A DNA stretch of 64,000 nucleotides from Bartonella tamiae Th239. GTDB lineage: Bacteria; Pseudomonadota; Alphaproteobacteria; Rhizobiales; Rhizobiaceae. Under the pieces are notes generated by a model. It was given only the letters and a program-made list of their open reading frames with translations, ran no database searches and was not told the DNA's origin. Numbering within the stretch: position 1 is the first letter of the stretch; the number at the start of each line of letters is the position of its first letter. A program made the position numbers and the translations under genes. The stretch is taken from positions 1,309,063-1,373,062 of the forward strand of contig NZ_JH725147.1 in the NCBI RefSeq assembly GCF_000278275.1. The letters are read 5' to 3'. Positions 1 to 64,000 of this stretch are shown here, piece after piece.

Positions 1-95
1 CCGAGCTATCCGAGCTATCCGAGCTATCCGAGCTATCCGAGCTATCCGAGCTATCCGAGCTATCCGAGCTATCCGAGCTATCCGAGCTATCCGAG
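1..95. repeat. 9-bp tandem repeat, about 10.5 copies
   Basis: The unit CCGAGCTAT is repeated perfectly ten times (1-90), followed by a partial copy CCGAG (91-95). It begins at the first base of the window, so the true array is probably longer to the left. The period is a multiple of three and all three forward frames are open through the array (Pro-Ser-Tyr, Arg-Ala-Ile or Glu-Leu-Ser repeats), each ending at a stop within about 70 bases of the array. It could therefore be the repetitive 3' end of a gene lying to the left, or a noncoding minisatellite. Perfect copies suggest recent slippage-driven expansion. Confidence 0.95.
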
Positions 96-155
96 TGCAC
101 TATAAAAGTGATACCTCACTTATTACTTTTTAAATTATTTATTTTGACGTAACGC

Positions 156-533
156 CTAATGTTCATGAGATTCGCCTATTTGGATATTAGCATCTTCTAA
201 AGTCAGTTCATCACGTTCACACGTTTGGTACATCCAATCGACAAATTTAACTTTAATACCATTAAAGGCGTACCAATCCTGATAATAAATAAGATTTGTT
301 GCCATACACCAAGGGACATTTTCGGGTGGAATTCCTGATTTTTTATGAAGAGCTTGTGTTACAAATGCGATGCCTTCTTCACAACTATCAGAATGACAAT
401 AATTTTTATCTTTGGCAAAGATATAAAGTTCTCTTTTGCCTAAGTAATTGATGAATGGTGAAAAAGAAAAAATTGCAATTATAATGAGGGCAAGTATGAT
501 AAAAAGGCTGGTGATCCAATATTTTTTTTTCAT
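156..533 (-). CDS. small hypothetical membrane-anchored protein
   Basis: A 125-residue protein that I do not recognise. It starts MKKKYW and has one hydrophobic segment (about residues 7-25), then a hydrophilic domain with four cysteines, two of them in the pattern CHSDSC, and a histidine-rich end. This suggests an N-terminally anchored periplasmic domain, possibly with disulfides. I chose the ATG at 533 over a GTG at 605 because the membrane segment then sits at the N-terminus, as expected. It is divergent from the MerR-type regulator beginning at 632 and downstream of nothing identifiable. No function is assigned. Confidence 0.55.
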   Translation of the reverse strand: MKKKYWITSLFIILALIIIAIFSFSPFINYLGKRELYIFAKDKNYCHSDSCEEGIAFVTQALHKKSGIPPENVPWCMATNLIYYQDWYAFNGIKVKFVDWMYQTCERDELTLEDANIQIGESHEH

Positions 534-631
534 GATTTTTTGGTTCTCTGCATCATAAAATGATGGTTGAAATGATAAAATTTTAGTTTTTTTTAAATAT
601 AACACGAAAAGTAACTTTAGGCATTTTGTTT

Positions 632-1018
632 ATGCATGAATATTATTCCATTGGTGAGCTTACACGTGAATTTAATCTCACAGCGCGTACACTTCGTTAC
701 TATGAAGATCAAGGTCTTTTGGTTCCATTTCGGCGTGGGCGGACGCGTCTTTATACACATATGGATCGACGACGCTTGCAACAAATATTAAGAGCTAAAA
801 GACTTAATTTTTCACTTCATGAAATTGCACAACTCCTGACATTATCAGACAAAGCACTTTATCAAGAGGATAAAGTTAAGACCATTCTCACTGAGATTAA
901 ACAAAAGCGTATGGATCTTATGCAAATGCGTCAAGATATTGATGAGTTATCCCATGATCTTGATCGCATCGAGGAAATTTGTTTTGAACGCTTGGCTGAG
1001 CTGGGTGTTAATCGATGA
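632..1018 (+). CDS. MerR-family transcriptional regulator
   Basis: A 128-residue DNA-binding regulator. The N-terminal winged helix-turn-helix carries the family signature YSIGELTREF...TARTLRYYEDQGLL, followed by an Arg-rich recognition region and a long C-terminal coiled coil (about residues 75-125) for dimerisation. No cysteine cluster typical of metal or redox sensors is present in the C-terminal part. The sequence is nearest in feel to the LiuR-like MerR proteins of alphaproteobacteria that control branched-chain or fatty acid catabolism, but no such operon lies next to it, so the target is unknown. The ATG at 632 is preferred to a TTG two codons earlier. Confidence 0.85.
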   Translation: MHEYYSIGELTREFNLTARTLRYYEDQGLLVPFRRGRTRLYTHMDRRRLQQILRAKRLNFSLHEIAQLLTLSDKALYQEDKVKTILTEIKQKRMDLMQMRQDIDELSHDLDRIEEICFERLAELGVNR

Positions 1019-1067
1019 ATAAATAAGATGCACGATGAAGCATAAGGTAAGGCTTGATCGGCATCAT

Positions 1068-2039
1068 TTATTTCGATTGAGACGTCGGTATCATTTTATC
1101 CCAACATATATTCACGGTGTTGATTAAGCGCTTATCTGTTTGTTGAAGTTCTCCTTTAGCTAAAGGAAACAGCAGTTTATGCATTGTTAAACGATCAACA
1201 ACACATGAGCAATATGATGCGCATAATTTTTTATCTGCTTGATGAGCACATTCTTGAACACATTGTTGATAAGTGATTTTACCAATAACATGCTGCGACG
1301 GAGGAAAAATGAGTGAAATCAAGAAAAGTATACCCATTAAAAAAGGCTGATGAACCAGATAGATAAAAAGTGTATGTTGCCCCAATTTTTCTAAAATATA
1401 ACTTAACCAATTGGGTTTTATACCGCTTTGAAAGAAAGATAATATTTTGAATCGCGCACAAAGTTGAGCGATTGTAAGACCTGCAAGTCCTGCACAAAAC
1501 CATGGAAAAAAAGGAACATAATCAAAGGAAGGGCGAGGATTTGTTGAAAGCCCCAACCAATAAAGACCAAACCAATTGAAAATATCAGATTTGGCATAAA
1601 CAGCTATCAGGCAAACAGCTATTATGACTATTATATTAATAATAATAGGAAATCTCAGAAAAATAACACCAATTATGCTTGTGAGTACGATTTGGTGTAA
1701 TATACCAAAATAGATAAAACCATTTGGCATGATGATATATGTCACAAAAGAGACTAAGACGGCAGCAAATAAAACGCGTAGCAACCGCTTTATAAATAAT
1801 TTCCAGCGAATATAATTGCTATGTGCAAGATAAAGGCTAAAGCCTGTAATAAATAGAAACGAAAATGCCACAAGGCGTGCAAGATAATGAAACCCACCTT
1901 CGTTTGGTATTGTCTGCGCTATATAGGAAAAATAACTCAAATCCCAACTTAAATGATAAATCATCATTCCGATAAGCGCAATTCCTCGAAAAATATCGAG
2001 TTTTTTAAGTCTTTTTGTTATATTTTGTGACTGATCCAT
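1068..2039 (-). CDS. DUF1624 / heparan-alpha-glucosaminide N-acetyltransferase-like membrane protein
   Basis: A 323-residue inner-membrane protein of the DUF1624 (HGSNAT catalytic domain-like) family, predicted to move acyl groups across or at the membrane. The N-terminus has the family start (LKKLDIFRGIALIGMMIYH), in which the Arg and His are characteristic. About seven or eight hydrophobic segments follow, including YFGILHQI and FIYLVHQP near the end of the membrane domain. After the last helix there is an unusual cysteine-rich tail (about residues 260-290) with six Cys, including CVQEC and CASYCSC. The tail would lie outside the membrane and may be disulfide bonded or bind metal. Substrate unknown. 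The gene is convergent with the MerR gene. Confidence 0.8.
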   Translation of the reverse strand: MDQSQNITKRLKKLDIFRGIALIGMMIYHLSWDLSYFSYIAQTIPNEGGFHYLARLVAFSFLFITGFSLYLAHSNYIRWKLFIKRLLRVLFAAVLVSFVTYIIMPNGFIYFGILHQIVLTSIIGVIFLRFPIIINIIVIIAVCLIAVYAKSDIFNWFGLYWLGLSTNPRPSFDYVPFFPWFCAGLAGLTIAQLCARFKILSFFQSGIKPNWLSYILEKLGQHTLFIYLVHQPFLMGILFLISLIFPPSQHVIGKITYQQCVQECAHQADKKLCASYCSCVVDRLTMHKLLFPLAKGELQQTDKRLINTVNICWDKMIPTSQSK

Positions 2040-2115
2040 CGCGCATCCTTTTTTAGATGTTTACCATAGTTGTCATGATTTGCTATGAAGAGTTCGTGAA
2101 GCTTTTTATTTTTCT

Positions 2116-2820
2116 GTGGGTAGGGTTTATAAGTTGAAAAAAACTGAAACAATATTTGATGTTATTTCACAGCGTAAATCAATACGCGCATTTTTGCTCA
2201 AAGACGTTACACAAGAAACAATCAAAAAGATCTTTGAACAAGCATCAAGAGCACCGTCAGGTGCCAATATACAACCTTGGAATGTTATTATTTTACAAGG
2301 TCAAGCTTTAAAAGCAATAACAACAAAATTACATACATTGTCACTTACCGGCGTAAAACCAATGCGCGAATATCATTACTATCCTCAAAAATGGCGCGAA
2401 CCATATATTTCAAGACGGCGAAAAGTGGGTTGGGATCTTTATAATAGTTTAGGAATCCAGAAAACAGATCGAGAAAAAATCAAATATCAGCAAGCTAAAA
2501 ATTTTTTATTTTTTGGTGCGCCTATTGGGATCATCTTTACTATGGATAGAGATATGGAAATAGGCAGTTGGCTTGATCTTGGTATGTTTATACAGACAGT
2601 AGCATTAGCCGCGAAAGGTTTTGGCCTTGATACTTGTATTCAAGCTGCTTTTTCAGAATATCATGAACACATTTCTGTCGATTTAAAAATACCATCTCAT
2701 CGCCAAATTATATGCGGTATGGCGCTTGGCTATGCAAAACAAAATGCTCCAGAAAATAATTTTTCAACGGAAAGGGTCACTATTGAAGAATTTGTAGAAT
2801 TTATTGATTTTCTGCCGTGA
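2116..2820 (+). CDS. nitroreductase family protein
   Basis: A 234-residue flavin (FMN) enzyme of the nitroreductase superfamily, cytoplasmic, probably an NAD(P)H-dependent reductase of nitro compounds or quinones. Seen in the sequence: the N-terminal FMN-phosphate motif RKSIRAF, followed by RAPSGANIQPWNVI, which is the typical second FMN-binding block, and the late motif ICGMALGYA. The physiological substrate cannot be read from the sequence. The GTG at 2116 is the longest start; a TTG at 2134, giving a protein beginning LKKTETIF behind a TAGGG, is an alternative. It stands alone, with 285 bases before the next gene. Confidence 0.85.
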   Translation: MGRVYKLKKTETIFDVISQRKSIRAFLLKDVTQETIKKIFEQASRAPSGANIQPWNVIILQGQALKAITTKLHTLSLTGVKPMREYHYYPQKWREPYISRRRKVGWDLYNSLGIQKTDREKIKYQQAKNFLFFGAPIGIIFTMDRDMEIGSWLDLGMFIQTVALAAKGFGLDTCIQAAFSEYHEHISVDLKIPSHRQIICGMALGYAKQNAPENNFSTERVTIEEFVEFIDFLP

Positions 2821-3105
2821 AGAAACCGCAAACAATAGAAACCACAATTTTGGATCATGACACACTGAAGAAGCATTTATTATGAATATTGAAAGTGAAC
2901 AGTTCTCTACGTTTAAATAGAATAAGTAGAATTTTTTTAAACGCGGTTATCAATAATAAAGAACAATGAATACAATCGTTAATCAAAGTAAATATAGTGA
3001 AAAATTATTTATTTTAAGGAGATTTTAGATCACAAAGAGTAGTTTTTAAACGAATAAAAACCTATATTAAAGCGCAGTTATATTTTTATTTTATACGGAT
3101 AATTC

Positions 3106-4503
3106 ATGTTTCTTTCAGTATTTGAACTCTTTAAAATTGGCATTGGACCTTCTAGCTCACACACCATGGGACCAATGACAGCTGCCAATATGTTTTTGGA
3201 TGAAATTAACTCAGATAACTGGCCAAAGCCTGCAAATACGAAAGTGACAAAGATTAAAACTTACTTGCATGGTTCTTTAGCATATACAGGTGTGGGGCAT
3301 GCAACGGATCGTGCTATCATTTTAGGACTTTTGGGACAAAAACCTGCAACAATAAATCCTGACGACATGGATCAAATGGTTGAACAAGTGAAATTACAAA
3401 AATTTGTGCAGCCAAAAGAGAATTTAAAATACTGGTTTGATCCTGAGAAAGATTTAATCTTTGAAAGAAGAAAAAAATTATCTGGTCATGCTAATGGTAT
3501 GGCGTTTGAAGGATTGGATGATGATGATACTCTTCTATTAAGGCGCGTTTATTATTCGATCGGTGGAGGATTTGTTGTTACTGAAGATGAATTGAGAAGT
3601 GTTCATCATTCTCAAAAAAAAGAACCAATCGAAGTTCCATATCCTTTTAAAAGTGCAAAAGAAATGCTTGTAATGGCAAATAAGTCAGGCCAAACTATCG
3701 CGCAAATGAAACGGGCGAATGAAGAAATATATGTGTCACGACGTACGCTTGATGATGGTCTTGATGCTATCATCAACACAATGACACAATGTGTTGAGCG
3801 TGGTTTATCTTGTGACGGTGAATTGCCAGGAGGTCTCCATGTTAAACGTAGAGCAAAACGCCTTCATGATAAATTAGAAGAGGATTGGAAATCCAATCGA
3901 AACAATCCGCTTTTAGCCAATGATTGGCTTTCTGTTTTTGCAATGGCTGTTAATGAAGAAAATGCCGCTGGCGGAAGGGTCGTAACCGCGCCAACAAATG
4001 GTGCCGCAGGTGTCATACCTGCCGTTTTGCGCTATTATTTACGATTTAACGTTGGAGCAGACCAAACAGGACTTTATAATTTTTTATTAACGGCAGCTGC
4101 AATTGGGGGTGTTATTAAACATAATGCCTCAATTTCTGGTGCAGAAGTCGGTTGTCAAGGGGAGGTTGGATCCGCCTCATCTATGGCAGCTGCTGGATTA
4201 ACAGCAGCTTTAGGTGGGACTTCAGAACAAATTGAAAATGCTGCTGAAATAGCATTAGAACATCATTTGGGTATGACCTGCGATCCTGTTGCGGGTCTTG
4301 TTCAAGTGCCTTGTATTGAACGAAATGCACTTGGTGCAGTGAAAGCCGTTACTGCTTCCTCTCTGGCTCTTCATGGGGATGGAACACATTTTGTTTCACT
4401 TGATGCGTGTATAGAAACAATGCGACAAACGGGACTGGATATGAGTGATAGATATAAAGAAACGAGTAAAGGTGGTTTAGCTGTTAATGTGACAGACTGC
4501 TAA
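3106..4503 (+). CDS. sdaA: L-serine dehydratase (L-serine ammonia-lyase), single-chain, iron-sulfur
   Basis: A 465-residue enzyme that deaminates L-serine to pyruvate and ammonia, feeding serine carbon to the TCA cycle. Both domains are present in one chain: the beta domain at the N-terminus with [10 protein letters not shown], and the alpha domain from about residue 185 with the glycine-rich [14 protein letters not shown] and the cysteines of the oxygen-sensitive 4Fe-4S cluster (GCQGE near 348, [12 protein letters not shown] near 390-400). Length matches the family. The ATG has GGATAA upstream. The next gene (DUF1489) follows after 8 bases and is probably cotranscribed. The 285 bases upstream hold no gene that I can see. 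Confidence 0.95.
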
Positions 4504-4511
4504 AGATTATT

Positions 4512-4940
4512 ATGGCATTAAATATTATAAAATTGTGTGTTGGCTGTTCCACTCTTGAAGAGTTGGAAAGCTTCATTGCTTTTCAACTGTCCCAGCAAAA
4601 AGATTCTTTAAAAGCTGAGCGCATTCATACAACAAGAATGGTTCCAAAGCGTATTGAAGAAATTCTTGATGGTGGATCGCTTTATTGGGTTATAAAAGGA
4701 AATATTCAATGCCGCCAAACATTTTTAGATATTCGTCCATTTACGGACCGGGACGGGATCCAAAGATGTGAGTTTGTTTTAGATCCAAAAGTAATACCAA
4801 CTCATTGGCAATCTCGTCGAGCCTTTCAAGGATGGCGTTATTTAACTGTAAACGATGCACCAAAAGATGACGTTATGGGAGCAAACAAAAAATTGCCGCC
4901 ACATCTTAGACGAGAACTTGCAGAATTAGGTTTGTTATAA
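4512..4940 (+). CDS. DUF1489 family protein
   Basis: A 142-residue cytoplasmic protein of the DUF1489 family, widespread in alphaproteobacteria and of unknown function. The family start (LNIIKLCVGCSTLEEL), the central TTRMVPKR and VIKGNIQCRQ blocks, and the C-terminal GWRYL...LPPHLRRELAELGLL are all recognisable, and it is full length. It follows sdaA by 8 bases, so it is likely read from the same promoter, although a functional link to serine breakdown is only inference. It converges on the small minus-strand gene at 4956. Confidence 0.85.
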   Translation: MALNIIKLCVGCSTLEELESFIAFQLSQQKDSLKAERIHTTRMVPKRIEEILDGGSLYWVIKGNIQCRQTFLDIRPFTDRDGIQRCEFVLDPKVIPTHWQSRRAFQGWRYLTVNDAPKDDVMGANKKLPPHLRRELAELGLL

Positions 4941-4955
4941 TAGATTTTTTATAGC

Positions 4956-5228
4956 TTAAAACTTTGTTGAACCAAAACGCAATTTAACAATTGAACTGCC
5001 TTGTCTAGTTGCCACTCTCAAATGGATGCGTACTGGATCCATTGCGATACGTTTGTTCCGTTGTGTTTGACATATAAACATTCCGACGAGGGCGCGGGTA
5101 TTTAAGCCATTTGGTACATTTTTTAAATCGGCTAGTTTTGTTGCTGCATCTTGTAATGAACGTAGACTTAAAAGCGATTGTCTTTGTTCTAAGGATTTGT
5201 TTTTCAAATCAACATCTAACGCATACAT
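4956..5228 (-). CDS. small hypothetical protein
   Basis: A 90-residue basic protein starting MYALDVDLKNKS that I cannot assign to a family. The ATG at 5228 is preceded by AGAGGA at good spacing, which supports it over the upstream in-frame start at 5252. It has no membrane segment, a Leu-rich helical N-terminal half and a basic, beta-prone C-terminal half. It lies 37 bases downstream of the D,D-carboxypeptidase gene on the same strand, so the two probably share a transcript. Confidence 0.55.
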   Translation of the reverse strand: MYALDVDLKNKSLEQRQSLLSLRSLQDAATKLADLKNVPNGLNTRALVGMFICQTQRNKRIAMDPVRIHLRVATRQGSSIVKLRFGSTKF

Positions 5229-5265
5229 TATAACAATTCCTCTTTTACGCAAAACTTATTTACAA

Positions 5266-6657
5266 TTATTGTGATATCGCATAACAGTTAAATTTTGCTT
5301 TCTTTAACGCAGCACATGCATCATTGGCTGATTTTTTTGATTGAAACCCCGCAAAACGAGCGCGATAATAACGTTGCCCATCTTTATCGAAAATTTGCGT
5401 TTGGGGTTGAGCGCTTGAAAACGCTGTTTGCATCGTTGCTGTAGCATTGACGAGCATTGCATCTGCTTGTTCTTGATTAGGTAAAGATCCGATTTGTACA
5501 GCCCAACCTGAAAGGATAGCTGCTGCTTTTGCGGGAGTGGATGCTGTCACAATTGGATCTATATTTTCTTTCTTATTGGGTTGTTCTTGCACTGGTGTGG
5601 AAAGGACCTCGTTTTCAGGTTTTTGAATGATCGCTTGGTTGACGGCGTTAATTGCAGAACTCTCTTGGCGTTGTTGCCCTGCTAAAGCAGTTAAAATGAC
5701 AGCATCATCATTATTTTGATTGTTGATGTTAGCTTTGGCAACAGGTATTGGTGCTTTGTGTCCTTCTGGTAAATTATAAAGTGTAGCAGCCAAAAGTGGG
5801 GCACGTGTTTTTGAACGGCTTGCCTTAGGCATATAAGTGCGTAATAATTCAGCCATATGTGCATCACGTAATGCAGAAGACCGCCCTCCCATTACGACCG
5901 CTACGATTGAACGCCCATTAAGCTGCATAGATGTTGCAAGGTTCGAACCTGACATACGCGTATAACCAGTTTTAATACCATCAACACCCTTCATGTTTTT
6001 AACCAGTCGATTGTGCCCATTTATAGTTTGCCCACGGAACTGAAAACTCGTTGTTTTGAATAATGTATAATGGTTTGGAAAATGTTCACGAAGTGCCATA
6101 GATAAAATGGCCATATCACGTGCGGTTGAATAATTCTGAACATCAGGCAAACCTGAGGCATTGGCAAAATTGGTATTCATCATTCCAAGGCGACGCGCTT
6201 TTGTTGTCATAATTTGCGCAAAACGCTGCTCTGAACCGCCAAGATATTCGCCAATAGCGGCAGCAACATCATTAGCCGATTTTGTTATAAGCGCTTTTGC
6301 AGCAGATTCTGCCGGTATTGTTTGACCTGGTTTAAATCCAATTTTTGTAGGTTGCCTGGCTGCTGCATAGGCAGAAACGGGTATGGGAGTGTTTGGATTA
6401 ACGCGACCAGATTGCATTGCTTCAAACAACATATAAAGGGTCATCATTTTTGTCAGTGATGCTGGATAACGACGGGCGTTGGCATTGGCTTGGAAAAGAG
6501 TTTTACCTGTATTCGCATCAACAACAATTGCAGCATATTTATCAGCAAAAGTTCCATTAGGCGCTGCTTTTGCATAAGGAGCAAAAAAACTAAAAATTAA
6601 AATACTCATACATGTTAAAGTAAAAAATGATCGTGTATAATAAAATTTTGTACGCAC
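5266..6657 (-). CDS. D-alanyl-D-alanine carboxypeptidase with SPOR domain
   Basis: A periplasmic penicillin-binding protein (S11 family) of about 463 residues that trims the terminal D-Ala from peptidoglycan stem peptides. A signal peptide (basic stretch, then FFTLTCMSILIF...AKA) precedes the catalytic domain with all three active-site motifs: SLTK, SAN (in KSANDVA) and KTG (in GIKTGYT). After a Gln/Asn/Ala-rich linker, the last 75 residues (from GWAVQIGSLPNQEQA) form a SPOR domain, which binds denuded glycan at the division septum, so it probably acts at division sites. I prefer the GTG at 6657, which sits 7 bases after AAGGG, to the TTG at 6678. It is divergent from clpS. Confidence 0.9.
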   Translation of the reverse strand: MRTKFYYTRSFFTLTCMSILIFSFFAPYAKAAPNGTFADKYAAIVVDANTGKTLFQANANARRYPASLTKMMTLYMLFEAMQSGRVNPNTPIPVSAYAAARQPTKIGFKPGQTIPAESAAKALITKSANDVAAAIGEYLGGSEQRFAQIMTTKARRLGMMNTNFANASGLPDVQNYSTARDMAILSMALREHFPNHYTLFKTTSFQFRGQTINGHNRLVKNMKGVDGIKTGYTRMSGSNLATSMQLNGRSIVAVVMGGRSSALRDAHMAELLRTYMPKASRSKTRAPLLAATLYNLPEGHKAPIPVAKANINNQNNDDAVILTALAGQQRQESSAINAVNQAIIQKPENEVLSTPVQEQPNKKENIDPIVTASTPAKAAAILSGWAVQIGSLPNQEQADAMLVNATATMQTAFSSAQPQTQIFDKDGQRYYRARFAGFQSKKSANDACAALKKAKFNCYAISQ

Positions 6658-6896
6658 TTTGAAACCCTTATATGCCAAGCAAAATAATACCGCCCAAGCC
6701 CTTTTGGATGCGGAATTTTGGTGAACTTAAAGAAATAGCGTTACCAATCCGTTTAAATTCAAATTTTTTTTCAAAAAAAATGATACGTATTTTATAAATT
6801 TATTGACCGCATTAATAATCATTTGAAAGCAAAAAAAAGGGTCTTAAAATTTTCATAAAAGGCATTACATTATAGCAAAGAGGAAATCGTAAAGTC

Positions 6897-7262
6897 ATGA
6901 ATGAAATGGCAAAATATAAAATAACTATGAATAAACAAAACGATCGATCGAATAAAGATGACGATCACAATGAATCTGGTGTTGCGACACGTTTGCGTCC
7001 AAAATTAAAAAAACCAGATCCATATCGTGTTCTTCTTTTAAATGATGATTATACGCCTATGGAATTTGTGATTTTTGTATTGGAGAAATTTTTTAAGAAA
7101 AATCGTGAAGACGCAACTCGCATCATGCTTAATGTTCATCAAAGCGGAGTCGGGGAATGCGGCATCTATTCTTATGAAGTTGCAGAAACAAAAGTGACGC
7201 AAGTTCTGGACTGCGCGCGACAAAACCAACATCCGCTTCAATGTGTGATGGAGAGAAAGTAG
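6897..7262 (+). CDS. clpS: ATP-dependent Clp protease adaptor ClpS
   Basis: A 121-residue N-end-rule adaptor that hands substrates with destabilising N-terminal residues to ClpAP. A disordered, charged N-terminal tail (about 38 residues) is followed by the conserved core: [24 protein letters not shown], with the substrate-pocket residues of the DDYTPM segment, and later the [12 protein letters not shown] and MERK blocks. SD AGAGGA precedes the ATG. Its stop is 6 bases before clpA, the usual arrangement, so the adaptor and its unfoldase are coexpressed. Confidence 0.96.
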
Positions 7263-7268
7263 AATTAA

Positions 7269-9608
7269 ATGCCATCATTTACACCAAGTCTTGAAATGAG
7301 CCTGCATAAAGCGTTAACAATTGCGAGTGAAGCTCATCATGAATATGCTACCTTGGAACATTTATTGCTGGCTTTGATAGATGATCCTGATGCTCATGCT
7401 GTTATGGTTGCATGTCACGTTGACATTAAAAAATTGCGTAGTCGACTAAATCAATATGTTCAATCTGAGCTTGATCAGCAAATTGGTGATGATGAAGATA
7501 CAAAACCAACCACATCTTTTCAACGTGTGATTCAACGTGCAGTTATTCATGTCCAATCTGCTGGACGTGATGAAGTCTCTGGAGCAAATGTTTTAGTGGC
7601 AATCTTTGCTGAACGTGAAAGTTTCGCGGCTTATTTTCTTCAAGAACTCGGTATGACTCGCTATGATGCTGTGAGTTTCATCTCTCATGGTATGTCTTCA
7701 GACGTTTCGCAAGCCTCTCCTCTTGAGGATTTTGATGATAATTCAGATGACGGTCTTGTTTCATCGAGTAAAAATTTAAAAGCATTAGACACTTATTGTG
7801 TTAATTTGAATAAACGCGCGAGTGAGGGTAAAATTGATTTGTTGATTGGGCGTGACAAAGAAGTGTCGCGCACGATTCAAATATTATGCCGTAGAGCAAA
7901 AAATAATCCTTTACTTGTTGGTGATCCAGGTGTTGGTAAAACAGCTATTGCTGAAGGATTGGCAAAGCGCATCGTTGAACAAGATGTTCCTGAAGTTTTA
8001 AAAGGTGCCACAATATTTTCGTTGGATATGGGGGTTTTAATTGCAGGAACACGTTATCGTGGTGATTTTGAAGAACGCTTAAAAAAGGTTGTTGAAGAGC
8101 TGGAATCTTATTCTGGTGCAATTTTATTTATTGACGAAATACATACATTGATAGGTGCAGGAGCAACTTCAGGTGGCAGCATGGATGCGGCCAATCTTTT
8201 AAAGCCTGCATTATCTTCTGGCGCTATTCGTTGCATTGGCTCAACAACATATAAGGAATACCGTCAAATTTTTGAAAAAGATCGTGCTTTGGCACGACGC
8301 TTTCAAAAAATTGATGTCAATGAACCTTCATTGACAGATGCAATTGAGATTTTAAAAGGTTTGAAACCTTATTTTGAAGATTTTCATAAAATTAAATACA
8401 CAGATGAGGCGATGAAAGTCGCAGCTGAATTATCATCAAGATACATGGCGGATCGCCGTTTGCCTGATAAGGCAATTGATGTTGTTGATGAAACGGGCGC
8501 CGCACAAATGTTGTTGCCAAAAGAAAAAAGAAAGAAAACAATTGGTGCGCGCGAAATTGAAGCAACGATTGCTATGATTGCTCGTATCCCTCCCAAAGTG
8601 GTTTCACGTGATGATCGTAAAACATTGGCTAATCTTGAAAAAGAATTACAGCGTGTAGTTTATGGACAAAATAAAGCCATTGAGGCATTAACCTCGTCGA
8701 TTAAACTTGCGCGTGCTGGCTTAAGAGAACCAGATAAACCGATTGGAAGTTATCTATTTTCTGGACCGACAGGTGTTGGAAAAACTGAGGTTGCTAAGCA
8801 ACTGGCATCATCACTTGGTGTTGAACTTTTGCGTTTTGATATGTCTGAATATATGGAAAGACATACGATATCGCGTTTAATCGGTGCGCCCCCTGGCTAT
8901 GTTGGATTTGATCAAGGTGGATTGTTAACAGATGCTGTTGATCAAAATCCTCATGCTGTTGTTTTGCTTGATGAAATAGAAAAAGCACATCCTGATTTGT
9001 ACAATATTCTTTTACAAGTTATGGATCATGGTAAATTGACAGACCATAATGGTAAGCAGATAGATTTTCGTAATGTCGTATTAATTATGACGACAAATGC
9101 GGGTGCTGCTGATATGGCTAAGGCAGCTATTGGATTTGGTAAGACAGAGCGTGAAGGTGATGATATTGATGCGATCAATCGTTTGTTCACACCAGAATTT
9201 CGAAATCGCCTTGATGCTATCATACCTTTTGGGGCTTTGCCTGAAACTGTAATTTATCAAGTTGTGCAAAAATTTATTTTGCAACTTGAAGCTCAATTGG
9301 CTGATCGTGAAATTACATTTGAGCTTTCTGATCCAGCAATTAAATTGCTTGCTGAAATGGGTTATGATGCGCGCTTGGGGGCTCGACCTCTTGGGCGTGT
9401 TATTCAAGAATATATTAAAAAACCGCTTGCAGAAGAAATATTATTTGGCAAATTGCGCAATGGTGGGACTGTTCGCGTCCTTCTTAATGCTAAAGATCAT
9501 CTAAAACTTGCATTGGAAATTTTACCTGCAAATAGAGGTTCCAAATTAAGACACTCTAGAGAAAGTACAAAAAAAAAGACTAAAGGAAAAACATTGTCGG
9601 AGAGGTAA
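7269..9608 (+). CDS. clpA: ATP-dependent Clp protease ATP-binding subunit ClpA
   Basis: A 779-residue double-AAA+ unfoldase that feeds proteins into the ClpP chamber. In order: Clp N-domain repeats (1-145), first AAA+ module with Walker A GDPGVGKT (about 218) and Walker B ILFIDEIHTL (about 285), second module with GPTGVGKT (about 500) and VVLLDEIEKAHPD (about 565), then the C-terminal D2-small domain. The lack of the long coiled-coil middle domain separates ClpA from ClpB. The C-terminal 25 residues are Lys/Ser-rich. The gene ends before a strong palindrome at 9686 that separates it from the convergent HIT gene. Confidence 0.97.
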   Translation: MPSFTPSLEMSLHKALTIASEAHHEYATLEHLLLALIDDPDAHAVMVACHVDIKKLRSRLNQYVQSELDQQIGDDEDTKPTTSFQRVIQRAVIHVQSAGRDEVSGANVLVAIFAERESFAAYFLQELGMTRYDAVSFISHGMSSDVSQASPLEDFDDNSDDGLVSSSKNLKALDTYCVNLNKRASEGKIDLLIGRDKEVSRTIQILCRRAKNNPLLVGDPGVGKTAIAEGLAKRIVEQDVPEVLKGATIFSLDMGVLIAGTRYRGDFEERLKKVVEELESYSGAILFIDEIHTLIGAGATSGGSMDAANLLKPALSSGAIRCIGSTTYKEYRQIFEKDRALARRFQKIDVNEPSLTDAIEILKGLKPYFEDFHKIKYTDEAMKVAAELSSRYMADRRLPDKAIDVVDETGAAQMLLPKEKRKKTIGAREIEATIAMIARIPPKVVSRDDRKTLANLEKELQRVVYGQNKAIEALTSSIKLARAGLREPDKPIGSYLFSGPTGVGKTEVAKQLASSLGVELLRFDMSEYMERHTISRLIGAPPGYVGFDQGGLLTDAVDQNPHAVVLLDEIEKAHPDLYNILLQVMDHGKLTDHNGKQIDFRNVVLIMTTNAGAADMAKAAIGFGKTEREGDDIDAINRLFTPEFRNRLDAIIPFGALPETVIYQVVQKFILQLEAQLADREITFELSDPAIKLLAEMGYDARLGARPLGRVIQEYIKKPLAEEILFGKLRNGGTVRVLLNAKDHLKLALEILPANRGSKLRHSRESTKKKTKGKTLSER

Positions 9609-9685
9609 ATAAGAATTAAAAAGATACTGATCCCAAAATTATAACTCTATTTATACAGCTATGGTGATCTATTTTAATAAAAGCA

Positions 9686-9721
9686 TTAAGCCTATTTATG
9701 AATTTTTATAAATAGGCTTAA
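9686..9721. terminator. bidirectional terminator-like palindrome between clpA and the HIT gene
   Basis: A perfect 14-bp inverted repeat (arm TTAAGCCTATTTAT, 9686-9699, against 9708-9721) with an 8-base AT loop lies between two convergent genes. The flanks are AT-rich, but there is no long uninterrupted T run, so terminator activity is inferred from position and stem strength. Confidence 0.65.
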
Positions 9722-9799
9722 ATATTAATAGGCGTTACAGATATTTGATTCTGAGATTTGACCATAATTTTAAAAACTATGATCGTAAAAATAACAATA

Positions 9800-10222
9800 T
9801 TATAATGCCTCACGTATTTTTTGTGCAGCTTTTTCTAAATTTTCTGAAGTTTCCATTGTGTCATTATGGGCAAGCAATTTATCGCCTTCAAAGCGTGGCA
9901 TAACATGAAAGTGCAGATGAAAGACTGTTTGACCTCCTGATTTTTCATTAAATTGTAAAATGGTGATTCCTTCAGCGTTAAAGGCTTTTTTGATGGCTTT
10001 TGCAATTTTTTGAACAATCTTAATTGTTGCTTCCAATATTTGTGGATCCGCATCAAGTATATTGCGTGAAGCCTTTTTAGGTACAACCAAAGTGTGACCT
10101 GTTGTCTGAGGCATAACATCCATAAAAGCGACAACATCATCATCTTCATAAACACGTATTGAAGGAATTTCATTACGCAGTAATTTGGCAAAAATATTAT
10201 CTTGATCATAAGTTTGAGACAT
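9800..10222 (-). CDS. HIT family protein (HinT-like)
   Basis: A 140-residue histidine-triad nucleotide hydrolase, probably acting on AMP-lysine or adenosine phosphoramidates. Seen: the N-terminal NIFAKLLRNEIPSIRVYEDDDVVAFMDV block, the core with VVPKK, and the triad HLHFHVMPRF, which carries the catalytic histidine. The start MSQTYDQDN at 10222 fits the family; an in-frame extension to 10336 adds a hydrophobic leader that does not belong to the family. It lies downstream of a decayed phosphodiesterase gene and RidA on the same strand. Confidence 0.92.
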   Translation of the reverse strand: MSQTYDQDNIFAKLLRNEIPSIRVYEDDDVVAFMDVMPQTTGHTLVVPKKASRNILDADPQILEATIKIVQKIAKAIKKAFNAEGITILQFNEKSGGQTVFHLHFHVMPRFEGDKLLAHNDTMETSENLEKAAQKIREAL

Positions 10223-10274
10223 TGTTTTAGCCTGCTGTTGTTTATTAAAATCTTTTTTTACCATATTAACATAG

Positions 10275-11022
10275 TTAATCAAAAGGTGCTTTATAAACAA
10301 AAAAATATTTATTGTGACACGCAGGGTTGAAATCATAAAAAATCATCTGATCTGCAAATTCGTGTATGTCATCCCTTTGATCTTTAGCTGTTATTGGTGT
10401 AGCAAGAATTGAAAAATTAAGGTTTTATTTAGTAAACCGAACGAAGGATTGTTAATTTACGTTCTTTTATAAACAACAAATTCGATATTATGAGCAAGTA
10501 TTGAAAAATGTTCCTCAATATCTTTTCTCATTGTTCTTATAGCATAAATTCCATGAGCAAGTGTTGAGTGCGGTACATGTATTTGTTGTAAAAGATGCAT
10601 ATCTTTTGACATGATCGCAGTGTTGTTTTTATAGAGTGCTAAAAGATTGTCATGGTTAAAATAATTGCAGAATCAAGTTCTTCATTGCCTTGAAGCCTAA
10701 CCACAATAGGAACCTTTCCTGTTATAGTATCCAACAGTTGGTGCAAGGAGATTATCTGTTACTGGCCGTCTCCAAAACGTAGGGTCTGAATAGAATAAAA
10801 GAGCAAAACAATGATCCGATTTTGCTTCCATTAATCCACTCAAAGGAATTATTATAAAAAACAATGGGTATGTCATCGTGAGAGATTTGGACATCACATA
10901 AATGGGAAATCCATAAATCGCTGCAAGCTCAAATGCTTGCAACGTATTTCATAAATAGTTTTATTGTTATCATGTAGTCCACGATGCGATATGGGTTGAT
11001 TAATCAACCAATCCATTCGCAT
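10275..11022 (-). pseudogene. degraded glycerophosphodiester phosphodiesterase (GDPD) gene
   Basis: No long reading frame is open, but joining the three minus frames by eye recovers a GDPD-family protein. From the ATG at 11022: ISHRGLHDNNKTIYE (catalytic His-Arg motif), then after a lost base near 10947 TLQAFELAAIYGF, after another shift DVQISHDDIPIVF, then ISLHQLL, GKVPIVVRLQG, later AHNIEFVVY, and near the end FADQMIFYDFNP. The span of about 748 bases equals the roughly 250 codons of the intact family, so this is a full-length gene inactivated by several frameshifts and stops. It begins 3 bases after the RidA stop, as the second gene of a former operon. The intact enzyme would cleave glycerophosphodiesters to glycerol-3-phosphate. 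Confidence 0.85.
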
Positions 11023-11025
11023 GAT

Positions 11026-11487
11026 TTAAACTTCTAAGATTGCTTCAATTTCAACAGGCACATCCATAGGAAGAGAGCAAACACCAACTGCAGAGCGTGC
11101 ATGTTTTCCTGCATCACCTAAAATATTGACGAATAAATCCGATGCTCCATTCGCAACTTGTGGAATATCCGTAAAATTAGGATCCGTTGCAACAAATACG
11201 GTAATTTTTGTGACGCGTTTGATTTTATCAAGGCTACCCAAAGCGGATTTGGCTTGTGCGAGTATATTGATGGCGCATGCTTCTGCCGATTTTTTTGCTT
11301 TTTCAGCACTGACGGTTGACCCAACTTTACCAACAGCGACAGGTTTTCCTTTAGATAAAGGAATTTGTCCAGAAATAAAAAGCTGATTATTGCTGCGTAT
11401 TACAGTTACATAATTAGCTACAGGCTGTGCAGCTTCAGGAATCGTAATTTGAAATTTTTCTAAACGGCTTTCAATTGTCTCAGACAT
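11026..11487 (-). CDS. RidA family protein (YjgF/YER057c/UK114)
   Basis: A 153-residue member of the RidA superfamily, which hydrolyses reactive enamine/imine intermediates released by PLP enzymes. It belongs to the longer branch (starting SRLEKFQITIPEAAQPVANYVTV) typical of alphaproteobacteria; the core FISGQIPLSKGK and the C-terminal VCSLPMDVPVEIEAILEV are conserved. The canonical RidA arginine in a C-RV context is not present here (the equivalent region reads RSAVGVCSLP), so the exact substrate class is uncertain. AGAGAGA precedes the ATG. The decayed GDPD gene follows directly. Confidence 0.9.
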   Translation of the reverse strand: MSETIESRLEKFQITIPEAAQPVANYVTVIRSNNQLFISGQIPLSKGKPVAVGKVGSTVSAEKAKKSAEACAINILAQAKSALGSLDKIKRVTKITVFVATDPNFTDIPQVANGASDLFVNILGDAGKHARSAVGVCSLPMDVPVEIEAILEV

Positions 11488-11646
11488 TTTATCTCTCTTT
11501 TCGTTAAAAATACGTAATGATTAAGCGTGTTTATTGCGTCTTTTGTTACGAAAAAAAAGGACAAAAAGAAACATTCAAAAGAAAAATACTGGCATTATCC
11601 GCTTATATTGTGATAGTGCATGCAGAATTAAAAAAGGACAGTAAAT

Positions 11647-12492
11647 ATGAGCAGATTGATTTTAGCCCTGACATTTTGTGCTTTATCTCTCTGTTCTGTG
11701 CAGTCTAAAGACACGATCAAAATGGCGTCACATTTGGCAATTTATGATCTTCAATTGGATAGTGCCACAGAGCAATCAGGCATATCTGGTCTTACGGGGC
11801 GTATGGCTTATGCATTTCAAGATTCCGTTTGTGAAGGATATAAGACTCATTTTCGTTTTGTCACACGTATTGCTACGGATGATCTTCCTGATCGTTTAAC
11901 AGATCAGGAAGTTGAAAATTATGAAGCCTTTAACGGTCAAGAGTTTCGTTTCCAAAGTAGGACCAAAATCGATCAAGAAATAACGAATGAAACAAATGGT
12001 GTTGCGACAATTAAACATGGTAAAATGATGGTAAAACTTACCAAGCCAGAGGAATCGGAACATTATTTGCAATCAGCAGATTTCCCAACAGTACAAACAA
12101 AAGAAGTTATTCGACGCGCAAAGGCAGGTGAGCATTTTTATCAAACCACTTTGTTTGATGGATCAGAAGAAGCTGACTCTTTAACTCAAGCAACTGTTTT
12201 TATAGGGCAAAAAAAAGAACCTGTGTCTGATCATGAAAGTGATGTTTTAGGGGAACTAGGTCAAGAAGAGTATTGGCCTGTAACAATTTCTTATTTTGAT
12301 GATAAAGAACATCAAGATGGTTTACCCATTTATAGCACAAGTTTTAAACTTTATGAGAATGGTGTGACGCGTGATCTTGTGATGGATTATGGCACTTTTG
12401 TCGTAAGGGGAAAGTTGACGCGTTTTGAAATGATACGTGATAAAATACACCCCCCTCAAGATTTGCCAAAAAATAATTGTGTTAACGACTAA
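11647..12492 (+). CDS. eipB: EipB-like periplasmic cell-envelope integrity protein (DUF1849)
   Basis: A 281-residue secreted protein of the DUF1849 family. In Brucella the family member EipB is a periplasmic beta-spiral protein needed for envelope integrity. A signal peptide (LILALTFCALSLCSVQS) is followed by the ASHLAIYDLQLD start of the mature domain, the SGLTGRMAYAFQDSVCEGY block and YGTFVVRGKLTRFE near the end. The mature part has two cysteines, one in DSVCEGY and one at the extreme C-terminus (NNCVND). This matches the long-range disulfide known for the family. SD AAAGGACA precedes the ATG at 11647. It stands as a single gene before rpsB. Confidence 0.88.
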   Translation: MSRLILALTFCALSLCSVQSKDTIKMASHLAIYDLQLDSATEQSGISGLTGRMAYAFQDSVCEGYKTHFRFVTRIATDDLPDRLTDQEVENYEAFNGQEFRFQSRTKIDQEITNETNGVATIKHGKMMVKLTKPEESEHYLQSADFPTVQTKEVIRRAKAGEHFYQTTLFDGSEEADSLTQATVFIGQKKEPVSDHESDVLGELGQEEYWPVTISYFDDKEHQDGLPIYSTSFKLYENGVTRDLVMDYGTFVVRGKLTRFEMIRDKIHPPQDLPKNNCVND

Positions 12493-12635
12493 TGTTTGAA
12501 GATCATATAGATTTAACCGTCCATTCTTACTGATATATGCTCATTTGAAATAAAAAAAAGTTTGTGAACAAAATGCTTGAGTTTGCGTCTATAATCTTTT
12601 AAACAGTAATTTATTCCACACACGGAAATTGGGTG

Positions 12636-12713
12636 GTTGCGGGAGAAATCCGTAACGATCCGCCGGTGGCAGTTACATCTGCCTCTTTTTCGTGGAGGTT
12701 CAACCGGAAAGGA
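12636..12713 (+). promoter_or_regulatory. structured rpsB 5' leader, candidate S2 autoregulatory element
   Basis: A stretch clearly richer in GC than its surroundings precedes rpsB and folds well by eye. Hairpin 1: GTTGCGG (12636-12642) with CCGTAAC (12650-12656), seven pairs including one G-U. Hairpin 2: an outer stem CCGGT (12663-12667) with ACCGG (12703-12707), enclosing GGCAG (12668-12672) with CTGCC (12679-12683). The closing arm overlaps the first bases of the Shine-Dalgarno region GGAAAGGA (12706-12713), so the fold could gate translation. Autogenous S2 leaders are known in other bacteria; that this is one is inference. Confidence 0.5.
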
Positions 12714-12720
12714 CAAAACA

Positions 12721-13518
12721 ATGGCATTGCCAGATTTTTCTATGCGCCAACTTTTAGAAGCTGGTGTTCATTTTGGTCACCAAACACATCGTTGGAACCC
12801 AAAAATGGCGCCCTATATTTATGGGCAACGTAACAATATTCATATTATTGATCTTGCACAAACTGTACCACTTTTACACCAAGCGTTAAAAGTTGTGTCT
12901 GATACAGTTGCACGTGGCGGTCGCGTTTTATTTGTAGGTACCAAGCGTCAAGCTTCTGAAATTGTTGCAGATTCAGCCAATCGTTCAGCGCAATATTATG
13001 TCAATGCGCGTTGGTTGGGTGGTATGTTAACAAACTGGAAAACCATTTCTAACTCTATTCAACGTTTACGTAAAGTTGATGAAATTTTATCGGATGAAGC
13101 CGCCGGCTTCACCAAGAAGGAGCGGTTAAATCTTGATCGTGAGCGTGAAAAACTTGATCGTGCTCTTGGTGGTATTAAAGATATGGGATCTATTCCAGAT
13201 TTAATTTTTGTGATTGATACCAATAAAGAAGCTATTGCTATCCAAGAAGCAAAGCGTCTTGGCATTCCAGTGGTTGCTGTCATTGATACCAATTGTGACC
13301 CTGATAATATTGATTATCCAATTCCAGGTAATGATGATGCATCACGTGCCATTTCTCTTTATTGTGATTTAATTGCACGTGCAGCTCTTGATGGTATTGC
13401 GCGTCAGCAAGGATCAATGGGTGTGGATTTGGGTGCGCAAGCTGAAGCTCCCGTAGAACCTGTTCTTGAAATGACTGCGGAATCCCATCCTGAAGCTGTA
13501 GCTTCAGTGCAAGAATAG
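12721..13518 (+). CDS. rpsB: 30S ribosomal protein S2
   Basis: A 265-residue small-subunit protein. The start [20 protein letters not shown] at 12721 follows GGAAAGGA and matches the family; the in-frame extension to 12637 overlaps the structured leader and is not coding. Conserved blocks include [32 protein letters not shown] and [26 protein letters not shown]. The last 30 residues are an acidic, low-complexity tail. It is the first gene of the rpsB-tsf-pyrH-frr cluster. Confidence 0.98.
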
Positions 13519-13593
13519 AATGAAAAATGCAAAAATTAAGTTGATGCTGTTTTGAATGTGAAAGCGTCAACGAAAACGTGTAAAAGATGATTG

Positions 13594-13618
13594 GCGTGCC
13601 TAGGAATTTCCAGCACGC
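13594..13618 (+). terminator. hairpin between rpsB and tsf
   Basis: GCGTGC (13594-13599) pairs with GCACGC (13613-13618), followed by TTTCATCATTATT. A competing pairing of AAAGCGT (13561-13567) with ACGCTTT (13615-13621) uses the same downstream arm. It sits just before the tsf ribosome binding site, so it may be a partial terminator or attenuator lowering tsf relative to rpsB. Activity is not shown. Confidence 0.35.
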
Positions 13619-13649
13619 TTTCATCATTATTGAAATAAAGAGGCAAATT

Positions 13650-14573
13650 ATGAGCATTACAGCAGCACAGGTTAAAGAATTACGTGAATTATCAGGCGCT
13701 GGCATGATGGATTGCAAGGCGGCATTGGCTGAGACAGATGGTGATATGGAGGCTGCTGTCGACTGGTTACGTAAAAAAGGTATGGCTAAGGCTGATAAAA
13801 AAGCAGGTCGTACCGCAGCTGAAGGTTTGATTGGTGTTGCTTCAAACGGAAATAAAGCCGTTTTGGTTGAGATAAATTCTGAAACAGATTTTGTCGCGCG
13901 TAATGATGCCTTTCAAGAAATTGTTAAAAATGTTGCTACTGCTGCTTTAAATACAGATGGATCTTTAGAAGCTGTAGCGGCTTCGCCATACCCAGGCAGT
14001 GCTAAAAATGTTGAAGAAACCATCAAAGATGCAATTGGCACAATTGGTGAAAATATGACTTTCCGTCGCTCTGCACAATTGTCGGTCGATAAAGGTGTTG
14101 TTGCAACTTATATTCACAATGGCGTAGCAGACGGTTTGGGTAAACTTGGTGTTATTGTAGGTATTGAAACCGACGGTGATAAAGATGCAGCTTCTGCTTT
14201 TGCGCGCCAAGTTGCTATGCATGTTGCAGCAACAAATCCATTAGCATTAACAGCTGAAGAGGTTGATTCTGATGCTGTTGAGCGTGAGAAAGCTATTTTT
14301 TCTGATCAAGCGCGCCAATCTGGAAAGCCTGAAAATATTATTGAAAAAATGGTTGAAGGTCGCATGCGCAAATTTTATGAAGAAGTTGTTTTGCTTTCCC
14401 AAGCATTTGTGATGAATCCTGACTTTACTGTTGAATCCGCATTAAAAGATGCTGAAAAATCTATAGGCGCGCCAGCGAAACTTATTGGCTTTGTTCGCTT
14501 TGCATTGGGCGAGGGGGTCGAAAAGGAAGAAACAGATTTTGCAGCTGAAGTTGCAGCGGCCGTAAAAGGCTAA
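13650..14573 (+). CDS. tsf: translation elongation factor Ts
   Basis: A 307-residue guanine-nucleotide exchange factor for EF-Tu. The start [23 protein letters not shown] at 13650 follows AGAGGCAAA and is the standard N-terminal UBA-like domain. Then come the [11 protein letters not shown] block and the core signature [13 protein letters not shown], which contacts EF-Tu, followed by two subdomains ending in [11 protein letters not shown]. An upstream in-frame start at 13587 lies in the intergenic hairpin and is rejected. Confidence 0.98.
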
Positions 14574-14650
14574 AAATTATAAATTTATTCATTCATTATA
14601 GACCAGTTTTATCTTGCATATGTGGATGATTGAAAAAAAATCTTCTTTAA

Positions 14651-14682
14651 GAAGGGCATCGCGTGACAATGCGGTGCCCTTC
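14651..14682. terminator. strong hairpin between tsf and pyrH
   Basis: A 12-bp stem GAAGGGCATCGC (14651-14662) with GCGGTGCCCTTC (14671-14682), one G-U pair, 8-base loop. On the plus strand no T run follows, but a run of A precedes it, so it looks like a good intrinsic terminator only if read on the minus strand. On the plus strand it may be a processing site, a 3'-end stabiliser for tsf mRNA or a partial terminator. Confidence 0.55.
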
Positions 14683-14724
14683 GTGTATCGAATGCAAAAG
14701 TATTTTTGCTTTTGGAGATGATTG

Positions 14725-15444
14725 ATGAATAAAACCCCACGATACAAACGTATTTTATTAAAAGCGTCTGGTGAAGCGCTTATGGGGGAGCAGAGTTTTG
14801 GTATTGACGTTTCAGTTGTAGATCGTATTGCAAGCGATATCGCTGAAGCTCGTGCCTTGGGTATTGAAGTTGGTGTTGTTATTGGTGGAGGAAATATTTT
14901 TCGCGGTGTTGCTGTGGCTTCTCACGGTGGTGATCGTGTAACAGGTGATCATATGGGCATGCTCGCGACAGCAATTAATTCTCTTGCTTTGCGTACGTCT
15001 CTTACCAAACTGGGTGTTGATGTGGTCGTACTATCCGCCATCGCAATGCCACAAATTAGTGAAAGTTTTTCACAACGTAAGGCGATTGGTTATATGAACC
15101 AAGGAAAAGTTGTTATTTTTGCAGGCGGTACTGGAAACCCTTTTTTTACAACTGATTCGGCAGCAGCATTGCGTGCGGCTGAAATTGATGCAGATGCGTT
15201 GTTTAAAGGAACGCAAGTTGATGGGATTTACTCTGCAGATCCCAAAAAGGATCCTGAGGCACAGCGCTTTGATCAATTGACACATGAAGAAGTTCTGCAA
15301 CGCGGTCTTTCTGTTATGGATACAACTGCTGTTGCGTTAGCACGTGAAAATAATATTCCAATTATTGTTTATTCTATCCATGAAAAAGGTGGATTAATGA
15401 ATGTCATAAAGGGCACGGGACGTTTCACAGTTGTCTCAGAATAA
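14725..15444 (+). CDS. pyrH: uridylate kinase (UMP kinase)
   Basis: A 239-residue hexameric UMP kinase making UDP for pyrimidine nucleotides and, through UTP, for UDP-sugars. Motifs: KRILLKASGEAL at the N-terminus, IGGGNIFRG, GDRVTGDHMGMLAT, FAGGTGNPFFTTD and DGIYSADPKKDP, all typical of the amino acid kinase fold. I chose the ATG at 14725 behind TGGAGATGA; a TTG sits one codon earlier. It is followed closely by frr. Confidence 0.98.
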   Translation: MNKTPRYKRILLKASGEALMGEQSFGIDVSVVDRIASDIAEARALGIEVGVVIGGGNIFRGVAVASHGGDRVTGDHMGMLATAINSLALRTSLTKLGVDVVVLSAIAMPQISESFSQRKAIGYMNQGKVVIFAGGTGNPFFTTDSAAALRAAEIDADALFKGTQVDGIYSADPKKDPEAQRFDQLTHEEVLQRGLSVMDTTAVALARENNIPIIVYSIHEKGGLMNVIKGTGRFTVVSE

Positions 15445-15482
15445 AATAAGTCATAATAAAGGTTTTAAGAGGAGTTTCCAGC

Positions 15483-16043
15483 ATGAGTGAGGTTAAAAAC
15501 ATTGATGACCTTAAGCGTCGTATGGATGGTGCAATATCATCTTTTAAACATGAATTAACAGGTTTGCGGACGGGGAGGGCTTCTGCAAGTTTGTTGGAAC
15601 CGCTGATAGTTGAGGCTTATGGCTCTGTCGTTCCAATCAACCAAGTTGCTAACATATCGGTTCCAGAAGCACGTATGTTGTCTGTGTCTGTTTGGGATAA
15701 ATCGATGGTAGGTGCAGTTGAAAAAGCCATTCGTGAAGCTGGATTAGGATTAAATCCAATTACCGATGGGACGAATTTACGTGTTCCACTGCCAGAGCTT
15801 AATGAAGAGAGGCGTAAGGAACTGGTAAAAATCGCGCATCAATATGCTGAACAGGCGAAGGTCGCGGTACGCCATGTTCGTCGTGATGGAATGGACGTAC
15901 TAAAAAAAGCTGAAAAAGAAAGTGAAATCAGTCAAGATGAAAGCCGCAGCATATCTGAAAAGATACAAAAGTTGACTGATGATACGATTGTTGAAATCGA
16001 TAAAGTATTAGCAGTCAAAGAAACTGAAATTATGCAAGTTTAA
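15483..16043 (+). CDS. frr: ribosome recycling factor
   Basis: A 186-residue factor that with EF-G splits post-termination ribosomes. The normal length and conserved blocks are present: [38 protein letters not shown], the hinge [19 protein letters not shown] and the helical C-terminus. SD AAGAGGAG lies upstream of the ATG. Located between pyrH and uppS in the standard alphaproteobacterial order. Confidence 0.98.
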
Positions 16044-16071
16044 ATCGTAAAGTTAAGCGAGGTTTCATTTC

Positions 16072-16803
16072 ATGTCTTGTCCACGCCATGTTGCTATAAT
16101 TATGGATGGAAATGGACGTTGGGCGCGTGCGCGTGCTCTGCCTCGTTATGCAGGTCATAAAGCTGGTGTGAAAGCGCTTCATAAAATTGTTAGACATTCA
16201 GCCCATATTGGTTTGGAATGGCTTACGCTTTATGCTTTTTCTTCCGAAAATTGGTCTCGTCCAGTTGATGAAGTCAACTCTCTCATATCCTTGTTAAAAT
16301 TATTTATTAAACAGGATTTGGCAGAGTTGCATTCCAATAACGTTCGCATTCATATTATTGGCAGTCGAGAAAATATGCCTCATGATATTATGTTATTGCT
16401 GCAAAAAGCTGAAACAATGACTGAGGATAATACCGGTCTTAAGCTTGTTATTGCCTTTAATTACGGTGGGCGTGATGAGTTGGTTCGTGCTGTAAAAAGG
16501 ATTGCTACGTCTATTCAGTCTGGACAGATTGAAATTGATCAAATTTCTGAAAAAACAATTGCACAAAATCTTGATATTGTTCCTATGCCAGATCCTGATC
16601 TTATCATTCGAACAAGTGGCGAACAACGTTTGTCTAATTTTTTGTCGTGGCAGTCTGCTTATAGTGAATTATACTTTTCACCTTGCTTATGGCCAGATTT
16701 CAATGAAACAGCATTTGATTTAGCATTGTCTTGCTATGCTTCACGCGAGCGCAGATTTGGTGGATTATTAAATTCTGTTATTAAAAAAGAAGCTGTAAAA
16801 TAA
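16072..16803 (+). CDS. uppS: undecaprenyl diphosphate synthase (cis-prenyltransferase)
   Basis: A 243-residue enzyme that elongates farnesyl diphosphate with isopentenyl units to C55 undecaprenyl diphosphate, the lipid carrier for peptidoglycan and O-antigen. Motifs: HVAIIMDGNGRWARAR with the catalytic Asp, YAFSSENWSRP, NYGGRDELV, and DLIIRTSGEQRLSNFLSWQSAYSELYF. It is cytoplasmic and membrane-associated. It precedes cdsA by 24 bases with an AAAGGAG between. Confidence 0.97.
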   Translation: MSCPRHVAIIMDGNGRWARARALPRYAGHKAGVKALHKIVRHSAHIGLEWLTLYAFSSENWSRPVDEVNSLISLLKLFIKQDLAELHSNNVRIHIIGSRENMPHDIMLLLQKAETMTEDNTGLKLVIAFNYGGRDELVRAVKRIATSIQSGQIEIDQISEKTIAQNLDIVPMPDPDLIIRTSGEQRLSNFLSWQSAYSELYFSPCLWPDFNETAFDLALSCYASRERRFGGLLNSVIKKEAVK

Positions 16804-16827
16804 TGTTTTTTAATCAAAGGAGCAACG

Positions 16828-17643
16828 ATGTCTAATCTGGTTATGCGCAGCCTGACAGCAATCATTTTAGGAAGTATTGCTTTATGGTTGACATGGGTGG
16901 GTGGCGTCCCTTTTGCCTTTTTTTCATGGGTCATTGGTGGATTGGTTCTTTATGAATGGACGAATATAACATCAATAAAATGGAAAATATGGCAAAAACT
17001 ATGTGTTCTATTATGCTATATTATAATCGGTATTTTTCTTTTTTTTGATTTTTCTGCACCTTTTGTTTTTGGGTTTATCATTCTTTGTGCCTTATTGCTT
17101 GGCATTACCTCAGTAAAAACGGCTGGATGGATCAGTGGCGGTTTTTTATATGCTTGTCTACCTGCTGTTTCTCTTGCGTATATAAGAGGAGATGAGCCTT
17201 TTGGATTTGGCGCAATCATTTTTCTCTTTGCAGTTGTCTGGGGAACAGATATTGCAGCTTATTTTAATGGACGAGCATTAGGTGGTCCAAAACTTGCACC
17301 GCGATTTTCACCAAATAAAACGTGGAGTGGGGCTGTAGGGGGTGCTTTGGTAGGTGTTGCAGGAGGAACTTTGGTTGCATATTTGGCGCTTGATACGAGT
17401 CCTGCAAATTTTTTTATCCCCTTACTCGCATTTATATTATCGATTATGTCGCAATGTGGTGATATTGCAGAATCTTGGGTTAAGAGATATTTTAGTGTTA
17501 AAGATTCGGGTACTTTTTTGCCTGGTCATGGTGGATTTATGGATCGCGTAGACGGATTGGTCTTTGCAGCAGTTATTCTTTATATTATTGGGGCAATCGT
17601 GTCTGATGTTAACGTTCCTTCCAATATGTTTAATATGATTTAA
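16828..17643 (+). CDS. cdsA: phosphatidate cytidylyltransferase (CDP-diglyceride synthase)
   Basis: A 271-residue integral membrane enzyme converting phosphatidate and CTP to CDP-diacylglycerol, the branch point for all phospholipids. Eight or so hydrophobic segments are visible; the C-terminal family signature is present, including the conserved VWGTDIAAYFNGRALGG, LAPRFSPNKTWSGAVGG and the late DSGTFLPGHGGFMDRVDGL. The N-terminal half is more variable, as usual. AAAGGAG precedes the ATG. No dxr gene lies between cdsA and rseP here. Confidence 0.96.
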   Translation: MSNLVMRSLTAIILGSIALWLTWVGGVPFAFFSWVIGGLVLYEWTNITSIKWKIWQKLCVLLCYIIIGIFLFFDFSAPFVFGFIILCALLLGITSVKTAGWISGGFLYACLPAVSLAYIRGDEPFGFGAIIFLFAVVWGTDIAAYFNGRALGGPKLAPRFSPNKTWSGAVGGALVGVAGGTLVAYLALDTSPANFFIPLLAFILSIMSQCGDIAESWVKRYFSVKDSGTFLPGHGGFMDRVDGLVFAAVILYIIGAIVSDVNVPSNMFNMI

Positions 17644-17657
17644 TCACGGAGATTATT

Positions 17658-18809
17658 TTGGAAATTTCAAGTCTCATAAGTGATTTTGGGTGGCCTCTAT
17701 ATAGAGTTATAGCAATTATACTTGCCATTATGGCGATTATATTTGTTCATGAAATGGGACATTATTTGGTTGGTCGACTATGTGGTATTGGTGCATCAAC
17801 ATTTTCCTTAGGGTTTGGGCCTGAACTTTTTTCTTATACTGATAAAAGAGGTATGCGTTGGCGTTTGGCATTGGTGCCGCTTGGTGGATATGTAAAATTT
17901 ATTGGTGATGAAGATGCAGCAAGTATGGAAACAAAAGCTGGTGCATCACATTTAAAAGGATCATTTGCTGCAGCCAATGCATGGAAACGAGCAGCAACAG
18001 TCTTTGCTGGTCCCTTTTTTAATGCACTTTTTACAGTGGCAATCCTTTCTTTCTTTTTCTTTTCTTATGGACGGATTGTCATTGAACCCGTGGTGGGTTC
18101 TCTTGTTGATGGCGCTCCTGCAAGTGCTTCTGGTTTAATGCCGGGAGACCGTTTTAAAGAAATTAACGGTAAACCCGTTGAGAGTTTTCAAGATCTTATT
18201 GCTTATGTTTCTTTTGAAGGTGACAAACCTGTTATATTTAAAATGGAGAGGAATGATCAATTTTTTAATGTTACAATACGTCCTGAGGTAACAATACGTG
18301 ATGATGGTTTTGGTAATAAAGTTAGAGTTGGTATGATTGGTGTTGGAGCGCCAACGGATCCGAATAATCCAATGCGTATTGATCCTGCTTATCAAAAACA
18401 AATGCGTTATGGTTTTTTTACAGCAATTTCAGAAGCAACGGATCGTTCTGTATTTATTGTGACACAAACAGTAAAATTTATTGGCCGTCTTATCATAGGT
18501 CAGGAAGATCGTTGTCAATTAAGTGGACCCTCAAAAACTGCCAATATCGCATGGCAAGTTAGTGAAACAGGCTTTATGTCGCTTTTGAATTTTACTGCTT
18601 TTTTGTCGATTGGTATTGGCTTAATTAATCTTTTTCCAGTGCCACCATTAGATGGCGGACATCTTGTTTTTTATCTTATAGAAGGAATAATCGGTAGACC
18701 CGTGCCTAAACCAATACAGGAATTTATCTTTAAAATTGGTTTGCTTGCGGTACTCGCCTTTATGATATTTGCTATATCAAATGATTATTTATGTTGGTTT
18801 GGTGGATAA
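17658..18809 (+). CDS. rseP: RIP metalloprotease RseP (site-2 protease)
   Basis: A 383-residue inner-membrane zinc protease that cuts anti-sigma factors and leftover signal peptides within the membrane. Motifs: HEMGH (about residue 31) with the two zinc-binding His and catalytic Glu in the first membrane segment, GFGPEL, one PDZ domain (about 125-210, with ASGLMPGDRFKEING), and the second half of the active site NLFPVPPLDGGHLVFY (about 325). The TTG at 17658 is the start, preceded by CACGGAGA. Located just before bamA, linking outer-membrane assembly to the envelope stress response. Confidence 0.96.
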   Translation: MEISSLISDFGWPLYRVIAIILAIMAIIFVHEMGHYLVGRLCGIGASTFSLGFGPELFSYTDKRGMRWRLALVPLGGYVKFIGDEDAASMETKAGASHLKGSFAAANAWKRAATVFAGPFFNALFTVAILSFFFFSYGRIVIEPVVGSLVDGAPASASGLMPGDRFKEINGKPVESFQDLIAYVSFEGDKPVIFKMERNDQFFNVTIRPEVTIRDDGFGNKVRVGMIGVGAPTDPNNPMRIDPAYQKQMRYGFFTAISEATDRSVFIVTQTVKFIGRLIIGQEDRCQLSGPSKTANIAWQVSETGFMSLLNFTAFLSIGIGLINLFPVPPLDGGHLVFYLIEGIIGRPVPKPIQEFIFKIGLLAVLAFMIFAISNDYLCWFGG

Positions 18810-19030
18810 AGTTATGATAAACACCGCAATAATGATAAAAAAGCACATTTGATGGGGGATATTGTTAACCATATTTACGAAATGCCGTGACATAGATGCC
18901 ACGATTGCTAAAGAAGTAAATAGTTTTTAACCGAAAGCCTTGCTTGTATAAAAAAACACGTTATTAGGGTAATATAAGCATTTTAGACATTATTTGTCTT
19001 GAGATAAAAGAAACAAGGGTAATAAAGCCA

Positions 19031-21445
19031 ATGAAGGCCAATTCGAAATTTCTTAGCGCAGCATCCGCGCTAGCACTTACGGTGGCAATGAGTGTGCCTG
19101 CTGCGGTAGCAGTTTCAGTTGCAACAGTAAGTATTGCTAAAGCGGCTGTGGTGCGTTCTATTGATGTTCGCGGTATTCAGCGCGTTGACGCTCAGACGAT
19201 TCGGGACAATATTGATATTCAGGTCGGAAAAAACTTTTCTAGTCGTGATATTGACGAATCTGTAAAACGTCTTTTTGCCATGGGTTTGTTTTCAGATGTG
19301 AAAATTAATCAATCTGGCAATCGACTCATTGTTTCTGTTAAAGAATATGAAGTCGTCAATCAAATTTTGTTTCAAGGAAATAAAAAAGTTAAAGATCCTG
19401 ATCTTGAACGTGTGATCTCATTGAAGCCACGTGAAGCTTTTGATCCTGTAAAGCTTGCTTCAGATGAGCAAACAATTCGTGAAGCCTATCGTTACGTTGG
19501 GCGTAATGATACAGCTGTAACTGCTCAGACGATTGATTTAGGGCAAGGTCGCGTCAATGTTGTTTTCAAGATTGATGAGGGACAAAAAACAAAAATTGAT
19601 GATATTACTTTTGAAGGTAATGAAGCTTTTGGAGATCGTCGTCTTCGTGATATTATTGCAACGAAACGTTCTGGCATATTGTCATGGTTGACTCGTGGTG
19701 ATGTTTACAGTGAAGACCGATTGGCTGCTGATGAAGAAGCTCTTCGGCGTTTTTATTATAACCGTGGTTATGCCGACTTTCAGGTTGTTTCGGCAAATGC
19801 AGTTTTTGATGAAGCGAGCAATTCTTATAAAATCAACTTTGTTGTTGATGAGGGGCAACGTTATACATTAGGTGATGTTGAAGTTGATAGTACAGTAGAG
19901 GGTATCGATACTCAATCAATGCAAAACGCGCTTAAAACACATTCAGGTGATGTTTATAGTGCAAAGCGTATTGAAGATACTGTTTTGGCGCTTAATGATC
20001 GTGTGGCAGATTCGGGCTATGCGTTTGCTCGTGTTGAGCCGCGTGGTGATCGTGATTTTAACAATCATACAATTTCTATTGTTTATAATATTGATCAAGG
20101 TCCACGCGCTTATGTTGAACGTATTGAAATTCGTGGTAATGATAAAACGCGTGACTATGTTATTCGTCGCGAGATTGATCTAAATGAAGGTGATGCGTAT
20201 AATCAAACGATGGTGCAACGCGCAAAACGTCGTTTGGAGGCTCTTGGTTTCTTTCAAACGGTCAATGTTTCTACTGCACCTGGTTTAGAACCTGATCAAG
20301 TTGTATTAATTGTTGATGTTGTAGAAAAATCTACGGGTGAGTTTTCAATTGGTGGTGGCTATACAACGGGTGGGGAATCGCCTGGTGCTTCTGTGGAAGC
20401 TTCGATAACAGAGCGCAATTTCCTTGGTCGTGGTCAATATTTCCGTATTGGGGTCGGTGCAGGTGAGGACGAAGCCCGTAATTATAACCTATCATTTACA
20501 GAACCATATTTTCTTGGATATCGCTTGTCGGCTGGATTTGATATTTTCCGACGTACATATCGTATGAATGGTGATTATGATGTGAAACAAACGGGTGGCT
20601 CGGTACGTTTTGGTGTTCCCATTACTGATCAATTAACAGGTAGTATCTCTTATAATTATATTCAGGAAGAATATGATCTTGATCATAGCGGGCGTTATAG
20701 ACGTCTTGCTGAAGCCAATAATACGAAATATGAAGAAGAGCTTGCTAATCGTTATTCTGGTGCGATTATTGAGGCGGCGGACAAAAGCCCTTGGACGCGC
20801 TCATCCATTAGTTATGGTCTGACATACAATTCAATTGATGATATGCGCAATCCACATGAAGGTATTTTCATTCGTGGTATTCAAGAATATGCAGGTATTG
20901 GTGGTGATGCCAATTTTTTAAAAACATCAGGTAAAGCGATGTTGTACAAGACGGTTTCTGAACAATATGACATTGTTGGTCTTGTATCCATTGGTGGTGG
21001 TTATATTCATGAGATTGGAAATGACGGTGTTCGTATTTTTGATATGTTTAAAAACAATTCAGATATGATCCGTGGTTTTAAATATAATGGTATTGGTCCA
21101 CAGCAAAAATCTAGTAATGGTGATCGTTACTTCCTTGGTGGGACAACGTACATGAATGCAACAGCTGAGCTGCAATTTCCAATGCCGGTTGTTCCTGAGA
21201 GTTTGGGTATGCGCGGTGCCGTATTTGCCGATACTGCAACGTTATATGGTAATACATATGATCCAATATATTCTTTTGAAAATCCTGTCACTGGTACAGG
21301 AAGTTCATGGCGCGCTTCAGCTGGTTTGAGTCTCATGTGGGCATCGCCTTTCGGTCCATTACGCTTTGATTATGCATGGCCGATTGCCAAAGAAGAGGGT
21401 GATCGTGTACAAAACTTTAATTTTGGTGTTTCTACCAAATTCTAA
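19031..21445 (+). CDS. bamA: outer membrane protein assembly factor BamA
   Basis: An 804-residue outer-membrane Omp85 protein, the central insertase for beta-barrel proteins. A signal peptide (residues 1-38, ending in Ala-rich SIAKAA) is followed by five POTRA repeats (about 40-410; for example [20 protein letters not shown] and [18 protein letters not shown]), then a 16-strand barrel (about 430-804). Late markers include [12 protein letters not shown] (the RGF motif of the loop-6 type), and the last residue is Phe, the barrel-sorting signal. The 221 bases before it contain no gene; it may have its own promoter as well as readthrough from rseP. Confidence 0.97.
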
Positions 21446-21453
21446 TATTCATT

Positions 21454-21482
21454 TCTCCCGGTCGCATATGTGAGTCGGGAGA
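21454..21482 (+). terminator. hairpin between bamA and lpxD
   Basis: TCTCCCG (21454-21460) pairs perfectly with CGGGAGA (21476-21482) across a 15-base loop. No T run follows. The downstream arm contains the only plausible Shine-Dalgarno for lpxD (GGGAGAG), so the stem could either stabilise the bamA 3' end or hide the lpxD ribosome binding site. Confidence 0.4.
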
Positions 21483-21495
21483 GAAAGTTGTTTTG

Positions 21496-22539
21496 ATGGC
21501 GGAAGCAATATTTTTTACGCCGTCCCGGCAAATGACGGTCGGTGAAGCGGCTGAGTTAACAGGTGCCGCTATACGTACTCCTGAAATGGCTCATCATGTT
21601 ATTCATAGTCTTGCATCATCTGATGATGCGCAAGCTGGGTCTCTTATATTTATAGAAAGTCGTAAATTTGCCAAAAGTCTTATTGGCAATTTGGCTGTCG
21701 CTGTATTGTGTCCGGAAGATGTTGTACCTAAGGTGCCAGAAGGTATGGCAATTTTAGTTACATCATCACCTCAACGTGATTTTTCTCTTGTTGGAAGAGT
21801 TCTTTTCCCAGCCTCTGCAAAGCCTGTTCCATGGACGGGTGAAGGTGGAATTTCAGAAAAAGCCTTCATTCATCCATCAGCAAGTATAGAAAATGGTGCT
21901 ATTATTGAGGCAGGTGCTGTCATTGGCAAAAATGCAGAAATCGGATCGGGTAGTTTAATATCTGCAAACGCTGTTATTGGTGAAAATTGTCACATTGGTC
22001 GTGATAGTTATATCGCACCTTCTGTTTCTGTCCAATACAGTTTGCTTGGCAATCGAGTCTATCTTCATCCTGGTGTGCGCATTGGTCAGGATGGATTTGG
22101 TTTTGTTGGTGGACCAAATGGTGTCGAAAAAATTCCTCAGCTAGGACGTGTCATTATTCAAGATGATGTCGAAATTGGCGCGAATACAACAATTGATCGT
22201 GGGGCACTGAAAGATACAATTATTGGTGAGGGCACAAAAATTGATAATTTGGTACAAATTGCCCATAACGTTGTCATAGGTCGTTATAGTTTAATTGCCG
22301 CTCATTGTGGTATTGCAGGCAGCGCTTCTATTGGTGATTTTACTCAGCTTGGTGGTAACGTAGGACTTGCAGATCATGTTAAAGTTGGTTCTCGAGTGCA
22401 AATCGCGGCTGCCAGTGGCGTTATGAATGACGTTCCAGATGGAGAAAAATGGGGTGGGAGTCCAGCCCGTCCATTTAAACAGTGGTTTCGTGAAGTGGCT
22501 GCTTTACGGAGCATAAGCAAACCCAATAGGGGAAAATAA
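21496..22539 (+). CDS. lpxD: UDP-3-O-(3-hydroxyacyl)glucosamine N-acyltransferase
   Basis: A 347-residue trimeric acyltransferase catalysing the third step of lipid A synthesis. The N-terminal uridine-binding domain (1-105) is followed by a left-handed beta-helix of hexapeptide repeats (about 110-320), with the catalytic histidine in the [10 protein letters not shown] coil, and a C-terminal helix. The ATG at 21496 is used; a TTG lies one codon upstream. The distance to fabZ is only 4 bases, so lpxD-fabZ-lpxA-lpxI-lpxB is one operon. Confidence 0.97.
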
Positions 22540-22543
22540 TTTT

Positions 22544-23017
22544 ATGACAAATTCCGTTGAACAAACAAATTTGAATGCTGTTGATATTGGTAAGCTACTC
22601 GCGCTTTTACCACATCGATATCCGTTTTTACTCATCGACCGTATTGTGGATATTGATAAAGATGAGTGTGCTACGGGAATCAAAAATGTGACATTTAATG
22701 AACCGCATTTTATGGGACATTTTCCAGAAAATCCTATTATGCCTGGTGTCTTAATTATTGAAGCAATGGCACAGACTGCGGGGGCAATATCTCTTTTGGC
22801 AGAAGGAGATGAAAAGCCAGGTGTTGTGTATCTCATGACAGTAGATGGAGCAAAATTTAGAAAACCAGTGATTCCTGGCGATCAATTGAAATTGCATGTT
22901 AAAAAAATAAAACAACGTGGTGGAATTAAAAGATTTTCCTGTATTGCTGAGGTCGATGGTCATCGTGTGGCTGAGGCGGAAGTTGCAGCGATGATTGCTG
23001 TTCCTGAAGAGTTATAA
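22544..23017 (+). CDS. fabZ: (3R)-hydroxyacyl-[acyl-carrier-protein] dehydratase FabZ
   Basis: A 157-residue hotdog-fold dehydratase of fatty acid synthesis type II. It competes with LpxA and LpxD for 3-hydroxyacyl-ACP, which explains its place between them. Motifs: [14 protein letters not shown] and [23 protein letters not shown], containing the active-site His and Glu. Full length. Confidence 0.97.
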
Positions 23018-23029
23018 AATAGGGTTTGT

Positions 23030-23839
23030 ATGTCTAACGTGAAAATTCACCCAACAGCTCTCGTTGAAGAAGGTGCTCAATTAGGACAAAATGTTGATAT
23101 TGGTCCATTTTGTCATATTAGCGGTGCGGCAGTTATTGGTGATAATTGTCGCTTAATGAGCCATGTTGTTATAATGGGTGCAACCAGTCTCGGGGCTGAT
23201 AGTATTGTCTATCCACATGCGATTCTTGGATGTGACCCACAAAATAATAAGCATAAAGGTGGACATACAACACTCGTTATCGGAAAAAATTGTATAATTC
23301 GTGAAGGAGTCACGATGCATCGTGGCTCTGACTCAAGTGCAAAAACAACTATTGTAGGTGATCATTGTGTGTTTTTAGCCTATGCTCACGTTGCACATGA
23401 TTGTGTTTTGGGCAATCATGTTACATTTTCAAATAATGTTATGATCGGTGGTCATGTCACTATTGGTGATCATGTTATAATTGGTGGTGGTGGAGCCGTT
23501 CATCAATTTTGTCGCGTTGGGCATCATGCATTCGTTGGTGGGCTTGCTGCTTTAGTTGGAGATCTTATTCCTTATGGGAGTGCTATAGGCGTCCATGCTT
23601 ATCTTGGTGGACTCAATATTATTGGTATGAAGCGGTCTGGCTTAAAACGTCAGGAAATACATGCTGTTCGACATGCAGTTAACATGCTTTTTGATCGAAC
23701 AAAACCTGTTAGGGAGCGGGCAGTTGATGCACAAAATGCTTATTCTCAATCTGCTGCTGTTGCTGATATTATTTCTTTTATTCAAGAAGATCATAAACGT
23801 GCTTATTGTACTCCCAAACTGTTAGGTTTAGATGGATGA
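23030..23839 (+). CDS. lpxA: UDP-N-acetylglucosamine acyltransferase
   Basis: A 269-residue trimeric enzyme that catalyses the first step of lipid A synthesis, transferring a 3-hydroxyacyl chain from ACP to UDP-GlcNAc. Left-handed beta-helix repeats occupy residues 1-190, with the catalytic His in YAHVAHDCVLGNHV; the C-terminal helical domain begins near GLKRQEIHAVRHA. LIGRE-like GKNCIIREGVTMHRG is conserved. Its stop overlaps the lpxI start by 8 bases. Confidence 0.97.
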   Translation: MSNVKIHPTALVEEGAQLGQNVDIGPFCHISGAAVIGDNCRLMSHVVIMGATSLGADSIVYPHAILGCDPQNNKHKGGHTTLVIGKNCIIREGVTMHRGSDSSAKTTIVGDHCVFLAYAHVAHDCVLGNHVTFSNNVMIGGHVTIGDHVIIGGGGAVHQFCRVGHHAFVGGLAALVGDLIPYGSAIGVHAYLGGLNIIGMKRSGLKRQEIHAVRHAVNMLFDRTKPVRERAVDAQNAYSQSAAVADIISFIQEDHKRAYCTPKLLGLDG

Positions 23840-24728
23840 AATGACGAGCAATAAGACTGAATCATTTAATGCTCATAAAGTTTTATCACATCGTACTGCC
23901 ATTATTGCTGGTAATGGGACTTTACCAATCGCTGTTGCTCAAGCTCTTTTTGAATCGGGTCACAATCCTTTTCTTATTCCTTTAAAAAACGAATCTGATC
24001 CTTGTCTTTATGCCTATGAACATTGTGAAATTTCAGTCGTTCAGCTTTCTAAACTTATTAAAACTTTAAAAAAAAAGAAAGTTAAAAATGTTGTTTTGGC
24101 GGGTGGTGTGAAAAGCCGTCCGAATTTTTACGAGTTGCGTCCTGATTGGATAACGCTGACTGCTTTGCCCGTATTAATGGGCGCTTTGGGTAGGGGGGAT
24201 GATGCATTACTTAAAGCCTTTATAAATTTACTTGAAAAACACGGCTTTCATGTGGTCGGTGCTCATGAAATTGTTCCAGAAATTCTTGCACCATTTGGCT
24301 TTAATTTGACGGATAGGCGTGCCAGTAAAGAAGAATTTAAAGACATTCAACTGGCTCAAGACGCTGCTATTCTTTTGGGAAAACTTGATGTCGGACAAGG
24401 CGCTGTTGCTGTTCGTGGCCGTGTTGTGGCTCTAGAAGGTGCTGAAGGAACAGATCATATGCTACGACGCATTCAAGAAATGCGTTTGGAAAAACGGATC
24501 CCTTTAAAAGGGGGGGTTTTGGTTAAACTTGCCAAACCACAACAAGAAGAACGTGCAGATTTGCCAACAATAGGACCCAATACTATACAAAATGCTTTCA
24601 ATTGTGGGTTATCCGGTGTTGCTGTTGAAGCAGAAAAAAGTTTTATTGTAGAATTGAAAGAAACAGTCAATAAAGCAAATGAATTCCATATGTTTATTGA
24701 GACTTTTGGAAAAAAAAGTGATGGCTGA
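23832..24728 (+). CDS. lpxI: UDP-2,3-diacylglucosamine diphosphatase LpxI
   Basis: A 298-residue DUF1009/LpxI protein, the alphaproteobacterial replacement for LpxH. It hydrolyses UDP-2,3-diacylglucosamine to lipid X and UMP. Motifs: AIIAGNGTLPIAVA at the N-terminus, VVLAGGVKSRP, GRGDDALLKAF, the C-terminal catalytic region GQGAVAVRGRVVALEGAEGTD and GGVLVKLAKPQQEERADLPTIG (the family Asp lies in this segment). Translationally coupled on both sides: it overlaps lpxA by 8 bases and lpxB by 8 bases. An ATG three codons downstream is an alternative start. Confidence 0.95.
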   Translation: MDEMTSNKTESFNAHKVLSHRTAIIAGNGTLPIAVAQALFESGHNPFLIPLKNESDPCLYAYEHCEISVVQLSKLIKTLKKKKVKNVVLAGGVKSRPNFYELRPDWITLTALPVLMGALGRGDDALLKAFINLLEKHGFHVVGAHEIVPEILAPFGFNLTDRRASKEEFKDIQLAQDAAILLGKLDVGQGAVAVRGRVVALEGAEGTDHMLRRIQEMRLEKRIPLKGGVLVKLAKPQQEERADLPTIGPNTIQNAFNCGLSGVAVEAEKSFIVELKETVNKANEFHMFIETFGKKSDG

Positions 24729-25890
24729 GCGGGTATTGAAAATTGCTATTGTTGCCGGGGAAGAATCAGGAGACCTCTTGGCTGCTGATCTTATAGACAA
24801 TCTTAAGAAAAAAACGAAATGTAAGATTGAGTTAATTGGTGTAGGGGGACATCATTTGCAAAAGTTAGGCTTAAAAAGTTTTTTTGATGCTGATGATATT
24901 GCGTTAATGGGATTGGGCTCCGTTTTAAAAAAAATACCACGTTTATTACGTCATATCTTTCAACTTTCTCATTATATTGCGCGTGAAAAACCTGATATTC
25001 TCATCATTGTTGATAGTCCTGATTTTACCCATCGAATTGCAAAAAAAGTACGAAAATTGGCACCTAATATTGCAATTGTAAAATATATTGCGCCTTCTGT
25101 CTGGGCTTGGCGTCCACACAGAGCAAAAAAGATGTGTGATTTTATCGATCATGTTCTTGTCATCTTGCCTTTTGAAGAACGCGTGATGAAAGAGTTGGAT
25201 GGACCCCCTGCAACATATGTAGGACACCGCTTGTTAACACACCCTTTTTTAAAAAAAATCGAAAAGGAACGTCAAAATTTACAAAATGATCATAGTTTCA
25301 GTAAAACTGTTCTTGTGTTGCCGGGATCAAGACGGTCTGAAATACGCAACTTAATCCCTATTTTTGGGTCGTCTCTTGATATCTTAAAAACACGTCATCC
25401 GGATATTCATATCATTCTTCCTACACTGCCTCACCTTGAAAATGAAGTGAGAAACTTAACAAAAGATTGGTCATTTAATTTTAAAATTGTATTAGGAGAT
25501 GAGGAAAAGTGGTGTGCTTTTTCAAAAGCACGCGTAGCGCTTGCTGCATCAGGTACTGTATCGCTAGAACTGGCACTTGCAAATATTCCGATGGTCTTAG
25601 GATATAAAGCGGATTTTTTTTCCAAAATATTTCTTATGCCAAAAATTAAAATTTGGAGTGCCGCACTTCCAAATATTATTTCAGATCAGCCGATTGTTCC
25701 TGAATATTTTAATGAGTTTTTGCGACCTGGCATGTTGGCTCGTCAAGTTGAACAACTTCTCAATGATGGTCCCTCACGCCAAGCTCAGCTTAATGGTTTT
25801 GAAAATATTTGTGCCATTATGAAGACACATGAATCTGCTGGTGAAATCGCTTCTCAAGCTGTCTTGCCTTATATTACAAATTTGAAATAA
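24721..25890 (+). CDS. lpxB: lipid A disaccharide synthase
   Basis: A 389-residue GT19 glycosyltransferase joining lipid X to UDP-diacylglucosamine to form the lipid A disaccharide. Motifs: IAIVAGEESGDLLAADLI near the N-terminus, VDSPDFTHRIAKK, YIAPSVWAWRPHRAKK, LPGSRRSEIRNLIP and AASGTVSLELALANIPMVLGYK. The start at 24721 (MAERVLKIAI) gives the family N-terminus; an upstream in-frame ATG inside lpxI is rejected. Last gene of the operon, ending before a palindrome at 25961. Confidence 0.96.
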   Translation: MAERVLKIAIVAGEESGDLLAADLIDNLKKKTKCKIELIGVGGHHLQKLGLKSFFDADDIALMGLGSVLKKIPRLLRHIFQLSHYIAREKPDILIIVDSPDFTHRIAKKVRKLAPNIAIVKYIAPSVWAWRPHRAKKMCDFIDHVLVILPFEERVMKELDGPPATYVGHRLLTHPFLKKIEKERQNLQNDHSFSKTVLVLPGSRRSEIRNLIPIFGSSLDILKTRHPDIHIILPTLPHLENEVRNLTKDWSFNFKIVLGDEEKWCAFSKARVALAASGTVSLELALANIPMVLGYKADFFSKIFLMPKIKIWSAALPNIISDQPIVPEYFNEFLRPGMLARQVEQLLNDGPSRQAQLNGFENICAIMKTHESAGEIASQAVLPYITNLK

Positions 25891-25960
25891 AGCATTTTAT
25901 ATCACTGTAAATGCATCTTTATTTTAAAATTTTAAATCAGTGAAGATCTTTTATTATACA

Positions 25961-26004
25961 AAATATGTCCCCTTGAATTTAGTTTCATTTAAGGAGACAT
26001 ATTT
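25961..26004. terminator. bidirectional terminator-like inverted repeat
   Basis: AAATATGTC (25961-25969) pairs with GACATATTT (25996-26004), then one C-A mismatch, then CCTT (25971-25974) with AAGG (25991-25994), around a 16-base AT loop. It lies between the convergent lpxB and MFS transporter genes, which fits a shared terminator. Confidence 0.6.
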
Positions 26005-26014
26005 AATGTTTTCT

Positions 26015-27322
26015 TTAATCGATTGAATGATCTTGAAGATAACCACTTTTGCGTGCATCTGGCATAAGTAAGGCAGAAATAAAAGCAAGAACCATCACGG
26101 CTGTAACGTAATAATAAAACGTGCTTTCATAACCAATATCTTTTAGCCATAAGGCAATAGTTTCGGCTGAGCCGCCAAAGATTGCATTCGCAACGGCATA
26201 AGAAAGACCAACACCTAAAGCACGAACAGAAGCAGGAAACATTTCTGCTTTTACGATGCCACCAATTGAAGTGTACATGCAAGCAACACAAAGCATGGCG
26301 ACAATACCAAAAAAAGCAACCCATATGCTTTGAGTGTTACCAATAAGAGTGAGCATTGGAATGGTGAGAAGAATAGATAAAACACTCCATATAAGAAGAG
26401 ATGTTCTTGTTCCAATTTTATCAGCAAGTGAACCGAAAAGAGGTTGTAAGCACATAAAAATAAATAAAGCACCTGTCATCAATGTGGTCGCCGTGTGACT
26501 ATTGAATCCTGTTGTAGTGATCAAAAATTTCTGCATATAAGTTGTATAAGTGTAAAAAGTCAAAGATCCACCAGCAGTAAAACCAACAACAAGCAAAAAG
26601 GCTTTTCCGTGGTTGCGTAAAAGGCTAAGAACACTACCAGCTTCTTTATTTTCTTTTGATGCAACAGATGCTGTTTCATGAAGAGAACTGCGTAAATATA
26701 GGGCTACAATTGCAGCAACGGCACCTATGGCAAAAGGAATACGCCAACCCCATGCGCGAAGTTGGTCTTCACTCAGCCATAAAGCGAGAAGAAATATAAC
26801 CAGACTTGCAAGAAGTTGACCGCCAACCAGTGTGACATATTGAAATGAGCTGAAAAAACCACGACGCCCTTTTAATGCAACCTCACTCATATAAGTTGCA
26901 GTTGTTCCGTATTCTCCGCCGACAGATAAGCCTTGAAGCATGCGCACAATAAGTAATAATATACCGGCCATAATACCGATTGTCTCATATGTTGGTAAAA
27001 TAGCGATAAGAAGTGAACCAAAACACATAAGCATGACTGAAATAAGCATTGAACGTTTGCGTCCATAGCGATCGGCAACCCGTCCAAAAATCCAGCCGCC
27101 AATTGGACGCATTAAAAAGCCAATAAAAAATACACCCGCAGCTTTTAAAAGCTCGGCGACCGTATCGCCATCAGAGGGGAAAAATTGTGATGCAAAATAG
27201 ATTGATGTAAATGAATAGGCATAAAAGTCATACCATTCCACAAGATTGCCAGATGCACTTGAAACAATAGCTTTAACGCGTTTTCTTCTATCAAGTGCAT
27301 CGTGAAGTGTATCGGTTCCCAT
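26015..27322 (-). CDS. MFS transporter, metabolite:H+ symporter (MHS) family
   Basis: A 435-residue inner-membrane permease with 12 hydrophobic segments. The MHS start GNLVEWYDFYAYSFTSIYFA and the MFS loop 2-3 motif GRVADRYGRKRSM are clear, as are GLSVGGEYGTTATYMSE and loop 8-9 GSLADKIGTR. Family members carry dicarboxylates such as alpha-ketoglutarate, or proline/betaine or shikimate; the sequence resembles KgtP-type proteins most, but the substrate is not certain. The ATG at 27322 behind AAGGAAAA is preferred to the one six codons earlier. It is divergent from thyA and stands alone, inserted between lpxB and the later gltA. Confidence 0.85.
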   Translation of the reverse strand: MGTDTLHDALDRRKRVKAIVSSASGNLVEWYDFYAYSFTSIYFASQFFPSDGDTVAELLKAAGVFFIGFLMRPIGGWIFGRVADRYGRKRSMLISVMLMCFGSLLIAILPTYETIGIMAGILLLIVRMLQGLSVGGEYGTTATYMSEVALKGRRGFFSSFQYVTLVGGQLLASLVIFLLALWLSEDQLRAWGWRIPFAIGAVAAIVALYLRSSLHETASVASKENKEAGSVLSLLRNHGKAFLLVVGFTAGGSLTFYTYTTYMQKFLITTTGFNSHTATTLMTGALFIFMCLQPLFGSLADKIGTRTSLLIWSVLSILLTIPMLTLIGNTQSIWVAFFGIVAMLCVACMYTSIGGIVKAEMFPASVRALGVGLSYAVANAIFGGSAETIALWLKDIGYESTFYYYVTAVMVLAFISALLMPDARKSGYLQDHSID

Positions 27323-27531
27323 ATATTTTTCCTTTTTCAACTTACACGAATAAGTCCGTCTTACAAAAAGCTATCGATTGTGTCATCTGGTTTTAAAGTT
27401 ATGCAATTAATTGTGTAATGTTTATTTATTGCTATTTTAACCTGAGACATTAGAGCATATCATTCAACTCATTAAATGAGTGACACTTATTCAGCAATCA
27501 TTGCACATGTAAATTTTGGTATAACTATTTT

Positions 27532-28326
27532 ATGAAAAATTATCTCGAGCTATTATCACATGTTTTAAAAAATGGTGTTGATCGTACTGATCGCACAGGT
27601 ACGGGTACGCGTTCGATTTTTGGATATCAAATGCGATTTGATTTGTCTGAGGGATTTCCAGCCTTAACAACTAAAAAACTTCATTTAAGATCGATTATTT
27701 ATGAGTTATTATGGTTTCTTCGCGGTGATACCAATATTGCATGGTTGAAAGAAAATGGCGTTTCTATTTGGGATGAATGGGCAGATGATAACGGGAATCT
27801 CGGTCCTGTTTATGGTTATCAATGGCGTTCTTGGCCCACACCTGATGGACGGCACATTGATCAAATATCTAAAGTAGTGGATATGATTGTTAAAACACCT
27901 AATTCGCGTCGTTTGATTGTATCTGCATGGAATCCTGCTCTTATAGATGATATGGCTTTGCCACCGTGTCACTGCTTATTTCAATTTTATGTGTGTGAAG
28001 GCACATTATCGTGCCAGCTTTATCAACGTTCAGGTGATATATTTTTAGGTGTCCCTTTTAATATCGCATCATATGCCTTGTTGACAATGATGGTTGCCCA
28101 AGTAACAGGTTTAAAAGCGGGTGAATTTGTTCATACATTTGGTGATGCTCATCTTTATTCCAATCATTTTGAACAAGCTAAAATCCAACTTTCGCGGCAG
28201 CCGACGACACTTCCTCAAATGAAGATTAACCCAGATGTGAAGGATTTATTTGCATTTAGGTTTGAAGATTTCGAGTTGCAAAATTATCACGCCGCTCCTC
28301 ATATAAAAGCACCGGTTGCAGTATGA
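27532..28326 (+). CDS. thyA: thymidylate synthase
   Basis: A 264-residue homodimeric enzyme methylating dUMP to dTMP with methylene-tetrahydrofolate. Motifs: [15 protein letters not shown] at the N-terminus, [12 protein letters not shown], the catalytic cysteine in [12 protein letters not shown] (about residue 146), [20 protein letters not shown] and the closing [12 protein letters not shown]. It overlaps folA by four bases (ATGA), a coupling that makes sense because the reaction consumes tetrahydrofolate, which FolA regenerates. Confidence 0.98.
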
Positions 28327-28829
28327 AGCCATCATTAGCTCTCATTGTTGCGGTTTCTAAAAATGGTGTTATCGGGCGTGATGGAACGATGCCGTGGAAA
28401 CTTTCGACTGATCTTCAGCGATTTAAAAAAATAACTATGGCAAAACCAATTATTATGGGTAGAAAAACTTGGGATTCATTGGGTAGGCCTTTACCTGGAC
28501 GTCTGAATATTGTTTTGTCCAAAGATCAAACATTTAAGCCTAATGGTGCAGTCGTTGTACACACATTGAATGAGGCTTATTCGTTGGGAAAAAAAGAAGC
28601 GTTAAGGGCAGGGCAATCTTCTGTTTTTGTTATTGGTGGCGGTGATATTTTTAAACAGTCACTTGAGATAGCCGATTACATCTATATGACAGAAATTTTA
28701 AGTGAAATTGAAGGCGACACTTTTTTCCCGTCATTTGATTCATCCAGATGGACAGAAATTCTAAGTGAAACAGTACCTAAAGGTGAAAAAGATAGCCATC
28801 CGACACGCTTTGTTATTTATCAACGGTAA
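28323..28829 (+). CDS. folA: dihydrofolate reductase
   Basis: A 168-residue NADPH-dependent reductase returning dihydrofolate to tetrahydrofolate. Motifs: [29 protein letters not shown] (with the conserved Trp and Asp of the active site), [18 protein letters not shown] and the nucleotide-binding [14 protein letters not shown]. Length and spacing are normal for a chromosomal enzyme. Translation is coupled to thyA. Confidence 0.96.
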
Positions 28830-28945
28830 TAATTATAGAAATAATAAAAAAATGAGAGCTTTTCGTTGAAACTCATCGATTGCATGCCTATAACCATTTA
28901 TGAGTAAAATTTGCGTGAATGATTTACATAGGACAAGAGGTGACT

Positions 28946-30142
28946 ATGCCCTGGAGCAATCAAAATGGTAACGGCCCGTGGGGTGGCGACGGAAAAAACA
29001 ATGGTGGCAGCCCATGGGGCGGCAATAGCAATAATAATCAAAATTCAAAAAATCCGTGGGGAAAAAAACCTTCTGGTTCTGGTGGTCAAGGTGGTAGTAG
29101 CGGTGGGAATGGTCCCGATTTTGATGATATTTTGCGCAAAAGCCAAGATAAATTAAAACAAGCTGGTGGAGGAGGTATTATTCTCGGTGTTATCCTTTTA
29201 GCTGTTTTATTCTGGTTGTTTCAGTCTTTTTATATTGTCCAGCAAAATGAAAGAGCAGTTGAATTGCGTTTTGGAGTTCCAAAAGAAGGCATTATCGGCG
29301 ACGGGCTTCATTTTCGTTTATGGCCTATAGAAACCTATATGAAAGTACCAACCACAGAAAAAACTATTTCAATAGGCGGATTGCCAGGACAACCACAACA
29401 GGCTGACGGTTTGATGCTTTCTAGTGATCAAAATATTGTCTATGTTAATTTTTCTGTTTACTATCGAATTGAAAATCCAGGACAGTATCTTTTCAATGTT
29501 AATGATCAGGAAGGTACAATTCGCCAAGTTGCTGAAAGTGCAATGCGTGAGGTGATAGGCAGTCGTCCTGTTGATGATGTTTTGCGTGATAAAAAAGAAG
29601 AAGTGGCGAATGATGTGAAAAATATTATTCAATCAACCGTCAATAAGTATCAATTAGGCGTTGATTTAAGCCGTGTTTCTATTAGTGAAGCCGCACCGCC
29701 GACAAAAGTGGCCGCTGCTTTTAATTCCGTTCAACAGGCTGAACAAGAGCGTGGTCGGATGATTGAAGAGGGAAATCGTGTGCGTGCCACCAAACGTGGA
29801 CAAGCTAATGGTGAAGCTTCCCGTACACGTGAAGTGGCAAAAGGTGAAAAAGCACAGATGGTTGAAGAAGCAACGGGTCGAGCTGAACGCTTCCAAGCAA
29901 TTGCGCGAGAAGCCGCGATATCACCTGAAGCAACGCGTTATCGTATCTATATGGAAACTGTTGGTCACATTCTATCGTCACCGAATAAATTGGTATTAGA
30001 ACAAAAAAATGGTGGTCCCGTTTCTTACTTGCCATTGAATGAATTAATACGTGGGCAGGGATCTCAACAAACAAAAAACAAGAGCACAACGATGTCAAGG
30101 GCTGGTCAACAGACTAGTTCAATCGTGACAGGAGGACAATAA
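28946..30142 (+). CDS. hflK: FtsH protease activity modulator HflK
   Basis: A 398-residue SPFH/prohibitin-family inner-membrane protein that with HflC forms the periplasmic cage around FtsH. The N-terminal 60 residues are a Gly/Asn/Trp low-complexity tail (PWGG repeats), usual for HflK. One membrane segment follows (GIILGVILLAVLFWLFQSFY), then the SPFH domain starting IVQQNERAVELRFG and a helical Glu/Arg-rich region. The ATG at 28946 behind AGAGGTGA replaces an upstream start at 28919. hflC starts 2 bases after its stop. Confidence 0.95.
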   Translation: MPWSNQNGNGPWGGDGKNNGGSPWGGNSNNNQNSKNPWGKKPSGSGGQGGSSGGNGPDFDDILRKSQDKLKQAGGGGIILGVILLAVLFWLFQSFYIVQQNERAVELRFGVPKEGIIGDGLHFRLWPIETYMKVPTTEKTISIGGLPGQPQQADGLMLSSDQNIVYVNFSVYYRIENPGQYLFNVNDQEGTIRQVAESAMREVIGSRPVDDVLRDKKEEVANDVKNIIQSTVNKYQLGVDLSRVSISEAAPPTKVAAAFNSVQQAEQERGRMIEEGNRVRATKRGQANGEASRTREVAKGEKAQMVEEATGRAERFQAIAREAAISPEATRYRIYMETVGHILSSPNKLVLEQKNGGPVSYLPLNELIRGQGSQQTKNKSTTMSRAGQQTSSIVTGGQ

Positions 30143-30144
30143 TT

Positions 30145-31047
30145 ATGCAACACAATCGTTTATTTATTGTTCTTGGTATTATTGTTGTCTTGATTGTTGC
30201 TTTGTGGATGTCTTTATTTGTCGTTTATCCACGCCAACAGGTTGTCGTTAAGCGTTTCGGACAGATTGTTCGTGTTGAGCCAAGTCCAGGACTTTATTTT
30301 AAATTGCCCTTTATCGACCAAGCCATCGTGATTGATAATCGTTTATTGCGTTATGATGTTCCAACACAATCTGTTCAGGTGCGCGGTGGTCTTTATTATG
30401 AAGTGGACGCTTTTTTTATCTATCGTGTGACTGATCCAGAATTATTTTTGCAGCGTATTAGCTCAGGACGTCCGCAAATAGCCGCACAAGAAAACCTTGC
30501 ACCTCGTTTTATTGATGCCTTACGTGCAGTTTATGGTAAGCGTGAATTTCAGGCAGCTTTATCTGATGAACGTGGTGCTATGATGGGCGAGGTTCAAAAA
30601 CAGTTTTCTGTTGATGCGGGATCTTTGGGAATTACCATTCTTGATGTTCGCATTCGTAAAACGGACTTAACAGACGATTTATCTGAAGATGTCTATCGCC
30701 AAATGGCAGCTGAACGTGGTGCTGTTGCTGAAAACATAAGAGCACGTGGTCAACAAGAGCGCGATCGTATAATCGCGGAAGCCAATCGTGAATATGAAGA
30801 GATTGTTGCGATGGCGAAACGTGATGCTGAAATCACCAGAGGTGAAGGTCAGGCTGAAAGTATTCGTCTTCTTCTTGATGCACGAAAGGTTAATCCTTCG
30901 TTTTATGATTTTTGGTTAGCGATGGAAAATTATCATAATTTACAATCCACACCAATGATCGTGTCACCTGATGAAGATTTTTTCTATTATTTTCACAATC
31001 CTATGGCATTAAACCGACCTCATAATTCGATAGGTTCTCAAGAATAA
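30145..31047 (+). CDS. hflC: FtsH protease activity modulator HflC
   Basis: A 300-residue partner of HflK. An N-terminal membrane anchor (LFIVLGIIVVLIVALWMSLFVV), SPFH domain (VVYPRQQVVVKRFGQIVRVE), the long helix with RARGQQERDRIIAEANREYEEIVAMA, and the conserved GEGQAES before a hydrophobic end. GGAGG lies in front of the ATG. The pair is followed by a good terminator at 31055, which separates it from degP. Confidence 0.95.
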   Translation: MQHNRLFIVLGIIVVLIVALWMSLFVVYPRQQVVVKRFGQIVRVEPSPGLYFKLPFIDQAIVIDNRLLRYDVPTQSVQVRGGLYYEVDAFFIYRVTDPELFLQRISSGRPQIAAQENLAPRFIDALRAVYGKREFQAALSDERGAMMGEVQKQFSVDAGSLGITILDVRIRKTDLTDDLSEDVYRQMAAERGAVAENIRARGQQERDRIIAEANREYEEIVAMAKRDAEITRGEGQAESIRLLLDARKVNPSFYDFWLAMENYHNLQSTPMIVSPDEDFFYYFHNPMALNRPHNSIGSQE

Positions 31048-31054
31048 GAAAGGT

Positions 31055-31102
31055 CGCCATAATCGTGTCTTATCTTTAAGATTGCGATTATGGCGGTTTT
31101 TT
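31055..31102 (+). terminator. intrinsic terminator of thyA-folA-hflK-hflC
   Basis: CGCCATAATCG (31055-31065) pairs perfectly with CGATTATGGCG (31085-31095) across a 19-base loop and is followed by GTTTTTT. It starts 7 bases after the hflC stop. Confidence 0.85.
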
Positions 31103-31304
31103 AAAACCAGTAAAAGAACGTCAACATGCTTAAGGCGTTTAAGCTGCAATTAAATTGCTGATACTATTTGAAATTTTTGTTTTGTTCATAGTAAGGACAA
31201 TACTGTATTCATGATATATTGAACAAAAATAAGCATTTTTGTCATTGAAGTTACAGTGAAGTCTATAGACGCATTTAACTTTTTGACTCTTTCGTCATTG
31301 ATTT

Positions 31305-31334
31305 TTGACATAAAATGATCTCATTAAATATTTA
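31305..31334 (+). promoter_or_regulatory. degP: possible degP promoter
   Basis: A perfect -35 hexamer TTGACA at 31305-31310 lies about 60 bases before the degP start, with a weak -10 candidate (TATTTA, 31329-31334) at 18-base spacing. An ATG at 31315 falls inside this element, supporting the later degP start. Weak -10, so tentative. Confidence 0.3.
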
Positions 31335-31368
31335 TTGCTCTATTAACCGTTCGTTGATTGGATCAAAT

Positions 31369-32871
31369 ATGCTATTGAAACGCTTAATACTCTGTTTTGT
31401 CGCTGTAGTGTTTGTGCTTGGTCATTATGTTTCTGCTATCGCGCAAACGACTGACAAAAATTACAATAAAATAGGTCAAACTACGCCGCCTGTAGTTTCC
31501 GATTTAGCTTCTAAATTGCTTGATTCCGTGGTTAATATTTCAACATCACAGACAATCAACGGTACTGAACAAGGTGAAAATACCACACCACCAAATGTTC
31601 CAGATGGTTCAGCATTTGAAGAATATTTTAATGACTTTTTTAACAACGATAATGGCAATAACAATAATCAATATAGAAAAGTACAGTCTCTTGGCTCAGG
31701 TTTTGTTGTTGATGCAGAAAAAGGTCTTATTGTTACGAATAATCATGTGATTGTAGATGCAGATGATATTGAAGCAAATTTTACTGACGGTTCTAAATTA
31801 TCAGCCAAACTTCTTGGTCGCGATACAAAAACAGATTTGGCCCTTTTACAAGTTGATGCCAAAGCTAAAAAATTAAAAGCTGTTGAATTTGGTGATTCTG
31901 AAAACGCACATATTGGTGATTGGGTTATGGCAATTGGCAATCCTTTTGGGTTAGGAGGGACTGTTACTGTTGGTATCATTTCGGCACGAAACCGTAATAT
32001 TAGTGCGGGGCCTTATGATGATTTTATTCAAACAGATGCGGCAATCAACCGAGGGAATTCAGGTGGTCCGCTTTTTGACATGGAAGGCAAAGTTATTGGT
32101 ATCAATACTGCGATTATTTCACCATCTGGCGGTTCAATTGGCATTGGATTTGCAATTCCTTCCGATATGGCAACAAATATTCTTAAACAATTGGAAGATT
32201 TTGGTGAAATTAAGCGCGGTTGGCTTGCTATACGTATTCAACCAGTGACGCAAGACATAGCGGATAGCTTGAATTTACCAAAAGCTGAAGGTGCCTTAGT
32301 TGCAGGCAAAATTGAAGACAAAAATGTGGATAATTCTCAATTAAAAGCAAAGGATGTCATTATTCGTTTTGCTGATCGCACTATTAAACAAGCACGTGAT
32401 TTGCCAAGAATTGTTGCAGAAAGTCCTGTTGATAAAACTGTTCATGTCACCATCATACGCGATGGAAAAGAAAAAAAAATTCAAGTGAAACTTGGACAGT
32501 TGAAAGATGATGATATCACACATTTAGAAGACGATCCTTCTGATGAAAAAGATGAAAAACATGAAAAAACTTCTATCAGTTTTATGGGGATGACGATTGA
32601 AGCACTTAACGATGATATACGTAAAAGATTTGCAATTGAAAATGATGTTTCAGGTGCCGTTGTACTTTCTGTTCTACCAAATAGTGTTGCTGCTGAAAAA
32701 CGCATCCAGCCAGGAAATGTCATTGTAGACATCAATCAAGAGGTTATCAAAACGCCAGAAGATGTTAAAAAACGTTTATCAGTATTGCGTGCTACAGGGC
32801 GCAAGAATGTTTTGTTGATGATTGCTGATAAGGATGCAAAGCTTCAGTTTGTCACAATGAGATTAGATTAA
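31369..32871 (+). CDS. degP: Do-like periplasmic serine protease/chaperone (DegP/HtrA)
   Basis: A 500-residue periplasmic protease that degrades or refolds damaged envelope proteins. The signal peptide is LLKRLILCFVAVVFVLGHYVSAIAQ; the trypsin-like domain has the catalytic triad at NNHVIV, DTKTDLALL and GNSGGPLF, with an Asn/Asp-rich loop (about residues 85-100). Two PDZ domains follow (about 280-370 and 400-495). The ATG at 31369 gives the signal peptide at the right place. Its neighbourhood with hflKC groups envelope quality-control genes. In bartonellae and brucellae HtrA is a known stress and surface-associated antigen. Confidence 0.94.
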   Translation: MLLKRLILCFVAVVFVLGHYVSAIAQTTDKNYNKIGQTTPPVVSDLASKLLDSVVNISTSQTINGTEQGENTTPPNVPDGSAFEEYFNDFFNNDNGNNNNQYRKVQSLGSGFVVDAEKGLIVTNNHVIVDADDIEANFTDGSKLSAKLLGRDTKTDLALLQVDAKAKKLKAVEFGDSENAHIGDWVMAIGNPFGLGGTVTVGIISARNRNISAGPYDDFIQTDAAINRGNSGGPLFDMEGKVIGINTAIISPSGGSIGIGFAIPSDMATNILKQLEDFGEIKRGWLAIRIQPVTQDIADSLNLPKAEGALVAGKIEDKNVDNSQLKAKDVIIRFADRTIKQARDLPRIVAESPVDKTVHVTIIRDGKEKKIQVKLGQLKDDDITHLEDDPSDEKDEKHEKTSISFMGMTIEALNDDIRKRFAIENDVSGAVVLSVLPNSVAAEKRIQPGNVIVDINQEVIKTPEDVKKRLSVLRATGRKNVLLMIADKDAKLQFVTMRLD

Positions 32872-33043
32872 AAAGACGCTTTGTTTTGTGCAATTATGAA
32901 GACACTTTAAACACTGATCCCCCTAGATTTCAGTTGAATTGAACAACTTGATAAACGAATGTAAGATTTTAAAGTAAGTGATCGATCTTTGTCGACGAGT
33001 ATCTATAAGAATAAAGCCATTAAAGATGTATTGAATTTGTTGC

Positions 33044-33943
33044 TTAATGCACAAAATCGCTTTTTCTATACCCTTGCAAATAAAGAAGTGCTGTCAAATC
33101 GCCATAATCAATACGGATAGAGGCTGCTTTTGCAACCATTGGTTTTGCATGTAGAGCCACACCTGATCCTGCTTTTTGCAACATGGCAAGATCATTTGCT
33201 CCATCGCCGACAGCCATAGTCTCTTTAACAGAGAGGCTGAGCTGTGCGCAAATTTTAAGCAATTGATCAAGTTTTGCTTGTTTTCCTAAGATTGGTTCGG
33301 CAACTTCACCTGTTAATTTTTCATGGTTTAAAATTAGCTTATTGGCGTGATGCTCATCAAATCCAAGTTGTTGAGCGATATGAGCTGTGAAAACTGTAAA
33401 ACCTCCAGAGACAAGAGCTGTATATGCACCGTTTTTACGCATTGTTTTGAGGAGAGTATTTGCACCCGGCATCAGTGTAATACGATTATCAATAATATTT
33501 TTTATAACATTAAGGGATAAATCTTTTAAAAGTGATACACGATGTTTTAAAGCAACATCAAATGCAATATCACCATTCATAGCGCGTCGTGTTATCTCGG
33601 CAATTTCAGCACGCAATCCTACTTCTTCTGCCAGTTCATCAATGCATTCTTGTTGGATAATCGTTGAATCCATATCAGCGATAAGAAGTTTTTTACGTCT
33701 TGTATCTTGGATTTGTATCGCAATATCGACAGCTTCGTCTGAAAAAAAATGTCTTAATTTTTCATCAGTTTCCTGTGGGTTAATGCTATTATTTAAAGGG
33801 ATGTCACAAGCAACACCATCACACAACCAATAAACATGGCTTGCATTTATCTGTTTGCAGGCTTTATCAACATAGTCTGATGTTAAAATAGGATTATCTG
33901 GATTGGTTATGAGTGTTGCAACAAGATTTTTACGATAAGGCAT
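33044..33943 (-). CDS. serB: phosphoserine phosphatase
   Basis: A 299-residue HAD-superfamily enzyme making L-serine in the last biosynthetic step. The N-terminal about 90 residues form a regulatory-type domain; the catalytic core holds the nucleophile DMDST (in LLIADMDSTIIQQECIDELAE), the second motif SGGFTVFT, the Lys in KQAKLDQLL and the metal site VGDGANDLAMLQKAGSG. The start codon is only 12 bases from the oppositely oriented miaA start, so the two promoters must lie inside each other's genes. The organism has both serine synthesis (this gene) and breakdown (sdaA). Confidence 0.95.
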   Translation of the reverse strand: MPYRKNLVATLITNPDNPILTSDYVDKACKQINASHVYWLCDGVACDIPLNNSINPQETDEKLRHFFSDEAVDIAIQIQDTRRKKLLIADMDSTIIQQECIDELAEEVGLRAEIAEITRRAMNGDIAFDVALKHRVSLLKDLSLNVIKNIIDNRITLMPGANTLLKTMRKNGAYTALVSGGFTVFTAHIAQQLGFDEHHANKLILNHEKLTGEVAEPILGKQAKLDQLLKICAQLSLSVKETMAVGDGANDLAMLQKAGSGVALHAKPMVAKAASIRIDYGDLTALLYLQGYRKSDFVH

Positions 33944-33955
33944 AAGGCGGTTCCA

Positions 33956-34828
33956 ATGGTAGCAAAAGGTAATATCACTTTGATAGCGGGCCCAACAGCC
34001 AGCGGCAAGTCTGATTTTGCTTTGAAACTCGCTGAAAAGACAGATGCAATTATTATCAATGCAGATTCAATGCAAATATATGATGTGTTGCAAATTATCA
34101 CAGCACGTCCTGCTTTAATCGATATGAAAAAAATACCACATTATCTTTATGGTTATATTCATCCATCTGTTGCTTATTCAACTGGTGAATGGATGCGTGA
34201 TGTTAAAAACATTATGAAAAGCCAGTCGCATAGAGAAATAATTTTTGTTGGTGGCACAGGTCTTTATTTTAAAGCTTTACTTGAAGGAATTGCAGAAATT
34301 CCTCCCGTACCAGAAGATATTCGGCAAAAATGGCGTAAAATTGCGCAAGAAGAAAGCGAAGAGAGGCTTTTTGCGTTACTCTTAAGTCAAGATGCTCAAA
34401 CCGCATCTCGCCTTAAACCACAAGATCGTCAACGTGTGACACGTGCTTTAGAAGTTTTTGAGGCAACAGGGCAATCCTTAAGTTATTGGCAAGATACAAA
34501 AACAATACCCATTATTGATAAGGATACGGCACAAAAATATCTTCTTTTTCCAGAACGCTCACTTGTTTATCAACGTATTGAACATAGATTTGATAAGATG
34601 GTCGCACGCGGTGCTCTAGAAGAAGTTCGCCAGCTTGCACAACTTAGCCTTAATCCTCAATTGCCAGCAATGAAAGCGATAGGAGTACCAGATCTTTTGG
34701 ATGTGTTGCAAAATATGAAGCCCTTGGATGAGGCCATTAAAAATGCAAAAACACAAACACGTCGTTACGCCAAAAGGCAAATGACATGGTTTCGTCATCA
34801 ATTTGATCAAAGTTGGAGTGTTCTTTAA
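33956..34828 (+). CDS. miaA: tRNA dimethylallyltransferase
   Basis: A 290-residue enzyme prenylating A37 of tRNAs that read UNN codons. Motifs: the P-loop IAGPTASGKSDFAL, INADSMQIYD, TARPALIDMKKIPHYLYGY, VGGTGLYFKALLEG and the C-terminal KTQTRRYAKRQMTWFRH. AAGGCGG precedes the ATG. The gene lies directly upstream of the ilv leader; readthrough into it is possible because no terminator is evident between miaA and the ilv promoter. Confidence 0.96.
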   Translation: MVAKGNITLIAGPTASGKSDFALKLAEKTDAIIINADSMQIYDVLQIITARPALIDMKKIPHYLYGYIHPSVAYSTGEWMRDVKNIMKSQSHREIIFVGGTGLYFKALLEGIAEIPPVPEDIRQKWRKIAQEESEERLFALLLSQDAQTASRLKPQDRQRVTRALEVFEATGQSLSYWQDTKTIPIIDKDTAQKYLLFPERSLVYQRIEHRFDKMVARGALEEVRQLAQLSLNPQLPAMKAIGVPDLLDVLQNMKPLDEAIKNAKTQTRRYAKRQMTWFRHQFDQSWSVL

Positions 34829-34968
34829 TATTTAGGATGATTCGATATTAATTCATGTTTTGTATTTATGCATCTGAACTATTAACACTTTTTATTATAG
34901 CAGATATCTATCAAGCAGATAATTTATGTGATTATATTATAGGTGATTTAACTCTTGAAATTTTTGCA

Positions 34969-34997
34969 TTGACGAAAGCTAATCTGCGTAATAATAT
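34969..34997 (+). promoter_or_regulatory. sigma-70 promoter of the ilv operon
   Basis: TTGACG (34969-34974) and TAATAT (34992-34997) are separated by exactly 17 bases. The predicted transcription start (about 35004) places the leader peptide ATG a few bases into the RNA. Each hexamer is one mismatch from the E. coli consensus. Confidence 0.7.
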
Positions 34998-35013
34998 TTT
35001 AATTATGGAAAAA

Positions 35014-35058
35014 ATGATTATTCTAGTGGTAGGCAGGCACATGGGGTGGATGGTTTAA
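35014..35058 (+). CDS. ilv operon leader peptide
   Basis: A 14-codon reading frame, MIILVVGRHMGWMV, with consecutive Ile-Ile-Leu-Val-Val codons, all three branched-chain amino acids and products of the pathway downstream. GGA lies 4 bases before the ATG; an in-frame ATG three codons earlier (35005) would be almost leaderless given the promoter position. Ribosome stalling on these codons when charged Ile, Leu or Val tRNAs are scarce would change folding of the RNA that ends at the terminator at 35090-35111. Confidence 0.75.
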   Translation: MIILVVGRHMGWMV

Positions 35059-35111
35059 CCATCTGGCTTAGGTCTCCCATGTGCATGTAGGCTCCCTCGG
35101 GGGCCTTTTTT
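35037..35111 (+). promoter_or_regulatory. transcription attenuator of the ilv operon
   Basis: GCACATGGG (35037-35045, inside the leader peptide) is a perfect 9-base complement of CCCATGTGC (35076-35084), forming the 1:2 pause stem with a smaller GATGG/CCATC hairpin inside. The terminator follows: GGCTCC (35090-35095) with GGGGCC (35100-35105) around a CTCG loop, then TTTTTTA. A ribosome stalled on the Ile/Leu/Val codons would cover the first arm and free the downstream arm for an antiterminator. Architecture is seen; the exact antiterminator pairing is inferred. Confidence 0.75.
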
Positions 35112-35145
35112 ATTTTCGCTTTAATAAATTGAATGAGTTGTAAAA

Positions 35146-36945
35146 ATGAAAGATCATCAAAAATCACAAGACAGTGCTGATGGAAAAACAATGTCAGGAG
35201 CTGAAATGGTTGTTCAGGCACTGATTGACCAAGGAGTTGAAAATATTTTTGGTTACCCAGGAGGTGCTGTCCTTCCAATTTTTGATGAAATTTATCAGCA
35301 AGAGTCTTTTCGCAATATCCTTGTGCGCCACGAGCAAGCAGCAGGTCATGCAGCAGAGGGCTATGCGCGATGTACTGGAAAAACAGGTGTGATGCTTGTG
35401 ACTTCAGGTCCAGGTGCAACCAATGCGGTGACGCCCCTTCAAGATGCATTAATGGATTCTATTCCACTTGTGTGCATTTCAGGCCAAGTTCCAACAACTC
35501 TTATTGGAACAGACGGATTTCAAGAAGCCGATACAGTCGGTATTACACGTCCATGTACCAAGCATAATTGGTTGGTTAAAGACATCAATGATCTATCTCG
35601 CATTCTTCATGAGGCCTTTCATATTGCAAAAAGCGGTCGTCCAGGACCAGTTCTTGTTGATATTCCAAAAGATATACAATTTGCCAGTGGTGTTTATACT
35701 GCACCAAAGTCACTGCCTCGTACAAGTTATCAACCACAATTAGAAGGCAATAATCGCGCAATTGAATATGCAGTTTCATTGTTAGTGAAAGCGAAAAAGC
35801 CTGTTATTTATTCTGGTGGAGGCGTTATTTCATCAGGTGCAGATGCTGTTCGTTTGTTACGTGAATTGGTCGAAATTGGAAATTATCCGATTACCTCCAC
35901 ATTAATGGGGCTTGGTGCTTATCCTGCTTCTGGTAAAAATTGGCTTGGAATGCTTGGCATGCACGGTACTTACGAAGCTAATATGACAATGCATGATTGT
36001 GATGTAATGCTTGCGATAGGTGCCCGATTTGATGATCGTATTACGGGTCGTTTGGATGCTTTTGCTCCAAATGCAACAATTATTCATATTGATATAGATC
36101 CTTCATCTATTAATAAAATCGTCCGTGTTGACGTTCCTATCATTGGCGATGTTGCTCATGTCTTGGAAAATATGACACGGCATTTACGCGCAACGCAACA
36201 GGCATATGACAAGCAATCACGACAAGAGTGGTGGAAGGAAATAGATCATTGGCGCGCAAGAAAATCATTGGCTTATAAGCCAAATAAAGATGTGATTATG
36301 CCACAATATGCACTTGAGCGACTTTATGCGTTAACAAAAGATAAATCAGCATACATTACGACGGAAGTCGGACAACATCAAATGTGGACGGCGCAATATT
36401 ATGGGTTTGATGAACCGCATCATTGGATGACATCTGGTGGTTTGGGAACTATGGGATATGGTTTTCCCTCAGCAATCGGTGTACAAATTGCAAAACCTGA
36501 TGATCTTGTTATTTGTGTTGCTGGTGATGCTTCTATTCAAATGAATATTCAAGAAATGGCGACAGCTATACAGCATAACGCGCCTGTTAAAGTTTTTATT
36601 TTAAATAATCAATATATGGGTATGGTCCGCCAATGGCAACAATTGCTTCATGGAAATAGGCTATCACATTCTTATACGGAAGCGATGCCAGATTTTGTAA
36701 AATTGGCTGAGGCTTATGGAGCTTTAGGCATTATTTGTTCCAATCCTGAAGAGCTTGACGATAAAATTGAAGAAATGATTACAAGTGATAAGCCTGTTTT
36801 ATTTGATTGTCGTGTTGCCCATCTGGCAAATTGTTTTCCAATGATTCCATCTGGTAGAGCGCATAATGATATGCTTTTGCCCGATGAAGCCAATGATGAG
36901 GCTGTAGCCAATGCGATTGATTCTAAAGGTCGTTCGCTTGTTTAA
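35146..36945 (+). CDS. ilvI: acetolactate synthase, large catalytic subunit
   Basis: A 599-residue ThDP/FAD enzyme condensing pyruvate to acetolactate (or with 2-ketobutyrate to acetohydroxybutyrate), the first common step of valine, leucine and isoleucine synthesis. Seen: the N-terminal ThDP-binding GYPGGAVLPIFDEIY with the catalytic Glu in RHEQAAGHAAEGYAR, the central FAD domain, and the C-terminal ThDP motif GDASIQMNIQEMATA...NNQYMGMVRQWQ. Expression should be controlled by the attenuator just upstream. The start at 35146 has only a weak Shine-Dalgarno. ilvN follows. Confidence 0.96.
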   Translation: MKDHQKSQDSADGKTMSGAEMVVQALIDQGVENIFGYPGGAVLPIFDEIYQQESFRNILVRHEQAAGHAAEGYARCTGKTGVMLVTSGPGATNAVTPLQDALMDSIPLVCISGQVPTTLIGTDGFQEADTVGITRPCTKHNWLVKDINDLSRILHEAFHIAKSGRPGPVLVDIPKDIQFASGVYTAPKSLPRTSYQPQLEGNNRAIEYAVSLLVKAKKPVIYSGGGVISSGADAVRLLRELVEIGNYPITSTLMGLGAYPASGKNWLGMLGMHGTYEANMTMHDCDVMLAIGARFDDRITGRLDAFAPNATIIHIDIDPSSINKIVRVDVPIIGDVAHVLENMTRHLRATQQAYDKQSRQEWWKEIDHWRARKSLAYKPNKDVIMPQYALERLYALTKDKSAYITTEVGQHQMWTAQYYGFDEPHHWMTSGGLGTMGYGFPSAIGVQIAKPDDLVICVAGDASIQMNIQEMATAIQHNAPVKVFILNNQYMGMVRQWQQLLHGNRLSHSYTEAMPDFVKLAEAYGALGIICSNPEELDDKIEEMITSDKPVLFDCRVAHLANCFPMIPSGRAHNDMLLPDEANDEAVANAIDSKGRSLV

Positions 36946-36957
36946 GGAGATATGCAT

Positions 36958-37533
36958 ATGAACGCTCAAAATATAAGCTTTGGCTCTGCTTATTTTATCG
37001 AGCCTGATAATGATCCAACTGAAACGCATATGCTTGCTGTGCTTGTGGATAATGAACCAGGCGTTCTTGCTCGCGTCATAGGTATGTTTTCAGGGCGGGG
37101 TTATAATATTGAAAGTCTGACTGTTGCTGAAACGGAGCATGAACAGCGCTTATCGCGCATTACAGTTGTGACCCGTGCAACGCCACAAGTCATTAATCAA
37201 ATACGCCATCAATTGGAGCGTATTGTTCCTGTGCATAAAGTGGTTGATTTAACGGTTAGTGCAAAAGAACAAAATTATGGTAGCCCAGTTGAGCGTGAAC
37301 TGGCTTTAATTAAAGTCGCAGGAGAGGGGGCAGACCGCATTGAAGCTTTGCGTTTGGCGGAAGCATTCCATGCGAAAGTGATTGATGCGACAGTAGAACA
37401 TTTTATTTTTGAAATTACAGGAAAGACATCAAAGGTCGATCAATTTATCAATATTTTACGTCCCTTAGGTCTTATTGAAATATGCCGCACAGGGGTGTTG
37501 GCTATGAATAGGGGACCAGAAAGCTTAGCATAA
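36958..37533 (+). CDS. ilvN: acetolactate synthase, small regulatory subunit
   Basis: A 191-residue regulatory subunit that activates the large subunit and confers valine feedback inhibition. The ACT domain starts ETHMLAVLVDNEPGVLARVIGMFSGRGYNIESLTVAETE; the C-terminal domain contains EGADRIEALRLAEAFHAKVID and ends in TGVLAMNRGPESLA. Two ATGs lie in frame at 36952 and 36958; AAGGAG is only 2 bases from the first but 8 from the second, so the second is preferred. The symbol ilvH is equally used for this family. Confidence 0.95.
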   Translation: MNAQNISFGSAYFIEPDNDPTETHMLAVLVDNEPGVLARVIGMFSGRGYNIESLTVAETEHEQRLSRITVVTRATPQVINQIRHQLERIVPVHKVVDLTVSAKEQNYGSPVERELALIKVAGEGADRIEALRLAEAFHAKVIDATVEHFIFEITGKTSKVDQFINILRPLGLIEICRTGVLAMNRGPESLA

Positions 37534-37583
37534 TATTGTATTAAGTTATTTTACAAAATTAAATGCTTTTTGAAAAAAATACT

Positions 37584-38648
37584 TTATGAAGAGTATGCGT
37601 ATTCTTTTTTTAGTGTCTTAACTAGTTCTGTGGCAGGAAGAGATCGCGTAAAAGCCGCACCTTGACCCGCCCAATAAGCACCGTAACCAAAAAAAACTTT
37701 GCTCACGCCCACTTGATGCAATTGTTTGGCAATGTCATAGCTATAGGGATAAGGAGGAACGCTATCGTCATTTGCATCAATTGTAAAATTGGTGAATTCA
37801 TTGCTGAGTGCTCTCGCTGGGCGCCCTGAAAAAGTTCGTGTCATCACTGTGTGATAGGCAGCATCACTAAATAAAGCATTACGATAGCCACAATCAGCTG
37901 AAGATTCAGGACAACCAATAAAAGCTGTACCCATTTGACCAGCTGCTGCACCCAATTTACAAACAGCACGAAGACTATAACCATCCATCAATCCACCAGC
38001 AGCGATAACAGGTATTGAAAGATTTTGAACAAGTTGATTGAGAAGAGGGATGAGACTAAGACAATCATCATGACTGTTTTCATTAAAAATGCCTCGATGA
38101 CCACCCGCTTCATAACCTTGCGCGATAACACCATCAAAACCTGCAGCTTGAATCAATAATGCTTCTTTAAGCGTTGTTGCCGATGCAATAAGATAAATGC
38201 CCTTTTCTTTCATAGATTTTATGGATTTTTGTGTCGGTAAACCAAAATGAAAGCTTACTATTGCAGGTTTTTCTTCTATGATGAGCTTTAAAAGCGCATC
38301 GTTATTATAAAAACTTTCATAAATTTTTTTTAATTCGAGCGGGCTTTTACTATCATGTTTGTTAAAAAGAGGTTCAAGTTTTTTAAGCCATTTTTCTTCT
38401 TGATCTTTTGAAGGAGCAAAAGTGTGATGACAAAAAAAATTGAGATTAAATGGGCGAGAGGTTTTTGCTTTAAGGGCTTTAATTGTTTCATGTGCTTTTT
38501 CAACTGTTGATGCCCCAAGTCCTAAAGAACCAATAGCACCAGCATTGCAAACAGCTGCACTCAGTTTTGGTGTTGAAACACCCGCCATTGGTGCTTGTAT
38601 GAGAGGAATTTCAAGATTAAAAGTTTCAAGAAAATTTTGAGTGCGCAT
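37584..38648 (-). CDS. nitronate monooxygenase (2-nitropropane dioxygenase-like)
   Basis: A 354-residue FMN-dependent TIM-barrel enzyme of the NMO family, which oxidises nitronates such as propionate 3-nitronate, a respiratory toxin. Motifs: PLIQAPMAGVSTPKLSAAVCNAGAIGSLG at the N-terminus, FNLNFFCH, GFDGVIAQGYEAGGHRG (with the family His) and IPVIAAGGLMDG, GAAAGQMGTAF. The class is certain, but the natural substrate is not. The gene is convergent with ilvN and starts 90 bases from the divergent helicase gene. Confidence 0.88.
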   Translation of the reverse strand: MRTQNFLETFNLEIPLIQAPMAGVSTPKLSAAVCNAGAIGSLGLGASTVEKAHETIKALKAKTSRPFNLNFFCHHTFAPSKDQEEKWLKKLEPLFNKHDSKSPLELKKIYESFYNNDALLKLIIEEKPAIVSFHFGLPTQKSIKSMKEKGIYLIASATTLKEALLIQAAGFDGVIAQGYEAGGHRGIFNENSHDDCLSLIPLLNQLVQNLSIPVIAAGGLMDGYSLRAVCKLGAAAGQMGTAFIGCPESSADCGYRNALFSDAAYHTVMTRTFSGRPARALSNEFTNFTIDANDDSVPPYPYSYDIAKQLHQVGVSKVFFGYGAYWAGQGAAFTRSLPATELVKTLKKEYAYSS

Positions 38649-38744
38649 AAGTTATTTCCTCAATCATTATTGAATTATTGTAGAGTATAACGCATTGGCC
38701 GTAAAAGACTTGCCCTTTTTAAACGAATCTTGTTTTGATTGCTT

Positions 38745-39863
38745 ATGCATTTTTCACCTGAACAAGATAAAGCGTTAACCAGTGTTGCTTCTTGGCTAAA
38801 GGAGAGACGCTCGCCTGTTTTTAGATTGTTTGGATATGCAGGGACAGGTAAAACGACACTAGCAAGACACTTTGCAAAATCAATCGATGGATCCGTGCAA
38901 TTTGCAGCTTTTACAGGTAAGGCTGCACAAGTCCTACGCTCAAAAGGTGCAACAAATGCACGTACAATTCATTCTTTGATTTATCGTCCAAGAGGTGAAG
39001 AAGAAGTCTCTGATGAAACAACGGGAAAAACTTCGCTTTCACCGACATTTTCCTTAAATAGACAAAGTCCAGTTGCCCAAGCAAAGCTTATAATTATTGA
39101 TGAATGTTCTATGGTTGACGAACAATTAGGAAGCGACCTCATGAGTTTCGGTACACCAATACTTGTTCTTGGAGATCCTGGTCAATTGCCACCCATTTCA
39201 GGCGGTGGTTTTTTCACAGAACATGAGCCCGATTTTCTTTTAACTGAAATTCATCGCCAGGCGCGTGATAATCCGATCATTCGCTTAGCATTAGATGTTC
39301 GTGAGGGAAAAGAAATTCAATATGGTGATTATGGTCTGGCAAAAATAATTCGTCGCAGTGAGGTCAACCAAAATCTTGTTCTTGAGGCAGATCAAGTTTT
39401 ATTAGGGATCAATAGAACACGTCGACTTTATAATAAACGTTTACGCGTATTAAAAGGATTTACTGCGATTTATCCTCAAGCAGGTGATAAGCTTGTTTGC
39501 CTTCGTAATGATCCGAGCAAAGGTTTGCTTAATGGCTCACTCTGGAAAGTGATGACATCTTCCAAGGAAACTGTAAAACCGGGGATAAATCTTCTTGTTA
39601 ATCCAGAAGATGATCAAGGTGTTGCAAAAATTAAGCTGTTAAAAGCAGTTTTTGATGATCCTGAAGGTGAAATTTCTTGGCAATTAAAAAAACGCTATGA
39701 TGATTTTGATTATGGATATGCCTTAACTGTTCATAAGGCCCAAGGATCTCAATGGGATAATGTTGTTTTGTTCGATGAAAGTTTTGCTTTTCGCGAGACA
39801 CGAGAAAAATGGCTCTATACAGCAATAACACGCGCAGCAGAGCGTTTAACAATAGTTCGTTAA
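38745..39863 (+). CDS. RecD-like ATP-dependent DNA helicase
   Basis: A 372-residue SF1B-type helicase, much shorter than RecD or RecD2 and without their N-terminal extension. Walker A is FGYAGTGKTTLARH (about residue 30), motif Ia FTGKAAQVL, Walker B LIIIDECSMVDEQL, motif III LGDPGQLPPI, motif IV/V LLTEIHRQARDNPII, and the C-terminal UvrD-like motif YALTVHKAQGSQWDNVVLF with TAITRAAERL. The ATG at 38745 is used. Such compact RecD-like proteins are common in alphaproteobacteria; the biological role is not established from sequence. It ends before a very strong palindrome. Confidence 0.85.
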   Translation: MHFSPEQDKALTSVASWLKERRSPVFRLFGYAGTGKTTLARHFAKSIDGSVQFAAFTGKAAQVLRSKGATNARTIHSLIYRPRGEEEVSDETTGKTSLSPTFSLNRQSPVAQAKLIIIDECSMVDEQLGSDLMSFGTPILVLGDPGQLPPISGGGFFTEHEPDFLLTEIHRQARDNPIIRLALDVREGKEIQYGDYGLAKIIRRSEVNQNLVLEADQVLLGINRTRRLYNKRLRVLKGFTAIYPQAGDKLVCLRNDPSKGLLNGSLWKVMTSSKETVKPGINLLVNPEDDQGVAKIKLLKAVFDDPEGEISWQLKKRYDDFDYGYALTVHKAQGSQWDNVVLFDESFAFRETREKWLYTAITRAAERLTIVR

Positions 39864-39991
39864 AGATGAATTATGTAATAAATACAAATTCATTGTTCCA
39901 TAGTATGAACGTTAAACACTATAATGATCATTTATAAAAAATCTCATTGCCATTTATTTTCAAGGCTGAATAACAATAAAAGTATTAGTCG

Positions 39992-40038
39992 CAATAAAGC
40001 GTTGTGTATGAATATTTATCATGCACAACGCTTTATTG
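39992..40038. terminator. strong bidirectional terminator between the helicase gene and gltA
   Basis: A 20-bp stem with a 7-base loop (ATATTTA): the outer 15 pairs, CAATAAAGCGTTGTG against CACAACGCTTTATTG, are perfect, followed by one U-G and four further pairs. It lies midway between two convergent genes. The A/T-rich ends of each arm provide short U tracts in both directions. Confidence 0.8.
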
Positions 40039-40056
40039 TATAGAGTAAATAAAAAT

Positions 40057-41349
40057 TTACTTCCGTTCATCAATGCCGACATAAGAACGCGGAGCAGCAC
40101 CTGTATAAAGTTGACGTGGACGTCCAATTTTTTGTGCAGGGTCTTCAATCATTTCTTTCCATTGTGCAACCCAGCCAACGCTCCGTGCGAGAGCAAAAAG
40201 AACCGTAAACATTTCCGTTGGGAAGCCCAAAGCTTTCAACGTAATGCCTGAATAAAAATCAACATTAGGATAAAGCTTCTTTTCAATAAAATATTCATCG
40301 TTGAGTGCAATATGCTCAAGTTCCATTGCAATATCTAGAAGTGGATCATCTTTAATGCCCAATTCGTTTAAAACTTCGTGGCAAGTTTGCTGCATAATCT
40401 TTGCCCGTGGATCGTAATTTTTATAAACACGGTGACCAAATCCCATCAAACGGAACGGATCATTTTTATCTTTTGCTTTTGCTACAAACTCAGGAATGTT
40501 TTCAACAGTACCAATTTCCTCAAGCATTTTGAGGCAAGCTTCATTTGCACCACCATGTGCTGGTCCCCATAAACAAGCGACACCCGCTGCTATACATGCA
40601 AAAGGATTGGCGCCTGATGAACCTGCAAGGCGAACTGTAGATGTTGATGCATTTTGTTCATGATCAGCGTGAAGAGTAAAAATTTTATCCATGGCACGAG
40701 CTAAAACAGGATTAACTTTATATTCTTCACATGGTACAGCAAAACACATATGCAAGAAGTTGGCTGCATATCCCAAATCATTGCGCGGATAAACAAAAGG
40801 TTGACCAATTGAATATTTATGCGCCATTGCAGCAAGCGTTGGTACTTTAGAAATCAACCGTATGGATGCAATGAGTCTTTGGCGAGGATCGGTGATATCG
40901 ATCGAATCGTGGTAAAAAGCTGACATCGCACCAAGGCAAGCAACCATGACAGCCATGGGATGAGAATCTCTACGAAATCCTTGGAAAAACCTTGTAAATT
41001 GTTCATGCACCATTGTGTGTTGAAGAACGGTTTTATCGAATTCTTTTTTTTGTTTTTTTGTTGGCAATTCTCCGTTTAAAAGGAGATAGCAGCTTTCTAA
41101 AAAATCACCATTATCTGCTAATTCATCAATTGAATATCCTCTGTAAAGAAGAACACCTTTGTCACCATCAATATAGGTTATTTTTGATTCACACGATGCG
41201 GTTGATGTAAAACCAGGATCGTAGGTAAAGGTGCCTGTTTCTTTGTAAAGAGGAGCGATTTCTATCACATCCGGTCCAATGGTACCTTTTCTTACAGGAA
41301 GTTCAATATTTTTCCCTTCAACGGTAATATGGGCTTTATTATCAGACAT
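40057..41349 (-). CDS. gltA: citrate synthase
   Basis: A 430-residue hexameric type I citrate synthase, the entry enzyme of the TCA cycle. Family blocks: GYDPGF-like [67 protein letters not shown] with the catalytic His, and [15 protein letters not shown] with the second His; the catalytic Asp is in [19 protein letters not shown] precedes the ATG. gltA is a standard typing gene for Bartonella. The usual alphaproteobacterial neighbour lpxB lies 14 kb away here. Confidence 0.97.
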
Positions 41350-41672
41350 GAGTTTTCCTTCCAGATATTTTGCCCCGATAATGACGAGGCACCATTTCAG
41401 CAGACAGTAAGAATGTTCTAATATTCTATTGTCAGTAATATGTATAAATTAACCCAAAAGACGATTGATGCAATCGTAAAAATGGCTCTACGACACAAGA
41501 CACAAAAATCTGATCAGAAAAATAAAGTGCAAAAACGATCAGTCATGCCTCTTTTGCGGAATACTCTACTCAATTTTTCTTGTTTAAGCCAATGTTTGAT
41601 TCAATAAATAAGAATACACTAATTAAATTTAAAAAGTCATTGTCTGTAAACGTCAATAAAACAAAGACACAA
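41350..41672. other. gltX-gltA intergenic region
   Basis: No gene is visible in these 323 bases. A small palindrome, ACGATTG-ATG-CAATCGT at 41461-41477, could be a hairpin or an operator half-site pair. The gltA promoter must lie here on the minus strand, but I could not identify hexamers with confidence. Confidence 0.4.
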
Positions 41673-43100
41673 TCATATTTTACTGATTTGATCACTTATG
41701 CGACCCAGTGATTCGTTTCGTCCAAGAACGACAAGAACATCAAATACACCTGGTGATATTGCGCGTCCTGTGAGTGCAGCCCGAAGTGGTTGAGCTATTT
41801 TTCCTAATTTTAAACCTGTTGCTTCTGCGTGCTCACGAATTATTGTATCAAGGGGTTGTTTGTTCCATTCTGAGCATTTTTCTAAAATCGGAAAGATATC
41901 TTTTAAGATTGCTTTCCCATCATCATTGAGTAGTGAAGCGGCTTGTTCATCAAATTGAAGGGGACGCTGTGCAAAAATAAAACTTGCACCATCAATCAGT
42001 TCGACCAAAGTTTTGGCTCTTTCTTTAAGCGCCGGCATTGCTTGTAAAAACTGTTTGCAATGCTGCTCATCTAGTTTTTCTTGTATTTGTGAACCATTTT
42101 GTAGCTTTGGTAAAATATCTAATGAGGCTTCGAATAAGGTTTGATCATCGGATAAACGTATATAATGTCCATTTATTGCTTCAAGTTTTTTGAAATCAAA
42201 TCGTGCCGCACCTTTATTAATATTATCAATATCAAACCATTGAATCATTTCTTCTGTAGACATGATTTCATCATCACCATGGCTCCAACCAAGGCGAACA
42301 AGATAATTCCGTAAAGCAATAGGAAGATATCCCATATCTTTATAAGCTTCTACGCCAAGAGCACCATGGCGTTTTGATAGTTTAGCACCATCTGCTCCGT
42401 GAATCAGTGGAATATGTGCCATAATAGGAACATTCCAACTCATGGCATCAAAAATGACGGTTTGACGTGCGGCATTGGTTAAATGATCATCACCACGAAT
42501 AATATGTGTGACTCCCATATCATGATCATCTACAACAACAGCATGCATATAGGTTGGAGAGCCGTCAGAACGCAAAATAATGAAATCATCAAGATCTTTA
42601 TTTGCAAATTTCACGTCACCTTGTACGCGATCGCGAACAATGGTTGTTCCTTCCTGCGGTGTTTTTATTCGAATAACAGGTTTTATTCCTGTGGGAGCCT
42701 CCTTGGGGTCACGATCGCGCCAACGTCCATCATAACGAGGCGGGCGTCCTTCATTCCGTGCTTTTTCGCGCATTTCTTCCAATTCATCGGGAGATGCATA
42801 ACAATAATATGCTTTTCCCTCTCTGACCAAGTGTTCAGCAATTTCTTTATGTCGTTCTATACGTGAAAATTGTGAAATTGGTGCGCCATCCCATTGAAGA
42901 CCTAACCATTTAAGACCGTCTTTTATAGCATCAACTGCTGCCTGTGTTGATCGTTCGCGGTCTGTATCTTCAATACGAAGCAGCATTTTTCCGCCCATAT
43001 GCTTTGCATAAAGCCAATTAAATAATGCGGTTCTTGCACCACCAATATGTAAAAAACCGGTTGGAGAAGGGGCAAAACGGGTAATAACAGGCGCAGACAT
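41673..43100 (-). CDS. gltX: glutamyl-tRNA synthetase (copy 1)
   Basis: A 475-residue class Ic synthetase charging tRNA-Glu. The ATP-binding HIGH-type motif is in [25 protein letters not shown], and the KMSKS-type motif is [16 protein letters not shown]. The anticodon-binding helical domain occupies the last 150 residues. A second, quite different glutamyl-tRNA synthetase lies at 52688; two copies are normal in many alphaproteobacteria that lack GlnRS and make Gln-tRNA by transamidation. GGAG precedes the ATG. It is divergent from comEC. Confidence 0.95.
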
Positions 43101-43221
43101 TAAAACTCCAGTGAATAAAATCTAGTCAATTTAATTTTTTCGATTAATGATGTAGCATAGACTGCGGAGCATGCAATAGCCATGTCATTGGGAAAGGGGT
43201 GTTGTTTGACACCAAACTCTA

Positions 43222-45480
43222 TTGGGAAATAAAAACGACAGACGATTTACTCCAAATAAAAGCCGCTCTGGCAATGAAGCACTTTATGTCATTGATGCGC
43301 CAGATTTTCGGACATATGCGGCTGCTCAATATTCTCAATTTTATATCTTATTATCTTTTCTAAAAAAAATATTTTCTGGCTTAAAAGCTTGTATGGAATT
43401 TGAAATAGCTCATGGTCTTATTTTTCTTCTTCTTCCAGTTTTCATGAGTATAGGGGCAATCACTTATTTTTATCTGACATTTGAACCCAATGGATGGAAA
43501 ATTGTTGGTTGGCTGACTGTTTGTGCTGGTGTTGTTTATTTAACACGAAATAAAAGACCGATTTTTTATTTTTTTGCTTTTGTTTTTTTTATTCTTATTG
43601 GAGGGGTGTGTGCAAAAGTGGAAACATATCGTCTTCAAACTTCAATGCTTGGTGCTGATGTTTCTACTTATTTAACAGCTCGTATTGTATCCATAGAAAC
43701 CTTGGATAGTGGTCGCACTCGCTTATTGTTGGATGTGATAGACACAAAACAACCCTTTTTGCGTTTTGGACCGCAACGTGTGCGTTTGTCTGCGCGTTCT
43801 ATTCCAGACAATTTAAAACCCGGTGATGGTGTTCGTGGATTGGTAAGATTAAATTCTGTTTCTGGTCCTGTCCGTCCGGAAAGTTATGATTTTGGTTTTT
43901 ATAATTACTTTCGTTTTATTGGTGCACAAGGTTTTTTTCTCAGTAAAATTGAGCAAGTAACGATTGAACCTCCAAAATCAGTTTGGCAAAAAGTTGCGGT
44001 CAAAATCGAACAATTACGCGTTCTCATGACAAACCGTATCGTATCAGCTATAGATGGAGGAGCAGGTAGTGTTTCAGCAGCTTTGATTACTGGACAACGT
44101 GGAGGTATTTCAGAGGCTACCAATCATGCTTTGCGTGTCTCTGGTCTTGCGCATATTTTATCGATATCGGGATTACATATGGCTATGGTTAGCGGTATGG
44201 TTTTGGTTATTGTTCGTTCCATTTTTTCTTGTTTTCCTATTTTTTCCTCACGTTATCCCACGAAAAAATATGCAGCATTTATTGCTTTATGTGTATCAGG
44301 ATTTTATCTGGTTCTTTCTGGCGCAGATGTCGCCGCTCAACGCAGTTTTATCATGGTAGCAGTTATGCTCACTGCTGTTTTCTTCGATCGCACAGCAATA
44401 ACTTTGAGAAATCTTTCTATTGCATTTTTCATCACACTTTTGCTTGTTCCTCATGAGATCTTAAGACCAAGTTTTCAAATGTCATTTTCAGCAACAGCAG
44501 CATTGGTTGCAGCTTTTAGCTGGTGGAGTAGGAGAGCTAAAAGACGTCGCGTCGTGCCACAATTTGTCGGTGTAAAAATAATAAGTATTCTATTTTTTCC
44601 TTTCGTTTCAACTGCGGTGGCTTCACTCGTTGCAGGTATGGCAAGTGGTCTTTATGCGTCTTATCATTTTGCGAATGCTGCACCGCTGGGTATTTTAAGC
44701 AATGCTTTAGCTTTTCCTATTATGTCATTAATTGTTATGCCGTTTGGGCTTCTTGCAGTAATTGTCATGCCACTAGGACTTGAATGGTTTCCACTTCAAG
44801 TGATGGGTTTTGGTGTCGATATTGTAGAAAAAATCGCTTATGAAGTAACAGATAAGTCTCCAGATATTAATCCAGGTGTTATTCCATCTGCTGCTTTAAT
44901 GTTTCTGACACTTGGCCTTATTGTTCTTTTATTCTTTAAAACAAAATTACGATTATTTTCTATAATTTTCTTTATAATTGGCATTTCTATGTGTTTTTAT
45001 CGAATTGCGCCTATTTTGCTCATATCAGAAGATGCACGCCTCATCGGTCTTTTGGAAAATAAAACACTTTATCTTAACCGTAAACGCCCTTCCAAATTCG
45101 TAACAAGCATATGGAAACGTTCTTACCGCGTAAATACTATTATTGGCCCAACATCAAAAGCATCTGCAACAGGTTTTGGTTTTTCATGTGAGGACAATGT
45201 TTGTTACGCTCAAAATAAAAAGGGCATTCGTATTGCTGTTGTCGATGCTAAAGATCAGACCTATATATCTTGTCCTAAGGCGAATATTATTATAATTTCA
45301 ACGCCGACCTATTTAAATAATTGTCATGCTGCCGTAAAATATGTCATTCAACGAAATCAACTGGCATTATATGGCAGTATGGTCATAACAAGTAATGATC
45401 GTATTATCCAATCAGTGCCTAAGCTTAATCGTCCATGGAACAATTATCGTCTATATTCAAGAGCTGCACGAGGTTTATAA
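43222..45480 (+). CDS. comEC: ComEC/Rec2 family competence protein
   Basis: A 752-residue inner-membrane protein of the ComEC/Rec2 family, which in competent bacteria forms the DNA-uptake channel. A cytoplasmic N-terminus precedes membrane segments near residues 65-135, a DUF4131-type beta domain (about 140-245), and the competence domain with the signature HILSISGLHMAMVSG (about 310) and about eight further helices to 600. The C-terminal 150 residues lack a recognisable metallo-beta-lactamase motif (HxHxDH), as is common in the group's ComEC proteins. The first usable start is a TTG at 43222 without a clear Shine-Dalgarno. Confidence 0.85.
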   Translation: MGNKNDRRFTPNKSRSGNEALYVIDAPDFRTYAAAQYSQFYILLSFLKKIFSGLKACMEFEIAHGLIFLLLPVFMSIGAITYFYLTFEPNGWKIVGWLTVCAGVVYLTRNKRPIFYFFAFVFFILIGGVCAKVETYRLQTSMLGADVSTYLTARIVSIETLDSGRTRLLLDVIDTKQPFLRFGPQRVRLSARSIPDNLKPGDGVRGLVRLNSVSGPVRPESYDFGFYNYFRFIGAQGFFLSKIEQVTIEPPKSVWQKVAVKIEQLRVLMTNRIVSAIDGGAGSVSAALITGQRGGISEATNHALRVSGLAHILSISGLHMAMVSGMVLVIVRSIFSCFPIFSSRYPTKKYAAFIALCVSGFYLVLSGADVAAQRSFIMVAVMLTAVFFDRTAITLRNLSIAFFITLLLVPHEILRPSFQMSFSATAALVAAFSWWSRRAKRRRVVPQFVGVKIISILFFPFVSTAVASLVAGMASGLYASYHFANAAPLGILSNALAFPIMSLIVMPFGLLAVIVMPLGLEWFPLQVMGFGVDIVEKIAYEVTDKSPDINPGVIPSAALMFLTLGLIVLLFFKTKLRLFSIIFFIIGISMCFYRIAPILLISEDARLIGLLENKTLYLNRKRPSKFVTSIWKRSYRVNTIIGPTSKASATGFGFSCEDNVCYAQNKKGIRIAVVDAKDQTYISCPKANIIIISTPTYLNNCHAAVKYVIQRNQLALYGSMVITSNDRIIQSVPKLNRPWNNYRLYSRAARGL

Positions 45481-46080
45481 TGGCATAATTTTCATATTTA
45501 TGTTTGACGCTTTCTATATGACTCTTATCTAATGAATTTAGTTGGAGTGTGAATATTACTTCATAATATTTCGTTTTAAAATTCACATTTCAAAAAGTCG
45601 CTCAATCACTTTTGCGTAACAAGCATGTTGAATTCAGTCATTTTTTGGTTTTGTACACGTAGCTGATGTATTGAGACAGTATTGTAATCGAGCCAATTGT
45701 TATACGAAGATAAATTTTTATAACGTGAATGATGATATTGAAATTATTTTAAAAAAACATAAACATAACAACATCTTCCTAGTTTTTTTAACTATCAAAG
45801 TCGTAAAAATTGGAATGGTTAAGAACACAAAAATCAGAAATAATGTTTTTAAATTATGAATATGTTCATCATATTTGTAAAATGTGGAGACGTAAAAAGA
45901 GTAAATGATTGTCGATCATTTGTACAAAAATAAATATTATATATCTTGTTAAAGGTTCTGCACCGTCATTTCATTTCATGAAAGAATGGTGCATAGTAAG
46001 TTTAGATTACGATTTGAAAGTGCGAATTTGTTATGAAAGTCGTTATGGTAATGGGATCATAATTATGGATATAAACGACA
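45481..46080. other. 600-base intergenic region between comEC and rpiA
   Basis: AT-rich and without a convincing gene. Only short frames of about 60 codons occur, with no recognisable protein or good ribosome binding site. The one structural feature is TGCACC (45959-45964) pairing with GGTGCA (45988-45993), about 90 bases before rpiA. Related genomes commonly carry lexA beside comEC; I find no LexA-like frame here. Confidence 0.5.
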
Positions 46081-46776
46081 ATGAAGGCTGATGAATTAAA
46101 AAAAGCCGCAGCTGCTAAAGCGCTAGAATTTGTTCAAGATGGCATGATTTTGGGGATTGGTACGGGATCCACTGCTAATGAATTTATTAAATTATTAGCG
46201 CTTGCTGTCAAAGAGGGACTTAAAGTAACTGGTGTTGCAACTTCTTTGCGTTCTGAAGAGCTTTGTCGACAATTGGATATTCCAATGACAGATCTAGAAA
46301 AATGTCCAGAAATTGATTTAGATATTGATGGCGCTGATGAAATAGGTCCTCAAATGGCTCTTATCAAAGGGGGCGGAGGCGCACTTTTGCGTGAAAAAAT
46401 TGTTGCGGCGGCATCGTCTTCTATGCTTGTTATTGCTGATGAAACAAAGCTTGTTTCGACAATGGGAGCATTTCCTTTGCCTATTGAAGTTAATAAATTT
46501 GGTCTTGGCGCCACGCGTAAAGCAATCGAAAGAGTGGCAGAACGCCATGGTCTTCCTTCTCATATAAGTTTAAGAATGATACATGGTGAGCCTTTTGTAA
46601 CTGATGGTGGACATTTAATTCTTGATGCCTCTTTTGGCCGTATTTTAGAGCCAGAATTATTATCTCACGATTTATTCGTGATTCCGGGTGTTGTCGAACA
46701 TGGTTTGTTTATTAAAATGGCATCAAACGCCGTTATTTCGATGGCTGACGGAAAGATAAAGGTTTTGGAGTCTTAA
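46081..46776 (+). CDS. rpiA: ribose-5-phosphate isomerase A
   Basis: A 231-residue enzyme interconverting ribose-5-phosphate and ribulose-5-phosphate in the pentose phosphate pathway. Motifs: [17 protein letters not shown] (phosphate loop), [32 protein letters not shown] with the catalytic Asp/Glu, and the KLV block VIADETKLV. Full length. The ATG has only a distant GGAT upstream. DUF2059 and gor follow on the same strand. Confidence 0.97.
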
Positions 46777-46867
46777 GGATATTAAATCTATTTAGAGCTG
46801 ATTTTATAGCGCATGATATGCATAATGATGAACAGCCTATAAATCAAAATTATGGAGTAATGACTGA

Positions 46868-47446
46868 ATGAATATTGTATTTTCTTTTCGCCGTCTTGCA
46901 AGCGTAGTTGGAACTGTTGCTGTTTTGAGTGCAGGGTTCAGTCCAGCTTATGCGCAAGAGATTAGCGATGCTCACCTTCAATCTGCAAGAAAGGCGATAG
47001 CAGCTATTCATGCTACAGATCAATTTGATGAATTTCTTCCAAGCACAGCCAGAGACTTAAAAGATGAATTAGAGCGCAAAGACCCTAATTTGTCGAATAT
47101 GATCTCTGAAATTGTTGATGAACAGGCTTTGGCGCTTGTGAAAAGGCGTTCTGACCTAGAGGTTGAAGCCGCACGTGTTTACGCAAACCATTTTTCCCAA
47201 GCAGAACTCGATCAGATTGCAACGTTTTACGAGTCGGATACGGGTAAAAAATTGTTGAGTGAAGGACCATCAGCCGTGCGCGGCATTATTTCTGCTTTTG
47301 ATGTTTGGAGCCAAGGCATAGCACAAGATTTAGCAACGAATGTTGGGCGTGAAATGGCACAAAGAATTGGAGGTCAAGCAGGTTCAAATGATGCGCCGAC
47401 GCCACCTCAAAGTGCAGTGCCAACCGTACCAGCGCCTACTCAATAA
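46868..47446 (+). CDS. DUF2059 domain-containing secreted protein
   Basis: A 192-residue exported protein. A signal peptide (RRLASVVGTVAVLSAGFSPAYA) is followed by the helical DUF2059 domain, recognisable by HFSQAELDQIATFYESDTGKKLL, and a C-terminal Pro/Gln/Ala-rich tail (about residues 172-192). Function is unknown. Its place between rpiA and gor is the order I expect in the Rhizobiales. A strong terminator follows at once. Confidence 0.85.
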   Translation: MNIVFSFRRLASVVGTVAVLSAGFSPAYAQEISDAHLQSARKAIAAIHATDQFDEFLPSTARDLKDELERKDPNLSNMISEIVDEQALALVKRRSDLEVEAARVYANHFSQAELDQIATFYESDTGKKLLSEGPSAVRGIISAFDVWSQGIAQDLATNVGREMAQRIGGQAGSNDAPTPPQSAVPTVPAPTQ

Positions 47447-47462
47447 ACAAAGTATAATATTG

Positions 47463-47489
47463 AAAAGGTGGCTTGATGCCACCTTTTTT
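47463..47489 (+). terminator. intrinsic terminator after the DUF2059 gene
   Basis: AAAAGGTGGC (47463-47472) and GCCACCTTTT (47478-47487) form a perfect 10-bp stem with a TTGAT loop, and the T run continues to 47489. It lies 17 bases after the stop codon, so gor needs its own promoter. Confidence 0.9.
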
Positions 47490-47573
47490 ATTACTCTATT
47501 GACTGAGCTCTTAAATTTAAACATTAACAACCCAATATATTCTTTAAGAAAAGTATATTGAAAGGAATGTTGC

Positions 47574-48965
47574 GTGTCTACTTTTGACTTTGACTTATTC
47601 GTTATTGGTGGTGGTTCTGGTGGTGTCCGTGCTGCAAGACTTGCAGGGGCGCTTGGTAAGCGTGTTGCGATTGCTGAAGAACATCGTATGGGGGGGACTT
47701 GTGTCATTCGTGGATGTGTGCCTAAAAAGCTATTTGTTTATGCCTCTCATTTCTCTCAAGAATTGGATGATAGTAGAGAGTTTGGCTGGTCTTTTGATGA
47801 TGTAAAATTTGATTGGAAAAAACTAATTTTTGCTAAAAATAATGAGATCGCTAGACTTGAAGGTCTTTATCGTAAAGGTTTAGACAATAATAATGTGCAA
47901 ATCTTTGAAAGCCGTGCAGTTTTACTGGATGCGCATACATTGCAAATAACTCAAACGGGTGAAACAGTTACTGCAGATAAAATTCTTATTTCTACAGGTG
48001 GGCGGATTCCGATCCATTCCGAAATTGATGGCCATGAATTTTGTATCAATTCAAATCATGTTTTTGATTTATTAGAATTGCCAAAATCAATTGTGATCTC
48101 TGGTGGTGGGTATATAGGTGTGGAATTTGCTAATATTTTTCATGGTCTTGGTGTCAAAACAACACTTATTCATCGTGGTGACTTGATTTTGCGCAATTTT
48201 GATCATGATTTGCGGCAAGTGCTTCATGATGCCATGGTTGAAAAGGGTATTACTATTTTGAATAATATGACAATTTCTAAAGTCTCAAAACATGATGAAG
48301 GCTATGAAGTTTCCTTATCAAATAATCAGAAATTAGAAACTGGTGAAGTTCTTCTGGCTATGGGACGTGTCCCGAACACAAAAAGTTTGGGATTAGAAAA
48401 AGTGGGCGTTGAATGTGATAAAAACGGTGCAATCATTGTTGATGATTATATGAAAACCACAGCCAGTAATATATGGGCTGTGGGTGATGTAACCAATCGT
48501 ATCCAATTAACTCCTGTGGCAATCCATGAGGCAATGTGTTTTATACAAACAGTATTTAAAAATAATCCGATCTCACCTGATCATGAACTTATTCCAACAG
48601 CAGTGTTTTCACAACCAGAAATTGGAACCGTTGGTCTTTCAGAAGAAGAGGCTATAAGTAAATATTCTCGCGTAGAAGTTTATCGTGCCTTCTTTCGCCC
48701 TATGCGTAATACGATTTCTGGTAGCACAGAAAAAATGTTAACCAAGCTTATTGTGGATGGGGAAAGTCGAATTGTTATAGGTGCTCATATTTTAGGTCCA
48801 GATGCAGGCGAAATGGCGCAACTGCTTGGTATTTCACTTAAAGGAAGACTAACAAAAGATGTTTTTGATGCCACAATGGCAGTTCATCCGACGGCCGCTG
48901 AAGAACTTGTGACGATGTATCAACCAAGCTATGTTATTGAAAATGGCAAAAAAATTGAACAATGA
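47574..48965 (+). CDS. gor: glutathione-disulfide reductase
   Basis: A 463-residue FAD-dependent disulfide reductase keeping glutathione reduced with NADPH. Motifs: FAD-binding DLFVIGGGSGGVRAARLAG, redox-active GGTCVIRGCVPKKL (CxxxxC), NAD(P)-binding ISGGGYIGVEFANIFHGLG, and WAVGDVTNRIQLTPVAIHE; the C-terminal catalytic His-Glu pair is in MAVHPTAAEELVTM. The GTG at 47574 follows AAAGGAA and is the start. It is not DLD or TrxR, based on the GCVPKK and C-terminal blocks. Confidence 0.96.
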   Translation: MSTFDFDLFVIGGGSGGVRAARLAGALGKRVAIAEEHRMGGTCVIRGCVPKKLFVYASHFSQELDDSREFGWSFDDVKFDWKKLIFAKNNEIARLEGLYRKGLDNNNVQIFESRAVLLDAHTLQITQTGETVTADKILISTGGRIPIHSEIDGHEFCINSNHVFDLLELPKSIVISGGGYIGVEFANIFHGLGVKTTLIHRGDLILRNFDHDLRQVLHDAMVEKGITILNNMTISKVSKHDEGYEVSLSNNQKLETGEVLLAMGRVPNTKSLGLEKVGVECDKNGAIIVDDYMKTTASNIWAVGDVTNRIQLTPVAIHEAMCFIQTVFKNNPISPDHELIPTAVFSQPEIGTVGLSEEEAISKYSRVEVYRAFFRPMRNTISGSTEKMLTKLIVDGESRIVIGAHILGPDAGEMAQLLGISLKGRLTKDVFDATMAVHPTAAEELVTMYQPSYVIENGKKIEQ

Positions 48966-48980
48966 AACATTTCTTGATTG

Positions 48981-49005
48981 TTCATTAAAATTTTAGTTTA
49001 ATGAA
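48981..49005 (+). terminator. AT-rich hairpin after gor
   Basis: TTCATTAAA (48981-48989) pairs perfectly with TTTAATGAA (48997-49005) around a 7-base loop, 16 bases after the gor stop. It is made mostly of A-T pairs with no T run after it, so termination is only possible. Confidence 0.35.
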
Positions 49006-49190
49006 TCTATTGAAAATAATTACGTTAAGAATCTCATTTTAAAATGTCTGTTACACTACTATAAATATGCAAAAAGGCATTTTTTACTTAAGTAAAGCGT
49101 GATTTTTTTTTAAACACGACGAAAATAATGCGTATAATATTAATAGTCAAATAATCAATGTCCTTCATTGGTCATGAATAAAGTGAGAGA

Positions 49191-50573
49191 ATGATGAGTA
49201 AAACTTGGACACCTGAAAGTTGGAGATTAAAGCCTATTAAACAGGTGCCAACTTATCCCGATCAAGCGGTTCTTCATGATGTAGAATCGCGGTTACGGCG
49301 TTTTCCTCCTTTGGTTTTTGCTGGTGAAGCTCGTGCTTTAAAAGAAGAGCTTGCAGCAGTTGTAAAAGGTGATGCCTTTCTTCTTCAAGGGGGGGATTGC
49401 GCGGAAAGCTTCATGGAGCATGAAGCCGACAATATTCGTGATTTTTTTCGTGTTTTTTTGCAAATGGCGATTGCTTTAACCTTTGGGGCATCTAAACCTG
49501 TTGTCAAGGTGGGGCGCATTGCTGGACAGTTTGCAAAGCCTCGTTCTTCTGATTTTGAAGTACAAAATAATGTCGAGTTACCTTCTTACCGTGGTGATAT
49601 TATTAACGGTATAGATTTTAATGAAGCATCACGTATTCCTGATCCGCAACGCATGGCAATGGTTTACCGTCAGTCTGCCGCAACTCTGAATTTATTACGT
49701 GCCTTTGCGCAAGGCGGTTATGCTAATCTTGAAAATGTTCATCAATGGATGGTTGGTTTTATTTCTAACTCACCGCAAGGAGAGCGTTATCATAAATTGG
49801 CAAAGCGCATTACTGAAACTATTGATTTTATGAAAGCCATTGGTATTAATGCAAAGAGTAATCCATCTTTACGTGAAACCTCTTTTTATACAAGTCATGA
49901 AGCGCTTTTGCTTGGATATGAAGAAGCATTAACACGCATTGATTCAACATCGGGTGACTGGTACGCAACCTCTGGTCATATGCTTTGGATTGGTGATAGG
50001 ACGCGCCAACACGATCATGCTCACATTGAATATTGTCGTGGTATTAAAAATCCTATTGGTTTGAAATGTGGTCCTTCATCTAATCCTGATGATTTGTTGC
50101 GATTGATTGACATTTTAAATCCTGACAATGAAGCAGGCAGGCTGACACTGATTGCACGCTTTGGTTATGATAAAGTGAGTGATCATTTGCCTGCATTAAT
50201 TCGTGCGGTTAAAAGGGAGGGGCGGCAAGTTGTTTGGTCTTGTGACCCTATGCACGGGAATACGATTACGGCCAATGGCTATAAAACGCGTCCATTTGAA
50301 CGGGTTTTAAAAGAAGTGGAAACATTTTTTGAGGTCCATAACGCTGAAGGAACTTATCCTGGTGGTATCCATATTGAAATGACAGGAAAAGATGTGACTG
50401 AGTGTACAGGTGGTGCACATGCTATTTCACCAGAAGATCTCTCTAATCGCTATCATACGCATTGTGACCCACGTTTGAATGCTGATCAGGCTCTTGAACT
50501 GGCTTTTCTTGTAGCAGAATTATTAAAAAAGGGACGTGATACAACACGTATAAAATCGGTGGCATATGGTTGA
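49191..50573 (+). CDS. aroG: 3-deoxy-7-phosphoheptulonate synthase, class II
   Basis: A 460-residue class II (plant-like) DAHP synthase, the first enzyme of the shikimate pathway, condensing PEP and erythrose-4-phosphate. Motifs: the start [20 protein letters not shown], the metal and PEP ligands in [54 protein letters not shown] and [15 protein letters not shown]. Two ATGs in a row (49191, 49194) follow GTGAGAGA; either may be used. The gene stands alone with 225 bases before and 430 after. Confidence 0.96.
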
Positions 50574-51003
50574 TAATATTTAAATTATATTTCAATTTTG
50601 GGAAATTAATTTTTAATGATTTTTCAAAAATTTTATTATTTTAAAAATTTTAAATGATCGGGTATGTCATAAAAATAAAAACAGAAAATATCACGCCTTA
50701 TAATTATGTATATATTGTGTTTTGTATTTTGAATATTTTATAAATTTATAATGCGATCACGGTCTTGTTTTTATGAGTATTGGGAAAGTTTGAAGGATGT
50801 CATATATATGCACCTTGATTTGTATCACGTGCTATTTTGATATGATGCTATAGGAATGGCAACCAGTTTGCAAAAGAAGAAAATTCATTATAACCACTTT
50901 CATATTACTTTTGTTTTACCTGTAGTATAATAAATTTATTTCATCTTTTTTTCTGCTAATATTGAGAACAAATTTTCAAAAGAAATAGCTTGAGATCGAT
51001 ATA
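50574..51003. other. 430-base AT-rich intergenic region between aroG and nadE
   Basis: Very AT-rich, with runs of TTTTAAAAATTT-like sequence just after aroG that could form weak hairpins. No reading frame of note, no tRNA, and no promoter that I can define. The nadE promoter must lie within it. Confidence 0.4.
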
Positions 51004-52677
51004 ATGGCCTATCATGATATTAAAAATAAATTGAAGCTTGCAATTGCACAGTTAAATCCTACGGTTGGTGATGTTATTGGTAATTTAAAACAAGCGCACC
51101 ATGCTCATCAAGAAGCAAGTGCAGATGGTGCAGATATTATTTTATTTACTGAACTTTTCATGAGTGGTTATCCTGCCCAAGATTTAATTTTAAAACCAAG
51201 TTTTATAAGGGCTTGTGAAAGTGCCATCCAAGAATTGGCTTTGTTAACCAAAAACGGTGCAGCAATCATAATAGGTACACCACTTTGCCGTAATAATAAG
51301 ATTGTTAATGGTGTTGTCGTTATTGACCAAGGCGAAATTATTGGAGAATGTTTAAAATCCGATTTGCCAAATTATGGTGTTTTTGATGAAAAACGGGTCT
51401 TTTATCCTGCACAACAAAATAACCCTATTATCATTCGCGGTTTAAGTGTTGGGATACCTATTTGTGAAGATATTTGGAACAATAATGACGTGATTGTTGA
51501 TTTTGTTAAAAAAGGAGCGCAATTTATTCTTGTCCCTAATGCCTCTCCTTATGAAACAGGAAAAATCGAACAGCGTTTTATTCTTGTAAAAAAACAACAA
51601 AAAATACCTGTTCCAGTAATATATGCCAATCAGTTTGGTGGACAAGATGAACTTGTTTTTGATGGCGGTTCTTTTGGTTTACAATCCGACGGCGCGGTTG
51701 CATTTCAATTAAAACATTTTGATTGTCATCTTGCTATAACGCAATGGACAAAAGATAAAGACTTATGGCGATGTACGGATCAACCATTTGAATCCTATTT
51801 GAAGGGGGAGGGTGCTGATTATCAAGCTTGTCTCGTTGGATTAAGAGATTATGTTACAAAAAATGGCTTTAAAGGTGTCCTTTTAGGATTATCTGGTGGG
51901 ATAGATTCTGCATTATGTGCTGCAATGGCTGTTGATGCATTAGGAGCAGACAAGGTGCATGCTGTTATGCTTCCTTATCACTATACATCACAAGAATCAT
52001 TAAAAGATGCACAAGAATGTGCGCGTCTTTTGGGATGTCGTTATGATATAATTCCTATATCTGAGCCCGTTGAAGGTTTTTTGAACGCACTTACCGATAT
52101 TTTTCAAGGAACGCAACAAAATGTTACAGAAGAAAATTTACAAAGTCGAACTCGCGGCTCTCTTTTAATGGCGCTTTCAAATAAATTTGGATCTCTACTT
52201 TTGACGACAGGCAATAAATCAGAAATGGCCGTTGGCTATTCAACCCTTTATGGTGATATGAATGGAGGTTTTAATCCAATAAAAGATATTTACAAAATGC
52301 AAGTTTATGCACTGTCACATTGGCGTAATAACAACGTACCAATGAACAGTTTGGGACCTAGTGGCGAGGTTATTCCAAAAAATATTATTGAAAAAGCACC
52401 ATCGGCTGAATTGCGTGAAAATCAGAAGGATGAAGATTCACTTCCTCCTTACTCTATTCTTGATGACATTCTTTGTTGCTTGGTTGAAGATGAGTTAAGT
52501 GTTAACGATATTGTAAAACGTGGACATACGATTCAAACAGTTGAACGCATTGAAAATCTTCTTTATTTAGCAGAATATAAACGCCGCCAATCGGCACCTG
52601 GTGTTAAAATAAGCCGTAAAATTTTTGGTCTTGACCGTCGATATCCTATCACCAATCGCTTTCGCGATAAGAATTGA
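51004..52677 (+). CDS. nadE: glutamine-dependent NAD+ synthetase
   Basis: A 557-residue two-domain enzyme for the last step of NAD synthesis. The N-terminal nitrilase-type glutaminase domain (1-260) has the Glu in LFTELFMSGYPAQDL and the catalytic Cys in GIPICEDIW; the C-terminal synthetase domain (about 270-557) carries the PP-loop LGLSGGIDSALCAAMAVDALG and TTGNKSEMAVGY. Ammonia is channelled between the two. It is followed by a gltX gene after 10 bases. Confidence 0.96.
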   Translation: MAYHDIKNKLKLAIAQLNPTVGDVIGNLKQAHHAHQEASADGADIILFTELFMSGYPAQDLILKPSFIRACESAIQELALLTKNGAAIIIGTPLCRNNKIVNGVVVIDQGEIIGECLKSDLPNYGVFDEKRVFYPAQQNNPIIIRGLSVGIPICEDIWNNNDVIVDFVKKGAQFILVPNASPYETGKIEQRFILVKKQQKIPVPVIYANQFGGQDELVFDGGSFGLQSDGAVAFQLKHFDCHLAITQWTKDKDLWRCTDQPFESYLKGEGADYQACLVGLRDYVTKNGFKGVLLGLSGGIDSALCAAMAVDALGADKVHAVMLPYHYTSQESLKDAQECARLLGCRYDIIPISEPVEGFLNALTDIFQGTQQNVTEENLQSRTRGSLLMALSNKFGSLLLTTGNKSEMAVGYSTLYGDMNGGFNPIKDIYKMQVYALSHWRNNNVPMNSLGPSGEVIPKNIIEKAPSAELRENQKDEDSLPPYSILDDILCCLVEDELSVNDIVKRGHTIQTVERIENLLYLAEYKRRQSAPGVKISRKIFGLDRRYPITNRFRDKN

Positions 52678-52687
52678 GTAAATCTAT

Positions 52688-54058
52688 ATGACAAAAGTTC
52701 GTTTTGCCCCATCGCCCACTGGTTACATTCATATAGGCAATATCCGTATTGCACTTTACAACTGGCTATATGCAAAAGCCAATAATGGTCAATTTGTATT
52801 AAGATATGATGATACGGACGTTGAACGCTCAAAACAGGCTTATATTGATGCTATAGGTGTTGATCTAGAATGGCTTGGCATTAAGCCAGATGAAGTCTAT
52901 TTTCAATCCAAACGTTTTGAGCGTTATAATGATATAGTTGAAGATTTAAAAAAGCGCGGTTTGCTTTATGCGTGTTATGAAACAGCCGAAGAACTTGATC
53001 GCCGTCGTAAAATTCGTCTTTCGCGTAAGCTTCCTCCAATTTATGGTCGCGAAGCGTTAAAATTAACAAATGACGAAATAGAAGCTTATAAGAAGGAGGG
53101 CCGTAAACCTCATTGGCGTTTTTTATTACCGAATTATAAGTCTGATCCTTTTCAAATGCAAAGAACAGAAATTCATTGGGATGATGCAGTAAGAGGGCGT
53201 CAAACCATTGATCTTGCTTCTATGTCTGATCCTGTTTTAATTAGAGAAGATGGAACCTATCTTTATACGCTTCCATCTGTCTTGGATGATATTGATATGG
53301 GCATAACCCATATTATCCGCGGTGCAGATCATGTCACTAATACAGGATTGCAAATTGCACTTTTTGACGCTTTAAATTCAGCAATACCGATATTTGGCCA
53401 TATTAATCTTTTGACGACAATTTCGGGTGATGGTTTGTCTAAACGCAAAGGTGATTTGTCTGTTCGTTCATTAAGAGATGAAGGGTTTGAGCCTATGGCG
53501 CTTGAATCGCTTGCTGTTCTTATCGGTACGTCAGAAAATGTGCAGGCGTTTAATACACAAAAAGAATTACTGCAACATTTCGATCTTAATGCAACATCCA
53601 AGTCATCAGCAAAGTTTGATCCACAAGATCTCACGGGTCTTAATCGTCAGCTTGTTCAAATGATGACTTACAAGGATGTGGCTTCACGTTTGTCTGAACT
53701 TGGTATGGCAGGTAAGAAAGTCGAAAAATTTTGGAATGCGATTCGTGGCAATATTGACAAAGTTAATGATGCACAATTTTGGTGGGACATCATTCAAAAT
53801 GATGATTTGATTGGATCTATACCCTCTGAAGATGTCGACTATGTACGCTATTCTGCGGCTTTCTTGCCAGAAGGCAAACTTAATGATGAAAGTTGGAAAG
53901 TTTGGACATCGCATTTAAAAGAAAAGACAGGACGTAAAGGCAAGTCCTTATTTCTGCCATTACGGCTTGCATTGACTGGTGTGAACCATGGTCCGGAAAT
54001 GGCAAATTTATTACCACTTATAGGGTATGATAAAGTCGTCCAGCGGTTAAAACTGTAA
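52688..54058 (+). CDS. gltX: glutamyl-tRNA synthetase (copy 2)
   Basis: A 456-residue second glutamyl-tRNA synthetase. The HIGH-type motif is [25 protein letters not shown], and the KMSKS-type motif is [16 protein letters not shown]. It differs from copy 1 throughout and probably has different specificity. In alphaproteobacteria with two GluRS enzymes, division of labour between tRNA-Glu and tRNA-Gln is known, but which does which here cannot be read from the sequence. It sits 10 bases after nadE and is probably cotranscribed with it. Confidence 0.94.
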
Positions 54059-54358
54059 AATTGTGAAGTCTTGTTAAAGCATGCTTATATGATTTTTGCT
54101 TTATTATAAAAATGTCTTATCAATGATAAAATTTAGTATATTGTACTTATCTTATTTGATAATATATAGTATAATTCAATGATTTATAATTTTTAAGTAA
54201 TTTAATATTTGAAGAATGAAGACAAAAATAAAGAACGGTTTTAAAACTTGTTCTTCAATAAATATTTTTTTTGATGATAATTGAAATGTATGAAAATAAA
54301 TTTTGCGCTCACTACATTATAAGTTTTTTAACATCAAAAACATTTTAGTGTTTGATTT
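54059..54358. other. AT-rich gap between convergent gltX copy 2 and the RhlE-type helicase
   Basis: No gene is visible. Near its right end ATCAAA (54333-54338) can pair with TTTGAT (54351-54356), with a bulged inner stem. Read on the minus strand this lies just after the helicase stop and could be its terminator. Confidence 0.35.
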
Positions 54359-55789
54359 TTAAAATCGGGTTTTTATGAGCATAAAAGCAGGGATATCATC
54401 CCCAAAACCAATGGGGGACGCTGGTTCTTTATCATGTTTAAAAAGTTGATGATTGTTATAATTGTCCTGCTTTTTTTGAACGCTAGATGAATTATCTCTA
54501 TCGTTTCTTTTTATAAGGTCAGTCTTTTTTTGCTCATTGTTTTGTTCCAAAATAGAATCTTGAGTTTTCGTGGATTTTGTTTTTTTCTTCTCTTTTTTGT
54601 TTTGAGAGTTTTCTAATTCATCACTCTTACGATTGACAATTGTTGATAAATCGCCATCAAGCCATTCAATTTTTTCTTTGCTCATTTTTTCTATGGCATC
54701 AATATATTTTTGGTCTGACTTTGTTACAATGGTAAAAGCTTTGCCTAGTCTTCCAGCGCGCCCAGTACGACCAATGCGATGAACATAGTCTTCAGCATGA
54801 GTTGGAACATCATAATTAAAAACATGACTAACATCAGGAATGTCAAGACCACGAGCGGCAACATCAGAAGCAACTAGTAATTTTAATTTACCGTCTTTAA
54901 AGTTTGATAACATGGTCATTCTAGAACGTTGATCCATATCTCCATGTAATGCGCCTGCACTGAAATTATGTTTGATAAGTGAACGAAACAGTTCCGAAAT
55001 ATCTTTTTTTCTGTTGCAAAAGATAATAGCGTTTTTCAAATCATCGCCTTCTGTGTTTATCAGATCACGCAACACGGCTCGTTTATCCCATGGTTTGCTG
55101 CCAGATTTAACATTCTTTTGAGTAATTGTTTTGGCTGTTGAAGACGCTTTTGCAACTTCGATTCTTGTAGGAGCGTGTAAAAATTGATCCGTTAATTTGG
55201 TGATTTCTGGTGCCATCGTTGCTGAGAAAAAAAGCGTTTGGCGTGTAAATGGGATTAATTTACAAATTTTTTCAATATCTGGTATGAAGCCCATATCAAG
55301 CATGCGATCGGCTTCGTCGATAACGAGTATTTCAACGCCTGTTAATAGCAATTTTCCTCGTTCAAAATGATCCAATAGTCGTCCAGGTGTTGCGATTAAG
55401 ACATCCGCGCCCCGTTCTAATTTACGCTCTTGTTCTTCGAATGACACCCCACCAATAAGCAACGCAACATTGATACGATGATTTTTACCGTATTTATCAA
55501 AATTTTCTTCAACTTGTGCAGCAAGTTCACGTGTTGGCTCCAAGATTAAAGTTCTTGGCATACGCGCACGAGCACGCCCTTTTTCTAACAAGGTTAGCAT
55601 AGGTAATACAAAAGATGCTGTTTTTCCAGTACCCGTTTGCGCTATCCCTAAAACATCTTTTCTTTCAAGAACATGCGGTATTGCCCCAGCTTGAATGGGA
55701 GTGGGTTCTTCATATCCAGCGGATTTTACTGCGTTTACAACCTTTTCAGAAAGGCCTAAATCATCAAAACTGGTCAAAGGTGCTATCAC
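54359..55789 (-). CDS. rhlE: DEAD-box ATP-dependent RNA helicase (RhlE-type)
   Basis: A protein of about 476 residues that remodels RNA. Q motif FDDLGLSEKVVNAVKSAGYEEPTPIQ, motif I AQTGTGKT, Ia PTRELA, II DEAD (LVIDEADRMLDMGF), III SAT, then DVAARGLDIPDV and HRIGRTGRAGR, so both RecA lobes are complete (to about 370). The last 100 residues are a Lys/Asn/Gln-rich tail, likely unstructured and RNA-binding. Several in-frame starts exist (55822, 55810, 55789); the GTG at 55789 begins VIAPLTSFDDLGL, close to the family N-terminus, but it is not certain. Confidence 0.9.
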   Translation of the reverse strand: MIAPLTSFDDLGLSEKVVNAVKSAGYEEPTPIQAGAIPHVLERKDVLGIAQTGTGKTASFVLPMLTLLEKGRARARMPRTLILEPTRELAAQVEENFDKYGKNHRINVALLIGGVSFEEQERKLERGADVLIATPGRLLDHFERGKLLLTGVEILVIDEADRMLDMGFIPDIEKICKLIPFTRQTLFFSATMAPEITKLTDQFLHAPTRIEVAKASSTAKTITQKNVKSGSKPWDKRAVLRDLINTEGDDLKNAIIFCNRKKDISELFRSLIKHNFSAGALHGDMDQRSRMTMLSNFKDGKLKLLVASDVAARGLDIPDVSHVFNYDVPTHAEDYVHRIGRTGRAGRLGKAFTIVTKSDQKYIDAIEKMSKEKIEWLDGDLSTIVNRKSDELENSQNKKEKKKTKSTKTQDSILEQNNEQKKTDLIKRNDRDNSSSVQKKQDNYNNHQLFKHDKEPASPIGFGDDIPAFMLIKTRF

Positions 55790-55932
55790 TCTTTCTTTTA
55801 TAACTAACACATTCCAATTCAAATTTAGCGGATATGTTAGTTTTTAATTGCACACCGTTTTCTTGAGTTACGTTGCTTGACTTCAAAAGTCAACTAAAAG
55901 CGGTGTTTATTGATTGATATTCAAGCGTTATT

Positions 55933-56694
55933 TTAATAACGGAACTGTTCTGCCAATATTCGTTCATCCCATGAATGGTTTGAATCAAATAAAATTGATG
56001 CTTTTAAATCAACTGCAGAAGAAATAATAACAGAATTTACAGATTTTACTTCAATATTGTCAGCGGCTGCATTAACAGGCCTTTTTTGTGTTTCAAGCAT
56101 ATCAAAACGTACAGTGACGGTATTGGGCAATAAAGCACCATGCCATCGACGTGGACGAAATGGACTGACCGGTGTGAGCGCCATGAGTGGCGCAATAAGC
56201 GGAAGTATAGGCCCTTGTGCGGAAAGATTATAAGCTGTTGATCCAGCAGGCGTTGCAACCATAACACCGTCGCAAATGAGCTCTTCAATCCGAACCTTAT
56301 CATCAACAGTTATTTTTATTTTTGCTGCTTGATAAGACTGTCGAAAAAGAGATACTTCATTTATAGCGATCGCTTCAACATGTCCATCAGTACTTGATTC
56401 TGCAATCATTTTTAAGGGATGAATTTCTTCCTTATGAGCTTTGAAAACACGTTCTTCTAAATTATTTTCACAATATTCATTCATAAGAAAACCGACAGAA
56501 CCACGGTTCATACCATAGATAGGTTTACCCAAACTCATAGATCCATGCAAAACATTTAACATGGTTCCATCGCCACCAAGTGCAATGATAACATCAGCCT
56601 CATTTATCGTTGCTTGTCCATAACGTTTTTTAAAAAATTTTAAAGATTGAAGCGCCTGAACAGTATCTGCGGCAACAAAATGAAACTTTTTCAT
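55933..56694 (-). CDS. nadK: NAD kinase
   Basis: A 253-residue enzyme phosphorylating NAD to NADP. Motifs: ALGGDGTMLNVLHG, with the Asp of the GGDG active site, INEVSLFR, and the second glycine-rich VATPAGSTAYNLSAQGPI. The start MKKFHFVAADT at 56694 fits the group's NadK; the in-frame extension to 56742 has no support. With nadE 4 kb away, two steps of NAD(P) supply lie in this window, though not in one operon. Confidence 0.93.
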   Translation of the reverse strand: MKKFHFVAADTVQALQSLKFFKKRYGQATINEADVIIALGGDGTMLNVLHGSMSLGKPIYGMNRGSVGFLMNEYCENNLEERVFKAHKEEIHPLKMIAESSTDGHVEAIAINEVSLFRQSYQAAKIKITVDDKVRIEELICDGVMVATPAGSTAYNLSAQGPILPLIAPLMALTPVSPFRPRRWHGALLPNTVTVRFDMLETQKRPVNAAADNIEVKSVNSVIISSAVDLKASILFDSNHSWDERILAEQFRY

Positions 56695-56923
56695 AAAATT
56701 TTCCACATCTTCTAAATATTGTCGATAACAAATGATATACATACTAGAACGAGGATGTAATTTTCTAATAGCTCATATACTAAGTTTTTTTTCTTATATT
56801 TATAATAATTTTTAGAAAAAAAACTTAAATTTCAAAATTATGCCTCAATTAAACTATGAAATAACGATTTAGTTCGTTTATTCAATTGTAGCAATAAACT
56901 TTGAAAGAAGATATGAGGAAATT

Positions 56924-57307
56924 ATGATTAAAAAAATTCTATTAAGTGGTGTTATGGTTTTGGCTCTTGGTCATGTTGCCTCAGCGCAACCTGCATTAAA
57001 GGGGTGTGCGGCTAAGCAAAAAGATATTCAAACACAATTGGATTATGCTCGTAAATATAATAACAAATATGAAATTTCTGGTTTAGAAAAAGCTTTAAAA
57101 GAAAATATGCGTCACTGTACTGATGCAAAATTAACTGAGAAGCGTCAAGAAAAAGTCGCAGAAAAAAGGCAAAAAGTTTTAAAAAGAGAAGCGGAATTGT
57201 CTGAAGCAAAAGCAAAAGGAAATCCTAAAAAAATTGAAAAAAAAATCAAAAAACTGAATGAAGCAAAAAGAGAATTGGATTCCGCTAAAGCAAATTTAGA
57301 TAAATAA
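56924..57307 (+). CDS. DUF1090 domain-containing periplasmic protein
   Basis: A 127-residue exported protein of the DUF1090 (YqjC-like) family, function unknown. The signal peptide is IKKILLSGVMVLALGHVASA; the mature part begins PALKGCAAKQKDIQTQLDYARKY, with two conserved Cys (KGC and RHC), followed by a long Lys/Glu-rich coiled coil (about residues 70-127). AGGAAAT lies before the ATG. A strong terminator follows. Confidence 0.85.
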   Translation: MIKKILLSGVMVLALGHVASAQPALKGCAAKQKDIQTQLDYARKYNNKYEISGLEKALKENMRHCTDAKLTEKRQEKVAEKRQKVLKREAELSEAKAKGNPKKIEKKIKKLNEAKRELDSAKANLDK

Positions 57308-57336
57308 AACATTTTTAAAATTAAATTTATTTTGAA

Positions 57337-57370
57337 AACCGTATCTGAGTTTTCAGATGCGGTTTTTTTT
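57337..57370 (+). terminator. intrinsic terminator after the DUF1090 gene
   Basis: AACCGTATCTGA (57337-57348) and TCAGATGCGGTT (57353-57364) form a 12-bp stem with one G-U pair and a GTTT loop, followed by T to 57370. Confidence 0.9.
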
Positions 57371-57494
57371 AAGATCACGGTTTGAGCAAAGAAATAAATT
57401 TTTTTATTAAAATAATTATGGCAGTTGTTTTGTGGATTGATGCATTATCATTAATCAGATAGAAAGCAAAGACTGATTTTTTCTTCAGTCATAC

Positions 57495-57571
<77 letters not shown>

Positions 57572-57672
57572 ATTTTAATTCAAAAAATCAATATATTATA
57601 ATAGTTGAATTTGCGGTTGTGCTTGTTCAAAAAAATGTAGCGGTTTTGTCGCAATCAAAGTCAAAAACAGTC

Positions 57673-58264
57673 TTAAAACCAGCGCTTTACCGATTGTAAG
57701 AGTTGTCTAACAGACGACTTTTTACTCTCTAAAATATCATTTGGAACGGTGATGTTTGTATGTGGTTTTTGGGATGATTCTTTATTGATTGATGAGACTG
57801 TATCAGCCTTGCTTCTGTTGGTATAAGGTCGTTGTTTGGCTTCAAAGGGCATCGTTTTGGTTAGCTTCTTCAAATCATCAATACGATGCGCATATAATTT
57901 GGAAAGTTCATCAACCGTTTTTATAATTACAAAATGCTCGCGTTTTAGAGCGAGAAAACTGTTAGCTTTATCACCATTTTGCTGTCTTAAATCACCTTTT
58001 TTAAAGGGTTTTAAGTGCGTTTATCCAATACCACCAATTTTCCGATTCATCATAATAAGCATACCAGAGTGGTATTCTGAAAAGACTTTCAAACATTAAA
58101 GCTCGTCTCAATTCCTTGTCATAATTCAAGGTATAAATCTGACGGTCTTCATAAAATTTTTGATTTTTAGCGTCGATGGCAATTAATCCGCTGCCCAAAA
58201 GAATTCGCTCATTAAACAGTAAAAAACGAAACCTTGAACAATTAGAGTCTCCACAAAATACCAT
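57673..58264 (-). pseudogene. unidentified gene, apparently frameshifted
   Basis: Two minus-strand frames abut: 58264-58001 (87 residues, with GLIAIDAKNQ and FRIPLWYAYYDE) and a frame that can be read from about 58016 down to 57673 (its first ATG at 57873). Shifting by one base near 58004-58016, at a run of A beside ACCCTTT, joins WINALK to PFKKGDLRQQNGDKANSF smoothly, so this is probably a single gene of about 196 codons with one frameshift. The beta-strand-rich part with an acidic and Lys motif (IDAK) faintly recalls PD-(D/E)XK nucleases, but I would not assign it. Divergent from the hipA remnant, 42 bases away. Confidence 0.5.
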
Positions 58265-58306
58265 ACAAGACGATGGAGAGGCTTTTTAATTGCGCAGACA
58301 GAATTT

Positions 58307-58763
58307 ATGATATGTATTGGCGATTTAGGAATAGAAGTTGGCTCACTTTGGTTTGAAGCCAATAGCGCGCGTCAGCACAGCACATATCAATATAGCCAAT
58401 CTTGGTTGAATAATCCACGATGCTTTGCTATCGCTCCTTCGATAGCTTTATTGGAAAATCGCTTTTTCTTTAAAGCTGATGATGAGGTGAGTTCGCCTTT
58501 ACCGCCACCGCTTGCAGATGCTTCGCCTGATTCTTGGGGGGGGCAAAATATTATTCGCGGGCAAGCAAGAGCGCTGTTACTTATTATTGAAAGTTCAGAA
58601 AGACAATCAAAGTTACCGAATATTCATAAAAAAGGACCTGTTTTCTTTTCTGGTTCCTTCTTTCAGTAGGAATTTGGAACCAGATGCTGTAAGATTTAAT
58701 GAAAGTGGGGTTTATTCAGGTAGTCTTGTCGCTAGAACGATTATGAATCTTATGAAAAAATAG
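58307..58763 (+). pseudogene. remnant of a HipA-family kinase toxin gene (N-terminal part)
   Basis: The frame from 58307 matches the N-terminal subdomain of HipA-type Ser/Thr kinases: VGSLWFEANSARQHSTYQYSQSWLNNP, FAIAPSIALLENRFFF and LPPPLADASPDSWGGQNIIR. It ends at a stop at 58669; a second frame (to 58763) continues with FSRNLEPDAVRFNESGVYSG, which is like the next HipA block, then stops. The catalytic kinase core and any HipB partner are missing. So it is a truncated, frameshifted relic. HipA proteins phosphorylate glutamyl-tRNA synthetase in E. coli; that role cannot apply to this fragment. Confidence 0.7.
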
Positions 58764-58820
58764 ACTTATTATTTTAATAATTAAAATATATAATGTTCTA
58801 TGTGTACGGATGAGAAAGTA

Positions 58821-59288
58821 ATGGCTTTTTATAGTGTTGCTCTTGTTATTCATGTGGTCGCCGCAACTTTGTTTTTTGGGAACATTATGGTTACTGGTGT
58901 TTGGAAAGTATTTATTGATAAAAGTAAAGATATTGAAAAGATTCGTATTGGCATCAGATTAGTGATTTTAACAGATTATATTTTTACATTTTGCGGGGCG
59001 GTTTTACTTGCTTTGACAGGGGCGTACCTTGTGTATTATTTGCAGTTAGATCGGTTTGGAGAAAAATGGCTTTTGGTTGGCACAAGTTCTTTTATTCTTT
59101 CTGGTTTAATATGGGTTCTTTTCCTTGTGCCTAATCAATATAAGCAGAAAAAACTCATTGAGAACGTTGACCAATTCAGTAAAATTGCGAAAGAATTTAA
59201 CACATTGGCGCAAAAATGGTATTTTTGGGGAACGCTCTCTAATATATTTGCTTTATGCGCCCTTGTATCAATGATAATTCGTTTTTAG
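58821..59288 (+). CDS. DUF2269-like integral membrane protein
   Basis: A 155-residue protein with four hydrophobic segments (about 4-26, 47-72, 82-104 and 132-153), typical of the small DUF2269 predicted membrane proteins. The conserved His in the first segment (SVALVIHVVAATLFFGNIMVTG) is seen. Function unknown. The start at 58821 (MAFYSV) is chosen because AGAAAG precedes it; an in-frame ATG at 58800 is less likely. It is the only intact gene in the decayed patch between tRNA-Arg and ccdA. Confidence 0.7.
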   Translation: MAFYSVALVIHVVAATLFFGNIMVTGVWKVFIDKSKDIEKIRIGIRLVILTDYIFTFCGAVLLALTGAYLVYYLQLDRFGEKWLLVGTSSFILSGLIWVLFLVPNQYKQKKLIENVDQFSKIAKEFNTLAQKWYFWGTLSNIFALCALVSMIIRF

Positions 59289-59355
59289 CTGTCGTGCAAA
59301 AGCAATACAATATATTAAAAAAGTCAGAAAATATACTAGAGCAGAATAAGATTTA

Positions 59356-59635
59356 ATGAAGATTATGATGTCTTATCACTCAAGTAATATTACAGAGAAC
59401 GAAACTCGTAATTGGTTGGTTGAAAAAATTGCCGAAAAATTTAATATTCTAGTTTCCGATGTGGTTGTTGATAAATTTTTAGTGATTTTGGGCTTGATTC
59501 AACAGAAACATTTGTACTTATCGGCGAATTGGATATGAACTCTCTCCAACAGCGATGTGGTATCATCCGACGATAGATAAACTTTCTAAATATATTGTCG
59601 ATTTTGTTAAAGAAAATATTGAACAACAAGAATAG
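59356..59635 (+). pseudogene. remnant of an acyl carrier protein gene
   Basis: Three frames must be joined. The first reads NWLVEKIAEKFNIL and breaks near 59480; the second reads GLDSTETFVLIGELD, including the Ser of the phosphopantetheine site (GLDS); it breaks near 59535; the third reads ELSPTAMWYHPTIDKLSKYIV to a stop at 59635. Restoring one base at each break gives a coherent carrier-protein fold of about 93 residues, resembling ACPs of polyketide/peptide assembly or lone acyl carriers rather than AcpP of fatty acid synthesis. Both lesions look like single-base deletions. No partner synthase is present. Confidence 0.75.
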
Positions 59636-59827
59636 TTTTTATTTTTTATAAAAAAGCATCTTCACAATTAAGCCGTCATCATTTTAATAATGATAAAATA
59701 AATATTACATTATTTTATAAATGTCGTTCTATCTCAATTGAAAAAAACGTTTTTAAAGAAATGAGATTGTGATGAAGGTCATTATGTGGCAAAAGTGCTT
59801 TGAAATTCAGTTATTTGAAATGGAATT

Positions 59828-60625
59828 ATGATCTTGTTGATTGAACTATCGACCGTTGGCGTATTTTTTGCTGGCGCCTTATCTTTTCTTTCTCCCTGTG
59901 TCTTGCCTCTCGTACCGCCTTATCTATGTTATATGGCAGGCGTCAGCGTTGAAGATTTTCGTGGTGGAAATATTGAAAAAAAAGCACCCGTAAGGTTTAC
60001 TTTATTTATTGCAGCACTGGCTTTTGCTCTTGGTTTTACCACAGTTTTTGTCGCTCTTGGTGCCAGCGCGAGCACTATTGGACGTTTCATCGGTTATTAT
60101 CGTGATTGGCTAGCAATGGCTGCTGGCTTTATTATTATTATTTTTGGACTTAATTTTTTAGGTGTTTTTAAATTAGGGTTTTTATCTCGTGAAGCGCGAT
60201 TTCAAACACGTTCAACACCGGCAGGACCCATTGGCGCTTATATCATTGGTCTTGCATTTGCATTTGGGTGGACACCATGTATTGGACCTATTTTAGGACC
60301 AATTATTACACTTGCAGGCACAAAAGAATCTGTTGGAGAGGGCGCTTTTCTTTTAGCGGTCTACTCAATGGGGCTCGCTATTCCATTTATTTTAGCGGCT
60401 CTTTTTTCTGGATCTTTTATGGCTTTTTTAAACCGCTTTAAAGTGCATTTAGGAAAAGTTGAAAAAATTATTGGTGTTTTTCTTATAATAGCAGGTATTC
60501 TTTTTTTGACAGGATATATGCAAAACTTTTCATTTTGGTTGCTTGAAAAATATCCGACTTTAAGTCAAATCGAAGGATTGAATTGGGAAGATGTCAAACA
60601 GTTTTTTGGTCTTTCATCGTCATGA
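59828..60625 (+). CDS. ccdA: cytochrome c biogenesis / thiol-disulfide transporter CcdA
   Basis: A 265-residue inner-membrane protein with six helices that carries reducing equivalents from cytoplasmic thioredoxin to the periplasm. The paired redox cysteines are in [19 protein letters not shown] (first helix) and [12 protein letters not shown] (fourth helix). The conserved Pro-rich contexts are intact. Stop overlaps the next start (ATGA), so glmU is translationally coupled, an association without obvious functional logic. Confidence 0.93.
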
Positions 60626-62028
60626 ATAAGAAAAATATGATAAAACGTCGTTGCCTTTCTATTATACTTGCTGCAGGCGAGGGGACACGCATGAAGTCTT
60701 CCTTGCCCAAAGTGCTTCATAAAATTGCAGGGCTCCCTATGGTGTGTCATGTTGTACAACAAGTTCAATCTGCTGGAACAGATATTCTTGCAATTATTGT
60801 TGGACGAGGATTTGAAAGCGTTCAAAAAGCAATTTATGACTTTGCACCTCATGCGTCTTTTTTTATGCAGGAAGAACGCCGTGGCACGGCACATGCTGTA
60901 TTAAGTGCTAAAACTTTGCTTGAAAACACCCCTAATAACAAAATGCCTGACGATGTTTTGATTGTATTTGGTGATACGCCTTTAATAGAGGCAGACGCTT
61001 TAGGCCGCGCACGCAATGCATTAGCTGACGGCGTTGATGTTGTGGTCATGGGATTTCGTACATCAAAACCAGAAGGTTATGGGCGTTTAATTGAAAAAGA
61101 CGGAACGCTGATTGCAATTGTCGAAGAAAAAGAAGCAACACAAGACCAAAGGCAGATAAATTTTTGCAATGGTGGTGTGATGGCAATGAATGGGAAATAC
61201 GCATTATCTTTGATTGAAAAAATTGATAATCATAATGCAAAGCAAGAATTTTATTTAACAGATATTGTGGCCATTGCTGTTCAACAAAAGTTAAAGGTTC
61301 AAGCTATCGAAGTCCCGTTTGAAAATGTTCTTGGTGTCAATAATCATACGGAGCTTGCGCAAGCTGATGCGCTTTGGCAAAAACGTAAAGCGCAGATGTT
61401 AATGCATGAAGGTGTTCGTCTTTTAAAGCCTGATAGTGTGTATTTTTCTTATGATACAGTTATAGACGCGGATGTTACAATTGAACCCAATGTTTTTTTT
61501 GGTCCAGGTGTAAAGATAAAAAAGGGTACGACTATTCATAGCTTTAGCTATCTGGAAGATGCTATCATTGATGAAAATGTGACAGTGGGTCCGTTTGCGC
61601 GCATCCGACCAGGGTCACATCTTGAAGAAAAATCTAAGGTTGGCAATTTTTGTGAAATTAAACAATCAAGGATTGGTAAGGAAGCTAAAGTCAATCATTT
61701 AACTTATATTGGTGATGCAAAAGTTGGTGACTATGCTAATATTGGGGCTGGAACAGTCACATGTAATTATGACGGCTTTAATAAATGGGAAACGATCATT
61801 GGTAAAAATGCCTTTATCGGATCAAATTCTTCCTTAGTCGCTCCGATTGAGATTGGTCAAAATGCTTATGTTGCATCTGGCAGTGTTATTACAAAATTAG
61901 TACCCGATAACAGTGTTGCATTTGGACGTTCGTATCAAGTTAATAAAGAAGGACGCGCAACATCTTTACGTGAGCATTTTGCTGCAGTTAAAGCTTTGCG
62001 TAAAAATCAAACTGAGCGAAAAGATTGA
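60622..62028 (+). CDS. glmU: bifunctional UDP-GlcNAc pyrophosphorylase / GlcN-1-P acetyltransferase
   Basis: A 468-residue bifunctional enzyme making UDP-GlcNAc. The N-terminal uridyltransferase (1-235) has [19 protein letters not shown] and [12 protein letters not shown]; the C-terminal left-handed beta helix acetylates GlcN-1-P, with [26 protein letters not shown] and the conserved end. Product feeds both LpxA (lipid A) and peptidoglycan. The start at 60622 or the ATG at 60637 ([18 protein letters not shown]) are both possible. glmS follows after 138 bases. Confidence 0.96.
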
Positions 62029-62166
62029 GGAAGTCTTTGTAAAATAATTCGGTAAAATTTACCAAAATTTTGCTATCATGTGCATGATACTTATATAGGA
62101 TATTTAAGAGCTATATATTTATTATCGATTGTTAAAATAAATATTTTATCGTTTTGGAGTTGTTAT

Positions 62167-63990
62167 ATGTGTGGAATTATCGGTATTCTTGGAAAGCAAG
62201 CCGTAGCCCCTCTTATTATTGATGGTTTGAAACGACTTGAATATCGTGGATATGATTCAGCAGGTGTTGCAACTCTTCATAATGGCGTATTGAAGCGCTT
62301 GCGTGCGGAAGGAAAACTTGTCAATTTAGAAAATAAACTGCATGAATCACCGCTTGAAGGATTAACAGGAATTGGTCATACCCGTTGGGCAAGTCATGGC
62401 GCGCCTGTAGAGCGTAATGCACATCCTCATATGACAGATCAAGTTGCTGTTGTGCATAATGGTATTATTGAAAATTTTGCCGAATTGCGTGAAGAGTTAA
62501 GTGCAGATGGTTATGTGTTTGAAACAGAAACAGATACAGAAGCATTTGCAAAACTTCTCACCCGTTCTTTAAAAGAAGGTCTGGCACCACAAGAGGCAAT
62601 GTCAACAAACCTTAAAAAATTACGAGGTGCCTTTGCAGTCGCATGTATTTTTAAAGGTTATGATGATTTGATCATTGCGGCCCGTTCTGGCCCACCTTTA
62701 GCCATTGGATATGGTGATGGTGAAATGTTTGTAGGCTCAGATGCTATTGCTCTTGCACCATTTACCAATCGCATAAGCTATATGGAAGATGGTGATTGGG
62801 TGGTTATGACGCGTAATAGTGTCATCATATATGATTATGAAGATCGCTTGGTAGAACGCGAAATGACAATATCATCAGGCAATACTTTTTTAGTATCTAA
62901 AGGCAATCATCGCCATTTTATGCATAAGGAAATGTGGGAACAGCCTGAGGTGATTGCGCATACATTGGCGCATTATCTCGATCTTTCACAAAAAAAAATT
63001 CTTAATCAAATTGTCTCCATCGATTGGAAAAATATCCATCGTTTAACCATGGCAAGTTGTGGTACCGCTTTTTATGCAACATTAGTTGCAAGATATTGGT
63101 TTGAATCTTTGGCAGGACTTGTCGTGGATAATGATGTCGCTTCAGAATTTCGTTATCGAGAGCCACCGTTATCTCCTGATACTTTATCGATGTTTATATC
63201 ACAGTCGGGAGAAACAGCGGATACACTTGCCTGTTTGCGTTATTGCCAAAATAATGGGATCAAAACGGCTTCTGTTGTTAATGTTCAAGAGTCAACAATG
63301 GCGCGTGAAGCCGATTTTGTTTTTCCAACATTGGCAGGACCCGAAGTTGGTGTCGCATCCACCAAAGCATTTACGTGTCAATTGGCAACACTGGCTTCAC
63401 TGGCTCTTCAAGCAGCAAAACAACGCGGACATTTAACGGATAAGGAAGAGAGTAAACTTGTTCAAGAATTAGCTGAAAGCCCGCGCATTATTTCGGATGT
63501 ATTAAAGCTTGATGAACAGATTGAACATATTTGCCGTGATTTAATGAATGTCAAAAATATTCTTTATTTAGGGCGCGGTTCGTCATTTCCTATCGCTCTT
63601 GAAGGTGCATTAAAACTGAAAGAACTTTCCTATATCCATGCAGAGGGATATGCTGCTGGTGAATTGAAACATGGTCCTATTGCTTTAATCGATGAGACGA
63701 TCCCTGTGATTGTTGTTGCGCCTTATGACAAATGGTTTGAAAAGACAGTGTCCAATATGCAAGAAGTTGCCGCACGAGGTGGTCGCATTATTATGATAAC
63801 GAATCAAAAAGGGGCAAAAGCCACGGGTCTTGATAATATTAAAACCATTATTATGCCAGACGTGCCTGATAGTGTTTCACCGATTGCTTATACTATTCCT
63901 GTACAACTTATTGCTTATCATACAGCAACATTGTTAGGAACGGATGTTGATCAACCGCGTAATTTAGCTAAATCTGTGACGGTCGAATAA
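62167..63990 (+). CDS. glmS: glutamine--fructose-6-phosphate transaminase (isomerizing)
   Basis: A 607-residue enzyme for the first step of hexosamine synthesis. The N-terminal glutaminase domain starts MCGIIGILGKQAVAPLII with the nucleophile Cys directly after the initiator Met, which fixes the start at 62167 (GGAG upstream) and rules out the in-frame ATG at 62080. Two SIS domains follow (about 285-420 and 460-600; SQSGETADTLACLRYCQ, GRGSSFPIALEGALKLKELSYIHAEG). The C-terminus PRNLAKSVTVE is complete, and the gene ends just inside the window. No GlmS riboswitch-like ribozyme is evident in the 138-base gap. Confidence 0.97.
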   Translation: MCGIIGILGKQAVAPLIIDGLKRLEYRGYDSAGVATLHNGVLKRLRAEGKLVNLENKLHESPLEGLTGIGHTRWASHGAPVERNAHPHMTDQVAVVHNGIIENFAELREELSADGYVFETETDTEAFAKLLTRSLKEGLAPQEAMSTNLKKLRGAFAVACIFKGYDDLIIAARSGPPLAIGYGDGEMFVGSDAIALAPFTNRISYMEDGDWVVMTRNSVIIYDYEDRLVEREMTISSGNTFLVSKGNHRHFMHKEMWEQPEVIAHTLAHYLDLSQKKILNQIVSIDWKNIHRLTMASCGTAFYATLVARYWFESLAGLVVDNDVASEFRYREPPLSPDTLSMFISQSGETADTLACLRYCQNNGIKTASVVNVQESTMAREADFVFPTLAGPEVGVASTKAFTCQLATLASLALQAAKQRGHLTDKEESKLVQELAESPRIISDVLKLDEQIEHICRDLMNVKNILYLGRGSSFPIALEGALKLKELSYIHAEGYAAGELKHGPIALIDETIPVIVVAPYDKWFEKTVSNMQEVAARGGRIIMITNQKGAKATGLDNIKTIIMPDVPDSVSPIAYTIPVQLIAYHTATLLGTDVDQPRNLAKSVTVE

Positions 63991-64000
63991 TAGCAAGGAT

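Follow-up and report, generated by a model that had tools for sequence, protein, structure and literature searches.

A probable leader-peptide attenuator upstream of ilvI-ilvN in Bartonella tamiae and its relation to the Rfam family RF02502

The DNA analysed here (hereafter, the window) is a stretch of 64,000 nucleotides from Bartonella tamiae Th239, whose genome comprises 2.25 Mb in 2 contigs. On the forward strand, positions 35146–36945 encode the large subunit of acetolactate synthase, IlvI/IlvB (NCBIfam NF006581, 1158.3 bits against a cut-off of 974). The second gene of the operon, ilvN/ilvH, encodes the small subunit at 36952–37533 (NF008864, 219 bits, cut-off 119). The closest named relatives of this IlvI among 80 loci are found in an uncultured Bartonella MAG (84% identity) and in Bartonella apis (82%). 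Upstream of ilvI, and bordered on its other side by a gene that we take to be miaA, lies a module at positions 34969–35111. The initial annotation had described it as a promoter, a leader peptide, a pause stem and a terminator preceding acetolactate synthase; every element that it named is present in place, on the forward strand, and the genes that follow are cognate to the codons of the leader.

The promoter is composed of a -35 hexamer, TTGACG (34969–34974), and a -10 hexamer, TAATAT (34992–34997), with the 17-base spacing and near-consensus sequence ascribed to it. Taken by itself, such a match is at chance level, as 2 were found against 2.8 expected from shuffles of positions 34700–35300. 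Leaders from 78 named loci were compared with that of the window, giving a set of 79, and in all of these TTGAC starts 34–40 bases before the leader ATG; 78 of them also have TA at -15 to -13 from the ATG. Under a stricter -10 pattern (xAxxxT), the match lies 7–8 bases before the ATG in 50 of the 79 leaders and elsewhere in 9, and 20 have none. The gap between TAATAT and an ATG at 35005 in the window is 7 bases, a conserved spacing, so that transcription is expected to start at the ATG itself (35004–35005), giving a frame of 17 codons. None of the 79 leaders has a Shine-Dalgarno-like motif (GGAG, GAGG or AGGA) in the 13 upstream bases that were tested. Since TTGAC stands at a near-fixed distance throughout and a motif of this kind is missing, the leader peptide is probably a leaderless 17-mer read from 35005 instead of a 14-mer read from 35014. 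Leaderless mRNAs are reported to be numerous in Caulobacter and Sinorhizobium meliloti (PMC4117421), and trpL of S. meliloti is described as one (PMC10117765).

The leader open reading frame read in this manner, MEKMIILVVGRHMGWMV followed by a stop codon, occupies positions 35005–35058. The relatives in Bartonella and Tokpelaia start at the homologous ATG, and their peptides begin MKQIILVV... or MKNIILVV.... The 14-codon peptide originally proposed, MIILVVGRHMGWMV, is present as an open frame at 35014–35058, but its start is disfavoured and probably wrong: 17 codons from 35005 fit better, given the start used by the relatives and the near-fixed position of the promoter relative to that ATG. 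The row of Ile, Leu and Val codons stands as first reported, with control codons for Ile-Ile-Leu-Val-Val at 35017–35031.

Conservation of the peptide was assessed in an alignment of 73 of the 79 leaders (A1), from which 5 exact duplicates and one collapsed leader (L161) were excluded. Codons 6 to 9 of the window specify I, L or V in 73/73, 73/73, 66/66 (with 7 gaps) and 73/73 aligned leaders, respectively, and codon 5, the first control codon, does so in 50/73. Between 2 and 5 different codons are used at each of codons 6–9, and the retention of I, L or V there though the codons vary points to selection on the amino acids. When the 420 bases upstream of the ilvI match were examined in the 80 named relatives, the peptide was found in 78, examples being MKNLNVLIVVGRRMGRMV in Agrobacterium pusense and MKQIILVVRTRMGQMV in Bartonella apis. 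The two loci that gave no leader are L112 and L135; open frames are present upstream of ilvI in L112, and these are spurious, none of them being the leader peptide. The module therefore includes a short leader frame with codons for the end products of the operon, as a ribosome-mediated attenuator should.

Three structural elements overlap or follow the peptide. The first, P1, is a pause stem formed by positions 35037–35045 with 35076–35084, the perfect 9-bp pairing of the initial annotation; 99.7% of its cells are paired in the 73 leaders, with two-sided changes at 4 of the 9 pairs. Its 5' arm begins 5 bases past the last control codon, at a distance where a stalled ribosome could block the stem. 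The second, P2, is a hairpin round the stop codon (35048–35053 with 35059–35064) in which 94.7% of cells are paired and all 6 pairs show two-sided changes, the outermost pair being unpaired in 23 of the 73 leaders. The third is an intrinsic terminator between the leader frame and the first gene, with a hairpin of 35089–35095 and 35100–35106 (approximately -11 kcal/mol) and a T run at 35106–35111; the U-tailed terminator thus ends exactly where it had been placed. Its cells are 92.4% paired across the 73 leaders, and none of its pairs shows a two-sided change. The scan for terminators returned 4 on both strands against 0.3 expected, this 7-pair hairpin before a T run among them.

Taken together, P1, P2 and the terminator as defined in the window form standard pairs in 96.0% of 1605 cells of the 73 leaders, and pairing drops to 32–54% when the partners are slid by 1–3 columns. 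Two-sided changes occur in 10 of the 22 pairs, all in P1 and P2, compared with 4.4 in shuffles and with 0 of 500 shuffles as high, a result that is not a probability because the rows are related by descent. RNAalifold recovers P1 and most of P2 from this alignment unaided and misses the terminator. The fold of the window's leader amounts to -41.8 kcal/mol, against -31.55 (sd 3.42) for shuffles, and is modestly unusual (z -3.0, with 2 of 200 shuffles as good).

Positions 34830–35300 were scanned against all 4227 Rfam families. A match to RF02502 (Atu_C8, "Rhizobiales sRNA") was returned at 35004–35122, with 74.2 bits against a gathering score of 50 and spanning positions 1–122 of the 122 in the model, and the same match was recovered when the whole window was scanned. 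The consensus of the model itself includes AUG AUU AUU CUU GUG GUG. Elsewhere in the window, positions 12617–12721 match a different family, RF01815 ("rpsB sRNA"), with 42.4 bits against a gathering score of 40.

Within the GTDB family, RF02502 matches 335 of 346 genomes at E <= 1e-6, and 330 of these genomes are over threshold. The order gives matches in 131 of 249 genomes at E <= 0.001 (38 over threshold) and the genus in 26 of 61 at E <= 0.1 (13 over threshold). A class-wide sample of 190 genomes yields 4, including the window's genome and one from its order. The best-scoring over-threshold loci in the genus and order, 42 in number, were compared over 1.5 kb downstream with the window's IlvI; in 41 ilvI follows directly, and in the remaining one the neighbour is an MFS transporter. 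On the basis of the RF02502 match and this neighbour, the module at 34969–35111 is the ilvB/ilvI attenuator with leader peptide known from earlier work on alphaproteobacteria, and no new system. The observation itself is real, the conservation being decisive: the score of the Rfam match, its recurrence throughout the family and the covariation of two stems. The comparison of leaders in relatives, which had been proposed as a check, finds the control codons, stems, terminator and gene neighbour all conserved. Second ilvI-like genes with an RF02502 leader of their own were seen at L185 (genome G282), L181 (G085), L195 (G796), L196 (G556) and L193 (G639), and in G282 the two units of ilvI and leader stand in tandem.

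A leader peptide of alphaproteobacterial ilvB was described earlier (Vitreschak 2004, as cited in PMC1273637), and for the attenuation of Caulobacter ilvBN a terminator and Ile and Val codons in tandem are described (Tarleton 1994, as cited in PMC4117421). As far as these attenuators are portrayed in the citing papers, the window's leader peptide likewise precedes acetolactate synthase genes and shows no essential difference, representing a Bartonella member that is probably leaderless. In B. bacilliformis, leader RNAs have been reported (PMC7717549). Among the top-ranked matches to broad topics, which included few subscription papers, no literature was found on a Bartonella ilv attenuator or on such a module before an MFS gene.

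In enterobacteria, the attenuators of ilvGMEDA and ilvBN likewise have Ile/Leu/Val leader peptides, pause hairpins and terminator hairpins; they differ in having Shine-Dalgarno sites and defined antiterminators. We consider the module in the window very probably to be a ribosome-mediated transcription attenuator of the ilvI-ilvN operon. Attenuation of these genes by a branched-chain-amino-acid leader peptide, as first proposed, is strongly supported by the conserved codons, stems, terminator and neighbour. RNA polymerase would start on the leader ATG (35005) or immediately beside it, and a ribosome would begin on the leaderless RNA and translate Ile-Ile-Leu-Val-Val. With charged tRNAs in ample supply, it would reach the stop codon within P2, the 35089–35111 terminator would form, and termination would release a short RNA of approximately 107 nt. 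Were charged Ile-, Leu- or Val-tRNA scarce, the ribosome would stall just 5' of the 5' arm of P1 and block that stem, and the rearranged RNA would allow the polymerase to continue into ilvI. A response to Ile alone is uncertain, because a ribosome stalled at the first Ile codon may, with the footprint assumed, miss P1.

The switch from termination to read-through was examined by folding the leaders with the ribosome modelled as a deletion of the bases that it covers, assumed to reach 16 bases beyond where the P-site codon starts. The probability of the terminator exceeds 0.5 in 67 of the 73 free leaders, and once a ribosome occupies the last control codon it does so in 72 of 73, the exception being the window (0.20). 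Modelled stalling therefore does not weaken the terminator. With the ribosome at the stop codon, the value for the window falls to 0.05, the opposite of what is expected, unless termination also occurs at a competing hairpin that precedes the same T run. If the 5' arm of the terminator pairs with upstream bases while its 3' arm has yet to be transcribed, the median gain is 1.7 kcal/mol (best 5.3, window 4.7), compared with approximately -11 kcal/mol for the terminator. A classical 2:3 antiterminator was sought by masked folding of selected leaders and then of all 73, which gave nothing strong or shared. A pairing of GGUCUCC with GGGGGCC, seen by eye and favoured in the masked states of the window, was rejected as antiterminator because it would form a hairpin of its own before the T run. 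A further candidate antiterminator pairing, between AGC before the 3' arm of P1 and GGCU in the terminator arm, is available in 48 of the 73 leaders and is absent from the window. The description of the module as complete is thus not borne out, in that folding gave no convincing antiterminator. Since only weak competing pairings were found, the last step of the switch is one that we infer.

The classification of RF02502 by Rfam as an sRNA gene suggests another reading, in which the module is mainly a trans-acting small RNA and the peptide is incidental or dual-purpose, as for rnTrpL/peTrpL of S. meliloti. In PMC10117765, rnTrpL is described as the product of an attenuator with a leaderless 14-aa frame and as a dual-function sRNA. 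The window's module resembles it in its short, probably leaderless frame and in the predicted release of attenuator RNA as a small RNA, and the strong conservation of the 3' part of the peptide and of P1 and P2 would suit such a function. The same source presents rnTrpL as a Trp attenuator of trpE with reported activity in trans, whereas the window's codons are for Ile, Leu and Val and its gene is ilvI. Moreover, with ilvI directly downstream in all but one of the 42 loci and the codons matching the ilv products, cis attenuation accounts for the observations, and a mainly trans-acting role is unlikely. The module in the window matches RF02502 over the full length of the model. The neighbour and the peptide indicate that this family, filed as an sRNA gene, is mainly an attenuator of ilvI.

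A second alternative, that the leader is decaying and constitutive and merely lowers transcription of ilvI, may have its counterpart within the genus. Of 37 Bartonella genomes examined, 30 provided ilvI loci that could be read; the 7 excluded are G004, G008, G015 and G032 (no match), G014 (weak), G025 (ilvI in pieces) and G024 (not fetched). The peptide is present in 8 of the 30, the window and 7 others, and the remaining 22 (L011–L032) are without it. This absence was judged by eye, as chance I/L/V-rich frames are present in several of the 22 loci; none of these is homologous by position and sequence, save a start-less remnant in L026 (genome G003). There the codons ILVIVLL and the stop are in frame and the start codon has been lost, giving a fossil leader. 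In an IlvI tree of 44 rows, the 22 peptide-less sequences make up one side of a branch with support of 100/100, consistent with one change of state. Because all 14 outgroup rows have the peptide, its absence reads as loss. Among the 30 Bartonella rows the window branches first, and it falls outside the group of its 7 leader-bearing relatives. The peptide-less clade appears to consist of mammal-associated species. The initial annotation had linked this control to a reduced genome, and the relation runs the opposite way, as 18 of the 22 peptide-less Bartonella have genomes smaller than that of the window.

TTGACG is retained in all 22 peptide-less loci, as is at least one terminator of -6 kcal/mol or better, and 12 of the loci have two in tandem. 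The Rfam scan of 13 of the 22 loci gave nothing above threshold. A new structured element composed of a hairpin, terminators and a U-rich pairing was considered in 17 of the 22 loci; 3 of its 30 pairs show two-sided changes, and it is not claimed. In L004 (G007) and L005 (G005), two of the 8 leader-bearing loci, and in L043 (G065, which falls outside the 30 Bartonella loci read), a stop immediately upstream of the P1 arm shortens the peptide to MEKIILVVW; a ribosome terminating there would be left near the stalled position. A merely constitutive leader may be what the peptide-less clade retains. For the window, with its start codon, control codons, 9-bp stem, stop codon in P2 and terminator all intact and its RF02502 match over threshold, such decay is improbable. 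A riboswitch or protein-binding leader sensing a ligand directly, with the open frame fortuitous, would fit the covarying stems and the lack of a clear antiterminator, and is the most improbable of the alternatives, as the control codons stay I, L or V while the codons change, and the start, stop and promoter spacing are kept.

The reach of attenuation in the window is limited. The initial annotation had predicted single-operon control by the supply of Ile, Leu and Val, which does not hold for the pathway: only ilvI-ilvN lies downstream of the module, and the domain matches for ilvC (1), ilvD/edd (2) and leuA-type HMGL (2) are located elsewhere in the genome. For this reason the control covers at most the first committed enzyme. 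Neither a terminator of -7 kcal/mol or better nor an RF02502-like leader was found before five open frames inspected (ilvC, two ilvD/edd, one HMGL-like and a second TPP enzyme); a sixth, the HMGL-like frame of L176, runs off its locus so that its upstream region is outside view. Chance-looking I/L/V-rich frames are present before some of these ilv/leu-type frames. Upstream of the leuA-like frame of the genome (L175), a 39-codon frame with a Leu run (NTLLLDL) precedes a G+C-rich region; it is perhaps a leucine leader, and no Rfam family support was found for that region.

Copies of RF02502 are also found before a transporter gene. The downstream gene was read at 40 loci, mostly from two-copy genomes and thus no random sample, and was ilvI in 25, a Bcr/CflA-type MFS transporter in 14 and another frame in 1. 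The copies directly before the MFS gene (L182, L184, L188, L201–L204, L208–L210, L212–L214 and L223) come from genomes G187, G246, G413, G672, G683, G695, G710, G737, G782, G820, G828, G860, G875 and G878, which span 8 genera and 3 families by the labels of the genome collection. In G413 the MFS-associated copy is the sole RF02502 match. Between G246 and G187 the transporters share 49% identity, and TIGR00710 (Bcr/CflA) is the best NCBIfam model for both, with 217 bits in one and 163 in the other against a cut-off of 200.9. All 14 peptides of these copies contain Val-Val, and 9 have a third Val; of the two codons that precede the last Val pair, one has ceased to specify I, L or V in 8 of the 14. 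A second RF02502 copy in G757 (L211) lies near a 518-aa open frame, and neither ilvI nor an MFS gene was found there.

A protein search in the family provided 30 MFS loci. RF02502 is upstream in 7 of the 23 scanned by Rfam, all of them among the 12 loci that are 48% or more identical to the query. Within the same 12, a diverged module is visible by eye in L224, L226 and L230, and nothing was seen upstream in L229. The other 7 of the 30 (L237–L243) received a check for the peptide only, and none was found. At L228, which also belongs to the 12, a TPP riboswitch at positions 1244–1359 (74.4 bits) lies shortly upstream of a related MFS gene. With the MFS copies and the single loss of the peptide in Bartonella, the broader reading that RF02502 represents leaderless ribosome-stall sensors moved and dismantled in evolution, and not chiefly an sRNA, is one to which we give an even chance.

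The identity of the leader in B. tamiae is settled, and the Rfam "sRNA" RF02502 is indicated to be chiefly an ilv attenuator; annotations made from this model are better read as likely cis-regulators. A peptide with control codons, P1, P2, a terminator, a near-fixed promoter distance and an adjoining ilvI are what is directly observed across genomes. The Bartonella series provides a natural experiment in attenuator decay, from the intact leader through one cut after Val-Val-Trp (3 genomes) and one whose start is lost (1 genome) to the peptide-less clade. For experiments in the genus, Bartonella apis is reported to be engineerable at ilvD (PMC11389375). The MFS copies allow a direct test of the substrate of the transporter. 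Should the broader reading be true, the MFS transporter is predicted to be linked to the supply of valine or to a slowing of ribosomes; the peptide-less Bartonella clade, in turn, would be left with a sensorless regulator or a free small RNA.
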